In this document: one piece after another, positions 1 through 64,000 of the stretch
How the letters are laid out: each line of letters starts with the position of its first letter
How positions within the stretch are numbered: the first letter of the stretch is position 1
NCBI RefSeq assembly: GCF_030285365.1
Contig: NZ_JASVDS010000003.1
Coordinates: 372,001-436,000, forward strand
Origin: Roseateles subflavus
GTDB taxonomy: Bacteria > Pseudomonadota > Gammaproteobacteria > Burkholderiales > Burkholderiaceae_C
Length of the DNA stretch: 64,000 nt
Direction: 5' to 3'
Position numbers and translations under genes: made by a program
Notes under the pieces: model-generated
What the model was told of the DNA's origin: nothing
Databases searched by the model: none
What the model saw: the letters and a program-made list of their open reading frames with translations, nothing else

Positions 1-57
1 TGTTGCAGGTGCAGCGGCTTGGCCAGGAATGGTGACACCAGCCCGGTGCCGCGGCAC

Positions 58-615
58 TCAAGGCGCCTTGCGGCCCAGCATGCGCAGCAGGGTGCGATCG
101 CGGTCCACGACATGGTGCTTCAGCGCGGCCAGCACGTGGACGGTCACCAGGGCCAGCAGCAGGTAGCCGCCCCAGTGGTGCGCCTGCTGGCCCAGCTCGG
201 CCAGGCCGGCGTGGTACGGCAGGACCTCGCCCGGCCTGGACGGGTCGTCCTGGTGCGGCACCAGAGGCAGGCCGAAGACGCCGAAGCCGTGGCCGCTGGC
301 GCCGGAGAACAGCATGCCGCTCAGGGGCATCAGCAGGGTCAGGCCGAGCAGGACGCCATGCGCCCAGCGCGCCGCGCGCTGCAGGGCCGGCGAGGTGGGC
401 TGCACCGGCGCCGGCAGACCCAGGCGCAGACGCTGGACCGCGCGGACCGCGATGACCAGCAGGGCGAGCACGCCCAGCGACTTGTGCCAGGGGTAGAGCG
501 CCCAGGTCTCGGTGCGGCTCATGTAGAGGCCCACGCCGGCCAGCCCGAGCATCAGGGCGGCCACGAGCCAGTGCAGCCGGCGGCTGGAAGGAGGGAGCGG
601 GTCGCGGTCGGGCAT
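58..615 (-). CDS. Cytochrome b561 family membrane protein
   Basis: This is a di-heme b-type cytochrome of the inner membrane; the family moves electrons between the quinol pool and periplasmic acceptors. The 185 residues give four hydrophobic helices. Histidines sit where family heme ligands are expected: H15 (SRRLHW), H44 (YPWHKSLG), H86, H146/H147 and H160. The length matches the bacterial CybB-like family (about 180). A family partner is often a YceI-like protein, but only 57 bases lie beyond the stop, so a partner cannot be checked. The 116 bp to the next minus-strand gene hold no clear terminator. Membership is confident; the physiological partner is unknown. Confidence 0.9.
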   Translation of the reverse strand: MPDRDPLPPSSRRLHWLVAALMLGLAGVGLYMSRTETWALYPWHKSLGVLALLVIAVRAVQRLRLGLPAPVQPTSPALQRAARWAHGVLLGLTLLMPLSGMLFSGASGHGFGVFGLPLVPHQDDPSRPGEVLPYHAGLAELGQQAHHWGGYLLLALVTVHVLAALKHHVVDRDRTLLRMLGRKAP

Positions 616-731
616 GGGGCGCAGGGTGTGGAGCGGACCCGCGAGTCTAGCGAGGCCACGCCATGCCCGCCCACGGCCCCTCGACGGCTGTGCGGCCCTT
701 GCACACCGGGCAGGCCCGGCCGCGCAGACCC

Positions 732-1247
732 TCAGCGACGGGCCAATGCCAGGCGCGCGGCTTCCGCCGCCTCCAGCCCGTGCTCACTGAACACCTGGAC
801 GCCGTGATGGCGCAGCAAGGCGGCGGTCAGGCCCTCGCCGGCCCGCTTGGTGCCGTCGAAATGGCCGGAGGCGATGCGCTGGCTGCCGCAGGAGGGGCTG
901 CCTTCCTTCAGCACCGCGATCTGCAGACCGTGGCGCCGCACCAGGGCCAGGGCGGCCTCGGCGCCGGCGCGGAAGGCCGCCGTCGGATCGCCGCCCTCGG
1001 CGTCGCGCAGGCGGGCCTGGCCCAGCCAGACCTGCCAGCCCTGCGCACCGGCCTCGATCTCCGCGGGCGGGCGAGGCACCGGCAGGCCGCCGGCCAGCTC
1101 GGGGCACAGCGGCACGACCAGGCCAGCCGCCTGCCAGCGGTCCAGCAGGGGGGCGCGGAGGTCCTGTGCCCGGCCGTCGTAGCGCACCGGCGCCCCCAGC
1201 AGGCAGGCGCTGACGAGGATCTGCGGGCCGCCCTGGCCGTCAGCCAT
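732..1247 (-). CDS. DUF523 / TudS-type 2-thiouracil desulfurase family protein
   Basis: A 171-residue stand-alone DUF523 protein. The founding characterised member, TudS, removes sulfur from 2-thiouracil using a [4Fe-4S] cluster held by three cysteines. All three expected cysteines are visible: C15 in SACLLG, C48 in PLCPELAGG and C120 in SPSCGS. The YDG motif after the first cysteine is also typical. The gene lies 6 bp downstream of a FabG-like reductase and is probably in the same transcript with it and the esterase before it. Desulfuration of thiolated pyrimidines is inferred from the family; the natural substrate is not shown by the context. Confidence 0.85.
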   Translation of the reverse strand: MADGQGGPQILVSACLLGAPVRYDGRAQDLRAPLLDRWQAAGLVVPLCPELAGGLPVPRPPAEIEAGAQGWQVWLGQARLRDAEGGDPTAAFRAGAEAALALVRRHGLQIAVLKEGSPSCGSQRIASGHFDGTKRAGEGLTAALLRHHGVQVFSEHGLEAAEAARLALARR

Positions 1248-1253
1248 GCCGCC

Positions 1254-2006
1254 TCAGACCGTCAGCCCGCCGGAAACTTCCAGCACGGCGCCGTTGACGT
1301 AGCTGGCCTCGTCGCTGGCCAGGAAGGCATAGACATTGGCCACCTCGGCCGGGCTGCCCAGACGGCGCAGCGGCACTTCCTCCTGCATCTGGCCAAGGAC
1401 CTTGTCGGGGATGGTGGCGAGGATGGGCGTCTCGATGAAGCCTGGCGCCACGGCATTCACGCGCACGCCCTTGGGGCCGAGCTCCCGGCTCCAGGTCTTG
1501 GTGAAGCCGATCACGCCGAACTTGGCGGCGGCGTAGTTGGTCTGGCCGAAGTTGCCGTAGATGCCCACGACCGAGGAGGCGTTGAGGATCACCCCGCGGC
1601 CCTGCGCCACCATGGTGTCGACCACGGCCTGCGCGCAGTGGAAGACGCCGCGCAGGTTGACGTCGATGACGGCGTCGAACTGCTCGAGGCTCATCTTCTG
1701 CAGGCGGGCGTCCTGCGTGATGCCGGCGTTGTTGACCAGTACGTCGATGCGACCGAAGCGCGCCTTCACGGCGGCGGCCATGGCGTCCACCTGCGCGCGG
1801 TCCGTCACGGAGAAGGCGAAGCCCAGGGCCTCGGCGCCGGCGGCCCGGCACTGCGCCACGGCGGCATCGACGGCCTCCTGGCGCAGGTCGCACACGACGA
1901 CGATGGCGCCTTCCTGCGCGAACTTGAGGGCGGTGGCCAGGCCGATGCCCTGGGCGGCGCCCGTGATGATGGAAACCTGGCCTTCGAGGCGGCGTGCGGG
2001 GTTCAT
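1254..2006 (-). CDS. FabG-like 3-oxoacyl-ACP reductase (SDR family)
   Basis: A classical short-chain dehydrogenase/reductase of 250 residues, probably an NADPH-dependent 3-ketoacyl-ACP reductase in the cytosol. The Rossmann cofactor motif is TGAAQGIG (15-22), NNAG is at 92-95, and the catalytic set is S145, Y158 and K162 in SSVVG and NYAAAK, with the same 13-residue Ser-Tyr spacing as E. coli FabG. It is not in a fab operon, so it may be an accessory FabG acting on other 3-oxoacyl substrates. Its ATG overlaps the stop of the upstream esterase by 4 bp, implying translational coupling. Family is certain, substrate is not. Confidence 0.88.
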
Positions 2007-2623
2007 AGCTGCAGAAACTCCGTCAGTTCAGAGAGGTAGTCGTCGAAATCCGAGAGGCCGTGGTCGCTGCCGTCGAGCAGCTTGATGCGGCTGCCCTCGT
2101 AGCGGGCGTGCATCTCGTGCCAGTCCAGCACCTCGTCGCCCTTGGCGATCACGGCCAGCAGGCGCTCCGGCCGCGCGATGGCGCCCGGGGGCAGGGCCTG
2201 GTGAAGGGCCCGCAGTTCGTCGACGAACTCGGGCCGGAAGAAGAAGCGCTCCTGCGGGTCCTGCCAGCAGCTGTGCTCGCCGATGTAGCGGGCGAGGTCG
2301 CGGGCCGGGTCCACGGCGGGGTTCAGCAGCACGGCGCGGCCACCCGTGTGCTGCTGCACCCAGGTCGCATAGAAGCCGCCCAGCGAGCTGCCCATCACCG
2401 CGAGGGACTCGCGCGGCCAGTCGGCGATCAGCGTGCGGATCAGGGCGATGGCCTCGGCGGGCGAAGGGGGCAGCTGTGGCGCCAGGAAGACGAGGTCCGG
2501 GCGCTGTTCGCCCACCCATCGCGCCATGCGCTGGGCCTTGGCCGAGCGTGGCGACGAGCGGAAGCCGTGCAGGTACAGCAGATGGGTGGTGCGGCGGGAG
2601 GCGGCGTGCGGAGCGGCGGGCAT
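2003..2623 (-). CDS. yqiA: YqiA-like alpha/beta-fold esterase
   Basis: A 206-residue alpha/beta hydrolase of the YqiA/UPF0227 group, small cytosolic esterases active on short acyl chains in E. coli. The oxyanion region is [10 protein letters not shown] near residue 17, the nucleophile S80 lies in GSSLGG, and D163 (KGDEVLD) and H188 (SDHGLS) complete the triad. The length matches the family (about 190-200). It is the first gene of an esterase - FabG-like - TudS-like minus-strand run and overlaps the next start by 4 bp. The 225-bp gap upstream is shared with the divergent metalloprotease gene and must carry both promoters; I could not pick convincing -35/-10 boxes in it. Confidence 0.82.
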
Positions 2624-2848
2624 GGCGGCGCAGTCTAGCGGCCCCGGCGCCGGCGCGCTGTCGGCTGGGCGTCAGTGCGCCGGGGGGGCTCGATGCGGCG
2701 TGCGATGAAGCACGGTTTGGCAGGGGCGAGTGGGGTGCGCCAGCATTGACGCCTGCGGGCGCCGCAACACAATGGGCGGCTTGTCATCAGCCCGGGGGGC
2801 TGCCGGGCCCGACCCGGCAGACCGGATCCTCACCAGAAAGTCAATCGA

Positions 2849-5521
2849 ATGACCCAGACTTCCTCGCGCCTGCCGGCTCAGCCGCTGAGCCTCCTGACCG
2901 CGGCCGTCGTGGCCGCCCTTGCCCTGGCCAGCCAGGCCGCCGTCGCGCAGGGCAATGGCGCCACGCCGCCGGCCGCCGCCGCCAGCGGTGCCGCCGCCCC
3001 GGCCGCCGCCGCGAAGCCGCCGGTCGACCCGACGGCGCCCAAGCCCTTCAACGACATCATCAAGGACGCCAAGAGCCAGGACGGCCTGTTCCCGATCTGG
3101 CGCAAGGACGAGAAGGTCTGGCTCGAGATTCCCAAGGCCCAGCTGAACAAGCCCTTCCTCTTCTCCGTCAACGTCGCCAATGGCGTGGGCGAGCGCGGCC
3201 TCTACGCCAGCCAGATGGGCCGTGTGCACCTGGCCGAATGGCGTCGCGTGGGCAACCAGCTGCAGCTGGTGGCCCTGAACACCAAGTTCCGCGCCGAGGG
3301 CGGCAACCGCCTGGCCTCCGAGCAGGCCTTCTCGCCCAGCCTGCTGGCGGCCTCGCCCGTGGCCAGCGCCGAGCACGCCGAGCGCAAGTCCTTCCTGGTG
3401 GACGCCAGCCTGCTGCTGACGGACATCCCCGGCCTGTCGACGCGCCTGGAGATGGCCTACCGCCTGCCCTTCGCCCCGGACCGCGCCAACAGCTTCGTCG
3501 AGGCCACGCGCGCCGAGGCCGGCCTGAGCACGCTGACCGCCCGCATGCACTTCGCGACGCCGCGCATCCCGGCGCCGCCCCTCACACCCATGCCGGTGCC
3601 GATGCCCAGCGCCCCGCAGGCCACGCCGGATCCGCGCAGCCTGTTCATGAGCTTCGTCTACAGCTTCAAGGCGCTGCCCGAGCAGGCCATGAAGGCCCGC
3701 CTGGCCGACCCGCGCCTGGGCCATTTCGCCGAGTCCTACACCGACCTCAGCGAGGACTTCAAGCCCAACACCCGCGTCCACGCCATCAAGCGCTGGCGCC
3801 TGGAGAAGGCCGACCCGCAGGCGGCGCTGTCCGAGCCGGTCAAGCCCATCACCTACTGGCTGGACAAGAACATCCCGCCCAAGTACCGCAAGGCGGTCGA
3901 GGAGGGCATCCTCGAGTGGAACAAGGCCTTCGAGAAGATCGGCTACAAGAATGCCGTCGTCGCCAAGCAGCAGCCGGATGACGCCGACTGGGACAACATG
4001 GACGCCGGCCATGCCTCGATCCGCTGGTTCGTGGGCGCCGACGTCGGCTTCGCCATCGGCCCGAGCCATGCCGATCCCCGCACCGGTGAGATCCTGGATG
4101 CGGACATCGGCATGAGCGATGTCTTCGCCCGTGGCTCGCGCCGCTTCCTGATCGAGGACGTGAACCGCCCGCTGGCCCACGCGGCCCATGCCGGCCACGA
4201 CGCCGGCGAGGACTGCCGCTACGCCCAGGAGGCCGCCAGCGAGATGGACTTCGCGCTCGACGTCCTGGAGGCTCGCGGCGAGATCGCCCCGGACAGCCCC
4301 GAGGCCGAAGCCTTCGTGCATGCCGTGATCCGCGACGTGATCATGCATGAGGTGGGCCACACGCTGGGCCTGAAGCACAACTTCAAGGCCTCCACCACCG
4401 TGACGCAGGCGCAGCTGCTGGACAAGGCCTGGACCGATGCGCACGGCATCTCCGGCTCCGTGATGGACTACAACGCCTACAACCTCTCGCTCAAGGGCGA
4501 GTCGCACGGCGCGCTGACCAACACCACGCTGGGCGCCTACGACTACTGGGCCATCGAGTACGCCTACAAGCCGATGGCCGCCGAGATGGAGGCCCAGGAG
4601 CTGGCGAAGATCGCGGCGCGCAGCACCGAGCCGGCGCTGGCCTATGCCGACGATGCCGATGCCGATCTCTTCGGCGGCATCGACCCGCTGGCCAACCGCT
4701 TCGACCTCGGCGCCGACCCGCTGGCCTACTACAAGCGCCGCCTGAAGCTCTCGCAGGAGCTGTGGACCCGCGTGCAGGACCGCAAGCCGCAGGTCGGTGA
4801 CGATCCCCTGCGTCAGCGCCGCGTGCTGATGGGCGGCTTTGCGCAGCTGGGCCGTGCGGCCGAGCTGGTCGGCAAGTACGTCGGTGGCATGTACATGCAG
4901 CGCGAGCTGCCCGGCGCCGGCGCGCAGCCGGCCTTCAAGCCGGTCGAGCCCGCCCGCCAGCGCGAGGCCCTGGACTTCCTGGCCAAGGGCCTGTTCAGCG
5001 CCGACAGCTTCCGCTTCAAGCCGGAGTTCCTGAGCACGCTGACGGTGGACTACAACGAGTGGGAGCGCGCCGGCCCGGTGGACATCCCCGGTGCCGTGGC
5101 CCGCATCCAGAACATCGCCCTGGACCGCCTCTACAGTGCCGGCACCGCCCAGCGCCTGATGGACCTGCCGGGCTTCGTGCCGGAGAAGGACCGCAAGGGC
5201 CTGATCACCCTGAACGAGGTCTTCGCGAGCACGCAGAACGCCGTGTGGAGCGAGCTCAAGACCGGGGGCGAGATCGACCGCCTGCGCCGCAATCTGCAGC
5301 GTGAGCATCTGCGTCGCCTGCAGGCCGTGCTGACCCGCGGCAGCGGCCCTGGCGTGATGGCCGATGCCTACGCGCTGGTGCGTCTGCATGCCAATCAGCT
5401 GCAGTCCGATCTGCGCACGGCCGTGGCCCGTGGCGGCCAGTCCGTCGAGACCCGCGCCCACCTGGCCGAGTCGCTCGACATGCTGTCCAGCCTCCTCAAG
5501 GCGACCATGCAGCGCAGCTGA
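2849..5521 (+). CDS. Exported zinc metalloprotease (DUF5117/DUF4953-type)
   Basis: An 890-residue zinc-dependent protease. An N-terminal signal peptide ends near residue 34 (AVAQG), followed by an Ala/Pro-rich linker, so it acts in the periplasm or outside. The zinc site is a metzincin-type HEVGHTLGLKH: H500, H504 and H510 bind zinc and E501 is the base. A Met-turn-like SVMDYN has M539. The C-terminal third is helical and of unknown role. Such proteins are widespread in Proteobacteria and Bacteroidetes, and substrates are mostly unknown. The gene stands alone: a strong intrinsic terminator begins 23 bp after the stop, and a divergent operon lies upstream. Confidence 0.85.
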   Translation: MTQTSSRLPAQPLSLLTAAVVAALALASQAAVAQGNGATPPAAAASGAAAPAAAAKPPVDPTAPKPFNDIIKDAKSQDGLFPIWRKDEKVWLEIPKAQLNKPFLFSVNVANGVGERGLYASQMGRVHLAEWRRVGNQLQLVALNTKFRAEGGNRLASEQAFSPSLLAASPVASAEHAERKSFLVDASLLLTDIPGLSTRLEMAYRLPFAPDRANSFVEATRAEAGLSTLTARMHFATPRIPAPPLTPMPVPMPSAPQATPDPRSLFMSFVYSFKALPEQAMKARLADPRLGHFAESYTDLSEDFKPNTRVHAIKRWRLEKADPQAALSEPVKPITYWLDKNIPPKYRKAVEEGILEWNKAFEKIGYKNAVVAKQQPDDADWDNMDAGHASIRWFVGADVGFAIGPSHADPRTGEILDADIGMSDVFARGSRRFLIEDVNRPLAHAAHAGHDAGEDCRYAQEAASEMDFALDVLEARGEIAPDSPEAEAFVHAVIRDVIMHEVGHTLGLKHNFKASTTVTQAQLLDKAWTDAHGISGSVMDYNAYNLSLKGESHGALTNTTLGAYDYWAIEYAYKPMAAEMEAQELAKIAARSTEPALAYADDADADLFGGIDPLANRFDLGADPLAYYKRRLKLSQELWTRVQDRKPQVGDDPLRQRRVLMGGFAQLGRAAELVGKYVGGMYMQRELPGAGAQPAFKPVEPARQREALDFLAKGLFSADSFRFKPEFLSTLTVDYNEWERAGPVDIPGAVARIQNIALDRLYSAGTAQRLMDLPGFVPEKDRKGLITLNEVFASTQNAVWSELKTGGEIDRLRRNLQREHLRRLQAVLTRGSGPGVMADAYALVRLHANQLQSDLRTAVARGGQSVETRAHLAESLDMLSSLLKATMQRS

Positions 5522-5544
5522 ACACGGCTTTGCTCCCGCCGAAG

Positions 5545-5580
5545 GCCGGCCCGCGCGACAAGCCCGGGCCGGCTTTTTCT
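5545..5580 (+). terminator. Rho-independent terminator of the metalloprotease gene
   Basis: A perfect 9-bp stem (5545-5553 pairing with 5565-5573, GCCGGCCCG/CGGGCCGGC) encloses an 11-nt loop and is followed directly by TTTTT (5574-5578). It lies 23 bp after the metalloprotease stop codon and separates that gene from nadB. Confidence 0.9.
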
Positions 5581-5755
5581 TTGCGGCGCGTCATGGGTGC
5601 CAGAGCCAGGCCTCCCTTGCGCCCTGGCGAGTGCGCGGTCGGCCGTCACGATCCCACCCTTTGTCCATCGCGCAGGCGGGCGCATTGCCCGGCTCCTAGA
5701 ATCAGGCACCTTTTGCGATGACGCCCCCGTGACCGGACGGCGTGCCGAACGATTC

Positions 5756-7357
5756 ATGAGCGCTGCTGATTCCCAACTTCCCGTGGTCATCGTGGGCGCC
5801 GGCCTGGCCGGTCTGACCGTGGCTCTGCATCTGGCGGACCAGGTCCCCGTGATCGTGCTGGCCAAGCGCGAGCTCGGTGAGGCGGCGACGGCCTGGGCGC
5901 AGGGCGGCATCGTCGGCGTGCTCGGCAGCGATGACAGCATCGACAGCCATGTGCGCGACACCCAGGACGCCGGCGCCGGTCTCGTCGATGAAGCCACCGC
6001 GCGCTTCATCGCGGAGCGCAGTGCGGAGGCCGTCGAGTGGCTGGTGCGCCAGGGCGTTCCCTTCACGCCCGAGGCCGGCGGACCATTGGGCCTGCACCTC
6101 ACGCGCGAGGGCGGCCACGCCGTGCGCCGCATCGCCCATGCCGCCGATGCCACGGGCAAGGCCATCCACGAGCAGCTGCTGGCTGCCGCGCAGGCGCACC
6201 CCAACATCCAGCTGCGCGAGCGCTGGATGGCGCTGGATCTCATCACCTCGCGCCACGTGCAGCGCGACGAGGAACCCCGCTGCTACGGCCTCTACGCCCT
6301 GGACATCGACCGCCAGCGCGTCGAGACCCTGCCCGCGCGCGCCGTTGTGATGGCCACCGGCGGCGCCGGCAAGGTCTACCGCTACACCACCAATCCGGAC
6401 ACCTCCACGGGCGACGGCATCGCCATGGCCTGGCGCGCGGGCTGCCGGGTCGCGAACATGGAGTTCATCCAGTTCCACCCCACCTGCCTCTACCACCCCG
6501 AGGAGCGCAGCTTCCTCATCACCGAGGCCCTGCGCGGCGAGGGCGGCTACCTCACCCTGCCCGACGGCACGCGCTTCATGGCCGCGCATGACGAGCGCAT
6601 GGAGCTGGCCCCGCGGGACATCGTCGCGCGGGCCATCGACTTCGAGATGAAGAAGCACGGCCTCGACCACGTCTGGCTCGACGCCCGGCATCTGGGCGAG
6701 GACTTCCTCAAGAGCCATTTCCCGACCATCCACGCCCGCTGCCTGAAGCTGGGCATCGACATCGCCCGGCAGCCGATTCCCGTGGTGCCGGCCGTGCACT
6801 TCACCTGCGGCGGCGTGGTCTCCGACCTGCACGGTCGCAGCGACCTCCCGGGCCTCTACGCCGTCGGCGAGACCGCCTACACGGGCCTGCACGGCGCCAA
6901 CCGCCTGGCCAGCAACTCGCTGCTGGAGTGCGTGGTGCTCGGCCGCACCTGCGCCGAGGACATCCAGGCCCTGACCGAGCCGCTGCCCGCGCCGCTGCCG
7001 GCCTGGGACGAGAGCCAGGTCGAGGACGCCGACGAGCAGGTCGTCATCGCCCACAACTGGGACGAGCTGCGCCTGCTGATGTGGAACTACGTGGGCATCG
7101 TGCGCACGACCAAGCGCCTGGAGCGCGCGCTGCACCGCATCGCGCTGCTGCGCAGCGAGATCGACGACTACTACGCCAACTTCCGCGTCACGCGGGACCT
7201 GCTGGAGCTGCGCAATCTCGTCGACTGCGCGGAGCTGATCGTGCGTTCGGCCCTGCTGCGCCACGAGAGCCGTGGCCTGCACTTCAGCCGCGACTACCCG
7301 CGCACGCTGCCGGTGAGCTTCCCCACGGTGCTGATTGCCGAGCGCAGCCGGCGCTGA
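5756..7357 (+). CDS. nadB: L-aspartate oxidase
   Basis: NadB oxidises L-aspartate to iminoaspartate, the first step of de novo NAD synthesis; NadA (encoded at 8953-10056 on the other strand) then makes quinolinate. From ATG 5756 the protein has 533 residues (E. coli NadB has 540). The FAD-binding GAGLAG is at 14-19, with AWAQGGI and HPTCLYHP typical of the succinate dehydrogenase/fumarate reductase flavoprotein fold, and a helical C-terminal domain follows. An in-frame GTG at 5729 is an alternative start; the ATG is preferred because the product then opens directly into the FAD domain. A TAGAAT box at 5697-5702 could be a -10 element, but no good -35 was seen. Confidence 0.95.
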   Translation: MSAADSQLPVVIVGAGLAGLTVALHLADQVPVIVLAKRELGEAATAWAQGGIVGVLGSDDSIDSHVRDTQDAGAGLVDEATARFIAERSAEAVEWLVRQGVPFTPEAGGPLGLHLTREGGHAVRRIAHAADATGKAIHEQLLAAAQAHPNIQLRERWMALDLITSRHVQRDEEPRCYGLYALDIDRQRVETLPARAVVMATGGAGKVYRYTTNPDTSTGDGIAMAWRAGCRVANMEFIQFHPTCLYHPEERSFLITEALRGEGGYLTLPDGTRFMAAHDERMELAPRDIVARAIDFEMKKHGLDHVWLDARHLGEDFLKSHFPTIHARCLKLGIDIARQPIPVVPAVHFTCGGVVSDLHGRSDLPGLYAVGETAYTGLHGANRLASNSLLECVVLGRTCAEDIQALTEPLPAPLPAWDESQVEDADEQVVIAHNWDELRLLMWNYVGIVRTTKRLERALHRIALLRSEIDDYYANFRVTRDLLELRNLVDCAELIVRSALLRHESRGLHFSRDYPRTLPVSFPTVLIAERSRR

Positions 7358-7378
7358 GCGTGGCGCGCCGGCCGGGCC

Positions 7379-7681
7379 TCAGCCGGCCGCCTGCTTGGCG
7401 CGCAGCGCGAGCCGGGCCTGGACGAAGTTGAAGGCGTAGGACACCGCCTCCGCGATGGCGGCATCGGTCTCGAGCCGCTCGGCTTCCGTCAGGTAGAAGC
7501 TGAAGTCCACCGCATGGCGGATGTAGCGCGGGGGCAGGCGGTTGAGCGCCACGCAGGCGACGTCGCAGAGCAGCTCGTCGTCGCGGGCCAGCGCCGGGTA
7601 CCGGGGGGCGCTCGCGACGACGGCGGCGAACACTTCGCGCTCATGGTGGTTGTACAGCGAGGTGAAGTCGACGGAGGACAT
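7379..7681 (-). CDS. ComFB-like (late competence development) protein
   Basis: A 100-residue protein resembling the ComFB family: an N-terminal YNHHE...VFAAV helix, then a conserved core CDVACVALNRLPPRYIRH (residues 39-56). Cysteines C39 and C43 are the kind of paired cysteines seen in B. subtilis ComFB, which binds zinc. Some ComFB-domain proteins are reported as c-di-nucleotide receptors in cyanobacteria; whether this one binds any is unknown. The ATG at 7681 was chosen because the family homology starts within ten residues of it. The gene stands alone between nadB (convergent, 21 bp away) and an unknown exported protein, in a window that also encodes type IV pilus signalling and two GGDEF proteins. 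Confidence 0.72.
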   Translation of the reverse strand: MSSVDFTSLYNHHEREVFAAVVASAPRYPALARDDELLCDVACVALNRLPPRYIRHAVDFSFYLTEAERLETDAAIAEAVSYAFNFVQARLALRAKQAAG

Positions 7682-7860
7682 GCGGGGACCTTTTGCGCAG
7701 GTGGTGATCCCGGACGCAGCGCCGGGGCCGGATGCCTGCTTTATAGCGTCTGGGCCTTCGGCAGGCCAGGGGCTCGTCCCCAGAAAACCCGCCGAAAACG
7801 GGCTGAACTTGCGCCGGAGCGGCCCGTCCCTGCGCCCGGTCAAGCCGGGCGCGCCGCGCC

Positions 7861-8853
7861 TCAGGGCTGCTGGGGTGCCGGCGCCTGGGGGGCGCGGACC
7901 GGACCCACTTCCACCTGGCCCTGGCCGCGCACCGACTTGAACGCCGCGCGCTCCACGAGCCCCACCAGGCGCTCCGCCAGCACGCTCGGGCTCACCTGCT
8001 TGGCAGGGTCGACGGCCGTGGATTCGGGGTCGGCGTACTTGGTGTGCTCGAACATGCGCTGGCGCTTGAGGATGTTCAGGGTCTGCGCATCCAGCGTGAG
8101 GCGCTCGAAGTAGAAGTAGGGCGCGATGTAGGTGGCGCTGGCGCGCTTGGTGCCGTCGTTCGGATTGACGGTGGTGCGCGTGCCGGCATCGCTGTCCGGG
8201 GCTTCCTCGATGTCGCCCTCGGCGGTGAGCTGCACGCGCTCGTTCTTCAAGGGCTGGATGTAGATGCCGACGCCGGAGAGGCGGTTGCCCAGGCCGTTGA
8301 GCTGCAGGCCCGAGAAGTAGGGCACGACCAGCTCGATGCGGGTCCACTTGGCGCGCTCCGGCATGCCCTTCAGGAAGGCCAGCACCTCGGCCAGCATCAG
8401 CTTCTCGCGGTCGCTGCCCGGAGCCTTGTCCAGGCGCTGTGCGAGCTCCTCCGGCGGGTTCCACGCCATCAGCACGTGCTCGGCGTCCGGCTCCTCCAGC
8501 TCCAGGGCCTCGTCCAGCCCCTTGAGCACCGCCATGTTGAGGCTGCCGCCCGGCACCTGCATCGAGTGGCGCGAGTAGGGCGCGAGGTTGCTGCCCACGC
8601 TCTTGCGCTGGCGAACCAGGCCGATGCGGTCACCCACGGCGGCCACCACGGCCACGACGGGCTTGGCGGCGGCGTCCGCGGCGGGCGGGGTGGGGGCCGA
8701 TGGGGCGGGCGACGTGGCGGGCGGCGTGGCTGGTGAGGGGGCAGGTGCGGGCGCAGCCATCCCGCTGGCCGGGCTCTGCGCCCCGGCCGGCATCTGGCTG
8801 GTGGTGATCAGGACGGCGGCAAGGGCCGTCAGTGCGGCATGGCGGTGTTTCAT
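7861..8853 (-). CDS. Exported protein of unknown function, Pro/Ala-rich N-terminus
   Basis: I do not recognise a family. The 330-residue product opens with a signal peptide (basic MKHRH, hydrophobic core, cleavage probably after AGA near residue 25). A Pro/Ala/Ser-rich spacer of about 35 residues follows, then a mixed alpha/beta globular domain (about 65-310) and a short Pro/Gln tail. No cysteines, enzyme motifs or membrane segments are visible after the signal. It is probably a soluble periplasmic protein on a flexible linker. An AAGGGGAG stretch upstream of the ATG is a plausible ribosome site. It sits between nadA and the ComFB-like gene in the same orientation, with 99 bp and 179 bp gaps, so it is probably transcribed separately. 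Confidence 0.75.
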   Translation of the reverse strand: MKHRHAALTALAAVLITTSQMPAGAQSPASGMAAPAPAPSPATPPATSPAPSAPTPPAADAAAKPVVAVVAAVGDRIGLVRQRKSVGSNLAPYSRHSMQVPGGSLNMAVLKGLDEALELEEPDAEHVLMAWNPPEELAQRLDKAPGSDREKLMLAEVLAFLKGMPERAKWTRIELVVPYFSGLQLNGLGNRLSGVGIYIQPLKNERVQLTAEGDIEEAPDSDAGTRTTVNPNDGTKRASATYIAPYFYFERLTLDAQTLNILKRQRMFEHTKYADPESTAVDPAKQVSPSVLAERLVGLVERAAFKSVRGQGQVEVGPVRAPQAPAPQQP

Positions 8854-8952
8854 GAGGAGCTCCCCTTCCCGTTGTTGCTTGAGGGGCGCAACGATAACCG
8901 CTACGGGCGCTGGTTCCAGAGGTCAGGGGCCCGCTGAATCGGCGGGCCTGCC

Positions 8953-10056
8953 TCAGGCCGCGCCGATGCCGGGCACCAGGCCCGAGGCCTGCCGCGCCTT
9001 GAGCTGCGCGGTGAAGTCGAGCATGCGCGTGATGCAGCCCTGCGCCTTCAGACGCGTGGCTTCCTCGACGCCGATCTCGCCGCTGCCCTGCTCCAGGCAG
9101 TCGATCACGCCCTGCAGGCCGTTCATGGCCATCCAGGGGCAGTGGGCGCAGCTCTTGCACGTGGCGCTGTTGCCGGCCGTGGGGGCCTCGATCAGCGTCT
9201 TGCCGGGCGCCAGCTGGCGCATGCGGTGCAGGATGCCGTTGTCGGTGGCGACGATGTACTCCTTCGCCGTGCCCTCGACCACCGCCTTGATGAGGGCCGA
9301 GGTGGAGCCCACCACATGCGCCTTCTCGACCACGCTCTTGGGCGACTCGGGGTGGACCAGGATCATGGCGTCGGGGTGCTGCTCGCGCAGCAGGTCGAGC
9401 TCCAGACCCTTGAACTCGTCGTGCACGATGCAGGCACCGTTCCACATGAGCATGTCGGCACCCGTCTGTTCCTGGATGTAGCGGCCGAGGTGGCGGTCCG
9501 GCGCCCAGAGGATCTTCTCGCCGCGGGCCTTGAGCTCGCTGACGATCTCGAGTGCGCAGGAGCTGGTGACCATCCAGTCGGCGCGGGCCTTCACGGCGGC
9601 GCTGGTGTTGGCGTAGACCACGACGGTGCGGTCCGGGTGGGCATCGCAGAAGGCGCTGAACTCGTCGGCCGGGCAGCCCAGGTCGAGCGAGCAGGTGGCG
9701 TCGAGGTCGGGCATCAGCACGCGCTTCTCGGGGCTGAGGATCTTGGCACTTTCGCCCATGAAGCGCACGCCGGCCACGATGAGGGTCTGCGCCGCGTGGT
9801 CGCGCCCGAAGCGGGCCATCTCCAGCGAGTCCGCCACGCAGCCGCCCGTCTCCAGTGCGAGGTCCTGCAGGTCGCCGTCCACGTAGTAGTGGGCCACCAG
9901 CACGGCGCCGCGGGCCTTCAGCAGCTCCGCCGCACGGGCCTTGAGCGCGGTGCGCTGGGTGCTCGTCAGGGGGGCCGGCACCTTGGCCCAGGCGTGGGCC
10001 GTGCAGCTTGCGCCGGCGGCGTCCTGGCGCGTGTAGTCAAACAGCTGTTGTTCCAT
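8953..10056 (-). CDS. nadA: Quinolinate synthase A
   Basis: NadA condenses iminoaspartate (from NadB) with dihydroxyacetone phosphate to quinolinate, using an oxygen-sensitive [4Fe-4S] cluster. The 367-residue product carries the three cluster cysteines C122 ([10 protein letters not shown]), C209 ([10 protein letters not shown]) and C306 ([10 protein letters not shown]). Each lies exactly nine residues later than its E. coli equivalent, so the N-terminus is about nine residues longer. The extra cysteines C300 and C303 form the usual C-x-x-C-x-x-C cluster at the end. nadC is not in the window. The start ATG lies directly after the tandem-repeat region. Confidence 0.95.
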
Positions 10057-10130
10057 GCCGGGATTCTAGGTGGCGCTCCGCCCCCCTGCCGCGGCATGGC
10101 CTCTCCAGGGCAAGCCATGCCCAGAGGGCC

Positions 10131-10572
10131 CGGCAGCCGGCGTGGCCCCTTGAGAGGGCGTGCCTGCACTCGCCGCACGGACCCGACAAAGCGTGCTCGG
10201 CGCAGCCGGCACTCGCCCCGCGCGAACACCGCTGATCCGGCTCTGCCGGGCAGCCGGTGTTGCCTCCTTGAGAGGTGGTGCGCAGCGCCAGGGCGTGCCT
10301 TCAGTCGCCCCACGGACCCGACAAAGAGTGCTCGGCGAAGCCGGCACTCGCCCCGCACGAACGCCGCTGATCCGGCTTGGTCGGGCAGCCGGTGTTGCCC
10401 CCTTGAGAGGTGGTGCGCAGCGCCAGGGCGTGCCATCAGTCGCCCCACGGACCCGACAAAAGAGTGCTCGGCGCAGCCGGCACTCGCCCCGCGCGAACAC
10501 CGCTGATCCGGCTCTGCCGGGCAGCCGGTGTTGCCCCCTTGAGGGGGCGCGCGACAGCGCGTAGGGGGTGGT
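10131..10572. repeat. Three tandem 135-bp intergenic repeats plus a partial copy
   Basis: A near-identical unit starting CACGGACCCGACAAA occurs at 10176, 10311 and 10446, an exact 135-bp period; the third copy has one extra A and diverges after about 10548. A shortened, diverged copy precedes the array (10131-10175). Copies differ at only a few positions. Each unit includes CCGGCACTCGCCCCG and an imperfect palindrome around CCGGCT...CAGCCGG. The last copy ends in a GCCCCC-TTGA-GGGGGC hairpin (10533-10548). The open frames crossing the array are repeat-derived and have no family features, so I treat it as non-coding. It fills the 516-bp gap between nadA and the AraC gene. Confidence 0.93.
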
Positions 10573-11442
10573 TCAAGCCTCTGCGAAGAAGCGGCTCGGC
10601 GGCATGCCCACGGCCCGCGTGACCATCGCGGAGAAGGCGCTGGCGCTGGAGTAGCCCAGCTCGGCGGCGATCAGGTTCATGGGCTTCTTCTGCGCGGCCA
10701 GCTGCAGGGCATGGGCCAGCTGCAGCTGCTGGCGCCACTGGCTGAAGCTGGTGCCCAGCTCCTCGCGGAACAGGCGCGAGAGCGTGCGCGCGCTGGCACC
10801 GCATTCAGTGGCCCAGCCGTCGATGTCCGGGTGGCGGGCGGGCTCGGCCATCATGGTCTCGCAGAGGTGCCGCAGGCGCTTGTCGTGCGGCAGGCTCAGG
10901 CCCAGATGGAGGCTGCGGGCGCGGCGGAGCTCGTCGATCAGCAGCTGGCACAGGGCCTGCTCGCGGGCCTGGTCCAGTGGATGTTGCGACGGATGGCCCG
11001 GGCCGCTGTCGGGCTCGGTGGCCAGGGCCTGCAGCAGCTCGCGCATCAGCGGCGTCACCTCCAGCACCCGGCACTGCGCCCAGGCCTGCGGTCCGCCGGC
11101 CAGGCCCAGCTGGGTCACGGCGGACTCGTGCACGTACAGCGCGCGCATGTCGGCCCGCTCGACCGCGCTCACGGCGTGCACGGTGTGCGGCGGAATCCAC
11201 ACGGCTCGCGAGGGCGGGACCAGGTAGCTGTGGCTGCGCTGCGGGCCCTCGGTCTGCACCCGCACCGCGCCGACCATGGAAAAGGCCAGCTGCGCCCACT
11301 CGTGCTGGTGGGGCTGGATGTCCATCTGGTGCTCCATCCAGCGTGCCTTGGCCCGCAGCGGGCGCTCCGGGCTGGGCTTGAAGCGCTGCGGGTCCATCGG
11401 CGGCACGCTGCGGCGCTTGCTGGGGGACTTGAGCACGGTCAT
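10573..11442 (-). CDS. AraC family transcriptional regulator with N-terminal cupin
   Basis: A 289-residue regulator. Residues about 30-130 form a cupin-like sensor domain (QPHQHEWAQL and PPHTVHAV are typical), and the C-terminal 100 residues hold the two helix-turn-helix units of the AraC/XylS family (CGASARTLSRLFREELG, then AAELGYSSASAFSAM). It is divergent from the MFS transporter with only 69 bp between starts, so it very likely controls that gene, probably as an activator or ligand-dependent repressor. Its 3' end abuts the 135-bp repeats. The ligand cannot be read from the sequence. Confidence 0.88.
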   Translation of the reverse strand: MTVLKSPSKRRSVPPMDPQRFKPSPERPLRAKARWMEHQMDIQPHQHEWAQLAFSMVGAVRVQTEGPQRSHSYLVPPSRAVWIPPHTVHAVSAVERADMRALYVHESAVTQLGLAGGPQAWAQCRVLEVTPLMRELLQALATEPDSGPGHPSQHPLDQAREQALCQLLIDELRRARSLHLGLSLPHDKRLRHLCETMMAEPARHPDIDGWATECGASARTLSRLFREELGTSFSQWRQQLQLAHALQLAAQKKPMNLIAAELGYSSASAFSAMVTRAVGMPPSRFFAEA

Positions 11443-11511
11443 GGCTGAAATTCGAAAGAATCTGTCAGCCTATCGTAACTGCGCCGCCCCGGCCCTGCCT
11501 ACATTGGGGCC

Positions 11512-12768
11512 ATGAATTCCGCAGTCCTCCCCAAGCACCCCGCCGACAGCGCGCGGGGCGACCTCGGCACCATCAGCCTGATCGGCCTGGCGCATGGCAC
11601 CAGCCACTTCTTCCACATGCTGCTGCCGCCGCTGTTCCCGGTCTTCATCCGGGAGTTCGGGCTGAGCTACTCGGAGCTGGGCCTGCTCGTGACCACCTTC
11701 TTCGTGATCTCCGGCATCGGTCAGGCGCTGGCGGGCTTCCTCGTGGACCGCACCGGCGCGCGCCCCGTGCTGTTTGCGGCCCTGAGCTGCTTCGTGCTGG
11801 CGTCCATCGCGGCGGGCACGGCCCATGGCTTTGCCGGCCTGATGCTGGCCGCGGCGCTCGCCGGCCTGGGCAACTCGCCCTTCCATCCGGTGGACTTCAC
11901 CATCCTCAACAAGCGTGTCTCGCCGCCGCGCCTGGGCCATGCCTTCTCGGTGCACGGCATCTCGGGCAACCTCGGCTGGGCGGGCGCGCCGGTCTTCCTG
12001 ATCGGCCTGTCGGAGCTCACCGGCCAGTGGCGCCTGGCCTATGTCGGGACGGCGCTGCTGGCGCTTGCCGTGATGGCGCTGCTGCTGTGGCAGCGCGAGG
12101 CCATCGACGACCGCCAGGGAAGCTGGTCCCATGAGAAGCCCGGCCACGCGGCCGCGGCGGTCAAGGAAGAGCATCCGCTGGCCTTCCTGCGCCTGCCCTC
12201 GGTGTGGCTGTGCTTCTCGTTCTTCTTCTTCACGACCGCTGCGCTCACGGCGATCCAGAGTTTCGCGAGCCCGGCGCTGGCGGCCATGTACGGCATCACC
12301 GTGCGCTCCACGGCCTTCGTCGTGACGGGCTACATGCTGGCCGGCGCGGTGGGCATGGTCGTCGGCGGCTTCGTCGTGGCACGGGGCGGACGCCTGGAGC
12401 GCACCATCGCCTTTGCCATGGCCGGCGCCGCCGCGGCCCTGTGCCTCACGGCCACGGGCTGGCTGCCGGTGGGCCCGGCGCTGGTCGTGGCCTCGCTGGC
12501 CGGCTTCGGCACCGGCCTGGCGGGCCCCTCGCGGGACATGCTCATCAAGCGCGCCGCGCCCCCGGGCGCCACCGGTCGCGTCTACGGCATGGTCTATTCG
12601 GGCCTGGACATCGGCTTCGCGCTGGCGGCGCCCGTCTTCGGCGCGCTGATGGACCACGGGCAGACCCACGGCATCTTCTACGGCGCGGCGCTCGCCCTGC
12701 TGATGGGCATCGGCGCGGCCACGCTGGTTGGGCAGGCGCGCGGGCGGGCGGCCGCGGTCGCGGCCTGA
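11512..12768 (+). CDS. MFS transporter
   Basis: A 418-residue inner-membrane transporter with about twelve hydrophobic helices in two halves, the second starting after a cytoplasmic loop near residues 205-220. The stretch GNSPFHPVDF in helix 4 and HGISGNLGWA in helix 5 recall the fosmidomycin-resistance (Fsr-like) branch of the major facilitator superfamily, but this is a resemblance only. Divergent pairing with an AraC regulator suggests inducible export or uptake of a small molecule. The TPP enzyme follows 82 bp downstream on the same strand, with a long imperfect hairpin between them. Confidence 0.83.
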   Translation: MNSAVLPKHPADSARGDLGTISLIGLAHGTSHFFHMLLPPLFPVFIREFGLSYSELGLLVTTFFVISGIGQALAGFLVDRTGARPVLFAALSCFVLASIAAGTAHGFAGLMLAAALAGLGNSPFHPVDFTILNKRVSPPRLGHAFSVHGISGNLGWAGAPVFLIGLSELTGQWRLAYVGTALLALAVMALLLWQREAIDDRQGSWSHEKPGHAAAAVKEEHPLAFLRLPSVWLCFSFFFFTTAALTAIQSFASPALAAMYGITVRSTAFVVTGYMLAGAVGMVVGGFVVARGGRLERTIAFAMAGAAAALCLTATGWLPVGPALVVASLAGFGTGLAGPSRDMLIKRAAPPGATGRVYGMVYSGLDIGFALAAPVFGALMDHGQTHGIFYGAALALLMGIGAATLVGQARGRAAAVAA

Positions 12769-12787
12769 ACGGCCATCGCTAGGGAAA

Positions 12788-12833
12788 GCCCCGAAGCAGC
12801 CCTTGCAACAGCGCAAGGCTGCCTTCGCGGGGC
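12788..12833 (+). terminator. Long imperfect hairpin between the MFS and TPP-enzyme genes
   Basis: The arms GCCCCGAAGCAGCCCTTGC (12788-12806) and GCAAGGCTGCCTTCGCGGGGC (12813-12833) pair over about 18 bp with small bulges around a 6-nt loop. There is no T-run after it, so it is either a weak terminator or an mRNA-processing hairpin that uncouples the transporter from the downstream gene, whose ATG lies only 18 bp further on. Confidence 0.5.
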
Positions 12834-12850
12834 GGCGCTACAGTCGCCCA

Positions 12851-14575
12851 ATGACGAACCCCGCATCTCCTCAAGCTGTATCGCGCCTTGCCGGCCACGC
12901 GCTGGTCGAGGCCCTGGTCGAACAAGGCGTCACCGATGCCTTCGGCGTTCCCGGCGAGAGCTACCTCGCCGTGCTGGATGGCTTCCACGAGCACCGCGAG
13001 CGCATCCGCTTCGTGGCCTGCCGGCAGGAGGGCGGGGCCGCCTTCATGGCCGAGGCGCAGGGCAAGCTGAGCGGCCGGCCGGGCATCTGCTTCGTGACCC
13101 GGGGCCCCGGCGCCACCAATGCCAGCATCGGCCTGCACACGGCCTTCCAGGACTCGACGCCGATGATCCTCTTCATCGGCCAGGTCGCCAGCGACCAGCG
13201 TGACCGCGAGGCCTTCCAGGAGGTGGACTACCGCCAGATGTTCGGCCCGGGCACGCTGGGCATGGCCAAGTGGGTGGGCGAGGTGCAGGACGCCGAGCGC
13301 CTGCCGGAGTACGTCGCGCGCGCCTTCCACACCGCGATGCAGGGCCGTCCCGGGCCCGTCGTGCTCGTGCTGCCCGAGGACATGCTGACGCAGAAGATCG
13401 GCGCCCCGATCCTCCCGCGCGTGCGTGTGGCCGAGGCCGCGCCCAGCCCCGCGGCGCTGGCCGAGCTGCGCGAGCGCCTGGCGGCGGCGAAGCGCCCCTT
13501 CGTGATCGCCGGTGGGGGCGGCTGGACGCCCGAGAGCACCGCCGCGCTGCAGCAGTTCGCTGAAGGCTGGCAGCTGCCCGTGGGCTGCGCCTTCCGCTTC
13601 CAGGATCTCTTTGACAACCACCATCCGCTCTATGCCGGCGACGTCGGCATCGGCATCAATCCGAAGCTGGCGCAGCGCGTGCGCGAGGCGGACCTGATCG
13701 TCGCCATCGGCCCGCGCCTGGGCGAGATGACCACCGGCGGCTACACGCTGCTGCAGGCGCCGCTGCCGGACCAGGACCTCATCCACATCCATGCCGGCGC
13801 CGAGGAGCTGGGGCGCGTCTACGCCGCCGAGCTCATGATCAACGCCAGCATGCGCTGCGCCGCACCGGCCCTGGCCGCCCTGACACCGCCGGCCTCCTGC
13901 GCCTGGACCGAATGGGCGCAGGCCGCGCATGCCGACTACGAGGCCAATCTCGTCGCTCAGCCGGTCGTGCCGCTGGACATGGCGGCGGTGGTGAAGACCC
14001 TCTCGCGGCAGCTGCCCGAGGGCACCGTCTTCACGAACGGCGCCGGCAACTACAGCGGCTGGCTGCACCGGTTCCACCGCTACACCGGCCTGCACCGGCA
14101 CGGTCGCACGCAGCTCGCACCGACCAGCGGGGCCATGGGCTACGGCCTGCCGGCGGCGGTGGCGGCCGCGCTGCTGCAGTCGCGCTGGGTGGTCAACATC
14201 GCGGGCGATGGCGACTTCCTCATGAACGGCCAGGAGCTGGCCACGGCCACCGGCTATGGGGCCCGCAAGCTGCTGTGCGTGGTGGTGGACAACGGCACCT
14301 ACGGCACGATCCGCATGCACCAGGAGCGCGAGTACCCCGGGCGTGTCTCGGGCAGCGACCTCTACAACCCCGACTTCGCCGCGCTGGCCCAGGCCTATGG
14401 CTGGGCCGCTCACCGCGTCGAGACGACCGAGGACTTCGAGCCCGCGCTGCGCGCCGCCCTCGTCGAGGAGCGCCCCACGCTCCTGCACCTGCGCCTCTCC
14501 AGCGACGTGTCGACGAGCCGCAGCACGCTCACCGCGATCCGCGAGGCGGCCCGGCAGCGCCTGGGCGAGGGCTGA
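12851..14575 (+). CDS. Thiamine pyrophosphate enzyme, acetolactate synthase-like
   Basis: A 574-residue TPP-dependent enzyme with the usual three domains. The N-terminal PYR domain has the catalytic glutamate in FGVPGESYL (near residue 36), followed by a central domain. The C-terminal PP domain has the metal/TPP motif GDGDFLMNGQE...VVVDNGTYG. It resembles acetolactate synthase large subunits, but no small regulatory subunit gene is nearby. It may instead be a catabolic ALS, oxalyl-CoA decarboxylase-like or benzoylformate decarboxylase-like enzyme. The ATG at 12851 was chosen over longer in-frame starts that would run through the upstream hairpin. It is followed by a small S4-domain gene 34 bp downstream. 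Confidence 0.85.
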   Translation: MTNPASPQAVSRLAGHALVEALVEQGVTDAFGVPGESYLAVLDGFHEHRERIRFVACRQEGGAAFMAEAQGKLSGRPGICFVTRGPGATNASIGLHTAFQDSTPMILFIGQVASDQRDREAFQEVDYRQMFGPGTLGMAKWVGEVQDAERLPEYVARAFHTAMQGRPGPVVLVLPEDMLTQKIGAPILPRVRVAEAAPSPAALAELRERLAAAKRPFVIAGGGGWTPESTAALQQFAEGWQLPVGCAFRFQDLFDNHHPLYAGDVGIGINPKLAQRVREADLIVAIGPRLGEMTTGGYTLLQAPLPDQDLIHIHAGAEELGRVYAAELMINASMRCAAPALAALTPPASCAWTEWAQAAHADYEANLVAQPVVPLDMAAVVKTLSRQLPEGTVFTNGAGNYSGWLHRFHRYTGLHRHGRTQLAPTSGAMGYGLPAAVAAALLQSRWVVNIAGDGDFLMNGQELATATGYGARKLLCVVVDNGTYGTIRMHQEREYPGRVSGSDLYNPDFAALAQAYGWAAHRVETTEDFEPALRAALVEERPTLLHLRLSSDVSTSRSTLTAIREAARQRLGEG

Positions 14576-14609
14576 CGAGGCGCTCGCCGCACTCTGGGAC
14601 AATGCCGAC

Positions 14610-14825
14610 ATGAACGACATCGAATTCCAACTGCGCGGCGAGTACATCGAGCTGGACAAGCTGCTCAAGGCCACCGGCATCGCCGGCAGCGGCGGCCAGG
14701 CCCGCGTGATGATCACGGACGGCCTCGTCACCGTGGACGGCCAGCCCGAGCATCGCAAGACAGCCAAGATCCGGGCGGGCCAGCGCGTGAGCGCGCAGGG
14801 TCAGGATGTCCGCGTCGTGGCCTGA
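14610..14825 (+). CDS. Small S4-domain RNA-binding protein (YbcJ-like)
   Basis: A 71-residue protein consisting of one S4 RNA-binding fold: YIELDKLLKATGIAGSGG, then ITDGLVTVDGQ and the closing beta-strand AGQRVSAQG. It is of the same type as E. coli YbcJ, a small S4 protein thought to bind structured RNA such as rRNA or tRNA. It sits 34 bp after the TPP enzyme and 24 bp before the RraA-like gene, so all three may be co-transcribed. No function is demonstrated for the family beyond RNA binding. Confidence 0.85.
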   Translation: MNDIEFQLRGEYIELDKLLKATGIAGSGGQARVMITDGLVTVDGQPEHRKTAKIRAGQRVSAQGQDVRVVA

Positions 14826-14849
14826 ACCCCTTCGCCCACCGGAGCCGCC

Positions 14850-15344
14850 ATGGACTTCAGCACCTGTGACATCTGCGACCGCTTCAAGGGCGACAGCAGC
14901 GGCGCGCTGCGCGTCCTGCCTGGCGGGCGCTACCTGAGCTATGGCGGCCGCCAGCGCTTCGCCGGCCCGATCAGCACCGTGCGCTGCCTGGACGACAACA
15001 GCGCGGTCAAGGCGGCCGTCGAGTCCCCGGGCCAGGGGCGGGTGCTGGTGGTGGACGGCGGCGCATCCACGCAGCGTGCGCTGCTGGGCGGCAACCTGGC
15101 CGCCGCCGCCGCGCGCAACGGCTGGGCCGGCCTCGTGATCCATGGCTGCGTGCGCGACCGCGCCGAGCTGCGCGCTGCCGGGGTCGGCATCCTGGCACTG
15201 GGCCATGTGCCGCTGCCCACGGATCGCCAGGGCCAGGGCTCGACCGACGTGACGCTGCAGCTGCATGGCCTGGTGCTGCGCCCCGGCGAGTGGCTCTACG
15301 CCGACGAGGACGGCTGCGTGGTCCTGCCCCAGCGCCTGGACTGA
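14850..15344 (+). CDS. rraA: RraA-family protein (RNase E regulator-like / HMG aldolase fold)
   Basis: A 164-residue RraA-family protein. Members either bind RNase E and inhibit it or act as metal-dependent 4-hydroxy-4-methyl-2-oxoglutarate aldolases. The signature GGNLAAAAARNGWAGLVIHG (80-99) is followed by CVRD with R102 and D103, the residues that bind substrate and metal in the aldolase branch, so catalysis remains possible. The length matches E. coli RraA (161). Neighbourhood with a small S4 RNA-binding protein leans towards RNA metabolism, but that is weak evidence. Downstream lie a C11 run and GC-rich short repeats. Confidence 0.85.
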   Translation: MDFSTCDICDRFKGDSSGALRVLPGGRYLSYGGRQRFAGPISTVRCLDDNSAVKAAVESPGQGRVLVVDGGASTQRALLGGNLAAAAARNGWAGLVIHGCVRDRAELRAAGVGILALGHVPLPTDRQGQGSTDVTLQLHGLVLRPGEWLYADEDGCVVLPQRLD

Positions 15345-15345
15345 A

Positions 15346-15411
15346 CCCCCCCCCCCGGCGCGGGTGCGGGTGCAGGTGCTGGCGCGGGTGCTGGCGCGGG
15401 TGCGTGCCGGC
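15346..15411. repeat. C11 homopolymer and GGCGCGGGTGCT short repeats
   Basis: An uninterrupted run of eleven C (15346-15356) is followed by degenerate repeats of GCGGGTGC/GGTGCTGGCGCG (15360-15410), with two adjacent 12-bp units GGCGCGGGTGCT and GGCGCGGGTGCG. They lie between the convergent rraA and GGDEF-EAL genes and just outside both reading frames. Confidence 0.85.
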
Positions 15412-17589
15412 TCAGGCCTGGCGTGCGGTGGTGGCGCCCTGCTGCTGCCACAGCCAGGCGCTCATCGCCGCCGGATCCATGGGCCGACCGAACAGCCAGC
15501 CCTGGCCGATCTGGCAGCCCAGGCGCAGCAGCGTCTCGCGCTGGGCCTCGGTCTCCACGCCTTCCGCCACCACACTCAGGTCCAGCGCCTGGCCGATGCT
15601 GATGACGGCGCTCGCGAGGGCGCGGTCGTCGGGGTCGGTGTCGAGGTCGTGCACGAAGCTCTTGTCCAGCTTGACCTCCGACACCGGCAGCCGCTTGAGA
15701 TAGCTGAGGCTTGAGTAGCCCGTGCCGAAGTCATCCACCGACAGCCGCACGCCCATCGCATCCAGCGCCTGCAGCTGCTCGCGCGGGCGGCCGCTTTCGT
15801 CCAGCATCAGGCGCTCGGTGACCTCCAGCGTCAGCTGCGAGGCCTGCAGGCCGTTGCGCTGCAACTGCTGCTGGACGTGGGCCGCGACGTCATCCTGCAC
15901 GAAGCGCAGCGCCGAGACGTTGACGGACACGTTCAGGCCCTGCAGGCCCTCGGCCTGCCAGTCACGCAGCTGGCGGCAGGCGGCCTCGAGGACCCAGGCA
16001 TCCAGGGCGTTGATCAGCCCGCACTCCTCGGCGACGGGAATGAAGCGGTCCGGCGGCACCCAGCCTCGCGTCGGATGTGGCCAGCGCAGCAACGCCTCCA
16101 TGCCCAGCATGCGCCGATCGGCCAGTGCCAACTTGGGCTGGAAGTGCAGCTCCAGCCGGCCCGTGTTCAGGGCCTGGCGCAGCTCGGACTCCAGCGTCAG
16201 CCGCTCGTCCAGCGACTGGTTCATCGAGGCCAGGAAGTAGCGGCTGCAGTTGCGGCCCGCCTGCTTGGCCTCGTACATGGCGATGTCGGCGTTCTTGAGC
16301 AGCGGCTCGAAGCTCTGGCCGTCGTCGGGGCAGGTGCTGATGCCGATGCTCGCGCTGAGGTTGAGGTGCACGCCGCTGGCCAGCTGCACCGGCGCGGCCA
16401 GCGCTGCGTGGAGCTTCTGCGCGACGTGCATCGCGTCCAGCGCGTGGCAGCCGGGCAGCATCAGCACGAACTCGTCGCCGCCCAGGCGGGCGAGGGTGTC
16501 GGTGTCGCGCAGCGCGCTGCCCAGGCGGCGGGCGGCCTCGCGCAGCACCTCGTCGCCGGCGGCGTGGCCCAGGGAATCGTTGACGGTCTTGAAGCGGTCG
16601 AGGTCCAGCAACAGCAGGGACGAAGGCTGCTCCAGGCGCAGCGACATCTGCAGCGCCTGCTGGGCCCGGTCCGTGAAGAGCGTGCGGTTGGGCAGGCCGG
16701 TGACGCTGTCGTAGTAGGCCAGGCGCTCGATCTCGCGCTGGCTCTCCTCGTGTTGCAGCGCGAGCTGGCACAGCTGCGCGCAGGCCTCGACCGTGCGCCG
16801 ATGGAAGGGCGCGACGCAGCGGACCTCGCGGTAGTAGAGCGCGAAGGTCGCGCCCACATGGCCGTCGGGCAGGAAGATGGGCGTGGACCAGCAGGCCGCC
16901 AGGCCGAAGGCCGTCGCCAGGGGGCGGAACGGCTCCCACAGCCAGTCGCTGGCGATGTCCCGCACCTCCACGGGCTCGCGCCGCCAGGCGGCCGTCCCGC
17001 AGCTGCCGGCCTGCGGGCCGATGGGGACACCGTCGATCGCGGCGCTGAAGGCCGCGGGCAGGCTGGGCGCGGCCAGCGGATGGACGCGCCCTTCGCGGTC
17101 CACGGCCAGCACGCTGCAGATCACGCTGGGATCGAGCGCCTCCACGCGCCGGCACAGCAGGTCCATCACCACCTGCAGCGGCCGGCCCGAGGCCACGGCT
17201 TCGAGCACTTCGCGCTGGAGGATGTCGATGGCATGGCGCTCGCGCCGTTCGTCCAGCGGCGTGAGGACCAGCGCCAGCAGCCCGTTGCGGCCGTCACCGT
17301 CCAGCGCACGCAGCTGGCCCTCGACCTGCAGGCTGGTGCCGTCGCTGCGCCGCAGGGTCAGCGGGCGCAGGGCCGGCAGGTCATTGAACCAGTCGTGCCA
17401 CTGGGCGGCGTCGAGGCCATGCACGCAGTCGAGCAGCGAGCGGGCGCTGCCGACCCAATGCTCAAAGGCGGTGCTGCGGCGTTCGATGCGGGCTTGCGCA
17501 TCCACCCAGGCGACCCCGATGCCGGCGGCCTCCAAGGTCTGCTCCAGCAGATGCCCGGACGGCGGCACGGGCTGCACGGTAGCTGTCAT
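15412..17589 (-). CDS. PAS-GAF-GGDEF-EAL cyclic-di-GMP signalling protein
   Basis: A 725-residue cytosolic protein with a PAS-like N-terminal domain (1-115), a GAF-like sensor (about 130-285), a GGDEF domain (290-455) and an EAL domain (465-720). GGDEF is intact at 370-374 and preceded five residues earlier by an RDTD inhibitory site. EAL is intact at 498-500 (MEALLRW) and DDFGTGYSSLSYL is conserved. Both diguanylate cyclase and phosphodiesterase activity are therefore possible. The ATG at 17589 was preferred because AGGGAGAA lies 6-13 bp upstream; a longer frame has no ribosome site. It is one of two GGDEF genes in the window, and c-di-GMP commonly tunes the type IV pili controlled by the Pil-Chp cluster. 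Confidence 0.93.
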   Translation of the reverse strand: MTATVQPVPPSGHLLEQTLEAAGIGVAWVDAQARIERRSTAFEHWVGSARSLLDCVHGLDAAQWHDWFNDLPALRPLTLRRSDGTSLQVEGQLRALDGDGRNGLLALVLTPLDERRERHAIDILQREVLEAVASGRPLQVVMDLLCRRVEALDPSVICSVLAVDREGRVHPLAAPSLPAAFSAAIDGVPIGPQAGSCGTAAWRREPVEVRDIASDWLWEPFRPLATAFGLAACWSTPIFLPDGHVGATFALYYREVRCVAPFHRRTVEACAQLCQLALQHEESQREIERLAYYDSVTGLPNRTLFTDRAQQALQMSLRLEQPSSLLLLDLDRFKTVNDSLGHAAGDEVLREAARRLGSALRDTDTLARLGGDEFVLMLPGCHALDAMHVAQKLHAALAAPVQLASGVHLNLSASIGISTCPDDGQSFEPLLKNADIAMYEAKQAGRNCSRYFLASMNQSLDERLTLESELRQALNTGRLELHFQPKLALADRRMLGMEALLRWPHPTRGWVPPDRFIPVAEECGLINALDAWVLEAACRQLRDWQAEGLQGLNVSVNVSALRFVQDDVAAHVQQQLQRNGLQASQLTLEVTERLMLDESGRPREQLQALDAMGVRLSVDDFGTGYSSLSYLKRLPVSEVKLDKSFVHDLDTDPDDRALASAVISIGQALDLSVVAEGVETEAQRETLLRLGCQIGQGWLFGRPMDPAAMSAWLWQQQGATTARQA

Positions 17590-17865
17590 GGCGTTTCTCC
17601 CTGGCCAATTCCGTCGATTGTGCAAGGGGGGCGCCTGAGCATGGCGTGATGTGTATCAAGAGACCCACGGCCGCGATTCCCCTTGCCGGCGACGGCATCG
17701 GCCGGACCGTGATCCACCGCACGCTCGGGCGCGCCGGGGCCTCATGGAGGACGTGGCGCCGGCGGGCGGCAGTCGGGCGCGGGGGTGGAGGGAGTGGGAG
17801 GGAGCGGGGGAGGGGCTAGGGGCAAGCGCATCGCTCGCCGATCCGCGGCCGTGCAGCTCGGCGGC

Positions 17866-18429
17866 TCAGGCCGCCTGCGTCACCAGCAGGCCGCCGCTCG
17901 TGAAGAACTGGCCGGCGCCCAGGTGGTGCAGGGCGCGCCGCTGCACCTCGGGCTGGTCCACCCAGCGGCCGTCGACGAAGGCCCAGTCCTCGGCCCAGGC
18001 GTGCACGACCTCGGCCAGGAAGAGGTCGTAGCGGTGCTCGACATAGGGCTCGGGATAGACCACGCACTCCAGCCAGGCGAGGCAGCCCTCGATCAGCGGG
18101 GCATCCACCTTCTGCCCCGGGCGAGCCTGGATGCCGTAGCGGGCGAACTTGTCGAGGTCCCGGCCGCTCACATGGCCGACGTCGGCCGTCAGCTGGGCCT
18201 GGCCGGCGCAGGGCACGGCCAGCACGAACTCCCCGGAGGCGTCGACGAGCTCACGCGTGTACGTGGCCTTGTCGATCACCACAGCCACCTTGGGCGGGCT
18301 GAAGTCCAGGGGCATGTTCCAGGCCGCGGCCATGACATCACGATGACCCTCATGCTGGCTGGCGACCAGCACGGTGGGACCGTGGTTGAGGAGACGACTG
18401 ACTTGGCGGAGATCGACAGGAACGCGCAT
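17866..18429 (-). CDS. Flavin reductase-like FMN-binding protein
   Basis: A 187-residue protein of the flavin reductase-like split-barrel family. Members bind FMN and reduce free flavin with NAD(P)H or serve as the small component of two-component monooxygenases. Typical stretches are VASQHEGHRDVMAAAW, FSPPKVAVVIDKATYT and GEFVLAVPC near the N-terminus. The ATG at 18429 is preferred to an upstream TTG. No oxygenase partner is adjacent. The 276 bp between its end and the GGDEF-EAL gene contain a G-rich purine tract but no recognisable gene. Confidence 0.82.
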   Translation of the reverse strand: MRVPVDLRQVSRLLNHGPTVLVASQHEGHRDVMAAAWNMPLDFSPPKVAVVIDKATYTRELVDASGEFVLAVPCAGQAQLTADVGHVSGRDLDKFARYGIQARPGQKVDAPLIEGCLAWLECVVYPEPYVEHRYDLFLAEVVHAWAEDWAFVDGRWVDQPEVQRRALHHLGAGQFFTSGGLLVTQAA

Positions 18430-18665
18430 GGGAAGAGGGGAACAGGCGGTACAGCTCAAGGCCTGCGTCAGGCCAAGCAGCGATTGTCCGCAGCCCTTCT
18501 TCTGCCGTCAGGATCGAAAGGCAAGAGGATGTAGCAAGGTGTTGCAAAAGGGATCGGGATTTGCCCGGGGTCAAGCCCCTGCTTGGGGGTTGGGGCGGTT
18601 TCGTTGCAGATTGGTATCAGTGATGGGCGCAGATCGCCCGCGGACAGATACCACTGCCTGACCGA

Positions 18666-20012
18666 TCATGGCGTGCGGGCAGACCGCTCGGGGCCGAGCA
18701 CGGCGGCCCATTCCCCGCCCTGGGCGATGGCCTTGAGCATGCCCCGCTGGCGGGGCTGGGCGTTGCAGGGTTGTTCGTCCCAACGGCTGCGGAAGCGCGT
18801 CTCCATGAAGCGCTGCTGTTCGGCCGCGTCCAAGGCGCGGACGAAGCTCAGGCGAGCCGGCCAGGCGGCTTGCTCGGCGGCGCCGTTGGCGTCGGCCACC
18901 TGGAGACTGGTGATGCGGTCGTCCAGGGTGGGGCGCGGCGATGTCCACAGCAACTCGGCGGCCCGGCGGCAGTCGTCCTGCCGTTCCGTGTCGCGGGCCG
19001 GTCCGGCGCGCGTGCAAGCTTTGTGGAGGGCGTGGTTGGCGCGGATCGTCGGCCAGATCCGGATCTGGTCCTCGAGCAGACCCAGTCCCTCCTGCAGCGC
19101 GAGGCCGGGGGCCTCTCCTTCCACCAGTGGCAGGAGCAGACCCATGAAATCCTCCTGGTAGCTGCGGGCGTAGCGCGCAGCGCGGATGCCGGCCCAGCGG
19201 GCCTCGGGAATGTCGATCGCTTCCCGGAACTCCGGCAGCCAGGCCAGCAGGTTCTCGGGCTCGATCTCGCGCCAGGGCTTCAGCGTGGCCGGGCCGCAGT
19301 AGGGCTCGTCGAAGCAAAAGTGGCGGGCGACGCGCCAGAGTTGCCAGACCAGGGGGTCGCGGCCGCCTTCGGCCAGCGCACGCAGTGCCGGCATGTGGAT
19401 GGCGCCCTCGCGTCCGTGGTGGACGCTGATGCCGATGAAGGCGGCCGCCGCCCGGCTGCGGATGTCCCCGCGGGCCTGGAGCTGCACGATCCAGCGCTGC
19501 ATCAATCGCTGTCGGACCGCCGAGCGGGTCTGATATCCCGCCTCCCGGATGCTCGCGTCGGCCCGGGCCGTCATGGCGGCGTGGTCCAGTGGGGCGTCCG
19601 CGCTGTGGTCCACAGGATGGGCGCGGTCCAGGGCGGCCATGGCCTGCAGATGCGCCGCCTGGCCGTGGCTGCACCATTGCTTCTCGATCTCAGCGATCTG
19701 CTCGGGAGGCAGTTCCCAGGAGCGCCGGCCCGCCACGGCGCGCGCGGAGGCCGACACGGCCGGCGGGGCGGAGGCGGGGGAGGCCGCAGACGCCACTGGC
19801 CCCGCTGCAGACCCTGCCGCGGACGTGGTGTCGGCGGCCGAGGTGGAGGTCAACGGTCTCCCGGCGCCGCCGGTGACGCCGGCAGCGCCGTCGCGCCCCA
19901 TCGCCAGCCAGCCGCCCGCGCCCGCCACCAGCAAGGCGCCCAGCACCAGTCCCTGACGCACGCGTCGGCCGCGGCGTCCTCCCTCATCAGTCCTTGTTGT
20001 CATGGGCGGCAT
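18666..20012 (-). CDS. Membrane-anchored protein of unknown function
   Basis: I do not recognise a family. From ATG 20012 the product has about 448 residues: a basic cytoplasmic N-terminus (GRRGRRVRQ), one hydrophobic segment (about 21-38), an Ala/Ser/Pro-rich linker to about residue 95, and a mainly helical domain with several Trp. It contains six or more cysteines (HFCFDEPYCGP and others), suggesting an oxidising, periplasmic location with disulfides. GGATGG nine bases before the ATG is a possible ribosome site; a second ATG at 20003 is equally usable. It lies 61 bp downstream of serB in the same orientation but has no evident link to serine synthesis. Downstream is a weak inverted repeat (GGTATC...GATACC, about 18610-18655). 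Confidence 0.7.
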   Translation of the reverse strand: MPPMTTRTDEGGRRGRRVRQGLVLGALLVAGAGGWLAMGRDGAAGVTGGAGRPLTSTSAADTTSAAGSAAGPVASAASPASAPPAVSASARAVAGRRSWELPPEQIAEIEKQWCSHGQAAHLQAMAALDRAHPVDHSADAPLDHAAMTARADASIREAGYQTRSAVRQRLMQRWIVQLQARGDIRSRAAAAFIGISVHHGREGAIHMPALRALAEGGRDPLVWQLWRVARHFCFDEPYCGPATLKPWREIEPENLLAWLPEFREAIDIPEARWAGIRAARYARSYQEDFMGLLLPLVEGEAPGLALQEGLGLLEDQIRIWPTIRANHALHKACTRAGPARDTERQDDCRRAAELLWTSPRPTLDDRITSLQVADANGAAEQAAWPARLSFVRALDAAEQQRFMETRFRSRWDEQPCNAQPRQRGMLKAIAQGGEWAAVLGPERSARTP

Positions 20013-20073
20013 GCTAACGCGCCATCCGTGCGTCCCGGCCTCGCCCGCGGGCCAGCGCCCTGGGGTGTGACGT

Positions 20074-20766
20074 CTAGCGCAGCACCTGCAGCAGCTGCTC
20101 CAGCCCGCCCTCGTTGATGGCGACCATGGCCTGCTCGCGCACACGCGGCTTGGCGTGGTAGGCGACCGAGAGGCCGGCCACGCCCATCATCGGGAGGTCG
20201 TTGGCGCCGTCGCCCACGGCCAGGCACTGGGCCGGCGTGGCGCCGATCTCGGCGGCGCACTGCAGCAGCATGCGGCGCTTTTCCTCGCCGTCGCAGATCT
20301 CGCCCCAGGCCTGCATCACGAGGCCGCCGGTGAGCGCGCCGTCGACGATCTCCAGCTCGTTGCTGCGCACGAAGTCCATGCCCAGCTCGGCGGCCACGTG
20401 GCGCGTGAAATAGGTGAAGCCGCCCGAGACGAGCAGCAGCTTCAGCCCGGCCGCCTTGAGCGCCGCGCACAGCTCGCGGGCGCCCGGGTTGAACTGCAGT
20501 CGCTCGCTGAGCACCTGGTCCAGCGCGCTCGTCGGCACGCCCTTGAGCAGCGCGAGGCGGCGGCGCAGGCTGTCCTTGAAGTCGGTGATCTCGCCGCGCA
20601 TGGCGGCCTCGGTGATGGCGGCGACCTCGGCCTTCTTGCCCGCGGCGGCGGCAATCTCGTCGATGCACTCGATGTTGATCAGCGTCGAGTCCATGTCGAA
20701 GGCGGCCAGCCGGAAATCGGCCAGTCGCAGGGGCGGCGTGAAGCCTTGGGTGACGAGAGCGCTCAT
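20074..20766 (-). CDS. serB: Phosphoserine phosphatase
   Basis: SerB releases L-serine from phosphoserine, the last step of serine synthesis, in the cytosol. The 230-residue protein is a HAD-family phosphatase: motif I DMDST (24-28, nucleophile D24), motif II in LLLVSGGFTYF, and motif IV GDGANDLPMM. It is a short SerB lacking the N-terminal ACT-like extension of the 322-residue E. coli enzyme, so feedback control by serine through that domain is not expected. It follows mfd after a 27-bp gap and is probably co-transcribed with it. Confidence 0.94.
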   Translation of the reverse strand: MSALVTQGFTPPLRLADFRLAAFDMDSTLINIECIDEIAAAAGKKAEVAAITEAAMRGEITDFKDSLRRRLALLKGVPTSALDQVLSERLQFNPGARELCAALKAAGLKLLLVSGGFTYFTRHVAAELGMDFVRSNELEIVDGALTGGLVMQAWGEICDGEEKRRMLLQCAAEIGATPAQCLAVGDGANDLPMMGVAGLSVAYHAKPRVREQAMVAINEGGLEQLLQVLR

Positions 20767-20793
20767 GAGGGGAGGGAAGTCGTTGAAATGGAA

Positions 20794-23700
20794 TCAGTCC
20801 TGCTTCAGCGGCGCGCCCAGCAGGCGCAGCACCTCGCGGATGGCCTGGGCGCGGTCCTTGGGATCGCTCAGGGCCTTCTCGATGCGGAGCTTGTCGTTGC
20901 CGACGAGCTTGATGTTGCGGTTCTTCTGCACCAGCTCGATCACGCGCATCGCGTCGATGGGCGGGTTGGGGCGGAAGTTGATGTTCATGACCGACGGCGC
21001 GGCGTCGATCTTCATCACGCCATAGGGCTTGGCCAGCACGCGCAGGCGGTGGGTGTCGAAGAGCGTCTGGCCCTGCGCCGGCAGCTTGCCGAAGCGGTCG
21101 GTGATCTCCTCCAGCATGGCGTCGATCTGCTCGGCCTTGTCCGCCGTGGCGAGGCGCTTGTAGAGCGAGAGCCGCACGTGGACGTCCCCGCAGTAGGCGT
21201 CGGGCAGCAGGGCGGGGGCGTGCAGATTGATCTCGGTGTTGGCGCCGAACACGCCGCCCAGCGGCGAGAGCAGGTCGGGTTCGCGCCCGGCCTTCAGCGA
21301 GCGCACGGCTTCCGAGAGCATGTCGTTGTAGAGCTGGAAGCCCACTTCCATCATGTTGCCGCTCTGGTTCTCGCCCAGCACCTCGCCGCAGCCGCGGATC
21401 TCGAGGTCGTGCATGGCGAGGTAGAAGCCCGAGCCCAGCTCCTCCATCTGCTGGATGGCCTCCAGGCGCTGCGCGGCCTGCTTGGTCAGGCCTTCCACGT
21501 CCGGCACCATGAGATAGGCGTACGCCTGGTGGTGCGAGCGCCCGACGCGGCCGCGCAGCTGGTGCAGCTGCGCCAGGCCGAACTTGTCGGCGCGGCTGAT
21601 GACGATGGTGTTGGCGCTCGGCACGTCGATGCCCGTCTCGATGATGGTCGAGCACAGCAGCACGTTGTGCTTGCCCGTCACGAACTCGCGCATCACCCGC
21701 TCCAGCTCGCGCTCGGGCATCTGGCCGTGGGCCACGACGATGCGGGCCTCCGGCAGCAGTTCCTCGAGCTTCTGGCGCCGGTTCTCGATGGTCTCGACCT
21801 CGTTGTGCAGGAAGTAGACCTGACCGCCGCGTTTGAGCTCGCGCAGCACGGCCTCGCGGATGGTGCCGCTGTTCTCGCTGCGGACGAAGGTCTTGATGGC
21901 CAGGCGGCGCTGTGGCGCGGTGGCGATGACGCTGAGGTCGCGCAGGCCCTCCAGCGCCATGCCCAGCGTGCGCGGGATCGGCGTGGCGGTGAGCGTGAGC
22001 ACGTCCACCTCGGCGCGCATGGCCTTCATCGCCTCCTTGTGGCGCACGCCGAAGCGGTGCTCCTCGTCGATGATGAGCAGGCCCAGGCGCTTGAACTGCA
22101 CGTCCGGCGAGAGCAGCTTGTGCGTGCCGATGACGATGTCGATGCTGCCGTCGGCCAGGCCTTCCATCGCGGCCTTGATCTCCTTGGCCGAGCGGAAGCG
22201 GCTCATCTCGGCCACCTTGACGGGCCACTTGCCGAAGCGGTCCGCGATGTTCTGGTAGTGCTGCTCGGCCAGCAGCGTGGTCGGCGCCAGCAGGGCGACC
22301 TGCTTGCCGCCCATGACGGCCACGAAGGCGGCACGCAGCGCCACCTCGGTCTTGCCGAAGCCCACGTCCCCGCACACGAGGCGGTCCATGGGCTTGGGGC
22401 TGATCATGTCCTGGATGACCGCGTGGATGGCCGCGCGCTGGTCGGGCGTCTCCTCGAAGCCGAAGGAGGCCGCGAAGGCTTCGTAGTCGTGGCCGGAGTA
22501 GCGGAAGGCATGACCTTCGCGCGCCGCGCGGCGGGCGTAGAGGTTCAGCAGCTCGGCGGCGGTGTCGCGCACCTGCTCGGCGGCCTTGCGCTTGGCCTTC
22601 TCCCATTGCGCCGAGCCCAGCTTGTGCAGCGGCGCCTCTTCGGCCGACACGCCCGTGTAGCGGCTGATCAGGTGCAGCTGGGCCACGGGCACGTAGAGCG
22701 TGGCCTTGTCGGCGTACTCGAGGTGCAGGAATTCCGAGGGGCCGTCGCCCAGATCGATGTTGATCAGCCCCTGGTAGCGCCCGATGCCGTGGTTCATGTG
22801 CACCACCGGGTCGCCGACCTTCAGCTCGGAGAGGTCCTTGATGAGCGCGTTGACGTCGCTCACCAGCTCCTGCTTGCGACGGCGCCGCGTGGTGGGCGTG
22901 GTGGCGAAGAGCTCGGTCTCGGTCAGGAACTGGATCGCGATGCCCGCGGGGGCGGCGTCCGGCTCGTGCCAGAAGAAGCCGGCCGCCAGCGGCGCCGCGG
23001 TGATCGCGAACTTCTCGTCCGAGGTCAGGAACTCGGCCAGGCCGGCGCAGGACGGCGGATCGATCTTGTTGTCCCGCAGCAACTCCAGCAGGCTCTCGCG
23101 GCGGCCCTCGCTCTCGGCCACGATCAGCACGCGGTGCGGCGTGGTCTTGAGGTGCGAGGCGAGGCGGGCCAGCGGTTCCTGGGCGCCACGCTCGACACTG
23201 ATGTCCGGCAGCGGGCGGGCGTAGTCCACCGCCTCGGCGCCGCGCACGCTGAACACGGCCCGCGAGCGCGTGGCGCCGAAGAAGTCCTCGACCCGCAGGA
23301 AGAGCTCCTCGGGCGGCAGGATCGGCCGTTCCGGGTCGTGCTGCAGGAAGCGGTGGCGCTCGCGGGTGTCCGTCCAGAAGCGGCTGAGGGCCTCGTCGAC
23401 CTCGCCATGCAGCACCAGGGCGCCATCCTCGGGCACGAAGTCGAAGAAGCTGGCCGTCTGCTCGAAGAACAGGGGCAGGTAGTACTCGATGCCCGCGGTG
23501 GCGAGGCCCGTGCCCATGTCCTTGTACAGGCGGGACTTGCTCGGGTCGCCGTCCATCTTCTCGCGCCAGCGGGCGCGGAAGGCCTGGCGGGCGGCCTCGT
23601 CCATGGGGAACTCGCGGCCGGGCAGCAGGCGCACCTCGGGCACGGGGTAGAGGCTGCGCTGGCTGTCGGGGTCGAAGGTGCGGATCGAGTCCACCTCGTC

Positions 23701-24279
23701 GCCGAACAGGTCGACGCGGTAGGGCACCGGCGAGCCCATGGGGAAGAGGTCGATCAGGCCGCCGCGCACGGCGAACTCGCCGGGTGACACCACCTGCGAG
23801 ACGTGCGCATAGCCGCCCAGCACGAGCTGGGCCTTCAGTGCCGACTCGTCGAGACGCTGCTTCTGCTTGAACTGAAAGGTGGTGGCGGCGAGGAAGGACG
23901 GCGGCGCCAGGCGGGTGAGCGCGGTGCTCGCGGGCAGCAGGACGACGTCGACGTCGCGCTGGTCCTGCGGCTTGTCCTTGGCCTGCAGCAGGCGCCACAG
24001 CGTGGCCAGGCGCTCGGAGATGAGGTCCTGGTGCGGGCTGAAGGTGTCGTAGGGCAGCGTTTCCCAGTCGGGGAAGACGGCCACGCGCAGCTCGGGCGCG
24101 AAGAACTTGAGCTCGTCCTCCAGGCGCTGCGTGTCTCCCGGCTCGGCGGTGACGAGGGTGCACAGCCGGCCGGCCTCCAGCTGCTGGCGGCAGAAGCGGG
24201 CCAGGAGCAGGGCGTCGGCCGAGCCCGGCGGGCGGGGCAGCGAGAACTTCTTTCCGGGGGCGATCAGGGGCAGTTGCAT
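20794..24279 (-). CDS. mfd: Transcription-repair coupling factor
   Basis: Mfd displaces RNA polymerase stalled at DNA lesions and recruits UvrA to start nucleotide excision repair. The 1161-residue protein has the UvrB-like N-terminal region, the RNA-polymerase-interaction domain (GDPVVHMNHGIGRYQGL), a superfamily 2 translocase with Walker A GDVGFGKT (637-644) and DEEH box (738-741), conserved helicase motifs such as RADKFGLAQLHQLRGRVGR, and the C-terminal TRCF domain. The length matches E. coli Mfd (1148). The ATG at 24279 opens a typical Mfd N-terminus. A promoter for the divergent small basic protein lies about 200 bp upstream. Confidence 0.97.
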   Translation of the reverse strand: MQLPLIAPGKKFSLPRPPGSADALLLARFCRQQLEAGRLCTLVTAEPGDTQRLEDELKFFAPELRVAVFPDWETLPYDTFSPHQDLISERLATLWRLLQAKDKPQDQRDVDVVLLPASTALTRLAPPSFLAATTFQFKQKQRLDESALKAQLVLGGYAHVSQVVSPGEFAVRGGLIDLFPMGSPVPYRVDLFGDEVDSIRTFDPDSQRSLYPVPEVRLLPGREFPMDEAARQAFRARWREKMDGDPSKSRLYKDMGTGLATAGIEYYLPLFFEQTASFFDFVPEDGALVLHGEVDEALSRFWTDTRERHRFLQHDPERPILPPEELFLRVEDFFGATRSRAVFSVRGAEAVDYARPLPDISVERGAQEPLARLASHLKTTPHRVLIVAESEGRRESLLELLRDNKIDPPSCAGLAEFLTSDEKFAITAAPLAAGFFWHEPDAAPAGIAIQFLTETELFATTPTTRRRRKQELVSDVNALIKDLSELKVGDPVVHMNHGIGRYQGLINIDLGDGPSEFLHLEYADKATLYVPVAQLHLISRYTGVSAEEAPLHKLGSAQWEKAKRKAAEQVRDTAAELLNLYARRAAREGHAFRYSGHDYEAFAASFGFEETPDQRAAIHAVIQDMISPKPMDRLVCGDVGFGKTEVALRAAFVAVMGGKQVALLAPTTLLAEQHYQNIADRFGKWPVKVAEMSRFRSAKEIKAAMEGLADGSIDIVIGTHKLLSPDVQFKRLGLLIIDEEHRFGVRHKEAMKAMRAEVDVLTLTATPIPRTLGMALEGLRDLSVIATAPQRRLAIKTFVRSENSGTIREAVLRELKRGGQVYFLHNEVETIENRRQKLEELLPEARIVVAHGQMPERELERVMREFVTGKHNVLLCSTIIETGIDVPSANTIVISRADKFGLAQLHQLRGRVGRSHHQAYAYLMVPDVEGLTKQAAQRLEAIQQMEELGSGFYLAMHDLEIRGCGEVLGENQSGNMMEVGFQLYNDMLSEAVRSLKAGREPDLLSPLGGVFGANTEINLHAPALLPDAYCGDVHVRLSLYKRLATADKAEQIDAMLEEITDRFGKLPAQGQTLFDTHRLRVLAKPYGVMKIDAAPSVMNINFRPNPPIDAMRVIELVQKNRNIKLVGNDKLRIEKALSDPKDRAQAIREVLRLLGAPLKQD

Positions 24280-24479
24280 GGGGCGCTACAAACAGGAACG
24301 GCCCCTCGCGGGGGCTGGCGGGATTGTAGGGAGGCGAGGGGCGAAAGCTGTCAGCAGCGGTGAAGGCTGGGTTCGTTCCGGGGGCACCGCACGCCGCGGC
24401 ACGCCCGGCGCCCGCACGGGCGCGGCGCCCGGTCGGAGGCGCCCGATGGACGGGGCTGGCGGCCGGGGCCCGCATTCGG

Positions 24480-24494
24480 GCTAAAATAGCGAGT
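24480..24494 (+). promoter_or_regulatory. Putative -10 region (TAAAAT) for the small basic protein gene
   Basis: GGGCTAAAATAG around 24478-24489 contains a TAAAAT box (24482-24487), an A/T-rich island in GC-rich sequence and a common sigma-70 -10 form in Burkholderiales. It lies about 70 bp before the small gene's ATG. No clear -35 was found, so the call rests on the -10 and the downstream terminator. Confidence 0.5.
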
Positions 24495-24556
24495 TGATCC
24501 GCGTGAAGCTGCCCAAACAGCTGCCGTCATCAATTTACAACCCTATTGGAGCCACC

Positions 24557-24724
24557 ATGGGCAACAAGATCATCACCGAGGCCGCCAAGCGCGCCGCCCC
24601 CCGTCCCGTCCCCGCCAACGGCGTGAGCTTCACGCACGGCCGCGGCAACTGCACGAGCCTCGAGCGCGGCACCCACACCCGCAGCAAGAAGAACCCCGGC
24701 AAGCGCACCCACAAGGGCGGCTGA
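24557..24724 (+). CDS. 55-residue highly basic small protein, unknown function
   Basis: A short gene with strong signs of being real: TTGGAG six bases before the ATG, a TAAAAT box about 70 bp upstream, and an intrinsic terminator 27 bp after the stop. The 55-residue product is very rich in Lys/Arg/His, with few acidic residues, one cysteine (C32) and glycine-rich ends. It reads HGRGNCTSLERGTH in the middle and closes with KKNPGKRTHKGG. There is no signal peptide or membrane segment. The charge suggests binding to RNA, DNA or the ribosome, but that is inference; I recognise no family. It is divergent from mfd. Confidence 0.75.
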   Translation: MGNKIITEAAKRAAPRPVPANGVSFTHGRGNCTSLERGTHTRSKKNPGKRTHKGG

Positions 24725-24751
24725 TCGACCGGCGGTCTTCCCGACTGCATG

Positions 24752-24780
24752 ACGGCGCCTGCGAGGGCGCCGTTTCCTTT
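24752..24780 (+). terminator. Rho-independent terminator after the small basic protein gene
   Basis: An 8-bp perfect stem ACGGCGCC (24752-24759) / GGCGCCGT (24766-24773) with a 6-nt loop is followed by a T-rich tract (TTCCTTTTCT). It ends the short transcript of the 55-residue protein. Confidence 0.88.
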
Positions 24781-24782
24781 TC

Positions 24783-24825
24783 TGAGCCTCATTCTTGAGT
24801 CTCATTCCTGAGCCCCACTCCTGAG
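24783..24825. repeat. Three 13-bp direct repeats (TGAGYCYCAYTCY)
   Basis: TGAGCCTCATTCT (24783-24795), TGAGTCTCATTCC (24796-24808) and TGAGCCCCACTCC (24809-24821) follow one another exactly, then a TGAGG remnant. They lie between the terminator and the FAD oxidoreductase start, 72 bp before its ATG. Confidence 0.85.
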
Positions 24826-24896
24826 GTCGGCTTGCCATCCAGGCCGGACTCGTTTCTCATCCCCACTGGGTTATCGCCACGCCCCTGAGGACCTCC

Positions 24897-26564
24897 ATGA
24901 TCCGCATCACCGAACTCCGCCTGCCGCTGAACCACGCCGAGGACGAGCTCCGGCCGGCCATCGTCCAGCGCCTGGGCCTGAAGTCCAGCCAGCTCAAGAG
25001 CTTCCAGATCTTCAAGCGCAGCCATGACGCGCGCAAGAAGACGGCCATGCTGCTGATCTACACGGTGGACTGCGAGGTGGAGGACGAGGCCGCCGTGCTG
25101 GCGCGTTTCGAGGGCGACACCCACGTCAAGCCCACGCCCGACACGAGCTACCACTTCGTCGGCCACGCGCCGGTGGACTTCTACAACCGGGGCGACAAGC
25201 TGCGCCCCGTGGTGATCGGCTTCGGCCCCTGCGGCATCCTGGCGGCGCTGATCCTCGCGCAGATGGGCCTGCGCCCGATCGTGCTGGAGCGCGGCAAGCA
25301 GGTGCGCGAGCGCACCAAGGACACCTGGGACCTCTGGCGCAAGCAGAACCTGCACCCGGAGTCGAACGTGCAGTTCGGCGAGGGCGGCGCCGGTACCTTC
25401 TCGGACGGCAAGCTCTACAGCCAGATCTCCGACCCCCGCTTCCTCACGCGCAAGGTGCTGACCGAGTTCGTGAAGGCCGGCGCGCCGGAGGAGATCCTGT
25501 ACGTCTCCAAGCCCCACATCGGCACCTTCCGCCTGGTGAGCATGGTCATCAAGATCCGCGCCGAGATCGAGGCGCTGGGCGGCGAGATCCGCTTCCAGCA
25601 GAAGGTCAACGACCTGCTGATCGAGCCCGGCCAGGACGGGCAGCAGCATGTGCGCGGCGTGGTGCTGGAGAGCGGCGAGCAGATCCGCGCCGACCAGGTC
25701 ATCGTCGCCCTCGGCCACAGTGCGCGCGACACCTTCCAGATGCTGCACGCGCGCGGCGTCTACATGGAGGCCAAGCCCTTCTCGATCGGCTACCGCATCG
25801 AGCACCCGCAAAGCCTTATCGACAAGGCCCGCTTCGGCCCGAATGCCGGCAATGCGCTGCTGGGGGCGGCGGACTACAAGCTCGTGCACCACGCGAAGAA
25901 CGGCCGTTCGGTCTACAGCTTCTGCATGTGCCCTGGCGGCACGGTGGTGGCGGCGACCTCCGAGCCGAACCGCGTCGTCACCAATGGCATGAGCCAGTAT
26001 TCGCGCAACGAGCGCAATGCCAACGCGGGCATCGTGGTGGGCATCAGCCCGCAGGACTACCGGCAGGACGGCAAGACCGAGGGCCCGGTCAGCCCGCTCG
26101 ACGGCATGGCCTTCCAGCGCATCTGGGAGTCGCGTGCCTACGAGCTGGGCGGCGGCGGCTACATCGCGCCGGGCAGCCTGGTCGGCGACTTCATCAAGCG
26201 CCAGGTCAGCTCGGAGTTCGGCAGCGTGGTGCCCTCCTACAAGCCGGGCGTGCACCTGACCAATCTGCAGGAGAAGGGCCGCGGCAGCCTGCCCGACTAC
26301 TGCCTGGACGCCATCCGCGAGGCCCTGCCGGCCTTCGGGCGGCAGATCCGCGGCTTCGACATGCACGACGCCGTGCTGACGGGCGTCGAGACCCGCACCT
26401 CCAGCCCGCTGCGCATCACCCGCGGCCGGGACTACCAGAGCCTCAATGTGCGCGGCCTCTACCCGGCCGGCGAGGGCGCGGGCTACGCGGGCGGCATCAT
26501 GTCCGCCGGCGTGGACGGCATCGAGGTGGCCGAGGCCCTGGCCCGGGAACTGCTGGGCGCCTGA
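24897..26564 (+). CDS. FAD-dependent oxidoreductase (COG2509-type)
   Basis: A 555-residue flavoprotein of the broad COG2509 group, found in many bacteria but functionally undefined. An N-terminal domain of about 100 residues (IRITELRLPLNH, SQLKSFQIFKRSHDAR) precedes the FAD-binding GFGPCG (108-113). FGEGGAGTFSDGKLYS follows and GLYPAGEGAGYAGGI lies near the C-terminus, both typical of the group. The electron donor and substrate are unknown. It is cytosolic, with no signal or membrane helix. The ATG at 24897 follows three 13-bp direct repeats. A 19-bp perfect inverted repeat lies 29 bp after the stop. Confidence 0.85.
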   Translation: MIRITELRLPLNHAEDELRPAIVQRLGLKSSQLKSFQIFKRSHDARKKTAMLLIYTVDCEVEDEAAVLARFEGDTHVKPTPDTSYHFVGHAPVDFYNRGDKLRPVVIGFGPCGILAALILAQMGLRPIVLERGKQVRERTKDTWDLWRKQNLHPESNVQFGEGGAGTFSDGKLYSQISDPRFLTRKVLTEFVKAGAPEEILYVSKPHIGTFRLVSMVIKIRAEIEALGGEIRFQQKVNDLLIEPGQDGQQHVRGVVLESGEQIRADQVIVALGHSARDTFQMLHARGVYMEAKPFSIGYRIEHPQSLIDKARFGPNAGNALLGAADYKLVHHAKNGRSVYSFCMCPGGTVVAATSEPNRVVTNGMSQYSRNERNANAGIVVGISPQDYRQDGKTEGPVSPLDGMAFQRIWESRAYELGGGGYIAPGSLVGDFIKRQVSSEFGSVVPSYKPGVHLTNLQEKGRGSLPDYCLDAIREALPAFGRQIRGFDMHDAVLTGVETRTSSPLRITRGRDYQSLNVRGLYPAGEGAGYAGGIMSAGVDGIEVAEALARELLGA

Positions 26565-26592
26565 GGCCGCGGGAGTCGCCGGGCGCCGGGCG

Positions 26593-26637
26593 GGGCCAGG
26601 TCTTGCCGTGCGCGCCCCGCACGGCAAGACCTGGCCC
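26593..26637. repeat. 19-bp perfect inverted repeat (strong hairpin)
   Basis: The left arm 26593-26611 (GGGCCAGGTCTTGCCGTGC) is exactly complementary to 26619-26637, with a 7-nt loop GCGCCCC. There is no T-run on either side. It sits between the FAD oxidoreductase stop and the polysaccharide deacetylase start (38 bp before the ATG). It could stop or protect the upstream mRNA, or act as a bidirectional structural or protein-binding element. Confidence 0.9.
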
Positions 26638-26674
26638 TGACCGCGGACGCGGCGGCGCTGGCGACAATCCCGCC

Positions 26675-27628
26675 ATGAACCCACTTTGCACCCTGGCCCT
26701 CGCGGCCGCACGGGCCACACTGGTCGCGGCCTGTCTGAGCGGCAGTGCCCAGGCCGCACCGCGCATCGCCCTGACGATGGACGATGGCCCCCATCTGCGC
26801 GCCACGCCGCGCCTCAGCCCGCTGGCCCGCAACGAAGCGCTGCTGGCGGCCCTGCGCAAGCACCAGGTCCAAGCCACCCTGTTCGTGACCTGCGGCAACG
26901 GGGCCGACCGGCCTGACGGGCTCGCCCTCGTGAAGGCCTGGTCCGACGCGGGGCACCTGCTGGGCAATCACACGATGACGCACCCGGACCTCAACAGTCC
27001 GCAGGTGAGCCTCGAGCAGTACCAGGACGAGATCGAGCGCTGTCAGCAGATCCTCGCCGGCCAGCCGGGCCTGCAGCGCTGGTTCCGCTTCACCTTCCTG
27101 CGCGAAGGCAAGCCCGAGGCCAGGCGCGACGGCATGCGGGCGTGGATGAAGGCGCGCGGCTGGCGCAATGCCTACGTGAGCCTGGACACGAGCGACTGGC
27201 GTCTGGATGCCTACCTGGAGGAGCGGCTGGCGCGCGATCCGGCGGCGGATGTCGGGGACATCCGCCGGGCCTATCTGGACCACCTGTGGCAGCGGGCGCA
27301 GGCCTATCAGCAGCTCGCGATGCGCCTGCAGGGCCGCGAGATCCCGCAGGTGCTGCTGATGCACCACAACCTGCTCAATGCGCTGTTCCTGGACGATGCC
27401 ATCGCCATGTTCAAGGCGCGGGGCTGGGGGTTCGTCTCGGCGGCCGAGGCCTACGAGGACCCGGTCTACCAGCTGCAGCCGATCAGTCCCGTGGCGGGGC
27501 AGAGCCTGCTGCTGTCGATGGCCCGCTCGCTCGGGCTCGGGCGCTTCGAGGGCTGGTCGCGCCTCGTGGATGACGGGGACTTCGAGATCGAGCAGCTCGA
27601 GAAGGGCCCGGCCCCCGCGCCGCGCTGA
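26675..27628 (+). CDS. Exported polysaccharide deacetylase family protein
   Basis: A 317-residue NodB-fold deacetylase; the family removes N- or O-acetyl groups from peptidoglycan, chitin-like or exopolysaccharide chains. A signal peptide ends at AQA (near residue 27). The metal triad is present as D36/D37 in TMDDGP, then H99 and H103 in GNHTMTHPD. The length includes a C-terminal extension with helical character. Location should be periplasmic or exported. It stands alone on the plus strand and converges with mpl, a peptidoglycan recycling gene; that pairing may be coincidence. The start is the first ATG giving a signal peptide. Confidence 0.87.
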   Translation: MNPLCTLALAAARATLVAACLSGSAQAAPRIALTMDDGPHLRATPRLSPLARNEALLAALRKHQVQATLFVTCGNGADRPDGLALVKAWSDAGHLLGNHTMTHPDLNSPQVSLEQYQDEIERCQQILAGQPGLQRWFRFTFLREGKPEARRDGMRAWMKARGWRNAYVSLDTSDWRLDAYLEERLARDPAADVGDIRRAYLDHLWQRAQAYQQLAMRLQGREIPQVLLMHHNLLNALFLDDAIAMFKARGWGFVSAAEAYEDPVYQLQPISPVAGQSLLLSMARSLGLGRFEGWSRLVDDGDFEIEQLEKGPAPAPR

Positions 27629-27655
27629 AGGCGCGCCCCGCGAGGGGGCGACGCC

Positions 27656-29032
27656 TCAGCGCTGCAGCGCGGCGAGCAGCTTCTCGTGGATGCCGCCGAA
27701 GCCGCCGTTGCTCATGCACAGGATGTGATCGCCGGGGCGGGCGACCTTCACCAGCGCGGCCACCAGCGCCTCGACGCCCTCGCACACCTGCGCCTGCGCG
27801 CCCATGGGCAGCAGCGCCTCGGCCGCGTCCCAGCCCAGGCCGGCCTGGTTGCAGAAGGCCAGGTCCACTTCCTCCAGCGCCCAGGGCAGCTGCGCCTTCA
27901 TCGTGCCCAGCTTCATGGTGTTGGAACGCGGCTCGAAGACGGCGAGGATGCGCTCCGAGGGCGCCACGCGGCGGCGCAGGCCGTTGACCGTGGTGCGGAT
28001 GGCGGTGGGGTGGTGGGCGAAGTCGTCGTAGACCTTCACGCCGCCCGCCTCGCCTCGCAGCTCCAGGCGGCGGCGCACGTTCCTGAACACGGCCAGCGCC
28101 GCGGCGGACTGCTCCGGCGTCACGCCCAGGTGCTCGGCGGCAGCCATGGCGGCCAGCGCGTTGAGCTGGTTGTGCTCGCCGGCCAGGTCCCATTCCACGC
28201 GGGCGACCTTGAGCGAGCCGCGCAGGACGTCGAATGCCGACGGTTCGCCGCGTGCGCGCAGGGTGCCGGGCTCCTCCTTGCGGGCGCCGAAGCGCTGCAC
28301 CTCGCTCCAGCAGCCGCGCTGCAGCACGCGCTGCAGGGCGTCCTCGCGGGCGTTGACCACCAGGCGGCCGCTCGGCGGCACGGTGCGCACGAGGTGGTGG
28401 AACTGGGTCTCGATGGCGGCCAGGTCCGGGAAGATGTCCGCGTGGTCGTACTCGAGGTTGTTGAGCACGGCGGTGCGCGGGCGGTAGTGGACGAACTTGC
28501 TGCGCTTGTCGAAGAAGGCGGTGTCGTACTCGTCCGCCTCGATGACGAAAGGCCCCCCGGGCGTCACCGCGCCCAGGCGCGCCGAGACATTGAAGTTCTG
28601 CGGCACGCCCCCGACCAGGAAGCCCGGGTTCAGGCCGGCGTGCTCGAGGATCCAGGCCAGCATCGAGGTGGTGGTGGTCTTGCCGTGCGTGCCCGCCACG
28701 GCCAGGACGTGGCGGCCCTGCAGCACGTGTTCGGCGAGCCACTGCGGGCCGCTCGTGTAGGGCAGGCCGGCGTCGAGCAGGGCTTCCATCAGCGGGAAGC
28801 GGCCCTCGCTGGAGCGCGTCACGACGTTGCCGATCACGAAGAGGTCCGGCTTCAGGTCCAGCTGCTCGGCGCCGAAGCCCTCGATCAGTTCGATGCCCAG
28901 GGCCTCCAGCTGCGTGGACATGGGCGGATAGACGTTGGCATCGCAACCGGTGACGCGATGCCCGGCCTCGCGGGCCAGGGCTGCCAGGCCGCCCATGAAG
29001 GTGCCGCAGATGCCGAGGATGTGGATGTGCAT
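27656..29032 (-). CDS. mpl: UDP-N-acetylmuramate:L-Ala-gamma-D-Glu-meso-DAP ligase
   Basis: Mpl reattaches the recovered tripeptide to UDP-MurNAc in cytosolic peptidoglycan recycling. The 458-residue protein has the Mur ligase layout: an N-terminal UDP-binding Rossmann domain (HILGICGTFMGGLA), the ATP site GTHGKTTTTS (114-123) in the central domain, EADEYDTAFF and the conserved NLEYDHADIF, then a C-terminal domain. IGICGTFM-type N-termini separate Mpl from MurC. The length matches E. coli Mpl (457). It lies 15 bp downstream of a HAD hydrolase gene on the same strand. Confidence 0.95.
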   Translation of the reverse strand: MHIHILGICGTFMGGLAALAREAGHRVTGCDANVYPPMSTQLEALGIELIEGFGAEQLDLKPDLFVIGNVVTRSSEGRFPLMEALLDAGLPYTSGPQWLAEHVLQGRHVLAVAGTHGKTTTTSMLAWILEHAGLNPGFLVGGVPQNFNVSARLGAVTPGGPFVIEADEYDTAFFDKRSKFVHYRPRTAVLNNLEYDHADIFPDLAAIETQFHHLVRTVPPSGRLVVNAREDALQRVLQRGCWSEVQRFGARKEEPGTLRARGEPSAFDVLRGSLKVARVEWDLAGEHNQLNALAAMAAAEHLGVTPEQSAAALAVFRNVRRRLELRGEAGGVKVYDDFAHHPTAIRTTVNGLRRRVAPSERILAVFEPRSNTMKLGTMKAQLPWALEEVDLAFCNQAGLGWDAAEALLPMGAQAQVCEGVEALVAALVKVARPGDHILCMSNGGFGGIHEKLLAALQR

Positions 29033-29047
29033 GGTGTGCAGGAAACG

Positions 29048-29722
29048 TCAGTCGCCGAACCAGGCCGGCAGGTGCGCCAGGGCCTGTTCCAGGCTGGAGA
29101 GAACCACACATCGCGGGGCGATGTCGGGGTCGGGGTCTTTCAGGTCGGGCACGAGCACGACGCCCATGCCGGCGCTCAGGGCGCCCTGGGCGCCGTAGCT
29201 GGAGTCCTCGAAGACGAGGCAGTCGCGGGCGGGCACGCCGAGGCTGCGCGCGGCCAGCTCGAAGAGGTCGGGGTGGGGCTTGCCCCGGGCGACCTGGTCG
29301 CCGCCATGGACGGGGTCGAAATGCAGGGCGATGCCGGCGGCGCCCAGCCGGTCCAGCACCTTGGCATGGCGCGTGGAGGAGGCCACGGCGCAGGGCACGC
29401 CGCGCTCGCGCAGGGCCTGCAGCAGCGGTGTCACGCCGGGCTTGAGCGCGAAGCCGCGGCCCTCGAGGCGGCGGGCGACGTCGGCGTCCACCGCCTCGTA
29501 CATGCGCTCGGCGGCCTCGACGGAGCCGAACCAGCCGGCCAGCAGCGCGAGGCAGTCGGGGCGGCTGCGGCCGACCGTCAGGCGGTAGTCGGCGGCCGTC
29601 AGTGGGCGCCCGGCCTCGGCGGAAAGCCGCAGCCAGGCGTCCTGGATGGGCCGCTCGGAGTCGAGCAGCAGGCCGTCCATGTCGAAGACCGCCGCGCGGT
29701 AGCGGCGGGAGGCGGTGCTCAT
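29048..29722 (-). CDS. HAD-superfamily hydrolase (beta-phosphoglucomutase-like)
   Basis: A 224-residue subfamily I HAD phosphatase. D14 and D16 in FDMDGLLLDSE form motif I, ASSTR carries motif II, the motif III lysine is in ARGKPHPD, and FEDSSYGAQGALSAG is motif IV. A helical cap domain lies between residues 20 and 85. It resembles small sugar-phosphate phosphatases or phosphoglucomutase-like enzymes (YniC/YcjU type); the exact substrate cannot be read. The ATG at 29722 starts right at the HAD motif, so longer in-frame extensions were rejected. It lies between hemL and mpl on the same strand. Confidence 0.87.
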   Translation of the reverse strand: MSTASRRYRAAVFDMDGLLLDSERPIQDAWLRLSAEAGRPLTAADYRLTVGRSRPDCLALLAGWFGSVEAAERMYEAVDADVARRLEGRGFALKPGVTPLLQALRERGVPCAVASSTRHAKVLDRLGAAGIALHFDPVHGGDQVARGKPHPDLFELAARSLGVPARDCLVFEDSSYGAQGALSAGMGVVLVPDLKDPDPDIAPRCVVLSSLEQALAHLPAWFGD

Positions 29723-29753
29723 GGCGTCAGCGTGTCGGCAGGCGGGCCGGCGT

Positions 29754-31040
<1,287 letters not shown>

Positions 31041-31060
31041 GGGATCGGGTCTGAGGGGGA

Positions 31061-32011
31061 TCAGTGGATGCGGCGCGGGCCCTTGGCGGGCTCGTCCATC
31101 ATCAGGTCGTGGCCGTGCTCGTGCTCGGCGGCGGCACCGGGCTCGCCTTCCTCGCCAGGCGGAAGGGCCCAGAAGAAGCGGTCCGGCACCACGTTGCCCA
31201 TGCCGGGGCGGAAGCCGGCGTCCAGGCTCTGGTCCAGGAAGGCCAGGGCCTCGCCGACGGCGGCGTGGATCTCCGCGCCCACCGACAGCAGGGCGGCCAG
31301 CGAGGCCGACAGCGTCTCGCCGGCCCCGATGAAGCTGACCTCGAAACGCTCGAACTTCTCGCCGGTGATGGGGCCCTGCGGATTGGCCAGCACGTTGTCC
31401 ACGAACTGGTTGGGCAGGGCGATGCCGGTCACCAGCACGTGCTGGGCGCCGTGCTCGGCGGCGGCCACGGCCAGCTCGCGCGGGGAGGCCGGGCGGCCGG
31501 CGTCCCAGTCGGGCAGAAGGAAGTCGGTGAGGGTCTTGTGATTGCCCACGAGCACCTGGGTCTGGGGCAGGATCAGCTCGCGGAAGCTGTCGCAGTAGCT
31601 CTGCTGCTGCTCCTCGTCCAGCCAGCTGATCGAGGGCATGTAGGCCACGAGGGGCACGTCGGGGTAGTCCGACAGCACCTCGGCCACGGCGCTGACGCCC
31701 TCGGCGCTGCCCAGGAAGCCGACTTTCCAGGCGGCCACTGGCACATCTTCCAGTACCGAGCGGGCCTGCTCGACCAGCAGGTCGCTGTCGAGGGTCTGGT
31801 GCTCGAAGATCTCGGCGGTGTCCCGCAGCACGATGGCCGTGACCACCGGCAGCGCATGGGCGCCCATGGCGGCGATGGTGGCGATGTCGCTCGCGATGCC
31901 CGTCGCCCCGGTGGGCTCGCTGGCATTGAAGCTCATCACGCAGGCCGGCGCCTGCGCTTCTTCGTCAGCCGCTGCGGCGTCCGGGGGGAGGGGGGTGTCA
32001 GGGCTGTTCAT
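31061..32011 (-). CDS. thiD: Divergent ThiD-like (HMP/HMP-P kinase) ribokinase-fold protein
   Basis: A 316-residue protein with the overall plan of hydroxymethylpyrimidine (phosphate) kinase of thiamine synthesis, but with changed key motifs. The usual AGSDxSGGAG is [10 protein letters not shown] (29-38). The DPVM segment reads AYMPS (123-127). The GTGC active-site motif is GAGE (229-232), so E232 replaces the cysteine or aspartate typical of the catalytic position. A His/Glu-rich tail (AEHEHGHD) follows. It may be a paralogue with another substrate or a weakened kinase. It heads a run with hemL, the HAD gene and mpl, and is divergent from rubredoxin. The family call is firmer than the activity. 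Confidence 0.75.
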
Positions 32012-32185
32012 GGTGGAGCGAGAGGGCCGGCGGGGCCTGATGATGACCGGGCAACGTTGCGATCGGACGGGTGCTGCGGCAATAGTGCGCGGAATTCTCG
32101 GCTCGTCCGCCCTTGTGCGGATAAGCCCCGAGTCTCCTGTTGCATCTGTGCCTATATGCTCCGCGGGAACGTCCGAGGGGCGTGG

Positions 32186-32209
32186 CTACAATCTTTCGTC
32201 GCATTGTAG
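32186..32209 (+). promoter_or_regulatory. Putative promoter/leader of the rubredoxin-pil operon with inverted repeat
   Basis: CTACAAT (32186-32192) and ATTGTAG (32203-32209) form a 7-bp inverted repeat 19 bp before the rubredoxin start. TACAAT alone fits a sigma-70 -10 box. It may be a promoter, an operator or a short leader hairpin; no convincing -35 was seen. Confidence 0.4.
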
Positions 32210-32227
32210 TGAGCAAAGAACTGTATC

Positions 32228-32401
32228 GTGAGCGAAGCAAGTACCTGGATGTGCCTGATCTGCGGCTGGATGTATGACGAAGCCGCAGGGGATCCCGAGC
32301 ATGGCATTGCCCCTGGCACCGCCTGGGCCGACGTGGACATGAACTGGACCTGTCCCGAATGCGGTGCTCGCAAGGAAGACTTCGAGATGGTCCGCATCTG
32401 A
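32228..32401 (+). CDS. Rubredoxin
   Basis: A 57-residue iron-sulfur electron carrier. Four cysteines in two CxxC pairs (CLIC near the start and CPEC near the end) bind a single iron; the WMYDEAAGDPEHGIAPGT spacer and the DF motif are typical. The start is GTG at 32228; the next ATG would cut into the first beta-strand. It is cytosolic. In Burkholderiales a rubredoxin gene often stands at the head of the Pil-Chp cluster beside thiD/hemL, as here; whether it serves pilus signalling or an oxygenase elsewhere is unknown. A 75-bp gap leads to pilG. Confidence 0.95.
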   Translation: MSEASTWMCLICGWMYDEAAGDPEHGIAPGTAWADVDMNWTCPECGARKEDFEMVRI

Positions 32402-32462
32402 CGGGCAGGCCCGTCGGACTGACAAGACAATACGCACGCGGCAAGCGTGTTCCCCACCGCTG

Positions 32463-32479
32463 AAGGAGTAGCTGGGTTG
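32463..32479 (+). promoter_or_regulatory. Ribosome binding site deciding a TTG start for pilG
   Basis: AAGGAG at 32463-32468 stands eight bases before an in-frame TTG at 32477. The upstream GTG at 32447 has no such site and would place this Shine-Dalgarno inside the gene, so the TTG is the better start. Confidence 0.75.
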
Positions 32480-32878
32480 GACGGGAAAGCGCAAGAAGGC
32501 AAGACGGCCGCGACCAAGGTGCTGGTCATCGATGACAGCAACACCATTCGTCGCAGCGCCGAGATCTTTCTCAAGCAGGGCGGTCACGAGGTCGTGCTGG
32601 CGGAGGACGGCTTCGATGCCCTCTCCAAGCTGAGCGACTACCAGCCGGACCTGGTGTTCTGTGACATCCTGATGCCGCGGCTGGACGGCTACCAGACTTG
32701 CGCCATCATCAAGCGCAATCCGCAGTTCGCGCATGTGCCGGTGATCATGCTGTCCTCGAAGGACGGCCTGTTCGACAAGGCGCGCGGCCGCATGGTCGGG
32801 TCGCAGGACTACCTCACCAAACCATTCACCAAGGATCAACTGCTGCAGGCGGTGCAACAGCACCGCTCGCAGTCCTGA
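32477..32878 (+). CDS. pilG: Response regulator of the Pil-Chp system (PilG-like)
   Basis: A 133-residue stand-alone CheY-type receiver. The phosphoacceptor is D63 in FCDILMPRLDG, the acidic pocket is D19/D20 and K115 lies in YLTKPF. In Pseudomonas, PilG is phosphorylated by ChpA and promotes pilus extension by acting on the PilB motor and on cAMP signalling. It is the first of the cluster pilG-pilH-pilI-pilJ-chpA, with pilH 74 bp downstream. The start is TTG at 32477, supported by a strong ribosome site. The PilG name rests on gene order and the short N-terminal extension. Confidence 0.9.
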   Translation: MDGKAQEGKTAATKVLVIDDSNTIRRSAEIFLKQGGHEVVLAEDGFDALSKLSDYQPDLVFCDILMPRLDGYQTCAIIKRNPQFAHVPVIMLSSKDGLFDKARGRMVGSQDYLTKPFTKDQLLQAVQQHRSQS

Positions 32879-32952
32879 GCCGCCGGGTCGACACCGGGCG
32901 CTGCTGACATCGGACGCGGCCCCCTCCACCCCCTGCCCAGCAAGGAGCTTGC

Positions 32953-33330
32953 ATGACTATCGAAAAAATTCTGCTGGTCGACGATTCCAAGACCGAACTG
33001 CATCACCTGAGCGAGATGCTGACCAAGCGCGGCTACGCCGTGCGCACCGCCGAGAACGGCGAGGAGGCCATGAAGCGCCTCGAGGAAGAGGTGCCGCACC
33101 TGATCCTCATGGACGTCGTGATGCCTGGCCAGAATGGCTTCCAGCTCACCCGCGCCATCACCCGCGACCCGCGCTTCCAGCACGTGCCGGTGATCATGTG
33201 CACCAGCAAGAACCAGGAAACCGACAAGGTCTGGGGCATGCGCCAGGGTGCCTCCGACTACGTGGTCAAGCCCGTCAAGTCCGACGAGCTGATCGCCAAG
33301 ATCAAGGCGCTCGAAAGCGCCAAGGGCTGA
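32953..33330 (+). CDS. pilH: Response regulator of the Pil-Chp system (PilH-like)
   Basis: A 125-residue single-domain receiver with D54 as phosphoacceptor (LMDVVMPGQNG), D10/D11, T84 and K106. In Pseudomonas, PilH promotes pilus retraction and may serve as a phosphate sink that opposes PilG. AAGGAG lies six bases before the ATG. pilI begins 6 bp after the stop, so the two are translated from one message. The order PilG-PilH-PilI-PilJ matches the characterised cluster. Confidence 0.93.
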   Translation: MTIEKILLVDDSKTELHHLSEMLTKRGYAVRTAENGEEAMKRLEEEVPHLILMDVVMPGQNGFQLTRAITRDPRFQHVPVIMCTSKNQETDKVWGMRQGASDYVVKPVKSDELIAKIKALESAKG

Positions 33331-33336
33331 CGAAAC

Positions 33337-33867
33337 ATGGCCAACAAGCAAGCCCTGCGGGAACTGCAGCAGCGCCTGGCGCAGCGGATGCAGGCGGCGC
33401 GGGAACAGACCAACAGCGCCAGCTGGCTGGCCGTCGAGGTGGCGGGGCACGCCATGCTGTTCTCCTTGAAGCAGGCCGCCGAGATCTTCTCGCCCGTGCC
33501 GCTCAAGACCGTGCCCTACGCCCAGCCCTGGATGCTGGGCGTGGCCAATCTGCGCGGGGGCTTGCACACGGTCGTCGACCTGGCGGCCTTCCTCGGCGCC
33601 CGTGAGCCCGGGACCCGCCTGGATGCCAACCAGTCGCGTTTCGTGGCCATCAATTCCGATCTGAACATCAACTGCGCCCTGCTGGTCGACCGCCTGCTGG
33701 GTCTGCGTTCGGACGAGCAGCTGAGTCCCGATCCCGATGCAGGCGAGGTGGGCGCGCAGCCCCGTTTCGCCGGGGCGCGCCTCAAGGACGAGCACGGCCG
33801 CAGCTGGCAGGTGCTCGACCTCGAGGCCCTGTCCAAGCACGAACAATTCCTGCGCATCGTCGCCTAA
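33337..33867 (+). CDS. pilI: CheW-like coupling protein PilI
   Basis: A 176-residue protein with one CheW domain (about 25-170). It links the receptor PilJ to the histidine kinase ChpA in a polar chemosensory array. Typical stretches are MLGVANLRGGLHTVVDLAAFLG and a closing LEALSKHEQFLRIVA. It follows pilH by 6 bp. No second CheW (ChpC-like) and no CheR/CheB-like PilK/ChpB genes are present downstream, so receptor adaptation genes either lie elsewhere or are absent. Confidence 0.92.
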   Translation: MANKQALRELQQRLAQRMQAAREQTNSASWLAVEVAGHAMLFSLKQAAEIFSPVPLKTVPYAQPWMLGVANLRGGLHTVVDLAAFLGAREPGTRLDANQSRFVAINSDLNINCALLVDRLLGLRSDEQLSPDPDAGEVGAQPRFAGARLKDEHGRSWQVLDLEALSKHEQFLRIVA

Positions 33868-33939
33868 ACCTGCAAGCGACGGCCGAACGCGAGACGGCCG
33901 CGCGTCATTCACGCTATCTAACAGACGTCAGAGGGTCAG

Positions 33940-36279
33940 ATGAGCTTCCTGGACAAGATCAAGAGCATGGGCAAGCAAGAGGGTGAGCACGCACCCGAAG
34001 GGCTCCACGACGCCGCGCCGGAGGCCCAGGCCTCCATCATCGAAGGGGCTGAAACGGTCCAGGTCGAGGCGCATCCGGCCGATGTGTCCATCATTTCGGA
34101 GGCCACGCCGACCGCCGAGCAGGCCGCACCCGCCAGCGAATACACCGAGGGCGCGAGCAGCACCACCTTCGGTCAGACCACGACCTTTGGCAACACGCAG
34201 GCCGCCGACCCCGCCGCCGCACTGACGGCCGTGGCCGCCGCCGCCGCCGCGGATCGCGTCAGGCGCCAGCGCACCCTGACCGCCCTGGTGGCGGTGGGCC
34301 TGGTCGGCACCGCCGCCACGGTGGGCCTGAACGTCTGGAACAGTGCCCGGACGGCCGCGCAGGTGCGGGCCTCCGGTCAGGCCATGATGCAGTCGCAGCG
34401 TCTCGCCAAGGCCGTGTCGACCGCCACGATGGGCAACACCCAGGCCTTCGCCGAACTGCGCGAGAGCTCCTCGGTGCTGAGCGGCATCGCCAACAACCTG
34501 CGCACCGGCGAAGGTGAGCTGGCCAAGGCCTCGGGCGATGCCCTGCAGACCCTGGAGAACCTGGCCCCGAAGATCGCCCTGGCCGAGAAGAACGCCAAGC
34601 TGGTGCTGGGCCAGGAAAAGATCCTGACGCAGGTGGGCGCCGCCTTGCGCACCATCAATCGACAGTCGTCCGACCTGCTGGAAAGCGCCGAGGCCGTGTC
34701 CTCGCTGGCCCTGCAGCAGAACAGCTCCTCCGTCGAGATCGCGGCCGTGGGCCAGATGGTGATGCTGACCCAGCGCATCGGCAAGAGCGCCAACGAATTC
34801 CTGACGCAGGAAGGCGTGAACGCCGAGGCCGTGTTCCTGCTGGGCAAGGACCTGAACACCTTCCGCGAAATCAACGAGGCCCTGCTCAAGGGCAACTCGG
34901 AGCTGGGCCTGAAGGCCGTGGGCAATCCCCAGATGCGCGAGCGTCTGGCCTCGCTGCTGAAGCAGTTCGAGGAGACCCGCAACCAGGCCTCCGCGATTCT
35001 GAGCAACATGCCCGGTCTGGCCTCCGCCCGCGAGGCGCAGGCCGCGATCCTGGCCGACAGCGAACCGCTGCGAAAGGGCCTGGACCAGGCCGGTCAGCAG
35101 CTGGAGGCCTCCGGCGGCACGAGCCCCCTGATGCTGCTGCTGATGGCGGGCTCCCTCGTGGCGCTGGTGGTCGGCGCGGTCGGCTTCCTGCGGCTGTATG
35201 TGGCTGAACAGGCCCACCGTACCTCGATGGCTGAAGAGCAGCGCAAGCTGGCCGAGCAGCAGGAGCAGGAGGCCAAGCGCGTCAACGACGCCAACCAGGC
35301 CGCCATTCTGCGACTGATGAATGAACTGCAGTCGGTCGCTGAAGGTGACTTGACGCAACAGGCCACGGTGACGGAAGACATCACGGGCGCCATCGCCGAC
35401 TCGGTGAACTACACGGTGGAAGAGCTGCGCAATCTGGTGACCCAGGTGCAGTCCACGGCAGCCCGGGTGACGGAAACGACCGGCCAGGTCGACCAGACCT
35501 CGACCGAGCTGCTGGCGGCCTCGACCGAACAGCTGCATGAGATCCGGGCCACCGGCGAGGCCGTGCTCCAGATGGCCGAGCGCATCAACCAGGTGTCCTC
35601 GCAAGCCCAGCAGACCGCTGAGGTGGCCCGCCAGTCGCGTGAAGCGGCCGAGCAGGGCAAGCAGGCGATGGAGAACAACATCGGCGGTATGAACCAGATC
35701 CGCGAGCACATCCAGGAAACCTCCAAGCGCATCAAGCGTCTGGGTGAGTCCTCGCAGGAGATTGGCGAGATTACCGAGCTGATCTCGGACATTACCGAGC
35801 AGACGAACGTGCTGGCACTGAATGCCGCCATCCAGGCGGCGTCGGCCGGTGAAGCCGGTCGCGGCTTCTCGGTGGTGGCGGAAGAAGTGCAGCGCCTGGC
35901 CGAACGCTCGGGCGATGCAACCCGCCGGATTGCCGCCCTGGTGAAGACCATTCAGACCGACACCCAGGATGCCGTGGCCGCCATGGAGCGCTCCACGCTG
36001 GGGGTGGTGCAGGGTACCAAGCTGTCCGATGCCGCCGGCCACGCGCTGGAGGAGATCAACGAGGTGTCCCGCCGCCTGGATGAGCTGATCGCCCGCATTT
36101 CCGAGTCCGCCGTGAACGAAGCCCGTTCCGCGAACGACGTCGCGTCCAACATCCAGCACATCTTTGCCGTGACCGAGCAGACGGGTGAGGGCACGCGCTC
36201 CACCGCCCAGATGGTGCACGAGCTGTCGCGTTCCGCCGAAGCACTGAAGCAGTCGGTGTCGCGATTCAAGGTCGAGTGA
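33940..36279 (+). CDS. pilJ: Methyl-accepting chemotaxis receptor PilJ
   Basis: A 779-residue inner-membrane receptor of the Pil-Chp system. An acidic, Ala-rich cytoplasmic N-terminus of about 105 residues precedes TM1 (about 112-132). The periplasmic PilJ-type sensor (about 140-390) is helical, TM2 is near 395-420, then come a HAMP-like segment and the signalling coiled coil with the MCP tip (ITEQTNVLALNAAIQAASAG). PilJ senses pilus tension or surface contact in Pseudomonas. It lacks the C-terminal pentapeptide for CheR docking. It lies between pilI and chpA with 72 and 50 bp gaps. The long N-terminal extension is longer than in Pseudomonas PilJ and of unknown role. Confidence 0.94.
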   Translation: MSFLDKIKSMGKQEGEHAPEGLHDAAPEAQASIIEGAETVQVEAHPADVSIISEATPTAEQAAPASEYTEGASSTTFGQTTTFGNTQAADPAAALTAVAAAAAADRVRRQRTLTALVAVGLVGTAATVGLNVWNSARTAAQVRASGQAMMQSQRLAKAVSTATMGNTQAFAELRESSSVLSGIANNLRTGEGELAKASGDALQTLENLAPKIALAEKNAKLVLGQEKILTQVGAALRTINRQSSDLLESAEAVSSLALQQNSSSVEIAAVGQMVMLTQRIGKSANEFLTQEGVNAEAVFLLGKDLNTFREINEALLKGNSELGLKAVGNPQMRERLASLLKQFEETRNQASAILSNMPGLASAREAQAAILADSEPLRKGLDQAGQQLEASGGTSPLMLLLMAGSLVALVVGAVGFLRLYVAEQAHRTSMAEEQRKLAEQQEQEAKRVNDANQAAILRLMNELQSVAEGDLTQQATVTEDITGAIADSVNYTVEELRNLVTQVQSTAARVTETTGQVDQTSTELLAASTEQLHEIRATGEAVLQMAERINQVSSQAQQTAEVARQSREAAEQGKQAMENNIGGMNQIREHIQETSKRIKRLGESSQEIGEITELISDITEQTNVLALNAAIQAASAGEAGRGFSVVAEEVQRLAERSGDATRRIAALVKTIQTDTQDAVAAMERSTLGVVQGTKLSDAAGHALEEINEVSRRLDELIARISESAVNEARSANDVASNIQHIFAVTEQTGEGTRSTAQMVHELSRSAEALKQSVSRFKVE

Positions 36280-36329
36280 TCGCCCTTCAGCCCACAGCAA
36301 CAAAACAGATCTAGAAGGCAAGACCCGGC

Positions 36330-39300
36330 ATGGATTTCCCGCGCGATTCCGAGTTCCCCGCGGACCTCAGCCCCCTGGCCTGGGTGCAGGAGGAATTGCG
36401 CCGCTCCCTGGAGTCAGTGCACAAGACCTTGCGCCGTGTGCTGCGTGACAACGAGAGCCGCAGCACCCTGATGCTCGGCGGCGAGCCCCAGGGCCCGCAC
36501 CAGCTGATGGAGGCCGCTGCCGCGCAGCTGCACCAGCTCGTGGGCGTGGTGTCCGTGGTGGGTCTCCCGGCCGGCGCCAAGCTGCTGGGCGCCAGTGAGC
36601 GTGCGCTGCGTCATCTGGCGACCGCCCCCCACAACCTGGACCTGCATGCCGTCGAGGCCGTCGAGCGCGCGCATTTCGCGCTGCTGGCCCTGATCACCCG
36701 CATGCTGGCGGGCAATGCCGTCTCCACGCTGGCCCTGTTCCCGTCCTACCGCGACCTCTCCGAGCTGGCGCAGGCCGAGCGCGTGCATCCTGCCGATCTG
36801 TGGCACCACGAGTGGACCTGGCGTGAAGTGCCGGGCTTCCCGCCGGTGTCGGGGCTGCGCCCGGATGCGGTGCGCAACGTCTTCGAGTCCGCCCTCCTCA
36901 AGCAGATGCGGGCGCCGGCGCCCAGCCACGCCCGCCTCCTGAGCGAGCTGTGCGCGGGCCTGGGTGCGTCCGCTGCCGACCAGCAGTCCCGCACGCTGTG
37001 GCAGCTGGCCTCGGCCCAGTTCGAGGCCCAGGCCCAGGGCCTGCTCCAGACGGACAACTACGCCAAGCGCCTGGGCTCGCGCCTGCTGTCGCAGCTGCGC
37101 GCCGGCAGCTCGGGCGAGGTGAGCGTCTCCGACCGCCTCGGCCAGGATCTGCTGTTCTTCTGCGCCCAGGCCCGCCTGCCGGCGCAAGCCAGCCAGGCGC
37201 CGCGCCTGAACGCCGTGCGTGCCGCCTACCACCTGGAATCGGCCGCCACCGGCAACTACGAGGACCAGAGCCTCGGCCGCATCGACCCGAACTGGGTGGC
37301 GCAGGCCAAGCGTCGCGTGCATGCCGCCAAGGAGGGCTGGTCCGCCGCCGCCGAGGGTGAATCGCATCGCCTGGCGAGCCTCAGCGAGCAGTTCGCCGCG
37401 CTGTCCGAGTCCCTCGGCCAGCTCTTCCCCGAAGGTGCCGTCCTGGGCGAGGTGCTGCAGCGTGCCGTCGTCGCGACGCTGCGCTCCAACCAGCCGCCCG
37501 TGCCGCATCTGGCCATGGAAGTGGCCACGGCCATCCTGTACATCGAGGCCGCGCTGGATGACGCCGCCTTCGACCAGCCCGAGCAGGCCGAGCGCGTGCG
37601 CTCCCTGGCCCGACGCGTGTCGTCCGTGGCCCGCGGCGAGGCGCCCGAGGAACTCGAAACCTGGATGGAGGATCTGTACCGCCGGGTCTCCGACCGCCAG
37701 ACCCTCGGCAGCGTCGTGCACGAGCTGCGCGCCAGCCTCACCGAGATCGAGCGCCAGATCGACGAGTACTTCCGCGACCCCGCCAAGCGCGAGGTCCTGA
37801 TCCCCGTGCCGGGCCAGCTGCAGAGCATGCGTGGCGTGCTGAGCGTGCTGGGCATGGACCAGGCCGCGCTGGCCTGCGTGCGCATGCGCGACGAGATCGA
37901 TGCGCTCGCCAGCACCGAGGTCGACCCGAGCCTGGCCGGTCCCAAGGAAATCTTCGATCGCCTGGCCAACAACCTGGGCGCCCTGGGCTTCCTCATCGAC
38001 ATGCTCAGCGTGCAGCCGCAGCTCGCCAAGCGCATGTTCCATTTCGATGAAGTGTCCGGCAGCCTGAATTCCGAAGTGCGGCGCCAGAAGAGCGCGCCGG
38101 TCGCGGTGCCCAACTCGTCCGACCTCCTCAGCCAGGTGCAGGCCGCGGCCGCGGCCGTGGCGTCCGGCGAGCTGCCGGCCGAGGACCTGGCCCGCAGCCT
38201 CGAACTCATCGCCCTGCAGGCCCGTGCCGCCGACGAAACGTCCGTGGCCGAGGCCGCGCAGTCGGCCAAGCAGATGCTGGATGCGGCCCGCCCCGAGACC
38301 GTCGAGGGCGCCACCGCTCCGGCCGGTGCCGACGAGGCCCGCGCCCAGGCGGCCCAGTCCCTCAACGACCTGGTCGCCGCCCGCACGCCGGTGATGCCGG
38401 AGCTGCCGCCCGTCAGCGCGCCCATCCCCGAGGATCCCGCCGCCCTGGACCAGGAAATGCTGGAGATCTTCCTGGCCGAGGCCGAGGAAGTCTGCCAGAC
38501 GGCTCGCGAGGCCCTGCAGGCCCTGGGCGAGCAGAGCCAGAACCTGGAGCACATGACCACCGTGCGCCGGGCCTTCCACACGCTCAAGGGCAGCTCGCGC
38601 ATGGTCGGGCTGAACGAGTTCGGCGAAGCCGGCTGGGCCTGCGAGCAGCTGTACAACGCCCGCCTGTCCGAGCAGAAGGGCGCCGACAAGGCGCTGCTGG
38701 ACTTCACGCACCAGGCCCTCGACTACTTCGACACCTGGGTGGCTGACATCGGCGCCCAGCGCTTCGGCCGCCACAGCGCCGCACCGCTGCGCCAGAGCGC
38801 CGACGCCCTGCGCCTGCATGGCCAGTACCTGCCGCTCGTGGCCGTCGCTGCGCCCGAACCCGTGCAGGCAGCCGGGGTCGAGCCCGTGGCCGCGCCGTCC
38901 GCCCCCGAACCGATGGCGGACGTGCCGGCCGAGCTGCCGCCGGCCTTTGCCGTCACCGAGATCAACGGTGCGCTGTCGGACGACGACACCGCCGCGCTGC
39001 CCGAGCTGAGCCTGGATCTGACCGAGCTTGCCGAGCCCGCGGCCGAGATCACCCCGGTGGTCGAGGCGCCCGCGCAGCCGCCGGAAGTGCCGGCCGAACT
39101 GCCGATCGAACTGCCGACCGAATTGCCGACCGAATTGCCGGAGCTGGGCGAGACGCTCTCGCTGGACGAGCTGCCCGAGCTGGGCGAAGTCATCGAAATG
39201 CCGGTGCTGTCGGACGATGTCGACGAGGTGCCGGTGGTGGCGGCGCAGGCCGACGACCTGTCGCTGGACCTGTCGCTGGACGCCCTGGCTGCGACGCCGG

Positions 39301-42300
39301 CCGATCCGGAGCCCCTCGCCACCGAGCCGATGCCGCTCGAGATGGCCCCGGAAGCCGCCGCCGTGCCAGTCCTGGAACCCCTGAGCCTGGACCTGCCGGA
39401 CGAGCCGGCCGATGCCGTGGACAGCACGCTGCGTCTGGCGGCCCAGGACCTGCCGTCCGCCGATGCCCTGGGCGAGCTGCTGCACCTCGACCTCGAGGTG
39501 CCGCTGGAAGCCCCGCAGGTGGCCGAGGCCGCCGAGCCGTCGCTCGACCTGTCGCTGCTGGAAGACCTGGGCGAAGTCCAGGCCGCCATGCCCGAACTGC
39601 AGGTCCTCAGCCCTGACGACACCCCGACGATGGCGCTGCCCATCGCCAACGCACAAGCCGACGTGCAAGCCCTCGGCGACGACGCGCTGCCGGCCTTCGA
39701 GCTGCCCCTGGTCGAGCCGGCCGATGCCGTGCCGGACGTCGCCGACGCGCTGGCCGTCGAGTCCCTGGACACCGACGCCCTGGACCTGCCCGCCGTGCTG
39801 GAAGTGGCCGACGTTGTCGAGCTGGCCGATGTGACCGATGCCGTCACCCCCGTGGTGGACGAGGCCGTGCGCACGGCGCCTCAGCTCACGCTGGTGAGCG
39901 ACCAGGGCCATGCCGTGGGCGCCGACGACGCCTCCGCGCTGGCCTCGGACGCACCGGTCGAGGAAGGCGAGGACGACGAAAGCGTCAAGGTCATCGGCCC
40001 GCTGCGCATCAGCATCAGCCTCTTCAACATCTTCCTGAACGAAGCCGACGAACTCTCGCGCCGCCTGAGCACCGAGCTGTCCGAGTGGTCGCTGCAGCTT
40101 AACGACACCGTGCCGGCCGCCTGCGAGGCCCTCGCGCACAAGCTCGCGGGCAATGCCGCGACGGTGGGCTACGAGGACCTGTCCGACCTGGCCCGGGCGC
40201 TGGAGCACGCCCTGGAGCGCGCCGCCCTGGCCGGCCGCTACACCGAGAAGGACGCCGAGACCTTTGTCCGGGCCGCGGAAGACATCCGCCGGCTGCTGCA
40301 CCAGTTCGCCGCCGGCTTCCTCAAGCCGGTCGAGCCCGGCCTGGTCGAGGCGCTGCAAGCCTACGAGGCCCTGGACCGCCGCGATCCGCTGGATGACAGC
40401 ACGGACAGCGACTACGACCAGCTCGCCGCCCTGGTGGCGACCGAGGACCTGGAGTCGGATGCCGCACCGCTGCCTGCCATTGCCGAGACCGTCGAGGCGC
40501 ACGAGGCCGAGCTGCCGGTCGTGGCCGAGGTGATCGAGGTCGCCGAAGTGGCTGACATTGCCGACGTGCCCGACGTCGCTGAAGAGGCTCAGGCCGCACC
40601 GGTGCAGACCGTGGCCGTCGAGGACTTCCCCAGCGGCGAGGCCGATCACATCGACGACGAGCTCTTCCCGATCTTCGAGGAAGAGGCCGACGACCTGCTC
40701 CAGAGCCTGCATGCCGCGATGCGCGAATGGCAGGCGGCACCGGCCGATGCGAGCCGCGCCGCGGCCTGCATGCGTCATCTGCACACCTTCAAGGGCGGCG
40801 CACGCCTGGCCGGCGCCATGCAGCTGGGCGAGCTGGCGCACGAGCTGGAAAGCTCCATCGAACGCCTGCTGGGCGGCGGTGCCGTCGACGCCATGGGCGT
40901 GATGGCGCTGCAGGACGATGCCGATGCCCTGGAAGCCGCCTTCGAACGCCTGCGTGAACGCCTCAAGGGTGGCGGCGCGCCGGCACCCGTGGCACCCGTG
41001 GTGGCCCCGAAGCCGGCACCCGAAGCGCCCGCGCCGGTGCTCAGCGCCGACGCCGCCCATGAGATGGAAGCCGCGCTGGCCCTGGCCGCCGAGGCCGCCG
41101 CCGCACCGGCTGAAGCGCCGGCGGACGAGCTGGCCGTGGAAGCCGTGGAGGCCGTGGCGCCGAGCGCCGACGTCGTGTCCGCCGAGGCGGTGGACGGGGC
41201 TGTGGAAGTCGCTCCCGAGACCGAAGCCGTCGCCGGGGACGCTCCTGTCGAGCCGCTGGCCGAGACCGTTCCGGCCGAGGCCCTGCTGCCGGTGTCCGAC
41301 GTCGTGTCGGAGGCCGTGCCCGACGAGCTGCTGTCCGCCTTTGGCGAGCTGCCGCCGGTCCAGATCGCGACGCCTGCGCCCGTGGCCGCCAGGCCCATCG
41401 ACTGGGCGCAGTTCGCCAGCGGCAAGGAACTGGAATCCGACAGCGCGATGCTGTCGCAGGCCCAGTCCGTGGTGCGTGTGCGTGGCCCGGTGCTGGAGCG
41501 CATGGCCACGCAGGCCGGCGAAGTCTCGATCCGCCGTGCCCGTCTGGAAGGCGAGCTGGGCGCCATGAAGACCGCGCTGGTCGACCTGGAGGACAACCTG
41601 GAACGTCTGCGCGCCCAGCTCCGCGAGCTGGAAGTGCAGGCCGAAGCCCAGATGGGCTCCAGCCGCGAGGTGGCCAAGCAGCTGGGTCGCGACTTCGACC
41701 CGCTCGAGTTCGACCGCTACACCCGCTTCCAGGAACTGACCCGCATGATGGCCGAGTCGGTGAACGACGTGGCCACCGTGCAGCGCAGCCTGCTGCGCAA
41801 CGTGCAGCTGGGTGAAGATGAGCTGGCGGGCCAGTCCCGTCTGACGCGCGAGCTGCAGGATGACCTGCTGCGCACGCGGATGGTGGAGTTCGAATCGCTG
41901 GCCGAGCGGATGCACCGCGTCGTGCGTCAGGCCTCCCGCGAGGTCGGCAAGCAGGTCCAGCTGGAGATCACCGGCGGCCACGTCGAACTGGACCGCTCGG
42001 TGCTGGAGCGTCTGATTGGCTCCTTCGAGCATCTGCTGCGCAACAGCGTGATCCACGGCATCGAGTCGCCCCAGAAGCGCGAGGCCGCGGGCAAGGCCGC
42101 GGTCGGCCACATCCACGTGCAGCTGGCCCAGGAAGGCAACGAGGTCGTGCTGCGCTTCACCGATGACGGCGCCGGCCTGAACCTGCCCCGCATCCGCGAG
42201 CGCGGCATCGCCCAGGGCCTGATCAAACCCGACACACAGCTGACCGACGAGCAGCTGATGGCGCTGATCTTCGCGCCCGGCTTCTCGACCGCCCACGAGG

Positions 42301-43304
42301 TGACCGAGCTGGCTGGCCGCGGCGTGGGCATGGACGTCGTCCGCTCCGAGGTCAACACGCTGGGCGGCTACGTCGAGACCCAGAGCCGCGAAGGCATGGG
42401 CACCAGCTTCGCACTGCGCGTGCCGCTGACCACCGCGCTGACGCAGGTCGTGCAGCTGCGCTGCGGCGACCTGGTCGTCGCCGTGCCCGCCAACCTGATC
42501 GACTCCGTGCTGCGCCTGCCGCCGGCCCAGGTCGAGAAGGGCTACGAGTCCGGCGCCCTGCAGCTGGGTGAGATGAACGTGCCGATGTACTGGCTGGGCG
42601 GCCTGCTGCAGGCCGGCGAGCGTGGCCACATCCACGGCCGCACGGCGTCCGTGGTGCTGGTGCGCAGCGCCCACCAGCGCGTGGCCCTGCACGTCGACGA
42701 AGTGGTCGGCAACCAGGAAGTCGTGATCAAGAACCTCGGCCCGCAGCTGATCCACGTGCCGGGTCTGGCCGGCATCAGCCTGCTGGCTTCGGGCGACGTG
42801 GCCCTGATCTACAACCCGGTGGCCCTGGCCAACGTCTACGGCGAGCATGCGCAGGCCCTGGTCCGCGCCGATGCCGAGGCGCTCGCCGCCCAGGCCTCGG
42901 TCGTGGTCGAGGAGAAGCTGCCGCCGCTGGTCCTGGTGGTGGACGATTCCCTCACGGTGCGCCGCGTCACGCAGCGTCTGCTGGAGCGCGAAGGTTACCG
43001 GGTCAAGCTGGCCAAGGACGGCCTGGACGCGATGGAGCAGCTGGCCGCGGACGAACTGCCGGGCGTGGTTCTCTCGGACATCGAGATGCCTCGCATGGAC
43101 GGCTTCGACCTGGTCCGCAACCTGCGCGCCGACCCGCGTCTCAAGGCACTGCCGGTGATCATGATCACCTCGCGGATCGCGCAGAAGCACCGCGACTATG
43201 CGCACGAGTTGGGCGTTGACGACTATCTGGGCAAGCCCTATGACGAGGATCTGCTGCTGAGCCTCATTGCTCGCTACACTGCCGAGGTGCCAGTGGCTGC
43301 CTGA
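36330..43304 (+). CDS. chpA: Hybrid chemotaxis histidine kinase ChpA (multi-Hpt CheA-CheY)
   Basis: The 2324-residue central kinase of the pilus chemosensory system. Canonical Hpt histidines are H750 (FHTLKGSS), H1270 (AHKLAGNA) and H1485 (LHTFKGGA). Two more Hpt-like modules are altered: H68 in HQLVG lacks the lysine, and position 498 in QSMRG has Gln for His. Long acidic Pro/Ala/Glu linkers (about 835-1210 and 1380-1440) separate them. A coiled dimerisation region, HATPase (N-box HLLRNSVIHG near 1905), CheW domain (about 2020-2160) and receiver with D2250 (LSDIEMPRMDG) follow. ChpA of P. aeruginosa (2472 residues) has a similar plan. It phosphorylates PilG and PilH. A terminator follows the stop. 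Confidence 0.95.
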   Translation: MDFPRDSEFPADLSPLAWVQEELRRSLESVHKTLRRVLRDNESRSTLMLGGEPQGPHQLMEAAAAQLHQLVGVVSVVGLPAGAKLLGASERALRHLATAPHNLDLHAVEAVERAHFALLALITRMLAGNAVSTLALFPSYRDLSELAQAERVHPADLWHHEWTWREVPGFPPVSGLRPDAVRNVFESALLKQMRAPAPSHARLLSELCAGLGASAADQQSRTLWQLASAQFEAQAQGLLQTDNYAKRLGSRLLSQLRAGSSGEVSVSDRLGQDLLFFCAQARLPAQASQAPRLNAVRAAYHLESAATGNYEDQSLGRIDPNWVAQAKRRVHAAKEGWSAAAEGESHRLASLSEQFAALSESLGQLFPEGAVLGEVLQRAVVATLRSNQPPVPHLAMEVATAILYIEAALDDAAFDQPEQAERVRSLARRVSSVARGEAPEELETWMEDLYRRVSDRQTLGSVVHELRASLTEIERQIDEYFRDPAKREVLIPVPGQLQSMRGVLSVLGMDQAALACVRMRDEIDALASTEVDPSLAGPKEIFDRLANNLGALGFLIDMLSVQPQLAKRMFHFDEVSGSLNSEVRRQKSAPVAVPNSSDLLSQVQAAAAAVASGELPAEDLARSLELIALQARAADETSVAEAAQSAKQMLDAARPETVEGATAPAGADEARAQAAQSLNDLVAARTPVMPELPPVSAPIPEDPAALDQEMLEIFLAEAEEVCQTAREALQALGEQSQNLEHMTTVRRAFHTLKGSSRMVGLNEFGEAGWACEQLYNARLSEQKGADKALLDFTHQALDYFDTWVADIGAQRFGRHSAAPLRQSADALRLHGQYLPLVAVAAPEPVQAAGVEPVAAPSAPEPMADVPAELPPAFAVTEINGALSDDDTAALPELSLDLTELAEPAAEITPVVEAPAQPPEVPAELPIELPTELPTELPELGETLSLDELPELGEVIEMPVLSDDVDEVPVVAAQADDLSLDLSLDALAATPADPEPLATEPMPLEMAPEAAAVPVLEPLSLDLPDEPADAVDSTLRLAAQDLPSADALGELLHLDLEVPLEAPQVAEAAEPSLDLSLLEDLGEVQAAMPELQVLSPDDTPTMALPIANAQADVQALGDDALPAFELPLVEPADAVPDVADALAVESLDTDALDLPAVLEVADVVELADVTDAVTPVVDEAVRTAPQLTLVSDQGHAVGADDASALASDAPVEEGEDDESVKVIGPLRISISLFNIFLNEADELSRRLSTELSEWSLQLNDTVPAACEALAHKLAGNAATVGYEDLSDLARALEHALERAALAGRYTEKDAETFVRAAEDIRRLLHQFAAGFLKPVEPGLVEALQAYEALDRRDPLDDSTDSDYDQLAALVATEDLESDAAPLPAIAETVEAHEAELPVVAEVIEVAEVADIADVPDVAEEAQAAPVQTVAVEDFPSGEADHIDDELFPIFEEEADDLLQSLHAAMREWQAAPADASRAAACMRHLHTFKGGARLAGAMQLGELAHELESSIERLLGGGAVDAMGVMALQDDADALEAAFERLRERLKGGGAPAPVAPVVAPKPAPEAPAPVLSADAAHEMEAALALAAEAAAAPAEAPADELAVEAVEAVAPSADVVSAEAVDGAVEVAPETEAVAGDAPVEPLAETVPAEALLPVSDVVSEAVPDELLSAFGELPPVQIATPAPVAARPIDWAQFASGKELESDSAMLSQAQSVVRVRGPVLERMATQAGEVSIRRARLEGELGAMKTALVDLEDNLERLRAQLRELEVQAEAQMGSSREVAKQLGRDFDPLEFDRYTRFQELTRMMAESVNDVATVQRSLLRNVQLGEDELAGQSRLTRELQDDLLRTRMVEFESLAERMHRVVRQASREVGKQVQLEITGGHVELDRSVLERLIGSFEHLLRNSVIHGIESPQKREAAGKAAVGHIHVQLAQEGNEVVLRFTDDGAGLNLPRIRERGIAQGLIKPDTQLTDEQLMALIFAPGFSTAHEVTELAGRGVGMDVVRSEVNTLGGYVETQSREGMGTSFALRVPLTTALTQVVQLRCGDLVVAVPANLIDSVLRLPPAQVEKGYESGALQLGEMNVPMYWLGGLLQAGERGHIHGRTASVVLVRSAHQRVALHVDEVVGNQEVVIKNLGPQLIHVPGLAGISLLASGDVALIYNPVALANVYGEHAQALVRADAEALAAQASVVVEEKLPPLVLVVDDSLTVRRVTQRLLEREGYRVKLAKDGLDAMEQLAADELPGVVLSDIEMPRMDGFDLVRNLRADPRLKALPVIMITSRIAQKHRDYAHELGVDDYLGKPYDEDLLLSLIARYTAEVPVAA
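39082..39146 (+). repeat. 12-bp tandem repeat encoding ELPT units in the ChpA linker
   Basis: Units close to GAACTGCCGACC/GAATTGCCGACC repeat about four times in frame, coding ELPI-ELPT-ELPT-ELPE inside the first acidic linker of ChpA. Neighbouring copies differ by one or two bases. Confidence 0.8.
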
Positions 43305-43310
43305 TCCCCA

Positions 43311-43340
43311 GGGGGGCTGCAGCCCCCCTTCCTCGTTTTT
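43311..43340 (+). terminator. Terminator after chpA
   Basis: An 18-bp perfect palindrome GGGGGGCTGCAGCCCCCC (43311-43328) starts 6 bp after the chpA stop and is followed by TTCCTCGTTTTT. It probably ends the Pil-Chp message before the diguanylate cyclase gene, although the small loop and interrupted T-run may allow read-through. Confidence 0.8.
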
Positions 43341-43378
43341 CGAAGGCCCGCGGGGCCGGAGCGTCCTCACAGGCCGTC

Positions 43379-44416
43379 ATGTCCGAAGTCGTTGAGCATC
43401 TGGCAGAGTTGACCGGGTTCCGGGATCGGGACGTCATGGACGTCACCCTGGTTTCGGCCCTGCGTGATCTGCTGGAGCCGCTCTCCGTGGCCATCTTCCG
43501 CTGCGTGGGTGAGCCGGGCCAGCAGCGCTGGCTGACGCGGGCGCGCCTGGCGGCGGACGACGCCGTTGCCTCGGCCGACTCCCTCTGGACGGAGCCCGGC
43601 CGCCTGCCGCTGCTGAGCGCCTTCCCGCAACGCCAGGCCTGCCTGGACAGCCGCACCATCCTGCACAGCGAGGTGGACGGCGCCCATGAGACGCTCTTTC
43701 CGCTCCAGACCGACCGCGAGGTCATCGGCGTGCTTGAGGTGCGCTCGCTGGAGCTGCTGACCCCCTCCGAGCAGCGCACGGTGGGCAGCATCCTGCGGAT
43801 CTATCACAACTTCCAGGGCCTGCTCGACTACAGCGAGCGGGACACCCTCACCGGGCTGCTGAACCGCAAGACCTTCGACGAGAGCTTCCTCAAGGCTGTC
43901 AGCGAGCTGCCTCACCATCCCGTCACGGCATCGGCGGAGGACGGCCGGCGCCACGAGCCGGCGTCCACGCACTGGTGGCTGGGTGTCATCGACATCGACC
44001 ACTTCAAGCAGGTGAACGACCGCTTCGGCCACCTCATCGGCGACGAAGTCCTGCTGCTGCTCTCGCGCCTCATGCGCAACAGCTTCCGCTTCAACGACCT
44101 GCTCTACCGCTTCGGCGGCGAGGAGTTCGTGGTGCTGATGCGCTGTGCCGATGAGCCCGATGCGGCCCACGCCTTCGAGCGCCTGCGCCACAACACCGAG
44201 TCCTACGCCTTCCCGCAGGTGGGGCGCATCACGGTGAGCGTGGGCTTCACCGAAGTCCGGAGCGGGGACACCCCTGCGAGCGCCTTCGAGCGGGCGGACA
44301 AGGCCGTCTATCACGCCAAGTCCCACGGCCGCAACCAGGTCCACAGCCACGCCGAGCTGGTCCGCTCCGGCGAGATGACCGAACACGAACAGCACAGCGA
44401 CATCGAGCTGTTCTGA
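43379..44416 (+). CDS. GGDEF-domain diguanylate cyclase
   Basis: A 345-residue cytosolic protein. The N-terminal about 155 residues look like a GAF-type sensor, and the C-terminal GGDEF domain has the active-site variant GGEEF (246-250) preceded by an RFND inhibitory site (237-240) at the correct five-residue spacing. The domain carries an insert of about 20 residues (HHPVTASAEDG...) before the metal-binding HWWLGVIDIDHF. It should make c-di-GMP. It begins 74 bp after chpA, beyond a terminator, in the same direction; a link to pilus control is likely but inferred. Confidence 0.92.
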   Translation: MSEVVEHLAELTGFRDRDVMDVTLVSALRDLLEPLSVAIFRCVGEPGQQRWLTRARLAADDAVASADSLWTEPGRLPLLSAFPQRQACLDSRTILHSEVDGAHETLFPLQTDREVIGVLEVRSLELLTPSEQRTVGSILRIYHNFQGLLDYSERDTLTGLLNRKTFDESFLKAVSELPHHPVTASAEDGRRHEPASTHWWLGVIDIDHFKQVNDRFGHLIGDEVLLLLSRLMRNSFRFNDLLYRFGGEEFVVLMRCADEPDAAHAFERLRHNTESYAFPQVGRITVSVGFTEVRSGDTPASAFERADKAVYHAKSHGRNQVHSHAELVRSGEMTEHEQHSDIELF

Positions 44417-44547
44417 CGCCGCCGGCCCACGGCGTTCCGTCCTTCCCTGACGTCTGAGCCGCGGAGTCTCCACCCGTTGGGGGCGGCGCTGCGCACCATC
44501 TTGGGGCCGCCGTGCGGCGGGCGTCGATGCCAGGCCAGGTTCTGGGG

Positions 44548-44579
44548 TTAATCAATCGATTGATTAATTTCGCTAGAAT
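44548..44579 (+). promoter_or_regulatory. 20-bp palindromic operator and -10 box before the TetR gene
   Basis: TTAATCAATCGATTGATTAA (44548-44567) is a perfect 20-bp palindrome in otherwise GC-rich sequence, followed by TAGAAT (44574-44579) as a likely -10 box, 21 bp before the tetR ATG. The position overlaps where the -35 would lie. A TetR-type repressor bound here would block its own and the efflux operon's transcription. Confidence 0.85.
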
Positions 44580-44587
44580 CCGCCGCC

Positions 44588-45286
44588 ATGTCCTCCCCAG
44601 CCTCTTCCGGTGTCGAAATGCCCGACGCCATGCCCCTCACGCCCGAGACCGGCACCCGTGAGCGCCTGCTCCGCGAAGCCCTTCGCATCTTCGGTGCCAA
44701 GGGCTTCGACAAGGCCAGCACCCGCGAGATCTGCCAGGCGGCCGGTGCCAACATCGGCATGATCAAGTACTACTTCGGCGACAAGCAGGGCCTGTACAGC
44801 GAGGCCCTGATGCGGCCCATGGAGGCCATCATCCAGGGCATCCCCTGGCAGGCGGGGCAGGCGCTGGACCTGACGTCGTGGCTGCAGCAGCTGTACGGCG
44901 CCTTCGTGGCGCCCCTGCGCCGGCCCGACTCCGGCCTGGTCGATCTCATGCGGGTCTGGGGCCGCGAGCTCTCGGACCCCACGCCCGTGGGCGAGCAGGT
45001 CTGCATGGCCTTCATGCAGCCCTTCCATGACCAGCTGATCGCCTCCCTGGGGCAGCGCCTGGGCGTGGTGGCGCCGGATCCGGGCGTGCACCGGCTCGGC
45101 TTCGCCCTCATGGCCCTGGTGCAGGACTACTGGACTTCCGCCGACTACATGGAGGCGCTGGCGCCAGGCAGCGTGCACGCCGAGGGCGCGCTCGACGAGG
45201 TGCTGGAGACGCTGGTCTGCTACGGCGAGGCCCTCATCCAGGCCGAGACCGCCCGTCGGCACCGCCGGCGGCCCAGCGGTCCATGA
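44588..45286 (+). CDS. TetR family repressor with DUF1956/CecR-type C-terminal domain
   Basis: A 232-residue regulator. The TetR helix-turn-helix spans about residues 24-70 (LREALRIFGAKGFDKASTREICQAAG, ending in MIKYYFGDKQGLY). The ligand-binding C-terminal part (PLMRPMEAI...LAPGSVHAEGALDEV) fits the DUF1956 group that includes E. coli CecR (YbiH), a regulator of an ABC efflux operon. It heads an RND efflux operon and is preceded by a perfect 20-bp palindrome, so autoregulation and control of the pump are very likely. The inducer is unknown. Confidence 0.88.
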   Translation: MSSPASSGVEMPDAMPLTPETGTRERLLREALRIFGAKGFDKASTREICQAAGANIGMIKYYFGDKQGLYSEALMRPMEAIIQGIPWQAGQALDLTSWLQQLYGAFVAPLRRPDSGLVDLMRVWGRELSDPTPVGEQVCMAFMQPFHDQLIASLGQRLGVVAPDPGVHRLGFALMALVQDYWTSADYMEALAPGSVHAEGALDEVLETLVCYGEALIQAETARRHRRRPSGP

Positions 45287-45351
45287 CCTCTGTCCGGCCC
45301 CCCGCTTGCCCTCGAACCTTCCGCCCAGATTCCAAGAGACCAAGGACGCTG

Positions 45352-46788
45352 ATGCGAACGCCTACTCTGATAACCCCTGCCGGCCACCCGCCGGTGACCC
45401 GGCATCGCCCCCCGCGGCCGCTGGCGGCCGTGGCCCTCGCGGTGCTGATGAGCGCCTGCGCGGTGCAGGCGCCGCCGCTGGGCGAGCGGCCCACGCCGGC
45501 CACGCTGCCGGCGGCCTGGCAGGCCCCCGCACCGGAGGCCGGCCGCACGCCCGTGCCGGATTGGCTGATGTCAGCCGATCCGGTGCTTGGCGGCCTGCTG
45601 GAGGCCGTGCAGGCCCGCTCGCCCGGGCTGCAGCAGGCCGTCGCCCGGCGTGACGAGGTGCGGGCCCTGGCCGGGCTGAGCCCCGGCGGCCCGCGCGTGC
45701 AGGGCCTGGCCCAGGTCCAGCGAACCCGGTCGGTGCAGCCCGCCGGCAGCCCGGCGCTGACGCAAGCACTGGCCCAGGTCGACGCCAGTTGGGAAGTGGA
45801 CCTCTTCGCCCGTGTGCGCCAGCAGTCGCAGGCCCTGGCCCAGCGCGCCGACGGGGCGCAATGGGAGCTGGCGGCCGCGCGCCTGAGTCTCCTGGTCGAG
45901 GTCACGCAGCTCTACCTCGCGCTGCGCAGTGGCGAGCAGCTCCAGGCGCTGTCGATCGAGGAGGAGCAGATCACCGAGCGCCTGGCCGCCCAGGCCGCCC
46001 AGCGCCAGCGCGCCGGCTTCGAGACGCCGGCGCAGCAGGCGCTGCTGGCCGGTGCCGCCGCCGAGGCCCGGCAGCGCCGCCTGGCCCAGCAGCTGGAGCT
46101 GGACGTGATGGTCAAGGGGCTGGTTGCCGCGACCGGGCTGGACGAAGGCGCGCTGCGCCAGCGTCTCGCCACCGGCCAGGGACGCCTGCCAGCCTGGCCC
46201 GCGCTGGCCGTGCCCGCGGTGCCGGCCGATGCGCTGCAGCAGCGGCCGGACCTGGTCGCCGCCCGGGCGCAGGCAGCGGCCGCCTGGTATGAGTCGGGGG
46301 CTGCGCAGGCGGCACGTTATCCGCAGCTGCAGTTGCTGGGCAGTGTCAGCGTGCTGGGCGTGAAGCTGGGCGGCGAGCGTGACGAGAGCCGTGGCTGGAG
46401 CTTCGGCCCCTCGCTGAGCGTGCCGCTCCTGGACGGCGGTGCGCGCCGGGCCGATGCCGAGGCCGCCCTGGCCCGCTGGCGGCAGGCCGAGGCCGCCTGG
46501 CGGCTCGCGGCCACGCAGGCCGTGCGCGAGGTGGAGGAGGCGCTGCTGCGCGTGGCGGCGCAGTCCGCCCGCCTGGAGGCCGCGCAGGCCAGCCTCGCCA
46601 GCTACGACAAGGCCCTCAAGGGCACGGAGCAGCGCTGGCGCCACGGGCTGGCCAGCGCTTCGGAACTCGATGAACAGCGCCGCCTGACCCTGGCCGCGCG
46701 CAGCCAGCTGCTGCAGCTGCAGCGCGAGGGCCTGGGCGCCTGGCTGTCTCTCTACAAGGCCGTCGGTGGCGGCTTCACGCCGGCCTGA
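45352..46788 (+). CDS. Outer-membrane efflux lipoprotein (NodT/OprM family)
   Basis: A 478-residue outer-membrane channel of tripartite pumps. The signal peptide ends in a lipobox LMSAC with C36 as lipidated cysteine, so it is an OprM-type lipoprotein. Two repeated outer-membrane efflux domains are present, with helical coiled arms (LAQRADGAQWELAAARLSLL and the C-terminal half). The ATG at 45352 was chosen over 45283, which overlaps the tetR end and would bury the signal peptide behind 23 extra residues; AAGGA lies before it. It lies 65 bp after tetR and 20 bp before the adaptor gene. Confidence 0.9.
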   Translation: MRTPTLITPAGHPPVTRHRPPRPLAAVALAVLMSACAVQAPPLGERPTPATLPAAWQAPAPEAGRTPVPDWLMSADPVLGGLLEAVQARSPGLQQAVARRDEVRALAGLSPGGPRVQGLAQVQRTRSVQPAGSPALTQALAQVDASWEVDLFARVRQQSQALAQRADGAQWELAAARLSLLVEVTQLYLALRSGEQLQALSIEEEQITERLAAQAAQRQRAGFETPAQQALLAGAAAEARQRRLAQQLELDVMVKGLVAATGLDEGALRQRLATGQGRLPAWPALAVPAVPADALQQRPDLVAARAQAAAAWYESGAAQAARYPQLQLLGSVSVLGVKLGGERDESRGWSFGPSLSVPLLDGGARRADAEAALARWRQAEAAWRLAATQAVREVEEALLRVAAQSARLEAAQASLASYDKALKGTEQRWRHGLASASELDEQRRLTLAARSQLLQLQREGLGAWLSLYKAVGGGFTPA

Positions 46789-46808
46789 CGCCGATGCAAA
46801 GGTATTCC

Positions 46809-47939
46809 ATGAGCATTCGATCCCTGATCTCCCGCCGTCCGGCGCTGCTGCTGGCCCTCGCCGGCCTGGTGGGGGCCGCGCCGGCCCTCGCCGCGGACAA
46901 GGACAAGCCGGCCGCGACGGCCGCCAAGCCCGCACTCAGCGTGCAGCTCACGACGCCGCAGAATGGCAGCTGGACCCGCCGCACGCCCGCCGTGGGCGCC
47001 GTGGCGCCCTGGGCCGAGCAGCACGTCAGCGCCGAGACCGGCGGGCTGGTGATCGTCGAGGTGCGTGCCCAGGTGGGCGATGTGGTGAAGCGCGGCCAGC
47101 TGCTGGCCCGTCTGCAGGATCTCGGCGTGCAGGCCGACCTGGCCCAGGCCCGCGCCGCGCTCGCCGAGGCCGAGGCGGCCCATGAGCTGGCTCAGGCGGA
47201 TGCCCAGCGCGCCCGCCAGATCGAGGCGGAGGGCGGCGAAGGCCTCTCCCGCCAGGCGCTGCAGCAGTACCAGGCCCAGGCCCGCAGTGCCGCGGCACGG
47301 CTGCAGTCGGCTCAGGCCCGTGTGAAGTCCGAGGAGCTGCGCCTGAGCCAGACCCGCATCGTGGCCAGTGACGACGGCGTGGTCAGCGCCAAGGCCGCCG
47401 TGGAAGGCGCCGTGGCCCAGCCGGGCCAGGAGCTGTTCCGCCTGATCCGACAGCAGCGGCTCGAGTGGCGGGCCGAGCTGCCCGCCGAGCTGCTGGCTCA
47501 GCTCAAGCCCGGTGCGCGTGCGCAGGTCCAGCTGCCCGGGCGCGCCGAACCGCTCGACGCCCGCCTGCGCACCATCGCCCCGACGGTGGACCCGCAGACG
47601 CGCATGGGCATCGCCTACGTGGACCTGCCCGCAGGCACCGGCCTGCGGGCCGGCAGCTTCCTGCAGGGCAGCTTCGAGCAGGGGGCGGGCGAGGCGCTGC
47701 ATGTGCCGCAGAGCGCCGTGCAGCTGCGCGAGGGCTTTGCCTACGTCTTCAAGGTCAGCACCGACGGCCGCGTGCAGCAGACCAAGGTGAGCCTGGGCCG
47801 TCGCCAGGGCGACCGTGTGGAAGTGCTGCAGGGCCTGGAGCCGGCGGCGCGCATCGTCGCGGCGGGTGTCGGCTTCCTGGCGGACGGCGACCGCGTGCAG
47901 GTCGTGACCGCCGCCCCGGCTGCTGCCGCCTCGCGCTGA
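46809..47939 (+). CDS. RND efflux periplasmic adaptor (membrane fusion protein)
   Basis: A 376-residue adaptor linking the pump to the outer-membrane channel. A signal peptide ends near residue 29 (ALAAD), and a biotinyl-lipoyl-like domain (AEQHVSAETGGLVIVEVRAQVGDVV) is split by an alpha-helical hairpin (QADLAQARAALAEAEAAHE...). A beta-barrel and a membrane-proximal domain follow. The ATG at 46809 has AAAGG six bases upstream and is preferred to an ATG at 46794. It lies 10 bp before the pump gene; the two are one transcriptional unit. Confidence 0.9.
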   Translation: MSIRSLISRRPALLLALAGLVGAAPALAADKDKPAATAAKPALSVQLTTPQNGSWTRRTPAVGAVAPWAEQHVSAETGGLVIVEVRAQVGDVVKRGQLLARLQDLGVQADLAQARAALAEAEAAHELAQADAQRARQIEAEGGEGLSRQALQQYQAQARSAAARLQSAQARVKSEELRLSQTRIVASDDGVVSAKAAVEGAVAQPGQELFRLIRQQRLEWRAELPAELLAQLKPGARAQVQLPGRAEPLDARLRTIAPTVDPQTRMGIAYVDLPAGTGLRAGSFLQGSFEQGAGEALHVPQSAVQLREGFAYVFKVSTDGRVQQTKVSLGRRQGDRVEVLQGLEPAARIVAAGVGFLADGDRVQVVTAAPAAAASR

Positions 47940-47949
47940 GGGAGTCCGC

Positions 47950-50900
47950 ATGAACATCTCAGCCTGGTGCATCCGCAACCCCATTCCGGCGGTGCTGCTC
48001 TTCATCATGCTCAGCCTGGGCGGCCTGGCCGGCTTCCGGGCGATGAAGATCCAGAACTTCCCCGACATCGACCTGCCCACCATCACCGTGACGGCCTCGC
48101 TGCCGGGCGCCGCCCCGGGCCAGCTGGAATCGCAGGTGGCGCGCAAGCTGGAGAACCAGATCGCGACGCTGCAGGGCGTCAAGCACATCTACACCAGCCT
48201 CAATGATGGCGTGGCCACGGTCACGGCGGAATTCCGCCTGGAGAAGCGCACGCAGGAGGCGCTGGACGACGTGCGCGAGGCCGTCTCGCGCGTGCGCTCG
48301 GACCTGCCGGCGGACATGCGCGACCCGATCATCTCCAAGCTGGACCTGAGCGGCTCGCCCATCCTCACCTACACCGTCGCCTCGGACCGCAAGGACGAGG
48401 AGGCGCTGTCGTGGTTCGTGGACCACGAGGTCGCCAAGCGCATGCTGGCCGTGCGCGGCGTGGGCGCGGTGGCGCGCGTGGGCGGCGTGACGCGCGAGGT
48501 GCGCGTGGCGCTGGACCCGCTGCGGCTGATGGCGCTGAACACGAGCGCGGCGGACGTCTCCCGCCAGCTGCGTCAGATCCAGCAGGAAGCCGCGGGCGGC
48601 CGCATGGACCTGGGCGGCGCCGAGCAGTCGGTGCGCACGCTCGCCACGGTGCAGAGTGCCGAGGAGCTGGCGGCAATGGAGATCAGCCTGCCGGACGGCC
48701 GCCGCCTGCGCCTGGACCAGGTGGCGACGGTCAGCGACACCGTCTCCGAGCCGCGCTCGGCCGCCTTCCTCGACGGCAAGCCCGTCGTGGGCTTCGAGAT
48801 CACCCGCACCAAGGGGGCGGGCGAGGTCGAGGTGGCGCAGGGGGTGCGGGCCGCGGTCGAGGAACTCCGTGCGGCGCACCCCGAGGTCCGCTTCGACGAG
48901 TCCTTCAACTTCGTCGATCCGGTCGAGGAGAACTACAGCGGCTCCATGTACCTGCTGTGGGAGGGCGCGCTGCTGGCGGTGGTCGTGGTGTGGTTCTTCC
49001 TGCGCGACTGGCGCGCCACGCTCGTGGCGGCCACCGCGCTGCCGCTGTCGGTGCTGCCGACCTTCGGCCTGATGTACCTGATGGGCTTCACGCTCAATGT
49101 GGTGACGCTGCTGTCGCTGTCCCTCGTGGTGGGCGTGCTGGTGGACGATGCGATCGTCGAGATCGAGAACATCATGCGCCACCTGGCCCAGGGCAAGACG
49201 CCCTTCGATGCGGCCATGGAGGCGGCGGACGAGATCGGCCTGGCCGTGATCGCCACCACCTTCACGCTGATCGCCGTGTTCCTGCCGACGGCCTTCATGA
49301 GTGGCGTGCCGGGCAAGTTCTTCGTGCAGTTCGGCTGGACGGCGGCCATCGCGGTGTTCTTCTCGCTGGTGGTGGCGCGCATGCTCACGCCCATGATGGC
49401 GGCCTACGTGCTGCGCCCGCCGAAGCAGGACCACACCGATCCCGCCTGGCTGAAGCGCTACCTGGGCTGGGCCCGCTGGGCGCTGAAGCATCGCATCGCC
49501 ACGCTGGCCCTGACGACGGTCTTCACGGTGGGCTCCATGGGCCTGGCAGGGCTGCTGCCCACCGGCTTCCTGCCGCCGGACGACCTGTCGCAGACGCAGG
49601 TCACGCTGACGCTGCCGCCGGGCAGCACGCTCAAGGAGACGCTGGCGCTGACGAAGCAGGCGGAAGCGCTCGTGAAGGCGCATCCGCAGGTGAAGCTGAT
49701 CTACACGGCCGTGGGCGGCGGCAGCGCCGGCTCCGATCCCTTCATGGGCAGCGGGGCCGCCAGCGTCACCAAGGCCACGCTGACGCTGAACCTCACGCCG
49801 CGCAAGGACCGGCCGGGCATCAGCAAGCAGCGCATCGAATCCGAACTGCGCGACCGCCTGGCGCAGGTGCCCGGCGCCCGCGTCAAGGTGGGCTTCGGCG
49901 GCTCGGCCGAGAAGTACATCCTCGTGCTGGCCGGCGAGGACGGCGAGGCGCTCGCGGCCCATGCCGCCAAGGTGGAGCGCGAGCTGCGCGGCCTGCCGGG
50001 CATCGGCGCCGTCACCTCGAGCGCCAGCCTCGTGCGGCCTGAGCTGCAGCTGCGGCCGGACTTCGCCCGCGCGGCGGACCTGGGGGTGAGCGCCGCCGCC
50101 ATCGCGGACACGCTGCGCGTCGCGACGATCGGCGACTACGAGCAGTCGCTCGCCAAGCTGAACCTCGCGCAGCGCCAGGTGCCCATCGTCGTGCGCCTGC
50201 CCGATGCCGCGCGCACGGACCTCGACCTGCTCGCGCGCCTGCCGGTGCCGGGCGCGAAGGGGCCGGTGCCGCTGGGTCAGGTCGCCGAGCTGAGCTACGC
50301 GAGCGGCCCCTCGCAGATCGACCGCTACGACCGCCAGCGCAACGTCAACTTCGAGATCGAGCTCAACGGTCAGCCGCTGGGCGACGTCGAGCGCCAGGCC
50401 CAGGCGCTGCCGAGCCTCAAGCAGCTGCCGCCGGGGATCAGCCAGGCCGCCATTGGCGATGCCGAGGCCATGGGCGAGCTCTTCGCGAGCTTCGGCCTGG
50501 CCATGCTGACCGGCGTGCTGTGCATCTACGTCGTGCTCGTGCTGCTGTTCAAGGACTTCGTGCAGCCGGTGACCATCCTGGCGGCGCTGGTGCTGTCGGT
50601 GCCGGGGGCCTTCCTCGCGCTCTTCGTCACGCACACGGCGCTGTCCATGCCTTCGATGATCGGGTTGATCATGCTCATGGGCATCGCCACGAAGAACTCG
50701 ATCCTGCTGGTGGACTACGTGGTCCTGGCGCGTCGCGACCACGGCCTGAGCCGTTACGAGGCCATCCTCGACGCCTGCCGCAAGCGCGCGCGCCCGATCG
50801 TGATGACGACCATCGCCATGGGCGCCGGCATGATGCCCATCGCCCTGGGCCTGGGCGTGGATCCGAGCTTCCGCGCGCCCATGGCCATCGTGGTGATCGG

Positions 50901-51039
50901 CGGCCTGATCACGTCCACCTTCCTGAGCCTGCTGGTGATCCCCATCGTGTTCAGCTACGTGGATGACCTGATCGGCCTGATCAGCCCGGCCCGCCGGCGC
51001 GAGCGCCGCGCGGCCCGGCTGCAGGAGGCGCAGGCATGA
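47950..51039 (+). CDS. RND family efflux pump, inner-membrane transporter
   Basis: A 1029-residue proton-driven exporter with twelve membrane helices and two large periplasmic loops. The proton-relay aspartates are D399/D400 in GVLVDDAIVEIENIMRH of helix 4. The N-terminal AWCIRNPIPAVLLF helix and FPDIDLPTITV porter segment are typical of the hydrophobe/amphiphile-efflux group. Substrates cannot be read. GAGGGAG lies just before the ATG. It forms a tripartite pump with the two preceding genes under the TetR regulator and overlaps the next gene by 4 bp. Confidence 0.95.
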   Translation: MNISAWCIRNPIPAVLLFIMLSLGGLAGFRAMKIQNFPDIDLPTITVTASLPGAAPGQLESQVARKLENQIATLQGVKHIYTSLNDGVATVTAEFRLEKRTQEALDDVREAVSRVRSDLPADMRDPIISKLDLSGSPILTYTVASDRKDEEALSWFVDHEVAKRMLAVRGVGAVARVGGVTREVRVALDPLRLMALNTSAADVSRQLRQIQQEAAGGRMDLGGAEQSVRTLATVQSAEELAAMEISLPDGRRLRLDQVATVSDTVSEPRSAAFLDGKPVVGFEITRTKGAGEVEVAQGVRAAVEELRAAHPEVRFDESFNFVDPVEENYSGSMYLLWEGALLAVVVVWFFLRDWRATLVAATALPLSVLPTFGLMYLMGFTLNVVTLLSLSLVVGVLVDDAIVEIENIMRHLAQGKTPFDAAMEAADEIGLAVIATTFTLIAVFLPTAFMSGVPGKFFVQFGWTAAIAVFFSLVVARMLTPMMAAYVLRPPKQDHTDPAWLKRYLGWARWALKHRIATLALTTVFTVGSMGLAGLLPTGFLPPDDLSQTQVTLTLPPGSTLKETLALTKQAEALVKAHPQVKLIYTAVGGGSAGSDPFMGSGAASVTKATLTLNLTPRKDRPGISKQRIESELRDRLAQVPGARVKVGFGGSAEKYILVLAGEDGEALAAHAAKVERELRGLPGIGAVTSSASLVRPELQLRPDFARAADLGVSAAAIADTLRVATIGDYEQSLAKLNLAQRQVPIVVRLPDAARTDLDLLARLPVPGAKGPVPLGQVAELSYASGPSQIDRYDRQRNVNFEIELNGQPLGDVERQAQALPSLKQLPPGISQAAIGDAEAMGELFASFGLAMLTGVLCIYVVLVLLFKDFVQPVTILAALVLSVPGAFLALFVTHTALSMPSMIGLIMLMGIATKNSILLVDYVVLARRDHGLSRYEAILDACRKRARPIVMTTIAMGAGMMPIALGLGVDPSFRAPMAIVVIGGLITSTFLSLLVIPIVFSYVDDLIGLISPARRRERRAARLQEAQA

Positions 51040-52106
51040 AGCGCTGTGAGCGGCTGAGCCCCGTGCATCGCTGGCTGCGCGGGGCGGGGATGGCGCTGAC
51101 CGTCCTGCTGGTGGCGGGCGGCGTGCTGGGCTGGCAGTCGCAGGCGCGGTCGGCGCAGGCGACGGAGTCGGCGGTGGCCGCGTCGTCGGTGGCGTCGGCA
51201 GCGACGGCCCCCGCCGCGGCCGCCTCCGCCCCGGCGGCCGAGGTGCTCGACCTGGACTGGCAGGACGACAGCCGTCAGCGCCCGGTGCCGGTGCGTCTGT
51301 ACTGGCCGGCGCAGGCGCAGGCGGGGCAGCCGGTGCCGCTGGTGCTGTTCTCGCATGGCATCGGCGGATCGCGCCGCGGCTACAGCTACCTGGGCGCCTA
51401 CTGGGCGTCCCAGGGGGTGGCCGCACTCCATGTGCAGCATGTCGGCTCCGACCGCGGCCTGTGGTCCGGCAACCTGCTGCAGCTGGTGGGCCGCCTGCAG
51501 GGCGCCGCGAAGGAGGACGAGGCACTGAACCGCGTGCAGGACGTGCGCTTCGCCCTCGACCAGCTGCTCGCGAGCCCCTACGGCCCGCAGATCCGCCGTG
51601 ACGCCATCCTGGCGGCCGGCCATTCCTACGGGGCCAACACGACGCTCCTGCTGGCCGGCGCGCGGGTCGAGCGCGAGGGCCGGGTGCTGGCGCTGGCCGA
51701 GCCGCGGCTGCGGGCGGCCATCGTGATCTCGGCGCCGCCGTTCTATGGTGAGGCCGAGCCGCAGCGCATCCTCGCCGGCGTGCGCGTGCCCACGCTGCAC
51801 ATCACCGCGACCGACGACGTGATCCGCATTCCCGGCTACTACTCGCCGGCCAGCGACCGCCTCCAGGTCTTCGAGGCGACGGGCGGCCCGGCCAAGGCGC
51901 TCGCCGTGTTCCAGGGCGGCTCCCACAGCATCTTCACGGACCGCAGCGGCACCGGCGGCGTCGCCCTGAATCCGCAGGTGAAGGCCGCGACGCGCGAGCT
52001 GACGATGGCCTTCGTGCGGGAGGTGCTGGACGGCGACCGCCGCGAGCTGGAGGCGTGGCCCCAGCGGCATGCGGCCTTGCTGAACCGCTTCCAGCCCGCG
52101 CCGTGA
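51036..52106 (+). CDS. Exported alpha/beta hydrolase (PAF-acetylhydrolase-like)
   Basis: A 356-residue alpha/beta hydrolase with an N-terminal hydrophobic segment (residues about 17-35) and an Ala/Ser-rich linker, so probably periplasmic or membrane-anchored. The oxyanion strand is LVLFSHGIGGSRRGYSY, the nucleophile S197 is in AGHSYGANT, and H297 is in GGSHSIF. It resembles the platelet-activating-factor acetylhydrolase-like/dienelactone-hydrolase-like exported esterases. Its ATG overlaps the pump stop (ATGA), so it is made as part of the efflux operon. It may act on the pump's substrate or on membrane lipids; neither is shown. Confidence 0.85.
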   Translation: MKRCERLSPVHRWLRGAGMALTVLLVAGGVLGWQSQARSAQATESAVAASSVASAATAPAAAASAPAAEVLDLDWQDDSRQRPVPVRLYWPAQAQAGQPVPLVLFSHGIGGSRRGYSYLGAYWASQGVAALHVQHVGSDRGLWSGNLLQLVGRLQGAAKEDEALNRVQDVRFALDQLLASPYGPQIRRDAILAAGHSYGANTTLLLAGARVEREGRVLALAEPRLRAAIVISAPPFYGEAEPQRILAGVRVPTLHITATDDVIRIPGYYSPASDRLQVFEATGGPAKALAVFQGGSHSIFTDRSGTGGVALNPQVKAATRELTMAFVREVLDGDRRELEAWPQRHAALLNRFQPAP

Positions 52107-52127
52107 GCGGCCGGCCCGGGCGGGCGC

Positions 52128-53585
52128 TCAGGCCTCGGGCAGGGCGCGCGACTTGACCACGGCATAGCGCGCCAGCGTCGTGGCGCGGGCCTCGTCGTGG
52201 CGCACGACGGGAGGCGGGTAGTCGCGCCCCAGCACCACGCCGGCGGCCTGCAGTGCCAGCGGCGGCGCCTCCCAGGGCGCATGGCGCAGCCGGGGCGGCA
52301 GCGCGGCCAGCTCGGGCACGTAGCGCTCGATGAAGCGGGCCTCGGGGTCGAACTTCTCGCTCTGGCTCACCGGATTGAAGATGCGGAAGTAGGGCTGGGC
52401 GTCGCAGCCGCTGGACGCCGCCCACTGCCAGCCGCCGTTGTTGGCCGCGAGGTCGAAGTCCAGCAGCAGCCGTGCGAACCAGGCCTCGCCGCGCCGCCAG
52501 TCGAGGCCCAGGTCCTTCACCAGGAAGCTCGCCGTGACCATGCGCAGGCGGTTGTGCATGTAGCCGGTCTGGGCCAGCTGGCGCATCGCGGCGTCGACCA
52601 GCGGGTAGCCCGTCCGGCCCTCGCACCAGGCGGCGAAATGGGCGTCGGCCTCGGGGCCTGTCGCCCATTCGATGCGGTCGTACTCGGGGCGGAAGGCCTG
52701 CGTCACGACGTGCGGGTGGTGGTGCATCACCTGGTGGTAGAAGTCCCGCCAGATCAGCTCCGAGAGCCACACGGCCGCGCCGGCTTCCCCGGCCTGCGCG
52801 CGGCTCCAGGCCTCGCGCGCCAGACGTCGGATGGAGATGGTGCCGAAGCGCAGGTGCACGCTCAGGTAGCTCGGGCCCTTGATGGCGGGGAAGTCGCGCT
52901 GCTCGTCGTAGCGCGCCATGCGGCCGAGGAAGTCCTGGAAGAGGGCCTCGGCGCGGGCCGAGCCGCCGCTCAGCAGGGCCGGCAGCGCCAGCGGCTCGAA
53001 GCCGATGCTGGCGAGGCTGGGCACGCCGCGGGCGGGGCAGGGCGCCAGCGCCGCGGCATGGCGCGCGATGGGATAGCTGGACAGGAAGAAGGGCGTGAGC
53101 TGCTTCAGCCAGGCGTTCTTGTAGGGCGTGAACACGCCGTAGGGCTTGCCCTGGCCGGTCAGCACCTCGCTGCGCTCGAAGATCACGTGGTCCTTGAAGC
53201 TCAGGAAGGCGCGCCGCTGCCGGGCCAGGGCCTGGCTGACCTGCGCGTCGCGGGCGAGGGCGGCGGGCTCGTCGTCATGGTTGCAGTAGACGGCGTCCAC
53301 GCCGAGCTCGGCCGCCAGGCGGGGGATCTCGTCCCGGGCGACGCCATGGCGCACGAGCAGCCCGGCGCCCGGCTGCAGCGCGGCCAGGGCCTCGTCCAGC
53401 GATTCGAGCGACTGCAGGATGAAGGCCACCCGCCGGTCGGCCCGGGGGAGGGCGTCCAGGATCTCGGTGTCCAGCACGAAGGCGCAGGTCACCTGGCGGC
53501 TGTTCTTGAGGGCGTGATGGAGGGCGGCGTGGTCCTCGGCGCGCAGGTCGCGGCGGAACCAGACCAGAGATTTGTCATGGCGCAT
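52128..53585 (-). CDS. phrB: Deoxyribodipyrimidine photolyase
   Basis: A 485-residue DNA photolyase that uses blue light and FADH- to split cyclobutane pyrimidine dimers. The N-terminal photolyase domain binds an antenna (LVWFRRDLRAEDH). The FAD domain carries GRTGYPLVDAAMRQL, TGYMHNRLRMVTASF and the conserved WQWAASSGCDAQPYFRIFNP. The length and these motifs fit class I CPD photolyases (E. coli 472). It stands alone on the minus strand, convergent with the hydrolase and divergent from yqgE with 58 bp between starts. Confidence 0.95.
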   Translation of the reverse strand: MRHDKSLVWFRRDLRAEDHAALHHALKNSRQVTCAFVLDTEILDALPRADRRVAFILQSLESLDEALAALQPGAGLLVRHGVARDEIPRLAAELGVDAVYCNHDDEPAALARDAQVSQALARQRRAFLSFKDHVIFERSEVLTGQGKPYGVFTPYKNAWLKQLTPFFLSSYPIARHAAALAPCPARGVPSLASIGFEPLALPALLSGGSARAEALFQDFLGRMARYDEQRDFPAIKGPSYLSVHLRFGTISIRRLAREAWSRAQAGEAGAAVWLSELIWRDFYHQVMHHHPHVVTQAFRPEYDRIEWATGPEADAHFAAWCEGRTGYPLVDAAMRQLAQTGYMHNRLRMVTASFLVKDLGLDWRRGEAWFARLLLDFDLAANNGGWQWAASSGCDAQPYFRIFNPVSQSEKFDPEARFIERYVPELAALPPRLRHAPWEAPPLALQAAGVVLGRDYPPPVVRHDEARATTLARYAVVKSRALPEA

Positions 53586-53643
53586 GGGCCCGCAGTGTCC
53601 GCGAAGCAGGGGCGCCCGAACAGCCAGCCCCTAAAATGCCCCC

Positions 53644-54222
53644 ATGTCCAAGGACCGCATCGACCTGACCAACCAGTTCCTCATCGCCATGCCCGGCATG
53701 GCCGACGACGCTTTCGCCGGCTCGGTGGTCTACATGTGCGAGCACAACGAGAAGGGCGCCCTGGGCCTCGTGATCAACAAGCCCATCTCCCTGACGGTGG
53801 GCAACCTCTTCGAGAAGGTCGAGCTGAACCTCCCCGACGAGACCCTGGCGGCCCGCCCCGTCTTCTATGGGGGCCCGGTCCAGACGGAGCGTGGCTTCGT
53901 GCTGCACGAGCGCCTGGACGAGCAGGGCGGCCACTACAACGCCACGCTGGCCATCCCGGGCGGCCTGGAGATGACGACGAGCCGCGACGTCCTCGAGGCC
54001 TTGAGCCACGGCGCCGGCCCGCGCAAGCTGCTCGTGACGCTGGGCTACAGCGGCTGGGCCGCGGGCCAGCTCGAGGAGGAGATCGGCCGCAATGGCTGGC
54101 TCACCGTCGACGCCGCGCCCGAGATCATCTTCGAGACTCCCGTCGAGCAGCGCTACGAGCGCGCCCTCGCGCTGCTGGGCATCGACCCGCGCATGCTGAG
54201 CACGGAGGCGGGGCACGCATGA
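53644..54222 (+). CDS. yqgE: YqgE/AlgH family protein
   Basis: A 192-residue protein of the YqgE/AlgH family. The family is conserved and structurally known but without agreed function. Typical stretches are QFLIAMPGMADDAFAGSVVY, GALGLVINKP, FYGGPVQTERGFVLH and VTLGYSGWAAGQLEEEI. It is cytosolic. It overlaps ruvX by 4 bp, a gene order kept across many Proteobacteria (yqgE-yqgF), and starts a run of six genes on the plus strand. Confidence 0.93.
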   Translation: MSKDRIDLTNQFLIAMPGMADDAFAGSVVYMCEHNEKGALGLVINKPISLTVGNLFEKVELNLPDETLAARPVFYGGPVQTERGFVLHERLDEQGGHYNATLAIPGGLEMTTSRDVLEALSHGAGPRKLLVTLGYSGWAAGQLEEEIGRNGWLTVDAAPEIIFETPVEQRYERALALLGIDPRMLSTEAGHA

Positions 54223-54676
54223 GCGCAGACCGCTCCCCCGCCACTCCAGCCGCCCCTGCGTCCAGCGCCCCCGTTTCCGCTTCGCCCGAGCTGCCGCCTC
54301 CGGCCTCGCTGCTGGCGTTCGACTTCGGCACCCGCCGCATCGGCGTCGCCAAGGGGCACGTGATGCTCAAGCAGGCCGAGCCCCTGCGCGCAATCACGGT
54401 CAGCGGCGACGCCCGCTTCGACGCCATCGCGCGGCTCATCAAGGACTGGCAGCCGGACGCCTTCGTGATCGGCGTGCCCCGCCACCCCGACGGCGCCGAG
54501 CACGACATGACCGCCGCCGCGCGCAAGTTCGGCCGCCAGCTCAGGAGCCGCTTCCGCCTGCGCGTGTACGAGGTGGACGAGCGCTACACCAGCGTCGAGG
54601 CCGAGAGCCTGGGCGCCCGCGACGTCGACTCCACGTCGGCCGCCCTCATTCTTGAACAGTACTTCCGAGAGCATTC

Positions 54677-54680
<4 letters not shown>
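54219..54680 (+). CDS. ruvX: Putative Holliday junction resolvase / pre-16S rRNA nuclease RuvX
   Basis: A 153-residue RNase H-fold nuclease (YqgF/RuvX) that in E. coli finishes the 5' end of 16S rRNA. D35 in LAFDFGTRRIGVA is the first catalytic acid; VIGVPRHPDG and YEVDERYTSVEAE follow with the next acids. An N-terminal Ala/Pro/Ser-rich extension of about 28 residues is unusual for the family (E. coli 138). The ATG overlaps the yqgE stop, and the gene overlaps pyrR by 4 bp, giving a chain of translational couplings. Confidence 0.92.
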
Positions 54681-55186
<506 letters not shown>

Positions 55187-55191
55187 GCCCC

Positions 55192-56148
55192 ATGCTGTCC
55201 AAGCGCAACCCCCAGCTGAACACGCACGGCGAGCTGGTGCACCTGCTCTCCATCGAGGGCCTGCCCCAGGCCGTCATCCACCAGATCCTGGACACCGCCG
55301 GCACCTTCCTGTCGGTCAATGACCGCGAGGTCAAGAAGGTCCCGCTGCTGCGCGGCAAGTCGGTGTTCAACCTCTTCTTCGAGAACAGCACCCGCACGCG
55401 CACCACCTTCGAGATCGCCGCCAAGCGGCTCTCGGCGGACGTGATCAACCTCGACATCGCCCGCAGCTCCACCGCCAAGGGCGAGACCCTGCTGGACACG
55501 GTCGCGAACCTCTCGGCCATGCACGCCGACATGTTCGTGGTGCGCCACAGCGAGAGCGGCGCGCCCTACCTGATCGCCCAGCACTGCGCACCGCACGTGC
55601 ACGTGGTGAACGCCGGTGACGGCCGGCATGCCCACCCGACGCAGGGCCTGCTGGACATGTACACGATCCGTCACTACAAGAAGGACTTCCGCAACCTGAC
55701 GGTGGCGATCGTCGGGGACATCGTGCACTCGCGCGTGGCCCGCTCCGACATCCATGCGCTGAACATCCTCGGCGTGCCCGAGATCCGCGCCGTCGGCCCC
55801 AAGACCCTGGTGCCGGGGGACCTGCGCGAGATGGGCGTGCGCGTGTGCCACGACCTCGAGTCGGGCATCAAGGACGCCGACGTCATCATCATGCTGCGCC
55901 TGCAGAACGAGCGCATGAACGGCGCCATGCTGCCGAGCACGGGCGAGTTCTTCAAGAGCTTCGGCCTGACGCCCGAGAAGCTGCAGCTGGCCAAGCCCGA
56001 CTGCATCGTGATGCACCCCGGTCCCATCAACCGCGGCGTGGAGATCGCCTCCGAGGTGGCCGACGGCCAGCAGAGCGTGATCCTGCCCCAGGTGACCTTC
56101 GGCATCGCGGTGCGCATGGCCGTGATGAGCATCCTGGCCGGCAACTGA
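55192..56148 (+). CDS. pyrB: Aspartate carbamoyltransferase catalytic subunit
   Basis: PyrB makes carbamoyl-aspartate, the second step of de novo pyrimidine synthesis. The 318-residue protein has the carbamoyl-phosphate motif [12 protein letters not shown] (S66-T67-R68-T69), [12 protein letters not shown], and [10 protein letters not shown] with the aspartate loop near 235. The length and an N-terminus without extension fit the ATCases that bind a DHOase-like partner instead of PyrI. No pyrI gene is present. It is 5 bp after pyrR and 14 bp before the pyrC-like gene. Confidence 0.97.
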
Positions 56149-56162
56149 GCGGAGAACAGCAA

Positions 56163-57470
56163 GTGAAGATCCTGATCAAGAACGGCCGCCTGGTGGATGC
56201 GGCTTCCGGGCTGGACCGCGTGGGGGACCTCGCCATCGCCGCCGGCCGCATCGTGGCCCTGGGCGATGTGCCGGCGGACTTCGACGCCCAGCGCGTGATC
56301 GACGCCACCGGGCTCGTGGTGGCACCGGGCCTCGTGGACCTGTGCGCCCGGCTGCGCGAGCCGGGCCATGAGCACGAAGGCATGCTGGAGACCGAGCTCG
56401 CCGCGGCCGCCGCGGGCGGCATCACCAGCCTCGTCTGCCCGCCCGACACCGACCCGACGCTGGACGAGCCCGGCCTCGTCGAGATGCTCAAGTTCCGCGC
56501 CCGCAAGCTCAGCATGTGCCGGCTCTTCCCGCTGGGCGCGCTGACCCGCGGCCTCAAGGGCGAGCAGCTGACCGAGATGGCCGAGCTGACGGAGGCCGGC
56601 TGCGTCGGCTTCTCGCAGGCCGAGGTGCCCATCCGCAACACGCAGTTCCTGCAGCGCGCGCTGCAGTACGCGGCCACCTACGACTACACGGTGTGGCTGC
56701 ATCCGATGGACCCGTGGCTCTCCGGCGGCGTGGCCGCGAGCGGCGCCGTGGCCACGCGCCTGGGCCTCTCCGGCCTGCCCGTGACGGCCGAGACCATCGC
56801 CCTGCACACCATCTTCGAGCTGATGCGGGCCACCGGCGCGCGCGTGCACCTGTGCCGGCTCTCGAGCGCGGCGGGCGTGGCGCTGCTGCGCGCCGCGAAG
56901 CAGGAGGGGCTGCCGGTGACGGCGGACGTGTCCATCAACTCCCTGTGCCTGACCGACGTCGACATCGGCTACTTCAACACCGCCATGCGCCTGACGCCGC
57001 CGCTGCGCCAGGGCCGCGACCGCGACGCGCTGCGCGCCGCGCTGGCCGACGGCACGATCGACGCGCTGGTCTCCGACCACATGCCGGTCAGCGCCGACGA
57101 GAAGAACGTGCCCTTCGCCGAGGCCACGCCCGGTGCCACGGGCCTGGAGCTGCTGCTGAGCGTCGCCCTCAAGTGGGCCGAGGATGCCCAGCTGCCGCTC
57201 GCGCGCGCACTGGCCGTGGTCAGCAGCGAGCCGGTGCGGGTGCTGGGCAATGCGCTCGGTTCGCTCTCGGCCAGCGCCGGCCGCCTGGTGGAGGGCGGCG
57301 TGGCCGACCTGTGCCTGTTCGACGCCGGCGCCCGCTGGGCCGTCAAGCCGGATCAGCTGCTGAGCCAGGGCACGCACACGCCCTTCGCCTTCGAGGTCAG
57401 CGGCTTCGAGCTGCCCGGCCGCGTGAAGACGACGATCGTGGCCGGCACGCTGGCCTACGAGGCGCACTGA
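56163..57470 (+). CDS. pyrC': Non-catalytic dihydroorotase-like protein (PyrC'/PyrX)
   Basis: A 435-residue amidohydrolase-fold protein resembling class I dihydroorotase but with the metal site lost. The usual DxHxH is D59-L-C61-A-R63 (DLCARLREPG), the second-site histidines are missing around DVSINSLCLT (255-264), and the loop reads SDHMPVS (304-310) instead of DHAPH. In Pseudomonas an inactive PyrC' is needed to assemble and regulate ATCase; the same role is inferred here. It starts at GTG 56163, with GGAG nearby, 14 bp after pyrB. A working dihydroorotase must be encoded outside the window. Residue loss is seen directly; the structural role is inferred. Confidence 0.9.
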   Translation: MKILIKNGRLVDAASGLDRVGDLAIAAGRIVALGDVPADFDAQRVIDATGLVVAPGLVDLCARLREPGHEHEGMLETELAAAAAGGITSLVCPPDTDPTLDEPGLVEMLKFRARKLSMCRLFPLGALTRGLKGEQLTEMAELTEAGCVGFSQAEVPIRNTQFLQRALQYAATYDYTVWLHPMDPWLSGGVAASGAVATRLGLSGLPVTAETIALHTIFELMRATGARVHLCRLSSAAGVALLRAAKQEGLPVTADVSINSLCLTDVDIGYFNTAMRLTPPLRQGRDRDALRAALADGTIDALVSDHMPVSADEKNVPFAEATPGATGLELLLSVALKWAEDAQLPLARALAVVSSEPVRVLGNALGSLSASAGRLVEGGVADLCLFDAGARWAVKPDQLLSQGTHTPFAFEVSGFELPGRVKTTIVAGTLAYEAH

Positions 57471-57474
57471 GCCC

Positions 57475-58206
57475 ATGCGCGGGCTGGTCGGGCTCTGGCG
57501 TCTGCTGCGGCTGACGCTGCACGTGATCCACGGGCTGCTGATCGTGCAGCTGCGCTTCGGCACCTACACGCCGGCGCAGCGGCAGGGGCGGGTGGCCTGG
57601 TGGTCCGGCAAGATGCTGCGCCTGCTGGGCATCACGTGGGCCAGCCAGGGGCAGCCGCGCCCCGGCGCCAAGCTGCTGGTGGCCAACCATGTCTCCTGGC
57701 TCGACATCGCGGCGGTCCATGCGCTCATGCCGGAGGCACGCTTCGTCTCCAAGTCGGACGTCAAGGCCTGGCCGCTCGTCGGCACGCTGGTGACGGCGGT
57801 GGGCACGCTCTACATCGAGCGTGCCTCCAAGCGCGATGCGCTGCGCGTGGTGCACCAGTGCGCCGAGGCGCTGCGGGCCGGCGACACCATCGCCTTCTTC
57901 CCCGAGGGCACGACCGGCCCCGGCCCCGAGCTCCTGCCCTTCCACGGCAATCTGCTGCAGGCGGCCATCGCCACCGAACTGCCGGTGCAGCCCGTGGTGC
58001 TGCGCTGGCACGAGCCCGGACAGCGCTACAGCCACAGCGCCCGCTTCATCGGGGACACGACCCTGGTGCAGAGCCTCTGGCGCGTCGTGACGGCCCGGGG
58101 CCTGGCCATCGAGCTGCAGGTGCTGCCGGCCCACGCCACGGCCCATGCCGACCGCCGTCTGCTCGCCGATCATCTGCGCGACTTGATCGCCGCCAAGCTT
58201 GGCTGA
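57475..58206 (+). CDS. plsC: 1-acyl-sn-glycerol-3-phosphate acyltransferase
   Basis: A 243-residue membrane-bound acyltransferase of the PlsC family, which turns lysophosphatidate into phosphatidate in phospholipid synthesis. An N-terminal hydrophobic helix is followed by the HX4D motif NHVSWLD (H72, D77) and FPEGTTG (142-148). TVMGTLYIER-type binding stretches appear at 108-115. It begins 4 bp after the pyrC' stop and is the last of the yqgE-ruvX-pyrR-pyrB-pyrC' run. The next gene starts 25 bp later. Confidence 0.92.
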
Positions 58207-58231
58207 GCACGCGCGGGACTACCATCCGGGC

Positions 58232-59800
58232 ATGAGCGCCCAAGCCTCCCATCTCCAGATCCGCCGCGTCGGCATCGACACCTGGCGCGAGAACGTCGCC
58301 TACCTGCACCGGGACTGCCCCGTGGTCCGCGCGGCGGGCTTCCAGGCGCTGTCCAAGGTCGAGATCCACGCCAACGGCTGCACCATCCAGGCGGTGCTGA
58401 ACGTGGTGGATGACGAACGCATCGTCAGCATCTGCGAGCTGGGCGTGAGCGAGGAGGCCTTCGCGCGGCTGGGCGTCGCCGAGGGCCACGTCGCGAGCAT
58501 CGCCCATGCCGAGCCGCCGCACTCCATCGCGGCCCTGCACCGCAAGATCAATGGCGAGCGCCTGGGCCGCGAGGACCTGATGGCCATCATCAAGGACATC
58601 GCCGAGGCCCGCTATTCCAAGATCGAGCTGGCGGCCTTCGTGGTCGCGACCAACCAGGTCGAGCTGGACCGCGAGGAGGTGCTGCACCTCACCGAAGCCA
58701 TGATCGCGGTCGGCCGTCGCCTGGACTGGCGCGCACAGGTGGGCTCGGGGCCGGTCGTGGACAAGCACTGCATCGGCGGCATCCCGGGCAACCGCACGTC
58801 CATGCTCGTGGTGCCCATCGTCGCGGCGCACGGCATGCTGTGCCCCAAGACCAGCTCGCGCGCCATCACCTCGCCCGCCGGCACGGCCGACACCATGGAG
58901 GTGCTGGCCAACGTCGAGCTGCCCTTCGACCGCATGGTGAGCATCGTGCGCGACCACCATGCCTGCCTCGCCTGGGGCGGTACGGCGGACCTCTCGCCGG
59001 CGGACGACATCCTCATCAGCGTCGAGCGGCCTCTGTCCATCGACTCCCCGGGGCAGATGGTGGCGTCCATCCTGTCCAAGAAGATCGCCGCCGGTTCCAC
59101 GCACCTCGTGCTCGACATCCCGGTGGGCGAGAGCGCCAAGGTGCGCTCGATGGCCGAGGCGCACCGGCTCAAGAAGCTCTTCGAGTTCGTGGCGGAGCAC
59201 CTGCGCCTGCAGCTGGACGTGGTCATCAGCGACGGCCGCCAGCCCATCGGCCGCGGCATCGGTCCGGTGCTGGAGGCGCGCGACGTGATGCAGGTGCTGC
59301 GCGGGGACCCCGCGGGACCGCACGACCTGCGCCAGAAGTCGCTGCGCCTCGCCGGCCGCATGATCGAGTTCGACCCCGATGTGCGGGGCGGGCAGGGCTA
59401 CCAGATCGCCCGGGACATCCTGGAATCCGGCCGTGCGCTGGCGCAGATGGAGGCCATCATCGACGCCCAGGGCCGCCGCGCCGAGCCGCCTTCGCTGGGG
59501 GCGCTGAGCACCGAGATCCTCGCGCCGCAGGACGGCGTGGTGCTGGCTCTGGACAACCTGCGCATCGCCCGCATCGCCCGCCTGGCCGGCGCGCCGCAGG
59601 TGCCCGGCGCGGGCCTGGACCTGCTGCGCAAGCTGGGCGACCCGGTGAAGGCCGGCGAGCCGCTCTACCGCATCCATGCCCAGTACCCGACGGACCTGCA
59701 GTTCGCCCGCGAGCTGGCGGCCCGGGACAGCGGCTGCCGCCTGGGCAGCGCCGCCGACTGGGCCGAGGCCTCGCACGCCGCGGGCTTCTTCTCGATCTGA
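58232..59800 (+). CDS. AMP phosphorylase-type / thymidine phosphorylase family enzyme
   Basis: A 522-residue nucleoside/nucleotide phosphorylase. It is longer than bacterial DeoA (440) because of an N-terminal domain of about 85 residues, as in archaeal AMP phosphorylase. The active-site elements are [10 protein letters not shown] (178-187) and [20 protein letters not shown] (206-225). AMP phosphorylase releases a base from AMP and forms ribose-1,5-bisphosphate; bacterial members are usually annotated as thymidine phosphorylase. The substrate is not proven. The ATG at 58232 follows plsC by 25 bp. The next gene is a PRPP-synthetase-like protein 31 bp downstream, which supports nucleotide-ribose salvage. 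Confidence 0.86.
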
Positions 59801-59831
59801 TCACCTCCTGAACCCGACCCTGAACTGCGCC

Positions 59832-60722
59832 ATGGCTCAAGACCTGACCCTGCTGCTCGCCTTCGAGGACGAAGCGCCCCTGGCCCGCGAACTGGCGGAG
59901 GCCCTCGGCCTGCGCCTGGACTTCATCCGCCGCCACCGCTTCCCCGATGGCGAGCTGCGCCTCGTGCTGCCCAAGCCGCTGCCCGAGCGCGTGATCCTCT
60001 TGCGCGGCCTGCAGCAGCCCAACGAGAAGATGGTGGAGCTGCTCATCGCCGCGCCCGCCGCGCGGGAGCTCGGGGCGCAACGCCTGACCCTCGTCACGCC
60101 CTACCTCGCCTACATGCGCCAGGACATCGAGTTCACCCCCGGCGAGGCTGTCAGCCAGCGGCATGTGGCGCGCTGGCTGGCCCAGCTCTTCGACCGCGTG
60201 ATCACGCTGGACCCGCACCTGCACCGCATCAGCAGCCTGGACGAGGTCATGCCGCCCGGTGTCGGCGTGGCGCTGTCCGTCGCCCCGGTGCTGGGCGCCT
60301 GGATCGCCCGCCACGTGCCGGGCGCACTGCTGATCGGGCCGGACGAGGAGTCGGGCCAGTGGGTCAAGGAAGCCGCCCAGGCCGGCGGCCTGGATCACGC
60401 CGTGGGTCGCAAGCTGCGCGAGGGCGACCACCAGGTCCGCCTGGCCCTGCCCGACGTCGAGGTGAAGGGCAGGGCGGTCGTGCTGCTGGACGACATGGCC
60501 TCCACCGGCCGCACCCTGATCGGCGCGGCCGAGCAGTTGCTGGCGCGCGGGGCGGCCTCGGTGGACGTGGCGGTCACGCATGCCCTTTTCAACGGCGATG
60601 CCTTGCCTTTGCTGAAGGCGGCAGGCGTGCGCCATGTCTGGAGCAGCAACGCGGTGCCGCACGAGAGCAACGCCGTCAGCGTCGTGCCCCTCATCGCCGC
60701 GGCCATCGACGCGCGCGGCTGA
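59832..60722 (+). CDS. Ribose-phosphate pyrophosphokinase-like protein
   Basis: A 296-residue Prs-like protein. The PRPP-binding loop LLDDMASTGRTL (D220, D221, T225, G226, T228) and motifs RFPDGELRL and PYLAYMRQD are kept. It is shorter than standard Prs (about 315), and its VITLDPHLHRISSL and LVTPYLAYMRQD segments are diverged, so it may belong to a separate group. It might convert ribose-1,5-bisphosphate or ribose-5-phosphate to PRPP, linking to the phosphorylase before it. It is co-oriented with that gene with a 31-bp gap. A house-keeping prs is expected elsewhere in the genome. Confidence 0.84.
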   Translation: MAQDLTLLLAFEDEAPLARELAEALGLRLDFIRRHRFPDGELRLVLPKPLPERVILLRGLQQPNEKMVELLIAAPAARELGAQRLTLVTPYLAYMRQDIEFTPGEAVSQRHVARWLAQLFDRVITLDPHLHRISSLDEVMPPGVGVALSVAPVLGAWIARHVPGALLIGPDEESGQWVKEAAQAGGLDHAVGRKLREGDHQVRLALPDVEVKGRAVVLLDDMASTGRTLIGAAEQLLARGAASVDVAVTHALFNGDALPLLKAAGVRHVWSSNAVPHESNAVSVVPLIAAAIDARG

Positions 60723-60747
60723 GCGCAGGCCAGCCGGACCTGCTGGC

Positions 60748-61536
60748 TCAGTCCCTGAGCCAGGGGCGGGCCCAGCCCAGCCCTTCACGGGTGCCCGAGG
60801 CAGGCCGGTACTCGCAACCCACGTGGCCGGTGTAGCCCCAGTCGTCCAGCGCCTGCAGCAGCGCTTCCACGCGCAGCTCCCCGCGATCCGGCTCGTGCCG
60901 GTCCGGCGCGCCGGCCACCTGCACATGGCCCAGCCGGCCGCGCTCGAAGGCGTCGCGCAGCTTGTGGAGCACCTCGCCCTCGCTGCGCTGGCAGTGGTAG
61001 GCATCGAACTGCAGCAGCACGCGCGGGTCGTTCAGCTGATCCAGCAGCGCGTGCGCCTGCGCCTGGCTGTGCAGGAAGTAGCCGGGCATGTCGAGGCGGT
61101 TGATGGGCTCGATGCACAGGCGCAGGTCGCCGTCACCGACCTGCTCGGCGGCCCAGCGCAGCTGGGCGAGGTAGCCGTCCTGAGCCGCCTCCGGCGAGAC
61201 CGAGGTCTCCGGCACGCCGGCCATCACATGCAGGCGCAGCGTGCCCATGATGCCGGCGTAGTCCAGCGCGCGCAGCAGGCCCTCCCGGAAATCCTCGTGC
61301 CGATGCGGCAGGCAGGCGAGGCCGCGATCGCCCGCGGCCCAGTCGCCGGCCGGCGCATTGAACAGGGCCAGGCGCAGGTCCAGCGCCTGCAGCTGTGCGG
61401 CGAGGCGCGCCGCCGGCTCGGCGTAGGGGAAGAGGATCTCGCAGGCCGCGAAGCCGTCCGACCGCGCCGCGGCCCAGCGTTCGGCGGCCGGCAGCTCCTG
61501 GTACAGGAAGGAGAGGTTGGCAGCGAGTGCGGGCAT
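60748..61536 (-). CDS. hyi: Hydroxypyruvate isomerase family protein
   Basis: A 262-residue TIM-barrel protein of the Hyi family, interconverting hydroxypyruvate and tartronate semialdehyde. E143 (CIEPIN) and E242 (GCEYRP) are the two catalytic glutamates, at almost the same positions as in E. coli Hyi, with D178 and H204 as metal ligands. It is cytosolic. The ATG at 61536 is preferred over an upstream GTG. No glyoxylate genes (gcl, glxR) are adjacent. The gpmA terminator lies between this gene and gpmA, so it is transcribed separately. Confidence 0.88.
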   Translation of the reverse strand: MPALAANLSFLYQELPAAERWAAARSDGFAACEILFPYAEPAARLAAQLQALDLRLALFNAPAGDWAAGDRGLACLPHRHEDFREGLLRALDYAGIMGTLRLHVMAGVPETSVSPEAAQDGYLAQLRWAAEQVGDGDLRLCIEPINRLDMPGYFLHSQAQAHALLDQLNDPRVLLQFDAYHCQRSEGEVLHKLRDAFERGRLGHVQVAGAPDRHEPDRGELRVEALLQALDDWGYTGHVGCEYRPASGTREGLGWARPWLRD

Positions 61537-61596
61537 GGTCGACGATACCGTTGAATAGTTCACGGGGCCCTGCGGCAGCGCCGATGGCCACGGACA

Positions 61597-61625
61597 AGAA
61601 AAAAGGCGAGCAGTTCACTCGCCTT
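61597..61625 (-). terminator. Rho-independent terminator of gpmA
   Basis: On the minus strand the stem AAGGCGAG/CTCGCCTT (61603-61610 with 61618-61625, 7-nt loop) is followed by TTTTTTCTT. It lies 38 bp after the gpmA stop and before hyi. Confidence 0.88.
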
Positions 61626-61662
61626 TGCTTGTCAGAGCGGCCTCGCAAGGCGCATGGGAGGG

Positions 61663-62406
61663 TCAGGCCTTGCCTTGGCTGGCCACGGCCGCTGCGGCCT
61701 TGGCTGCGGCCTCGGCGTCACCAAGGTAATAGCTCTTGATGGGCTTGAGATCGGCGTCCAGTTCGTACACGAGCGGAATGCCGTTGGGGATGTTCACGCC
61801 CACGATGGCGTCGTCGGCGATGCCGTCGAGGTACTTCACGAGGGCGCGGATGCTGTTGCCGTGTGCCGCAATCACCACACGCTTGCCGGCCTTGATGGCG
61901 GGTGCGATGCTGTCATTCCAGACGGGCAGCACCCGTGCGACCGTGTCCTTCAGGCATTCGGTGAGGGGAACGTCCTCGGGCTTGAGCCGGGCGTAGCGCA
62001 CGTCACCGCGCTCGCTGCGGGGGTCCTGGGCCTCCAGCGGCGGCGGCGGGGTGTCGTAGCTGCGGCGCCAGACCAGGACCTGCTCGTCCCCATACTGCTT
62101 GGCCATGTCGGCCTTGTTGAGACCCTGCAGGGCGCCGTAGTGGCGCTCGTTGAGACGCCAACTGTGGACTACAGGCAACCAAGTTCGATCCATCTGATCC
62201 AGACAATGCCAAAGCGTCCAAACTGCACGCTTGAGCATGGACGTGTAAGCCACATCGAAGTCCAGCCCGGCATCCTTGATGAGTCGACCGGCCTGCTTGG
62301 CCTGCTCCACACCCGTGGCGGTCAGGTCAACGTCGGTCCAACCGGTGAAGCGGTTTTCCAGATTCCAGGTGGATTCACCATGGCGGATGAGAACGAGCTT
62401 GTACAT
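61663..62406 (-). CDS. gpmA: 2,3-bisphosphoglycerate-dependent phosphoglycerate mutase
   Basis: GpmA interconverts 3- and 2-phosphoglycerate in glycolysis and gluconeogenesis. The 247-residue protein is a histidine phosphatase-fold enzyme with catalytic H9 in RHGESTWN, E87 in [12 protein letters not shown] and H182 in [11 protein letters not shown]. The length equals E. coli GpmA (250). The ATG at 62406 begins directly at the family N-terminus ([10 protein letters not shown]); longer frames are rejected. A GGCAGGCA/TGCCTGCC hairpin with a 3-nt loop lies about 26 bp upstream of the start (62432-62450). It is divergent from the porin gene. Confidence 0.97.
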
Positions 62407-62431
62407 GGGCGATTCGGTTCCTTGAGAGGGC

Positions 62432-62450
62432 GGCAGGCAGGATGCCTGCC
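62432..62450. repeat. 8-bp hairpin in the gpmA/porin divergent region
   Basis: GGCAGGCA (62432-62439) and TGCCTGCC (62443-62450) form a perfect 8-bp stem with a GGA loop. It would lie in the 5' leader of gpmA on the minus strand, or in a long leader of the porin on the plus strand. Confidence 0.75.
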
Positions 62451-62566
62451 GGCGCGAGGCCTGCGCAGCGAGCTGCGGCGTGGCCCGGATTCTATCGAGC
62501 GTGGTCTGGATCGGGACTTTCCTAAAGAACGCGGCAGCCTTGCCGAAAGCAACGGACATGCATGAT

Positions 62567-62601
62567 GCGGCCCGTTCTTTGCTGGACGGGCCGCCTTTTT
62601 A
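62567..62601 (+). terminator. Intrinsic terminator just upstream of the porin gene
   Basis: GCGGCCCGT (62567-62575) pairs perfectly with ACGGGCCGC (62586-62594), with a 10-nt loop, followed by CTTTTTATTT. It points along the plus strand but no plus-strand gene ends nearby; the porin ribosome site starts about 10 bp later. It may be an attenuator or the end of a small RNA. Confidence 0.85.
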
Positions 62602-62623
62602 TTTCAAACCAAAGGAGACCTAG

Positions 62624-63853
62624 ATGATGGTTCTGAAATCACTTCGGCTGGCGCCGTTGGCGCTGGGCGTGCTGGCCCTGTCGGCGCAGGCGCAGTCGGA
62701 CACCGCTTCCATGTTCACCTTCTCCGGCTTCGGCACGGTGGGCATGGTCAAGACGAGTACCGACGAGGCGGATTTCGTGATCTCCGGCCAGCCGAGCGGC
62801 GCCACCAAGAAGTGGAGCGGCGACGTGGACACCAAGCTCGGCGTCCAGGTGGGGGCCAAGTTCAATGACATGTTCTCGGCCACCGTGCAGGTGCTGAGCA
62901 AGCACAACGGCGACGGCAACTACAAGCCGGGCATCGAGTGGGCCTTCGCCAAGGCGCAGTTCAGCCCCTCGCTGAGCATGCGCGTCGGCCGCATGGGCGG
63001 CCCGTTCTTCGCCGTGTCCGACTTCCGTGATGTGGGCTATGCCAACACCTGGCTGCGCCCGCCCCAGGACGTGTACGGCCAGGTGCCGGTGAGCCAGATG
63101 GACGGCGCCGACATCAGCTACCAGGGCGCGCTGGGGGGCAGCACGGTCAACCTGCAGTTCTACGCGGGCAAGTCCGACGCCGTCTTCGAAGGCGTGGACG
63201 TGCACATGAAGAGCATGGCCGGCTTCAACGCCACGGCCGAGCTCGACGGCGGCTTCACGCTGCGCCTGGGGCATGTCCAGGGCAAGCTCACCGTGGACAG
63301 CGTCTCGCTGGCCGGCCTCGTGACGCTGCTGCATGCCACGCCCTTCGGCGCGGTGGGCGACCAGCTCTCGGCCGTCGACAAGAAGGCCACCTTCACCGGC
63401 ATCGGGGTGAGCTGGGACCAGGGCGACTGGCTGGCCAACGCCGAGTACACGATGCGTCGCACGGAAAGCTACGTGCCGGACACCGACGGCTGGTACGCCA
63501 CGCTGGGTCACCGCTTCGGCAAGTTCACGCCCTACGTGACGGTCTCCGAGCTCAAGCAGAAGGACAGCAACGTCAACAACGTGATCCCTGCCGGCGTCAA
63601 GATCCCGTCGCCGCCGGCCCCGTTCCCCATCGCCGACCTGAAGGCCGTCGTCGACAAGACGCTGTACGACCAGAGCAACCAGCAGAAGTCGGTGGCCCTG
63701 GGTCTGCGCTGGGACGCCTACCGCAACGTCGCGGTGAAGGCCCAGTACGAGCGCATCACGCCCACCGGCCCGGGCCTGTTCACGAACCCGCAGGCGAGCT
63801 TCGGGTCCAGCAAGGTCAACGTCTACAGCGTGTCTGTGGACTTCGTTTTCTGA
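62624..63853 (+). CDS. Outer-membrane porin (Gram-negative porin family)
   Basis: A 409-residue beta-barrel porin. The signal peptide (KSLRLAPLALGVLALSAQA) is cleaved near residue 23 and the mature chain starts TASMFTFSGFGTVG. Alternating hydrophobic strands and a C-terminal phenylalanine (VSVDFVF) are typical for BAM-assembled porins. AAAGGAGA lies eight bases before the ATG. Selectivity cannot be read. The next gene starts 11 bp after the stop and encodes a phosphate-binding-like protein, so the porin may feed a periplasmic uptake system. A terminator sits in its leader. Confidence 0.9.
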   Translation: MMVLKSLRLAPLALGVLALSAQAQSDTASMFTFSGFGTVGMVKTSTDEADFVISGQPSGATKKWSGDVDTKLGVQVGAKFNDMFSATVQVLSKHNGDGNYKPGIEWAFAKAQFSPSLSMRVGRMGGPFFAVSDFRDVGYANTWLRPPQDVYGQVPVSQMDGADISYQGALGGSTVNLQFYAGKSDAVFEGVDVHMKSMAGFNATAELDGGFTLRLGHVQGKLTVDSVSLAGLVTLLHATPFGAVGDQLSAVDKKATFTGIGVSWDQGDWLANAEYTMRRTESYVPDTDGWYATLGHRFGKFTPYVTVSELKQKDSNVNNVIPAGVKIPSPPAPFPIADLKAVVDKTLYDQSNQQKSVALGLRWDAYRNVAVKAQYERITPTGPGLFTNPQASFGSSKVNVYSVSVDFVF

Positions 63854-63863
63854 GGAGGCCCAC

Positions 63864-64000
63864 ATGCGTCTGATGCATCGTTTCGTCTCTCGTGCGCTGT
63901 GCCTGGCTGCCCTGCTGATGGCGGGTGCCGCCCAGGCGCAGGTCGCCGTGGTCGTGAACCCCAAAAGCGCCGCCGCCAACATGACGGCCGAACAGGTGGC
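63864..64000 (+). CDS. Periplasmic phosphate-binding-like protein (5' end only)
   Basis: Only the first 45 codons are in the window. A signal peptide (FVSRALCLAALLMAGAAQAQ) is followed by VAVVVNPKSAAANMTAEQVA, which resembles the start of PstS-like phosphate ABC substrate-binding proteins found after porins in Burkholderiales. GAGGAG precedes the ATG. It is 11 bp after the porin and is probably co-transcribed. The frame is open at the window edge, so family and length need the downstream sequence. Confidence 0.75.
   Translation, partial: MRLMHRFVSRALCLAALLMAGAAQAQVAVVVNPKSAAANMTAEQV

Follow-up and report, generated by a model that had tools for sequence, protein, structure and literature searches.

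What would a bacterium do with an enzyme that appears to split nucleotides in the archaeal manner, encoded beside a diverged relative of PRPP synthase (Prs)? To our knowledge, the splitting of a nucleotide to base and ribose-1,5-bisphosphate (R15P) with reuse of the sugar is known so far mainly from archaea, and R15P is mostly regarded as an archaeal or phosphonate intermediate. The window, i.e. the whole stretch of 64,000 nucleotides analyzed, carries on its + strand an NMP (AMP)-phosphorylase-type gene (58232..59800; 522 aa, 58232-59797, then stop) and, after a gap of 31 bp, a Prs-like gene of the PRK07199 family (59832..60722; 296 aa, 59832-60719, then stop). Both follow, on the same strand, a pyrR-type phosphoribosyltransferase gene (54677..55186; PF00156), pyrB (55192..56148), a pyrC-type dihydroorotase gene (56166..57470, its start being approximate and set by analogy with locus L125) and a plsC-type acyltransferase gene (57475..58206; PF01553), which ends 25 bp before the phosphorylase gene. 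The pyrB and pyrC genes are listed open reading frames named from reading their sequence; pyrR and pyrB are conserved neighbours. The order is identical at four other loci (L085, L124, L125 and L131). The layout, including the length of the phosphorylase, the 31 bp gap and the position of the pair downstream of a pyrimidine operon on a shared strand, is as the original prediction described it.

The phosphorylase groups with archaeal AMP phosphorylases

The phosphorylase scored above the cut-offs of NF003338 (701 bits, covering residues 7-505) and TIGR02645 (603 bits), and matched the archaeal NMP (AMP) phosphorylase of T. kodakarensis, TK0352 (4ga5, 4ga6), with an E-value of 9e-99 (4ga5). Models of DeoA and PyNP align to it from residue 102-103 onward only; from these ranges, an N-terminal domain of ~85-100 aa precedes the DeoA-like core, and the extra domain first proposed from the sequence is thus real. 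In the tree, the protein falls in a clade with four archaeal AMP phosphorylases, with a support of 100 against six DeoA proteins. Six residues (K206, S209, T213, S214, W248 and K303) are found in 56/56 bacterial proteins, 4/4 archaeal proteins and 9/9 of the PhnN fusion proteins described below, vs. 0/6 DeoA proteins. The alignment and tree suggested in the original prediction therefore bear out its assignment to the AMP-phosphorylase type, even though the protein misses the cut-off of the AMP_phos equivalog TIGR03327 (489.8 vs. 535 bits, match spanning residues 8-501).

Going by database names (that of NF003338 and the NCBI product name of the relatives, 'thymidine phosphorylase family protein'), the enzyme would be a true thymidine or pyrimidine-nucleoside phosphorylase. 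This is hardly credible and was set aside: all listed DeoA/PyNP models remain under their curated cut-offs (TIGR02643, 156.1 vs. 570.7; TIGR02644, 196.9 vs. 409.05; NF004490, 202.7 vs. 269; NF004747, 145.1 vs. 559 bits), the clade and the six archaeal-shared residues are distinct from those of DeoA, and the genome already has a DeoA-type gene of its own (G000:C18). At the position of DeoA Arg171, which we take to be a base-binding residue, one alignment places a Glu in 56/56 proteins and another a gap, which is followed one residue later by Arg266, itself mostly conserved. We predict that the enzyme is very probably a nucleoside-5'-monophosphate phosphorylase (NMP + phosphate -> base + R15P).

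With TK0352 the protein shares the N-terminal-domain layout, the clade and the residues that distinguish both from DeoA. It differs in lying under the TIGR03327 cut-off and in its phosphate motif, where Val163 corresponds to Lys178 of the bacterial proteins and Ser165 mostly to their Cys180. Its surroundings differ too: the archaeal pentose bisphosphate pathway requires R15P isomerase and RuBisCO, and the whole genome has no match to TIGR00511 or PF02788, respectively. The absence of both enzymes, first noted for the window, thus extends to the genome, and we rejected them as outlets for R15P.

The two genes are conserved as a pair

Co-occurrence across genomes, a check put forward with the original prediction, showed the pair to be conserved; the outcome named there as refuting the module, loss of the pairing in related genomes, thus did not arise. 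Both genes occur in 40 of the 45 phosphorylase-bearing genomes among 398 sampled Pseudomonadota genomes (Fisher p 3e-48 over the 398), and in 27/33 genomes with the phosphorylase at the order level. They are adjacent in 50 of 52 loci with both, overlapping by 1-7 bases in 35, and the distances of the two proteins are correlated (r=0.91, 0/2000 permutations), indicating co-divergence. The pair looks like a conserved bacterial unit that would split nucleotides and reuse R15P. Either gene can also stand alone, which argues against strict coupling: four genomes (G013, G015, G035 and G435) have an intact Prs-like gene, with the family residues kept, but lack a phosphorylase, and two (G529 and G786) have an intact phosphorylase for which the order search gave no Prs-like gene. 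If the prediction is true, a conserved bacterial source of R15P, labelled thymidine phosphorylase, would be present in 44 of the 398 sampled genomes, and accounts of how many bacteria salvage nucleotides and survive at low oxygen would have to change.

The Prs-like protein keeps most Prs ligands but has an altered loop

The Prs-like protein exceeds the cut-off of NF005537, a model named ribose-phosphate diphosphokinase (374.7 vs. 322 bits), and the top fold match of its structure model (mean pLDDT 95.6) is the PRPP synthase 1u9y (TM 0.86). We compared residues in 56 Prs-like proteins, using E. coli Prs numbering. H131, D170, K194, R196, D220, D221 and T228 are retained in 56/56, and F35 and D37 in 55/56 (one row is truncated); the catalytic K-x-R of the flexible loop, K194 and R196, is encoded at 60411..60419 (+). 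The presumed pyrophosphate-binding loop has changed: Gly172 is replaced by Glu in 56/56 and Gly173 by Ser in 52/56, so that the Gly at 172 expected of a PRPP synthase (E. coli has Gly-Gly here and M. jannaschii Gly-Ala) is found in 0/56, and the window's protein has PDEES (GPDEESGQW, 60336..60362, +) where E. coli Prs has PDxGG. The 'intact PRPP loop' of the original prediction therefore stands for the ribose-5-phosphate (R5P) loop, which is retained albeit with Asp224 -> Ser and Gly227 -> Arg, but not for this second loop. Archaeal-type PRPP synthases (1u9y from M. jannaschii, 3mbi from T. volcanium) have the fold, the catalytic Lys and Arg and most nucleotide and ribose-phosphate ligands in common with the Prs-like proteins, which differ in the Glu172/Ser173 loop, in His133-Arg134 (E133H and Q134R in 56/56), in Trp176 and in an extra Asp after 198. 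The basic residues (Lys or Arg) of positions 99 and 100 are also both gone from 33/56, the window's protein among them, while those of L081 and L127 retain Arg at both. An excerpt of a study of human PRPP synthase reports undetectable activity for K99A (PMC4363470).

Could the protein be an ordinary accessory PRPP synthase (R5P + ATP -> PRPP + AMP), and the phosphorylase either serve to clear AMP or act independently? The predicted fold, the NF005537 name and the conservation of K194, R196 and the R5P ligands D170, D220, D221 and T228 would all suit such an enzyme, and the four solo Prs-like genes would then require no source of R15P. Bacterial Prs is moreover split into many classes, with the catalytic residues kept across the major ones, according to an excerpt of a preprint (PMC13252144). 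We nonetheless consider this rather unlikely, in view of the substitutions at 172 and 173, the missing basic residue at 99/100, its tight genomic association with an R15P-type enzyme and the canonical Prs encoded elsewhere in the same genome (G000:C12). The odds are somewhat better than even that the Prs-like enzyme is a Prs-family phosphotransferase with R15P as its pentose substrate.

Fusions to PhnN in a sister branch

A fusion of the phosphorylase to PhnN, ribose-1,5-bisphosphate phosphokinase, is encoded in six genomes that have no Prs-like partner. PhnN takes the partner's place there in nadC operons, this PRPP user lying directly upstream in 10/10 fusion loci found. It is a P-loop kinase unrelated to the Prs-like protein, and the window has no such fusion. 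A profile scan of genome contigs with the fusion alignment gave 51 loci, nearly all of them PhnN-only, and added one fusion, in Bosea. We rejected a phosphonate operon as the context, since PhnM and PhnJ were not found in the fusion loci and the PhnL matches, at L118 and L156 only, were weak and ABC-type. The presence of PhnN in a sister branch ties the phosphorylase to R15P, gives indirect support to a link from R15P to PRPP and, together with the nadC operons, renders the R15P claim directly testable.

The Prs-like protein might likewise act as PhnN does (R15P + ATP -> PRPP + ADP), the pair recycling nucleotide ribose to PRPP, as proposed in the original prediction. Besides the fusions and their nadC context, the location of the pair behind genes of the PRPP-requiring pyrimidine pathway, in the window and four relatives, is consistent with this possibility. 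We hold it to be doubtful, however: the fusions form a branch of their own, apart from the paired ones (support 92), and the phosphoketolases that neighbour some units require R5P, not PRPP. Prs chemistry is an attack on the beta phosphorus of ATP, and a 1-phosphate attacking the gamma phosphorus would be a larger change from it. PhnN itself was rejected as an R15P outlet in the window's genome, where its best match is sub-cut-off (55 vs. 156 bits).

A possible route from nucleotides to ribose-5-phosphate

Our preferred reading, to which we give a probability of about one in three, is that the Prs-like enzyme moves the 1-phosphate of R15P to AMP or ADP, leaving R5P. The phosphorylase would first convert NMP + Pi to base + R15P. 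The Prs-like enzyme, keeping the adenine-nucleotide and R5P sites of PRPP synthase, would transfer a single phosphoryl rather than a pyrophosphoryl group because Glu172-Ser173 would block the pyrophosphate loop (R15P + AMP (or ADP) <-> R5P + ADP (or ATP)). The net reaction would be NMP + Pi -> base + R5P, with phosphate-bond energy conserved, and the Prs-like family would illustrate a pyrophosphokinase turning into another enzyme. The altered loop and the phosphoketolase neighbours in some other genomes favour R5P as the product at least as much as PRPP. In the window's case, behind a pyrimidine operon and in a genome where phosphoketolase was not found, nucleotide ribose would be recycled or rebalanced.

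Several points speak against the transfer to AMP or ADP. PhnN in the fusion branch indicates PRPP rather than R5P, Arg is still present at 99 and 100 in L081 and L127, each gene also occurs alone, and the phosphorylase misses the TIGR03327 cut-off. Energetically, moving a sugar 1-phosphate onto ADP or AMP is also an uphill step. Phosphorolysis equilibria lie toward synthesis, and this, with the adjoining pyrimidine genes, would suit the building direction (R5P + ATP -> R15P + ADP, then R15P + base -> NMP + Pi), a PRPP-free nucleobase salvage. We think this very unlikely, as the beta-CASP hydrolase, a probable ribonuclease, that adjoins 27/61 phosphorylase loci indicates breakdown.

Neighbours in other genomes and the low-oxygen context

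A near-full-length phosphoketolase adjoins the unit in 6/72 loci; at 1e-15, the query had no match to a cut gene so annotated in Criblamydia. Where the beta-CASP hydrolase and phosphoketolase lie alongside, RNA ribose could be converted to acetyl-phosphate at low oxygen. The microoxia-induced bll3117-bll3116-bll3115 of B. diazoefficiens combines the same two gene families with an MBL-fold hydrolase. Deletion of fixK2 lowers both this TP-Prs-MBL operon and a phosphoketolase-acetate kinase operon, according to an excerpt of PMC9104804; against our reading, the three genes are neither marked as FixK2 targets nor induced in bacteroids in PMC6515984.

FNR boxes occur at 7/27 loci with the beta-CASP gene (0.32 expected) vs. 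2/28 without (0.26 expected). The window pair differs from the B. diazoefficiens unit in having neither an adjoining hydrolase nor a convincing FNR box. Its one box, shared with a congener (L125), lies at -49 inside plsC and carries a mismatch, and FNR control was rejected. The genome's one beta-CASP MBL gene lies elsewhere (G000:C21), and none was found next to any of the 21 fetched phosphorylases that share 60% or more identity with that of the window. The latter result, the failure to find phosphoketolase in the window's genome and the minority of loci with phosphoketolase beside the unit also count against the preferred reading.

More speculatively, and with considerable doubt as to the whole, beta-CASP ribonuclease, NMP phosphorylase and a Prs-derived phosphotransferase could form a RuBisCO-free bacterial pentose bisphosphate pathway. 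It would take RNA, as a reserve fermented at low oxygen, to R5P with recovery of the phosphate bond and, through phosphoketolase, to acetyl-phosphate; PRK07199 would then be a new activity on a PRPP-synthase scaffold and not a PRPP synthase. At 20 window-type loci, a survey of 80 of the 110 listed neighbours found scattered housekeeping families such as EF-P.

The phosphorylase and Prs-like genes form a conserved pair

The phosphorylase gene (522-residue product) lies at 58232-59800 and the Prs-like gene (296 residues, PRK07199 family) at 59832-60722, both on the plus strand and 31 bp apart, as the original prediction had read them from the sequence. The pair had also been placed behind a pyrimidine operon, and pyrR, pyrB, pyrC and a plsC-type gene, in that order, indeed precede it. 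The genome (5.05 Mb, 23 contigs) carries a separate DeoA-type gene (G000:C18), whose product is 55% identical to E. coli thymidine phosphorylase (DeoA).

Among 60 relatives, including the window's genome, a phosphorylase above cut-off was found in 14, the Prs-like gene in 16 and both in 13. The corresponding numbers were 45, 41 (44 and 40 above cut-off) and 40 in 398 genomes of the phylum, and 33, 28 and 27 in 399 genomes of the order. These samples overlap; their union has a phosphorylase in 80 genomes and the Prs-like gene in 75. The proposed module implied conservation in related genomes, and this is borne out, with both genes present in 70 of the 80 phosphorylase genomes. We fetched 66 stretches (L078-L143; six chosen from plasmid records, two from the window's genome), of which 61 contain the phosphorylase, 56 the Prs-like gene and 52 both. 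The two genes are adjacent (gap of at most 161 bp) in 50 of these 52 loci and overlap by 1-7 bases in 35, under our script's choice of start; five annotated records have an identical 4-base overlap. Distances between the phosphorylases were strongly correlated with those between the Prs-like proteins (r=0.91 over 50 loci, two incomplete ones being omitted; 0 of 2000 permutations as high). The pair is a real, conserved unit, and is probably misnamed.

At the thresholds used, the Prs-like gene is missing from ten of the union's phosphorylase-bearing genomes. Six encode fusions to PhnN, the ribose-1,5-bisphosphate (R15P) phosphokinase (G024, G305, G363, G434, G444, G720), one gene is disrupted (G311), one is cut by a contig end (G756) and two are intact (G529, locus L217; G786, locus L222). 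The latter two are near the window type (63-66% identity). Nine of the fetched phosphorylase loci have no Prs-like gene. Five of these are fusions and L089 is disrupted; L098 and L130 hold second copies, their genomes having a pair elsewhere, and the ninth is L078 of Azospirillum oryzae. In Azospirillum ramasamyi, the two genes are found on two separate plasmids.

The phosphorylase groups with archaeal AMP phosphorylases

The window phosphorylase scores above cut-off with NF003338 (701 bits) and TIGR02645 (603 bits), misses that of the AMP_phos model TIGR03327 (489.8 vs. 535 bits) and falls under every cut-off of the four listed DeoA/PyNP models. Its closest solved structure is T. kodakarensis 4ga5, an enzyme described in the available parts of two papers as phosphorolysing all natural nucleoside-5'-monophosphates (NMPs), and formerly misannotated as thymidine phosphorylase (PMC8376864; PMC9700705).

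We built a quick maximum-likelihood tree from 70 sequences (75 assembled, 5 near-copies removed; L089 and L122 excluded as broken or cut). The DeoA branch (support 100) separates DeoA from the window enzyme and all other bacterial members, together with four archaeal enzymes and nine fusion domains, in keeping with the archaeal affinity originally predicted. The archaeal enzymes nest within the bacterial diversity, grouped with 25 bacterial sequences (support 96), 19 of them hydrolase-linked. At 28 alignment columns, the four archaeal enzymes and no fewer than 90% of 56 bacterial members agree on a residue that none of six DeoA sequences has; among these, K206, S209, T213, S214, W248 and K303 occur in all 56 bacterial members and all nine fusions. 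In one alignment, DeoA Arg171, a base-binding residue, lies opposite Glu in 56/56 bacterial and 4/4 archaeal enzymes; the fusions have Thr, Val or Asn there. In a second, it faces a gap, followed one position later by Arg266, which is mostly conserved, and for this reason its apparent loss is not certain. The probabilities given here do not depend on Arg171. It is very probable that the phosphorylase makes R15P.

The Prs-like protein keeps most substrate ligands

The Prs-like protein has a PRPP-synthase fold by sequence and by predicted model (mean pLDDT 95.6); the first structural match by E-value was M. jannaschii 1u9y (TM 0.86), and T. volcanium 3mbi gave a TM of 0.90. We compared 56 Prs-like proteins (55 loci plus the window), using E. 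coli numbering. The PDxGG loop of Prs is, we assume, the counterpart of the pyrophosphate loop of phosphoribosyltransferases. All 56 proteins have G172E, E133H, Q134R and an extra Asp after 198, 55 have R176W and 52 have G173S. The ADP and ribose-5-phosphate (R5P) ligands of the E. coli enzyme, as given in the available part of PMC9232217, include H131, D170, D220, D221 and T228, present in 56/56, F35 and D37, present in 55/56 (the remaining sequence is truncated there), and T225, where Ser can replace Thr; a further ligand of the E. coli enzyme, R99, is not kept. A Lys or Arg is found at 99 or 100 in 23/56, the window's protein not being one of them; one of these two positions should match human Lys99, and K99A is inactive (PMC4363470, in part). 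Loss of the residues matching K194 and R196, present in 56/56, abolished human PRS1 activity (same source).

We propose that NMP phosphorolysis would yield R15P, on which the Prs-like partner would then act, and put the probability that the partner handles R15P at roughly 0.6. Tentatively, it might transfer a single phosphoryl group between R15P and an adenine nucleotide (AMP or ADP), giving R5P; such a reaction would fit because the outer-phosphate site appears blocked while both substrate sites are kept. The retained catalytic residues also favour an ordinary PRPP synthase, as do Prs-like genes without a phosphorylase, and a preprint sorting bacterial Prs into classes describes, in its available part, catalytic residues as retained across the major classes (PMC13252144); we nevertheless consider this reading unlikely. 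Five genomes of the union have such solo genes (G013, G015, G035, G435 and the incomplete G567), and the four intact proteins retain the family residues. In G013, G015 and G035, the gene has the window's pyr-plsC genes ahead of it and no phosphorylase. The genes retained in this context lie at 9241-10122 (L139), 9390-10289 (L140) and 9599-10495 (L141); in L139 the gap holds an opposite-strand ORF of about 590 residues. In the window's branch, the pair stands beside pyrimidine genes in five genomes, and three more lack the phosphorylase; here we make the modest claim that the pair would recycle nucleotide ribose. The unit is known in parts, and would be a variant of known R15P-based pathways.

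Phosphorylases fused to PhnN

In five of the seven solo phosphorylases examined, a PhnN domain at the N terminus shares one open frame with the phosphorylase. Seven aligned fusion proteins share the P-loop GPSGxGKD and all match TIGR02322, the first above cut-off (181.4 vs. 156). No stop interrupts the two domains in L157, L158 and L209, and two plasmid records annotate the fusion as a single CDS, phnN, naming the whole protein PhnN. In all ten fusion loci, on chromosomes and plasmids (L088, L099, L117, L118, L132, L155, L156, L157, L158, L209), nadC is the gene immediately upstream, in the same orientation; neither PhnM nor PhnJ was found in these ten. In Variovorax, bug27 adjoins nadC and phnN, and PRPP is linked to the quinolinate enzyme (PMC11452294); the available part of that paper does not mention the fusion. 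A literature search on PhnN with thymidine phosphorylase found no paper, and none of the matches listed in a wider one was recognised as describing the fusion. In one branch, therefore, evolution itself has linked the phosphorylase with both a kinase of R15P and an enzyme that uses PRPP. These fusions favour PRPP as the product that the Prs-like partner makes from R15P, a possibility we regard as doubtful.

Hydrolase, phosphoketolase and low-oxygen contexts

Support for R5P as the product of the proposed single transfer comes from phosphoketolase neighbours, which need R5P. A near-full-length phosphoketolase gene adjoins the unit in 6 of 72 loci scanned with a query from L241 (L091, L094, L095, L114, L127, L241), and each of these genes matches the phosphoketolase families of Pfam; L136 and L138 gave weaker or partial matches. 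A Criblamydia plasmid cluster (L236, 1-8488) is annotated with phosphoketolase, glucan phosphorylase, ATP-cone protein, metallo-beta-lactamase-fold (MBL) hydrolase, phosphorylase, Prs-like protein and acetate kinase; its cut phosphoketolase gene was not matched by the L241 query.

A beta-CASP metallo-hydrolase gene adjoins 27 of 61 phosphorylase loci (five being plasmid picks), 24 of which also have the Prs-like gene. It adjoins none of the 21 loci in which the phosphorylase shares 60% identity or more with the window's. In hydrolase-type loci, 77 of 114 listed neighbours were surveyed; Beta-Casp is matched by 18 of them and RMMBL by 18, family matches that suggest a ribonuclease. An FNR-type box (at most one mismatch) occurs in 7/27 hydrolase-type loci (0.32 expected from shuffles; three from one genus), 2/28 other loci (0.26 expected; both from one genus) and 0/5 fusion loci. 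In B. diazoefficiens, fixK2 deletion lowers bll3117 and bll3115, whose predicted operon includes bll3116, as well as the phosphoketolase-acetate kinase operon bll2518-bll2517 (PMC9104804, in part). In a second study (PMC6515984, in part), bll3117, bll3116 and bll3115 are induced under microoxia, both as transcripts and as proteins, but are not marked as FixK2 targets or as induced in bacteroids. A Burkholderia low-oxygen locus includes an MBL protein (PMC6127331, in part), and L089, where the disrupted phosphorylase (10073-10963) lies near beta-CASP hydrolase and universal-stress-type genes, perhaps resembles it.

No beta-CASP hydrolase, phosphoketolase or acetate kinase gene lies beside the window pair, and a PF03894 search found no phosphoketolase in its genome; a beta-CASP-type hydrolase that shares 49% identity with that of Acidovorax is encoded away from the pair. 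ATP-cone, MBL, phosphorylase and Prs-like genes occur together in Pontibacter (Bacteroidota, L239), and on a Legionella anisa plasmid (L237, 78-6538) F0F1-ATP synthase genes directly follow the pair.
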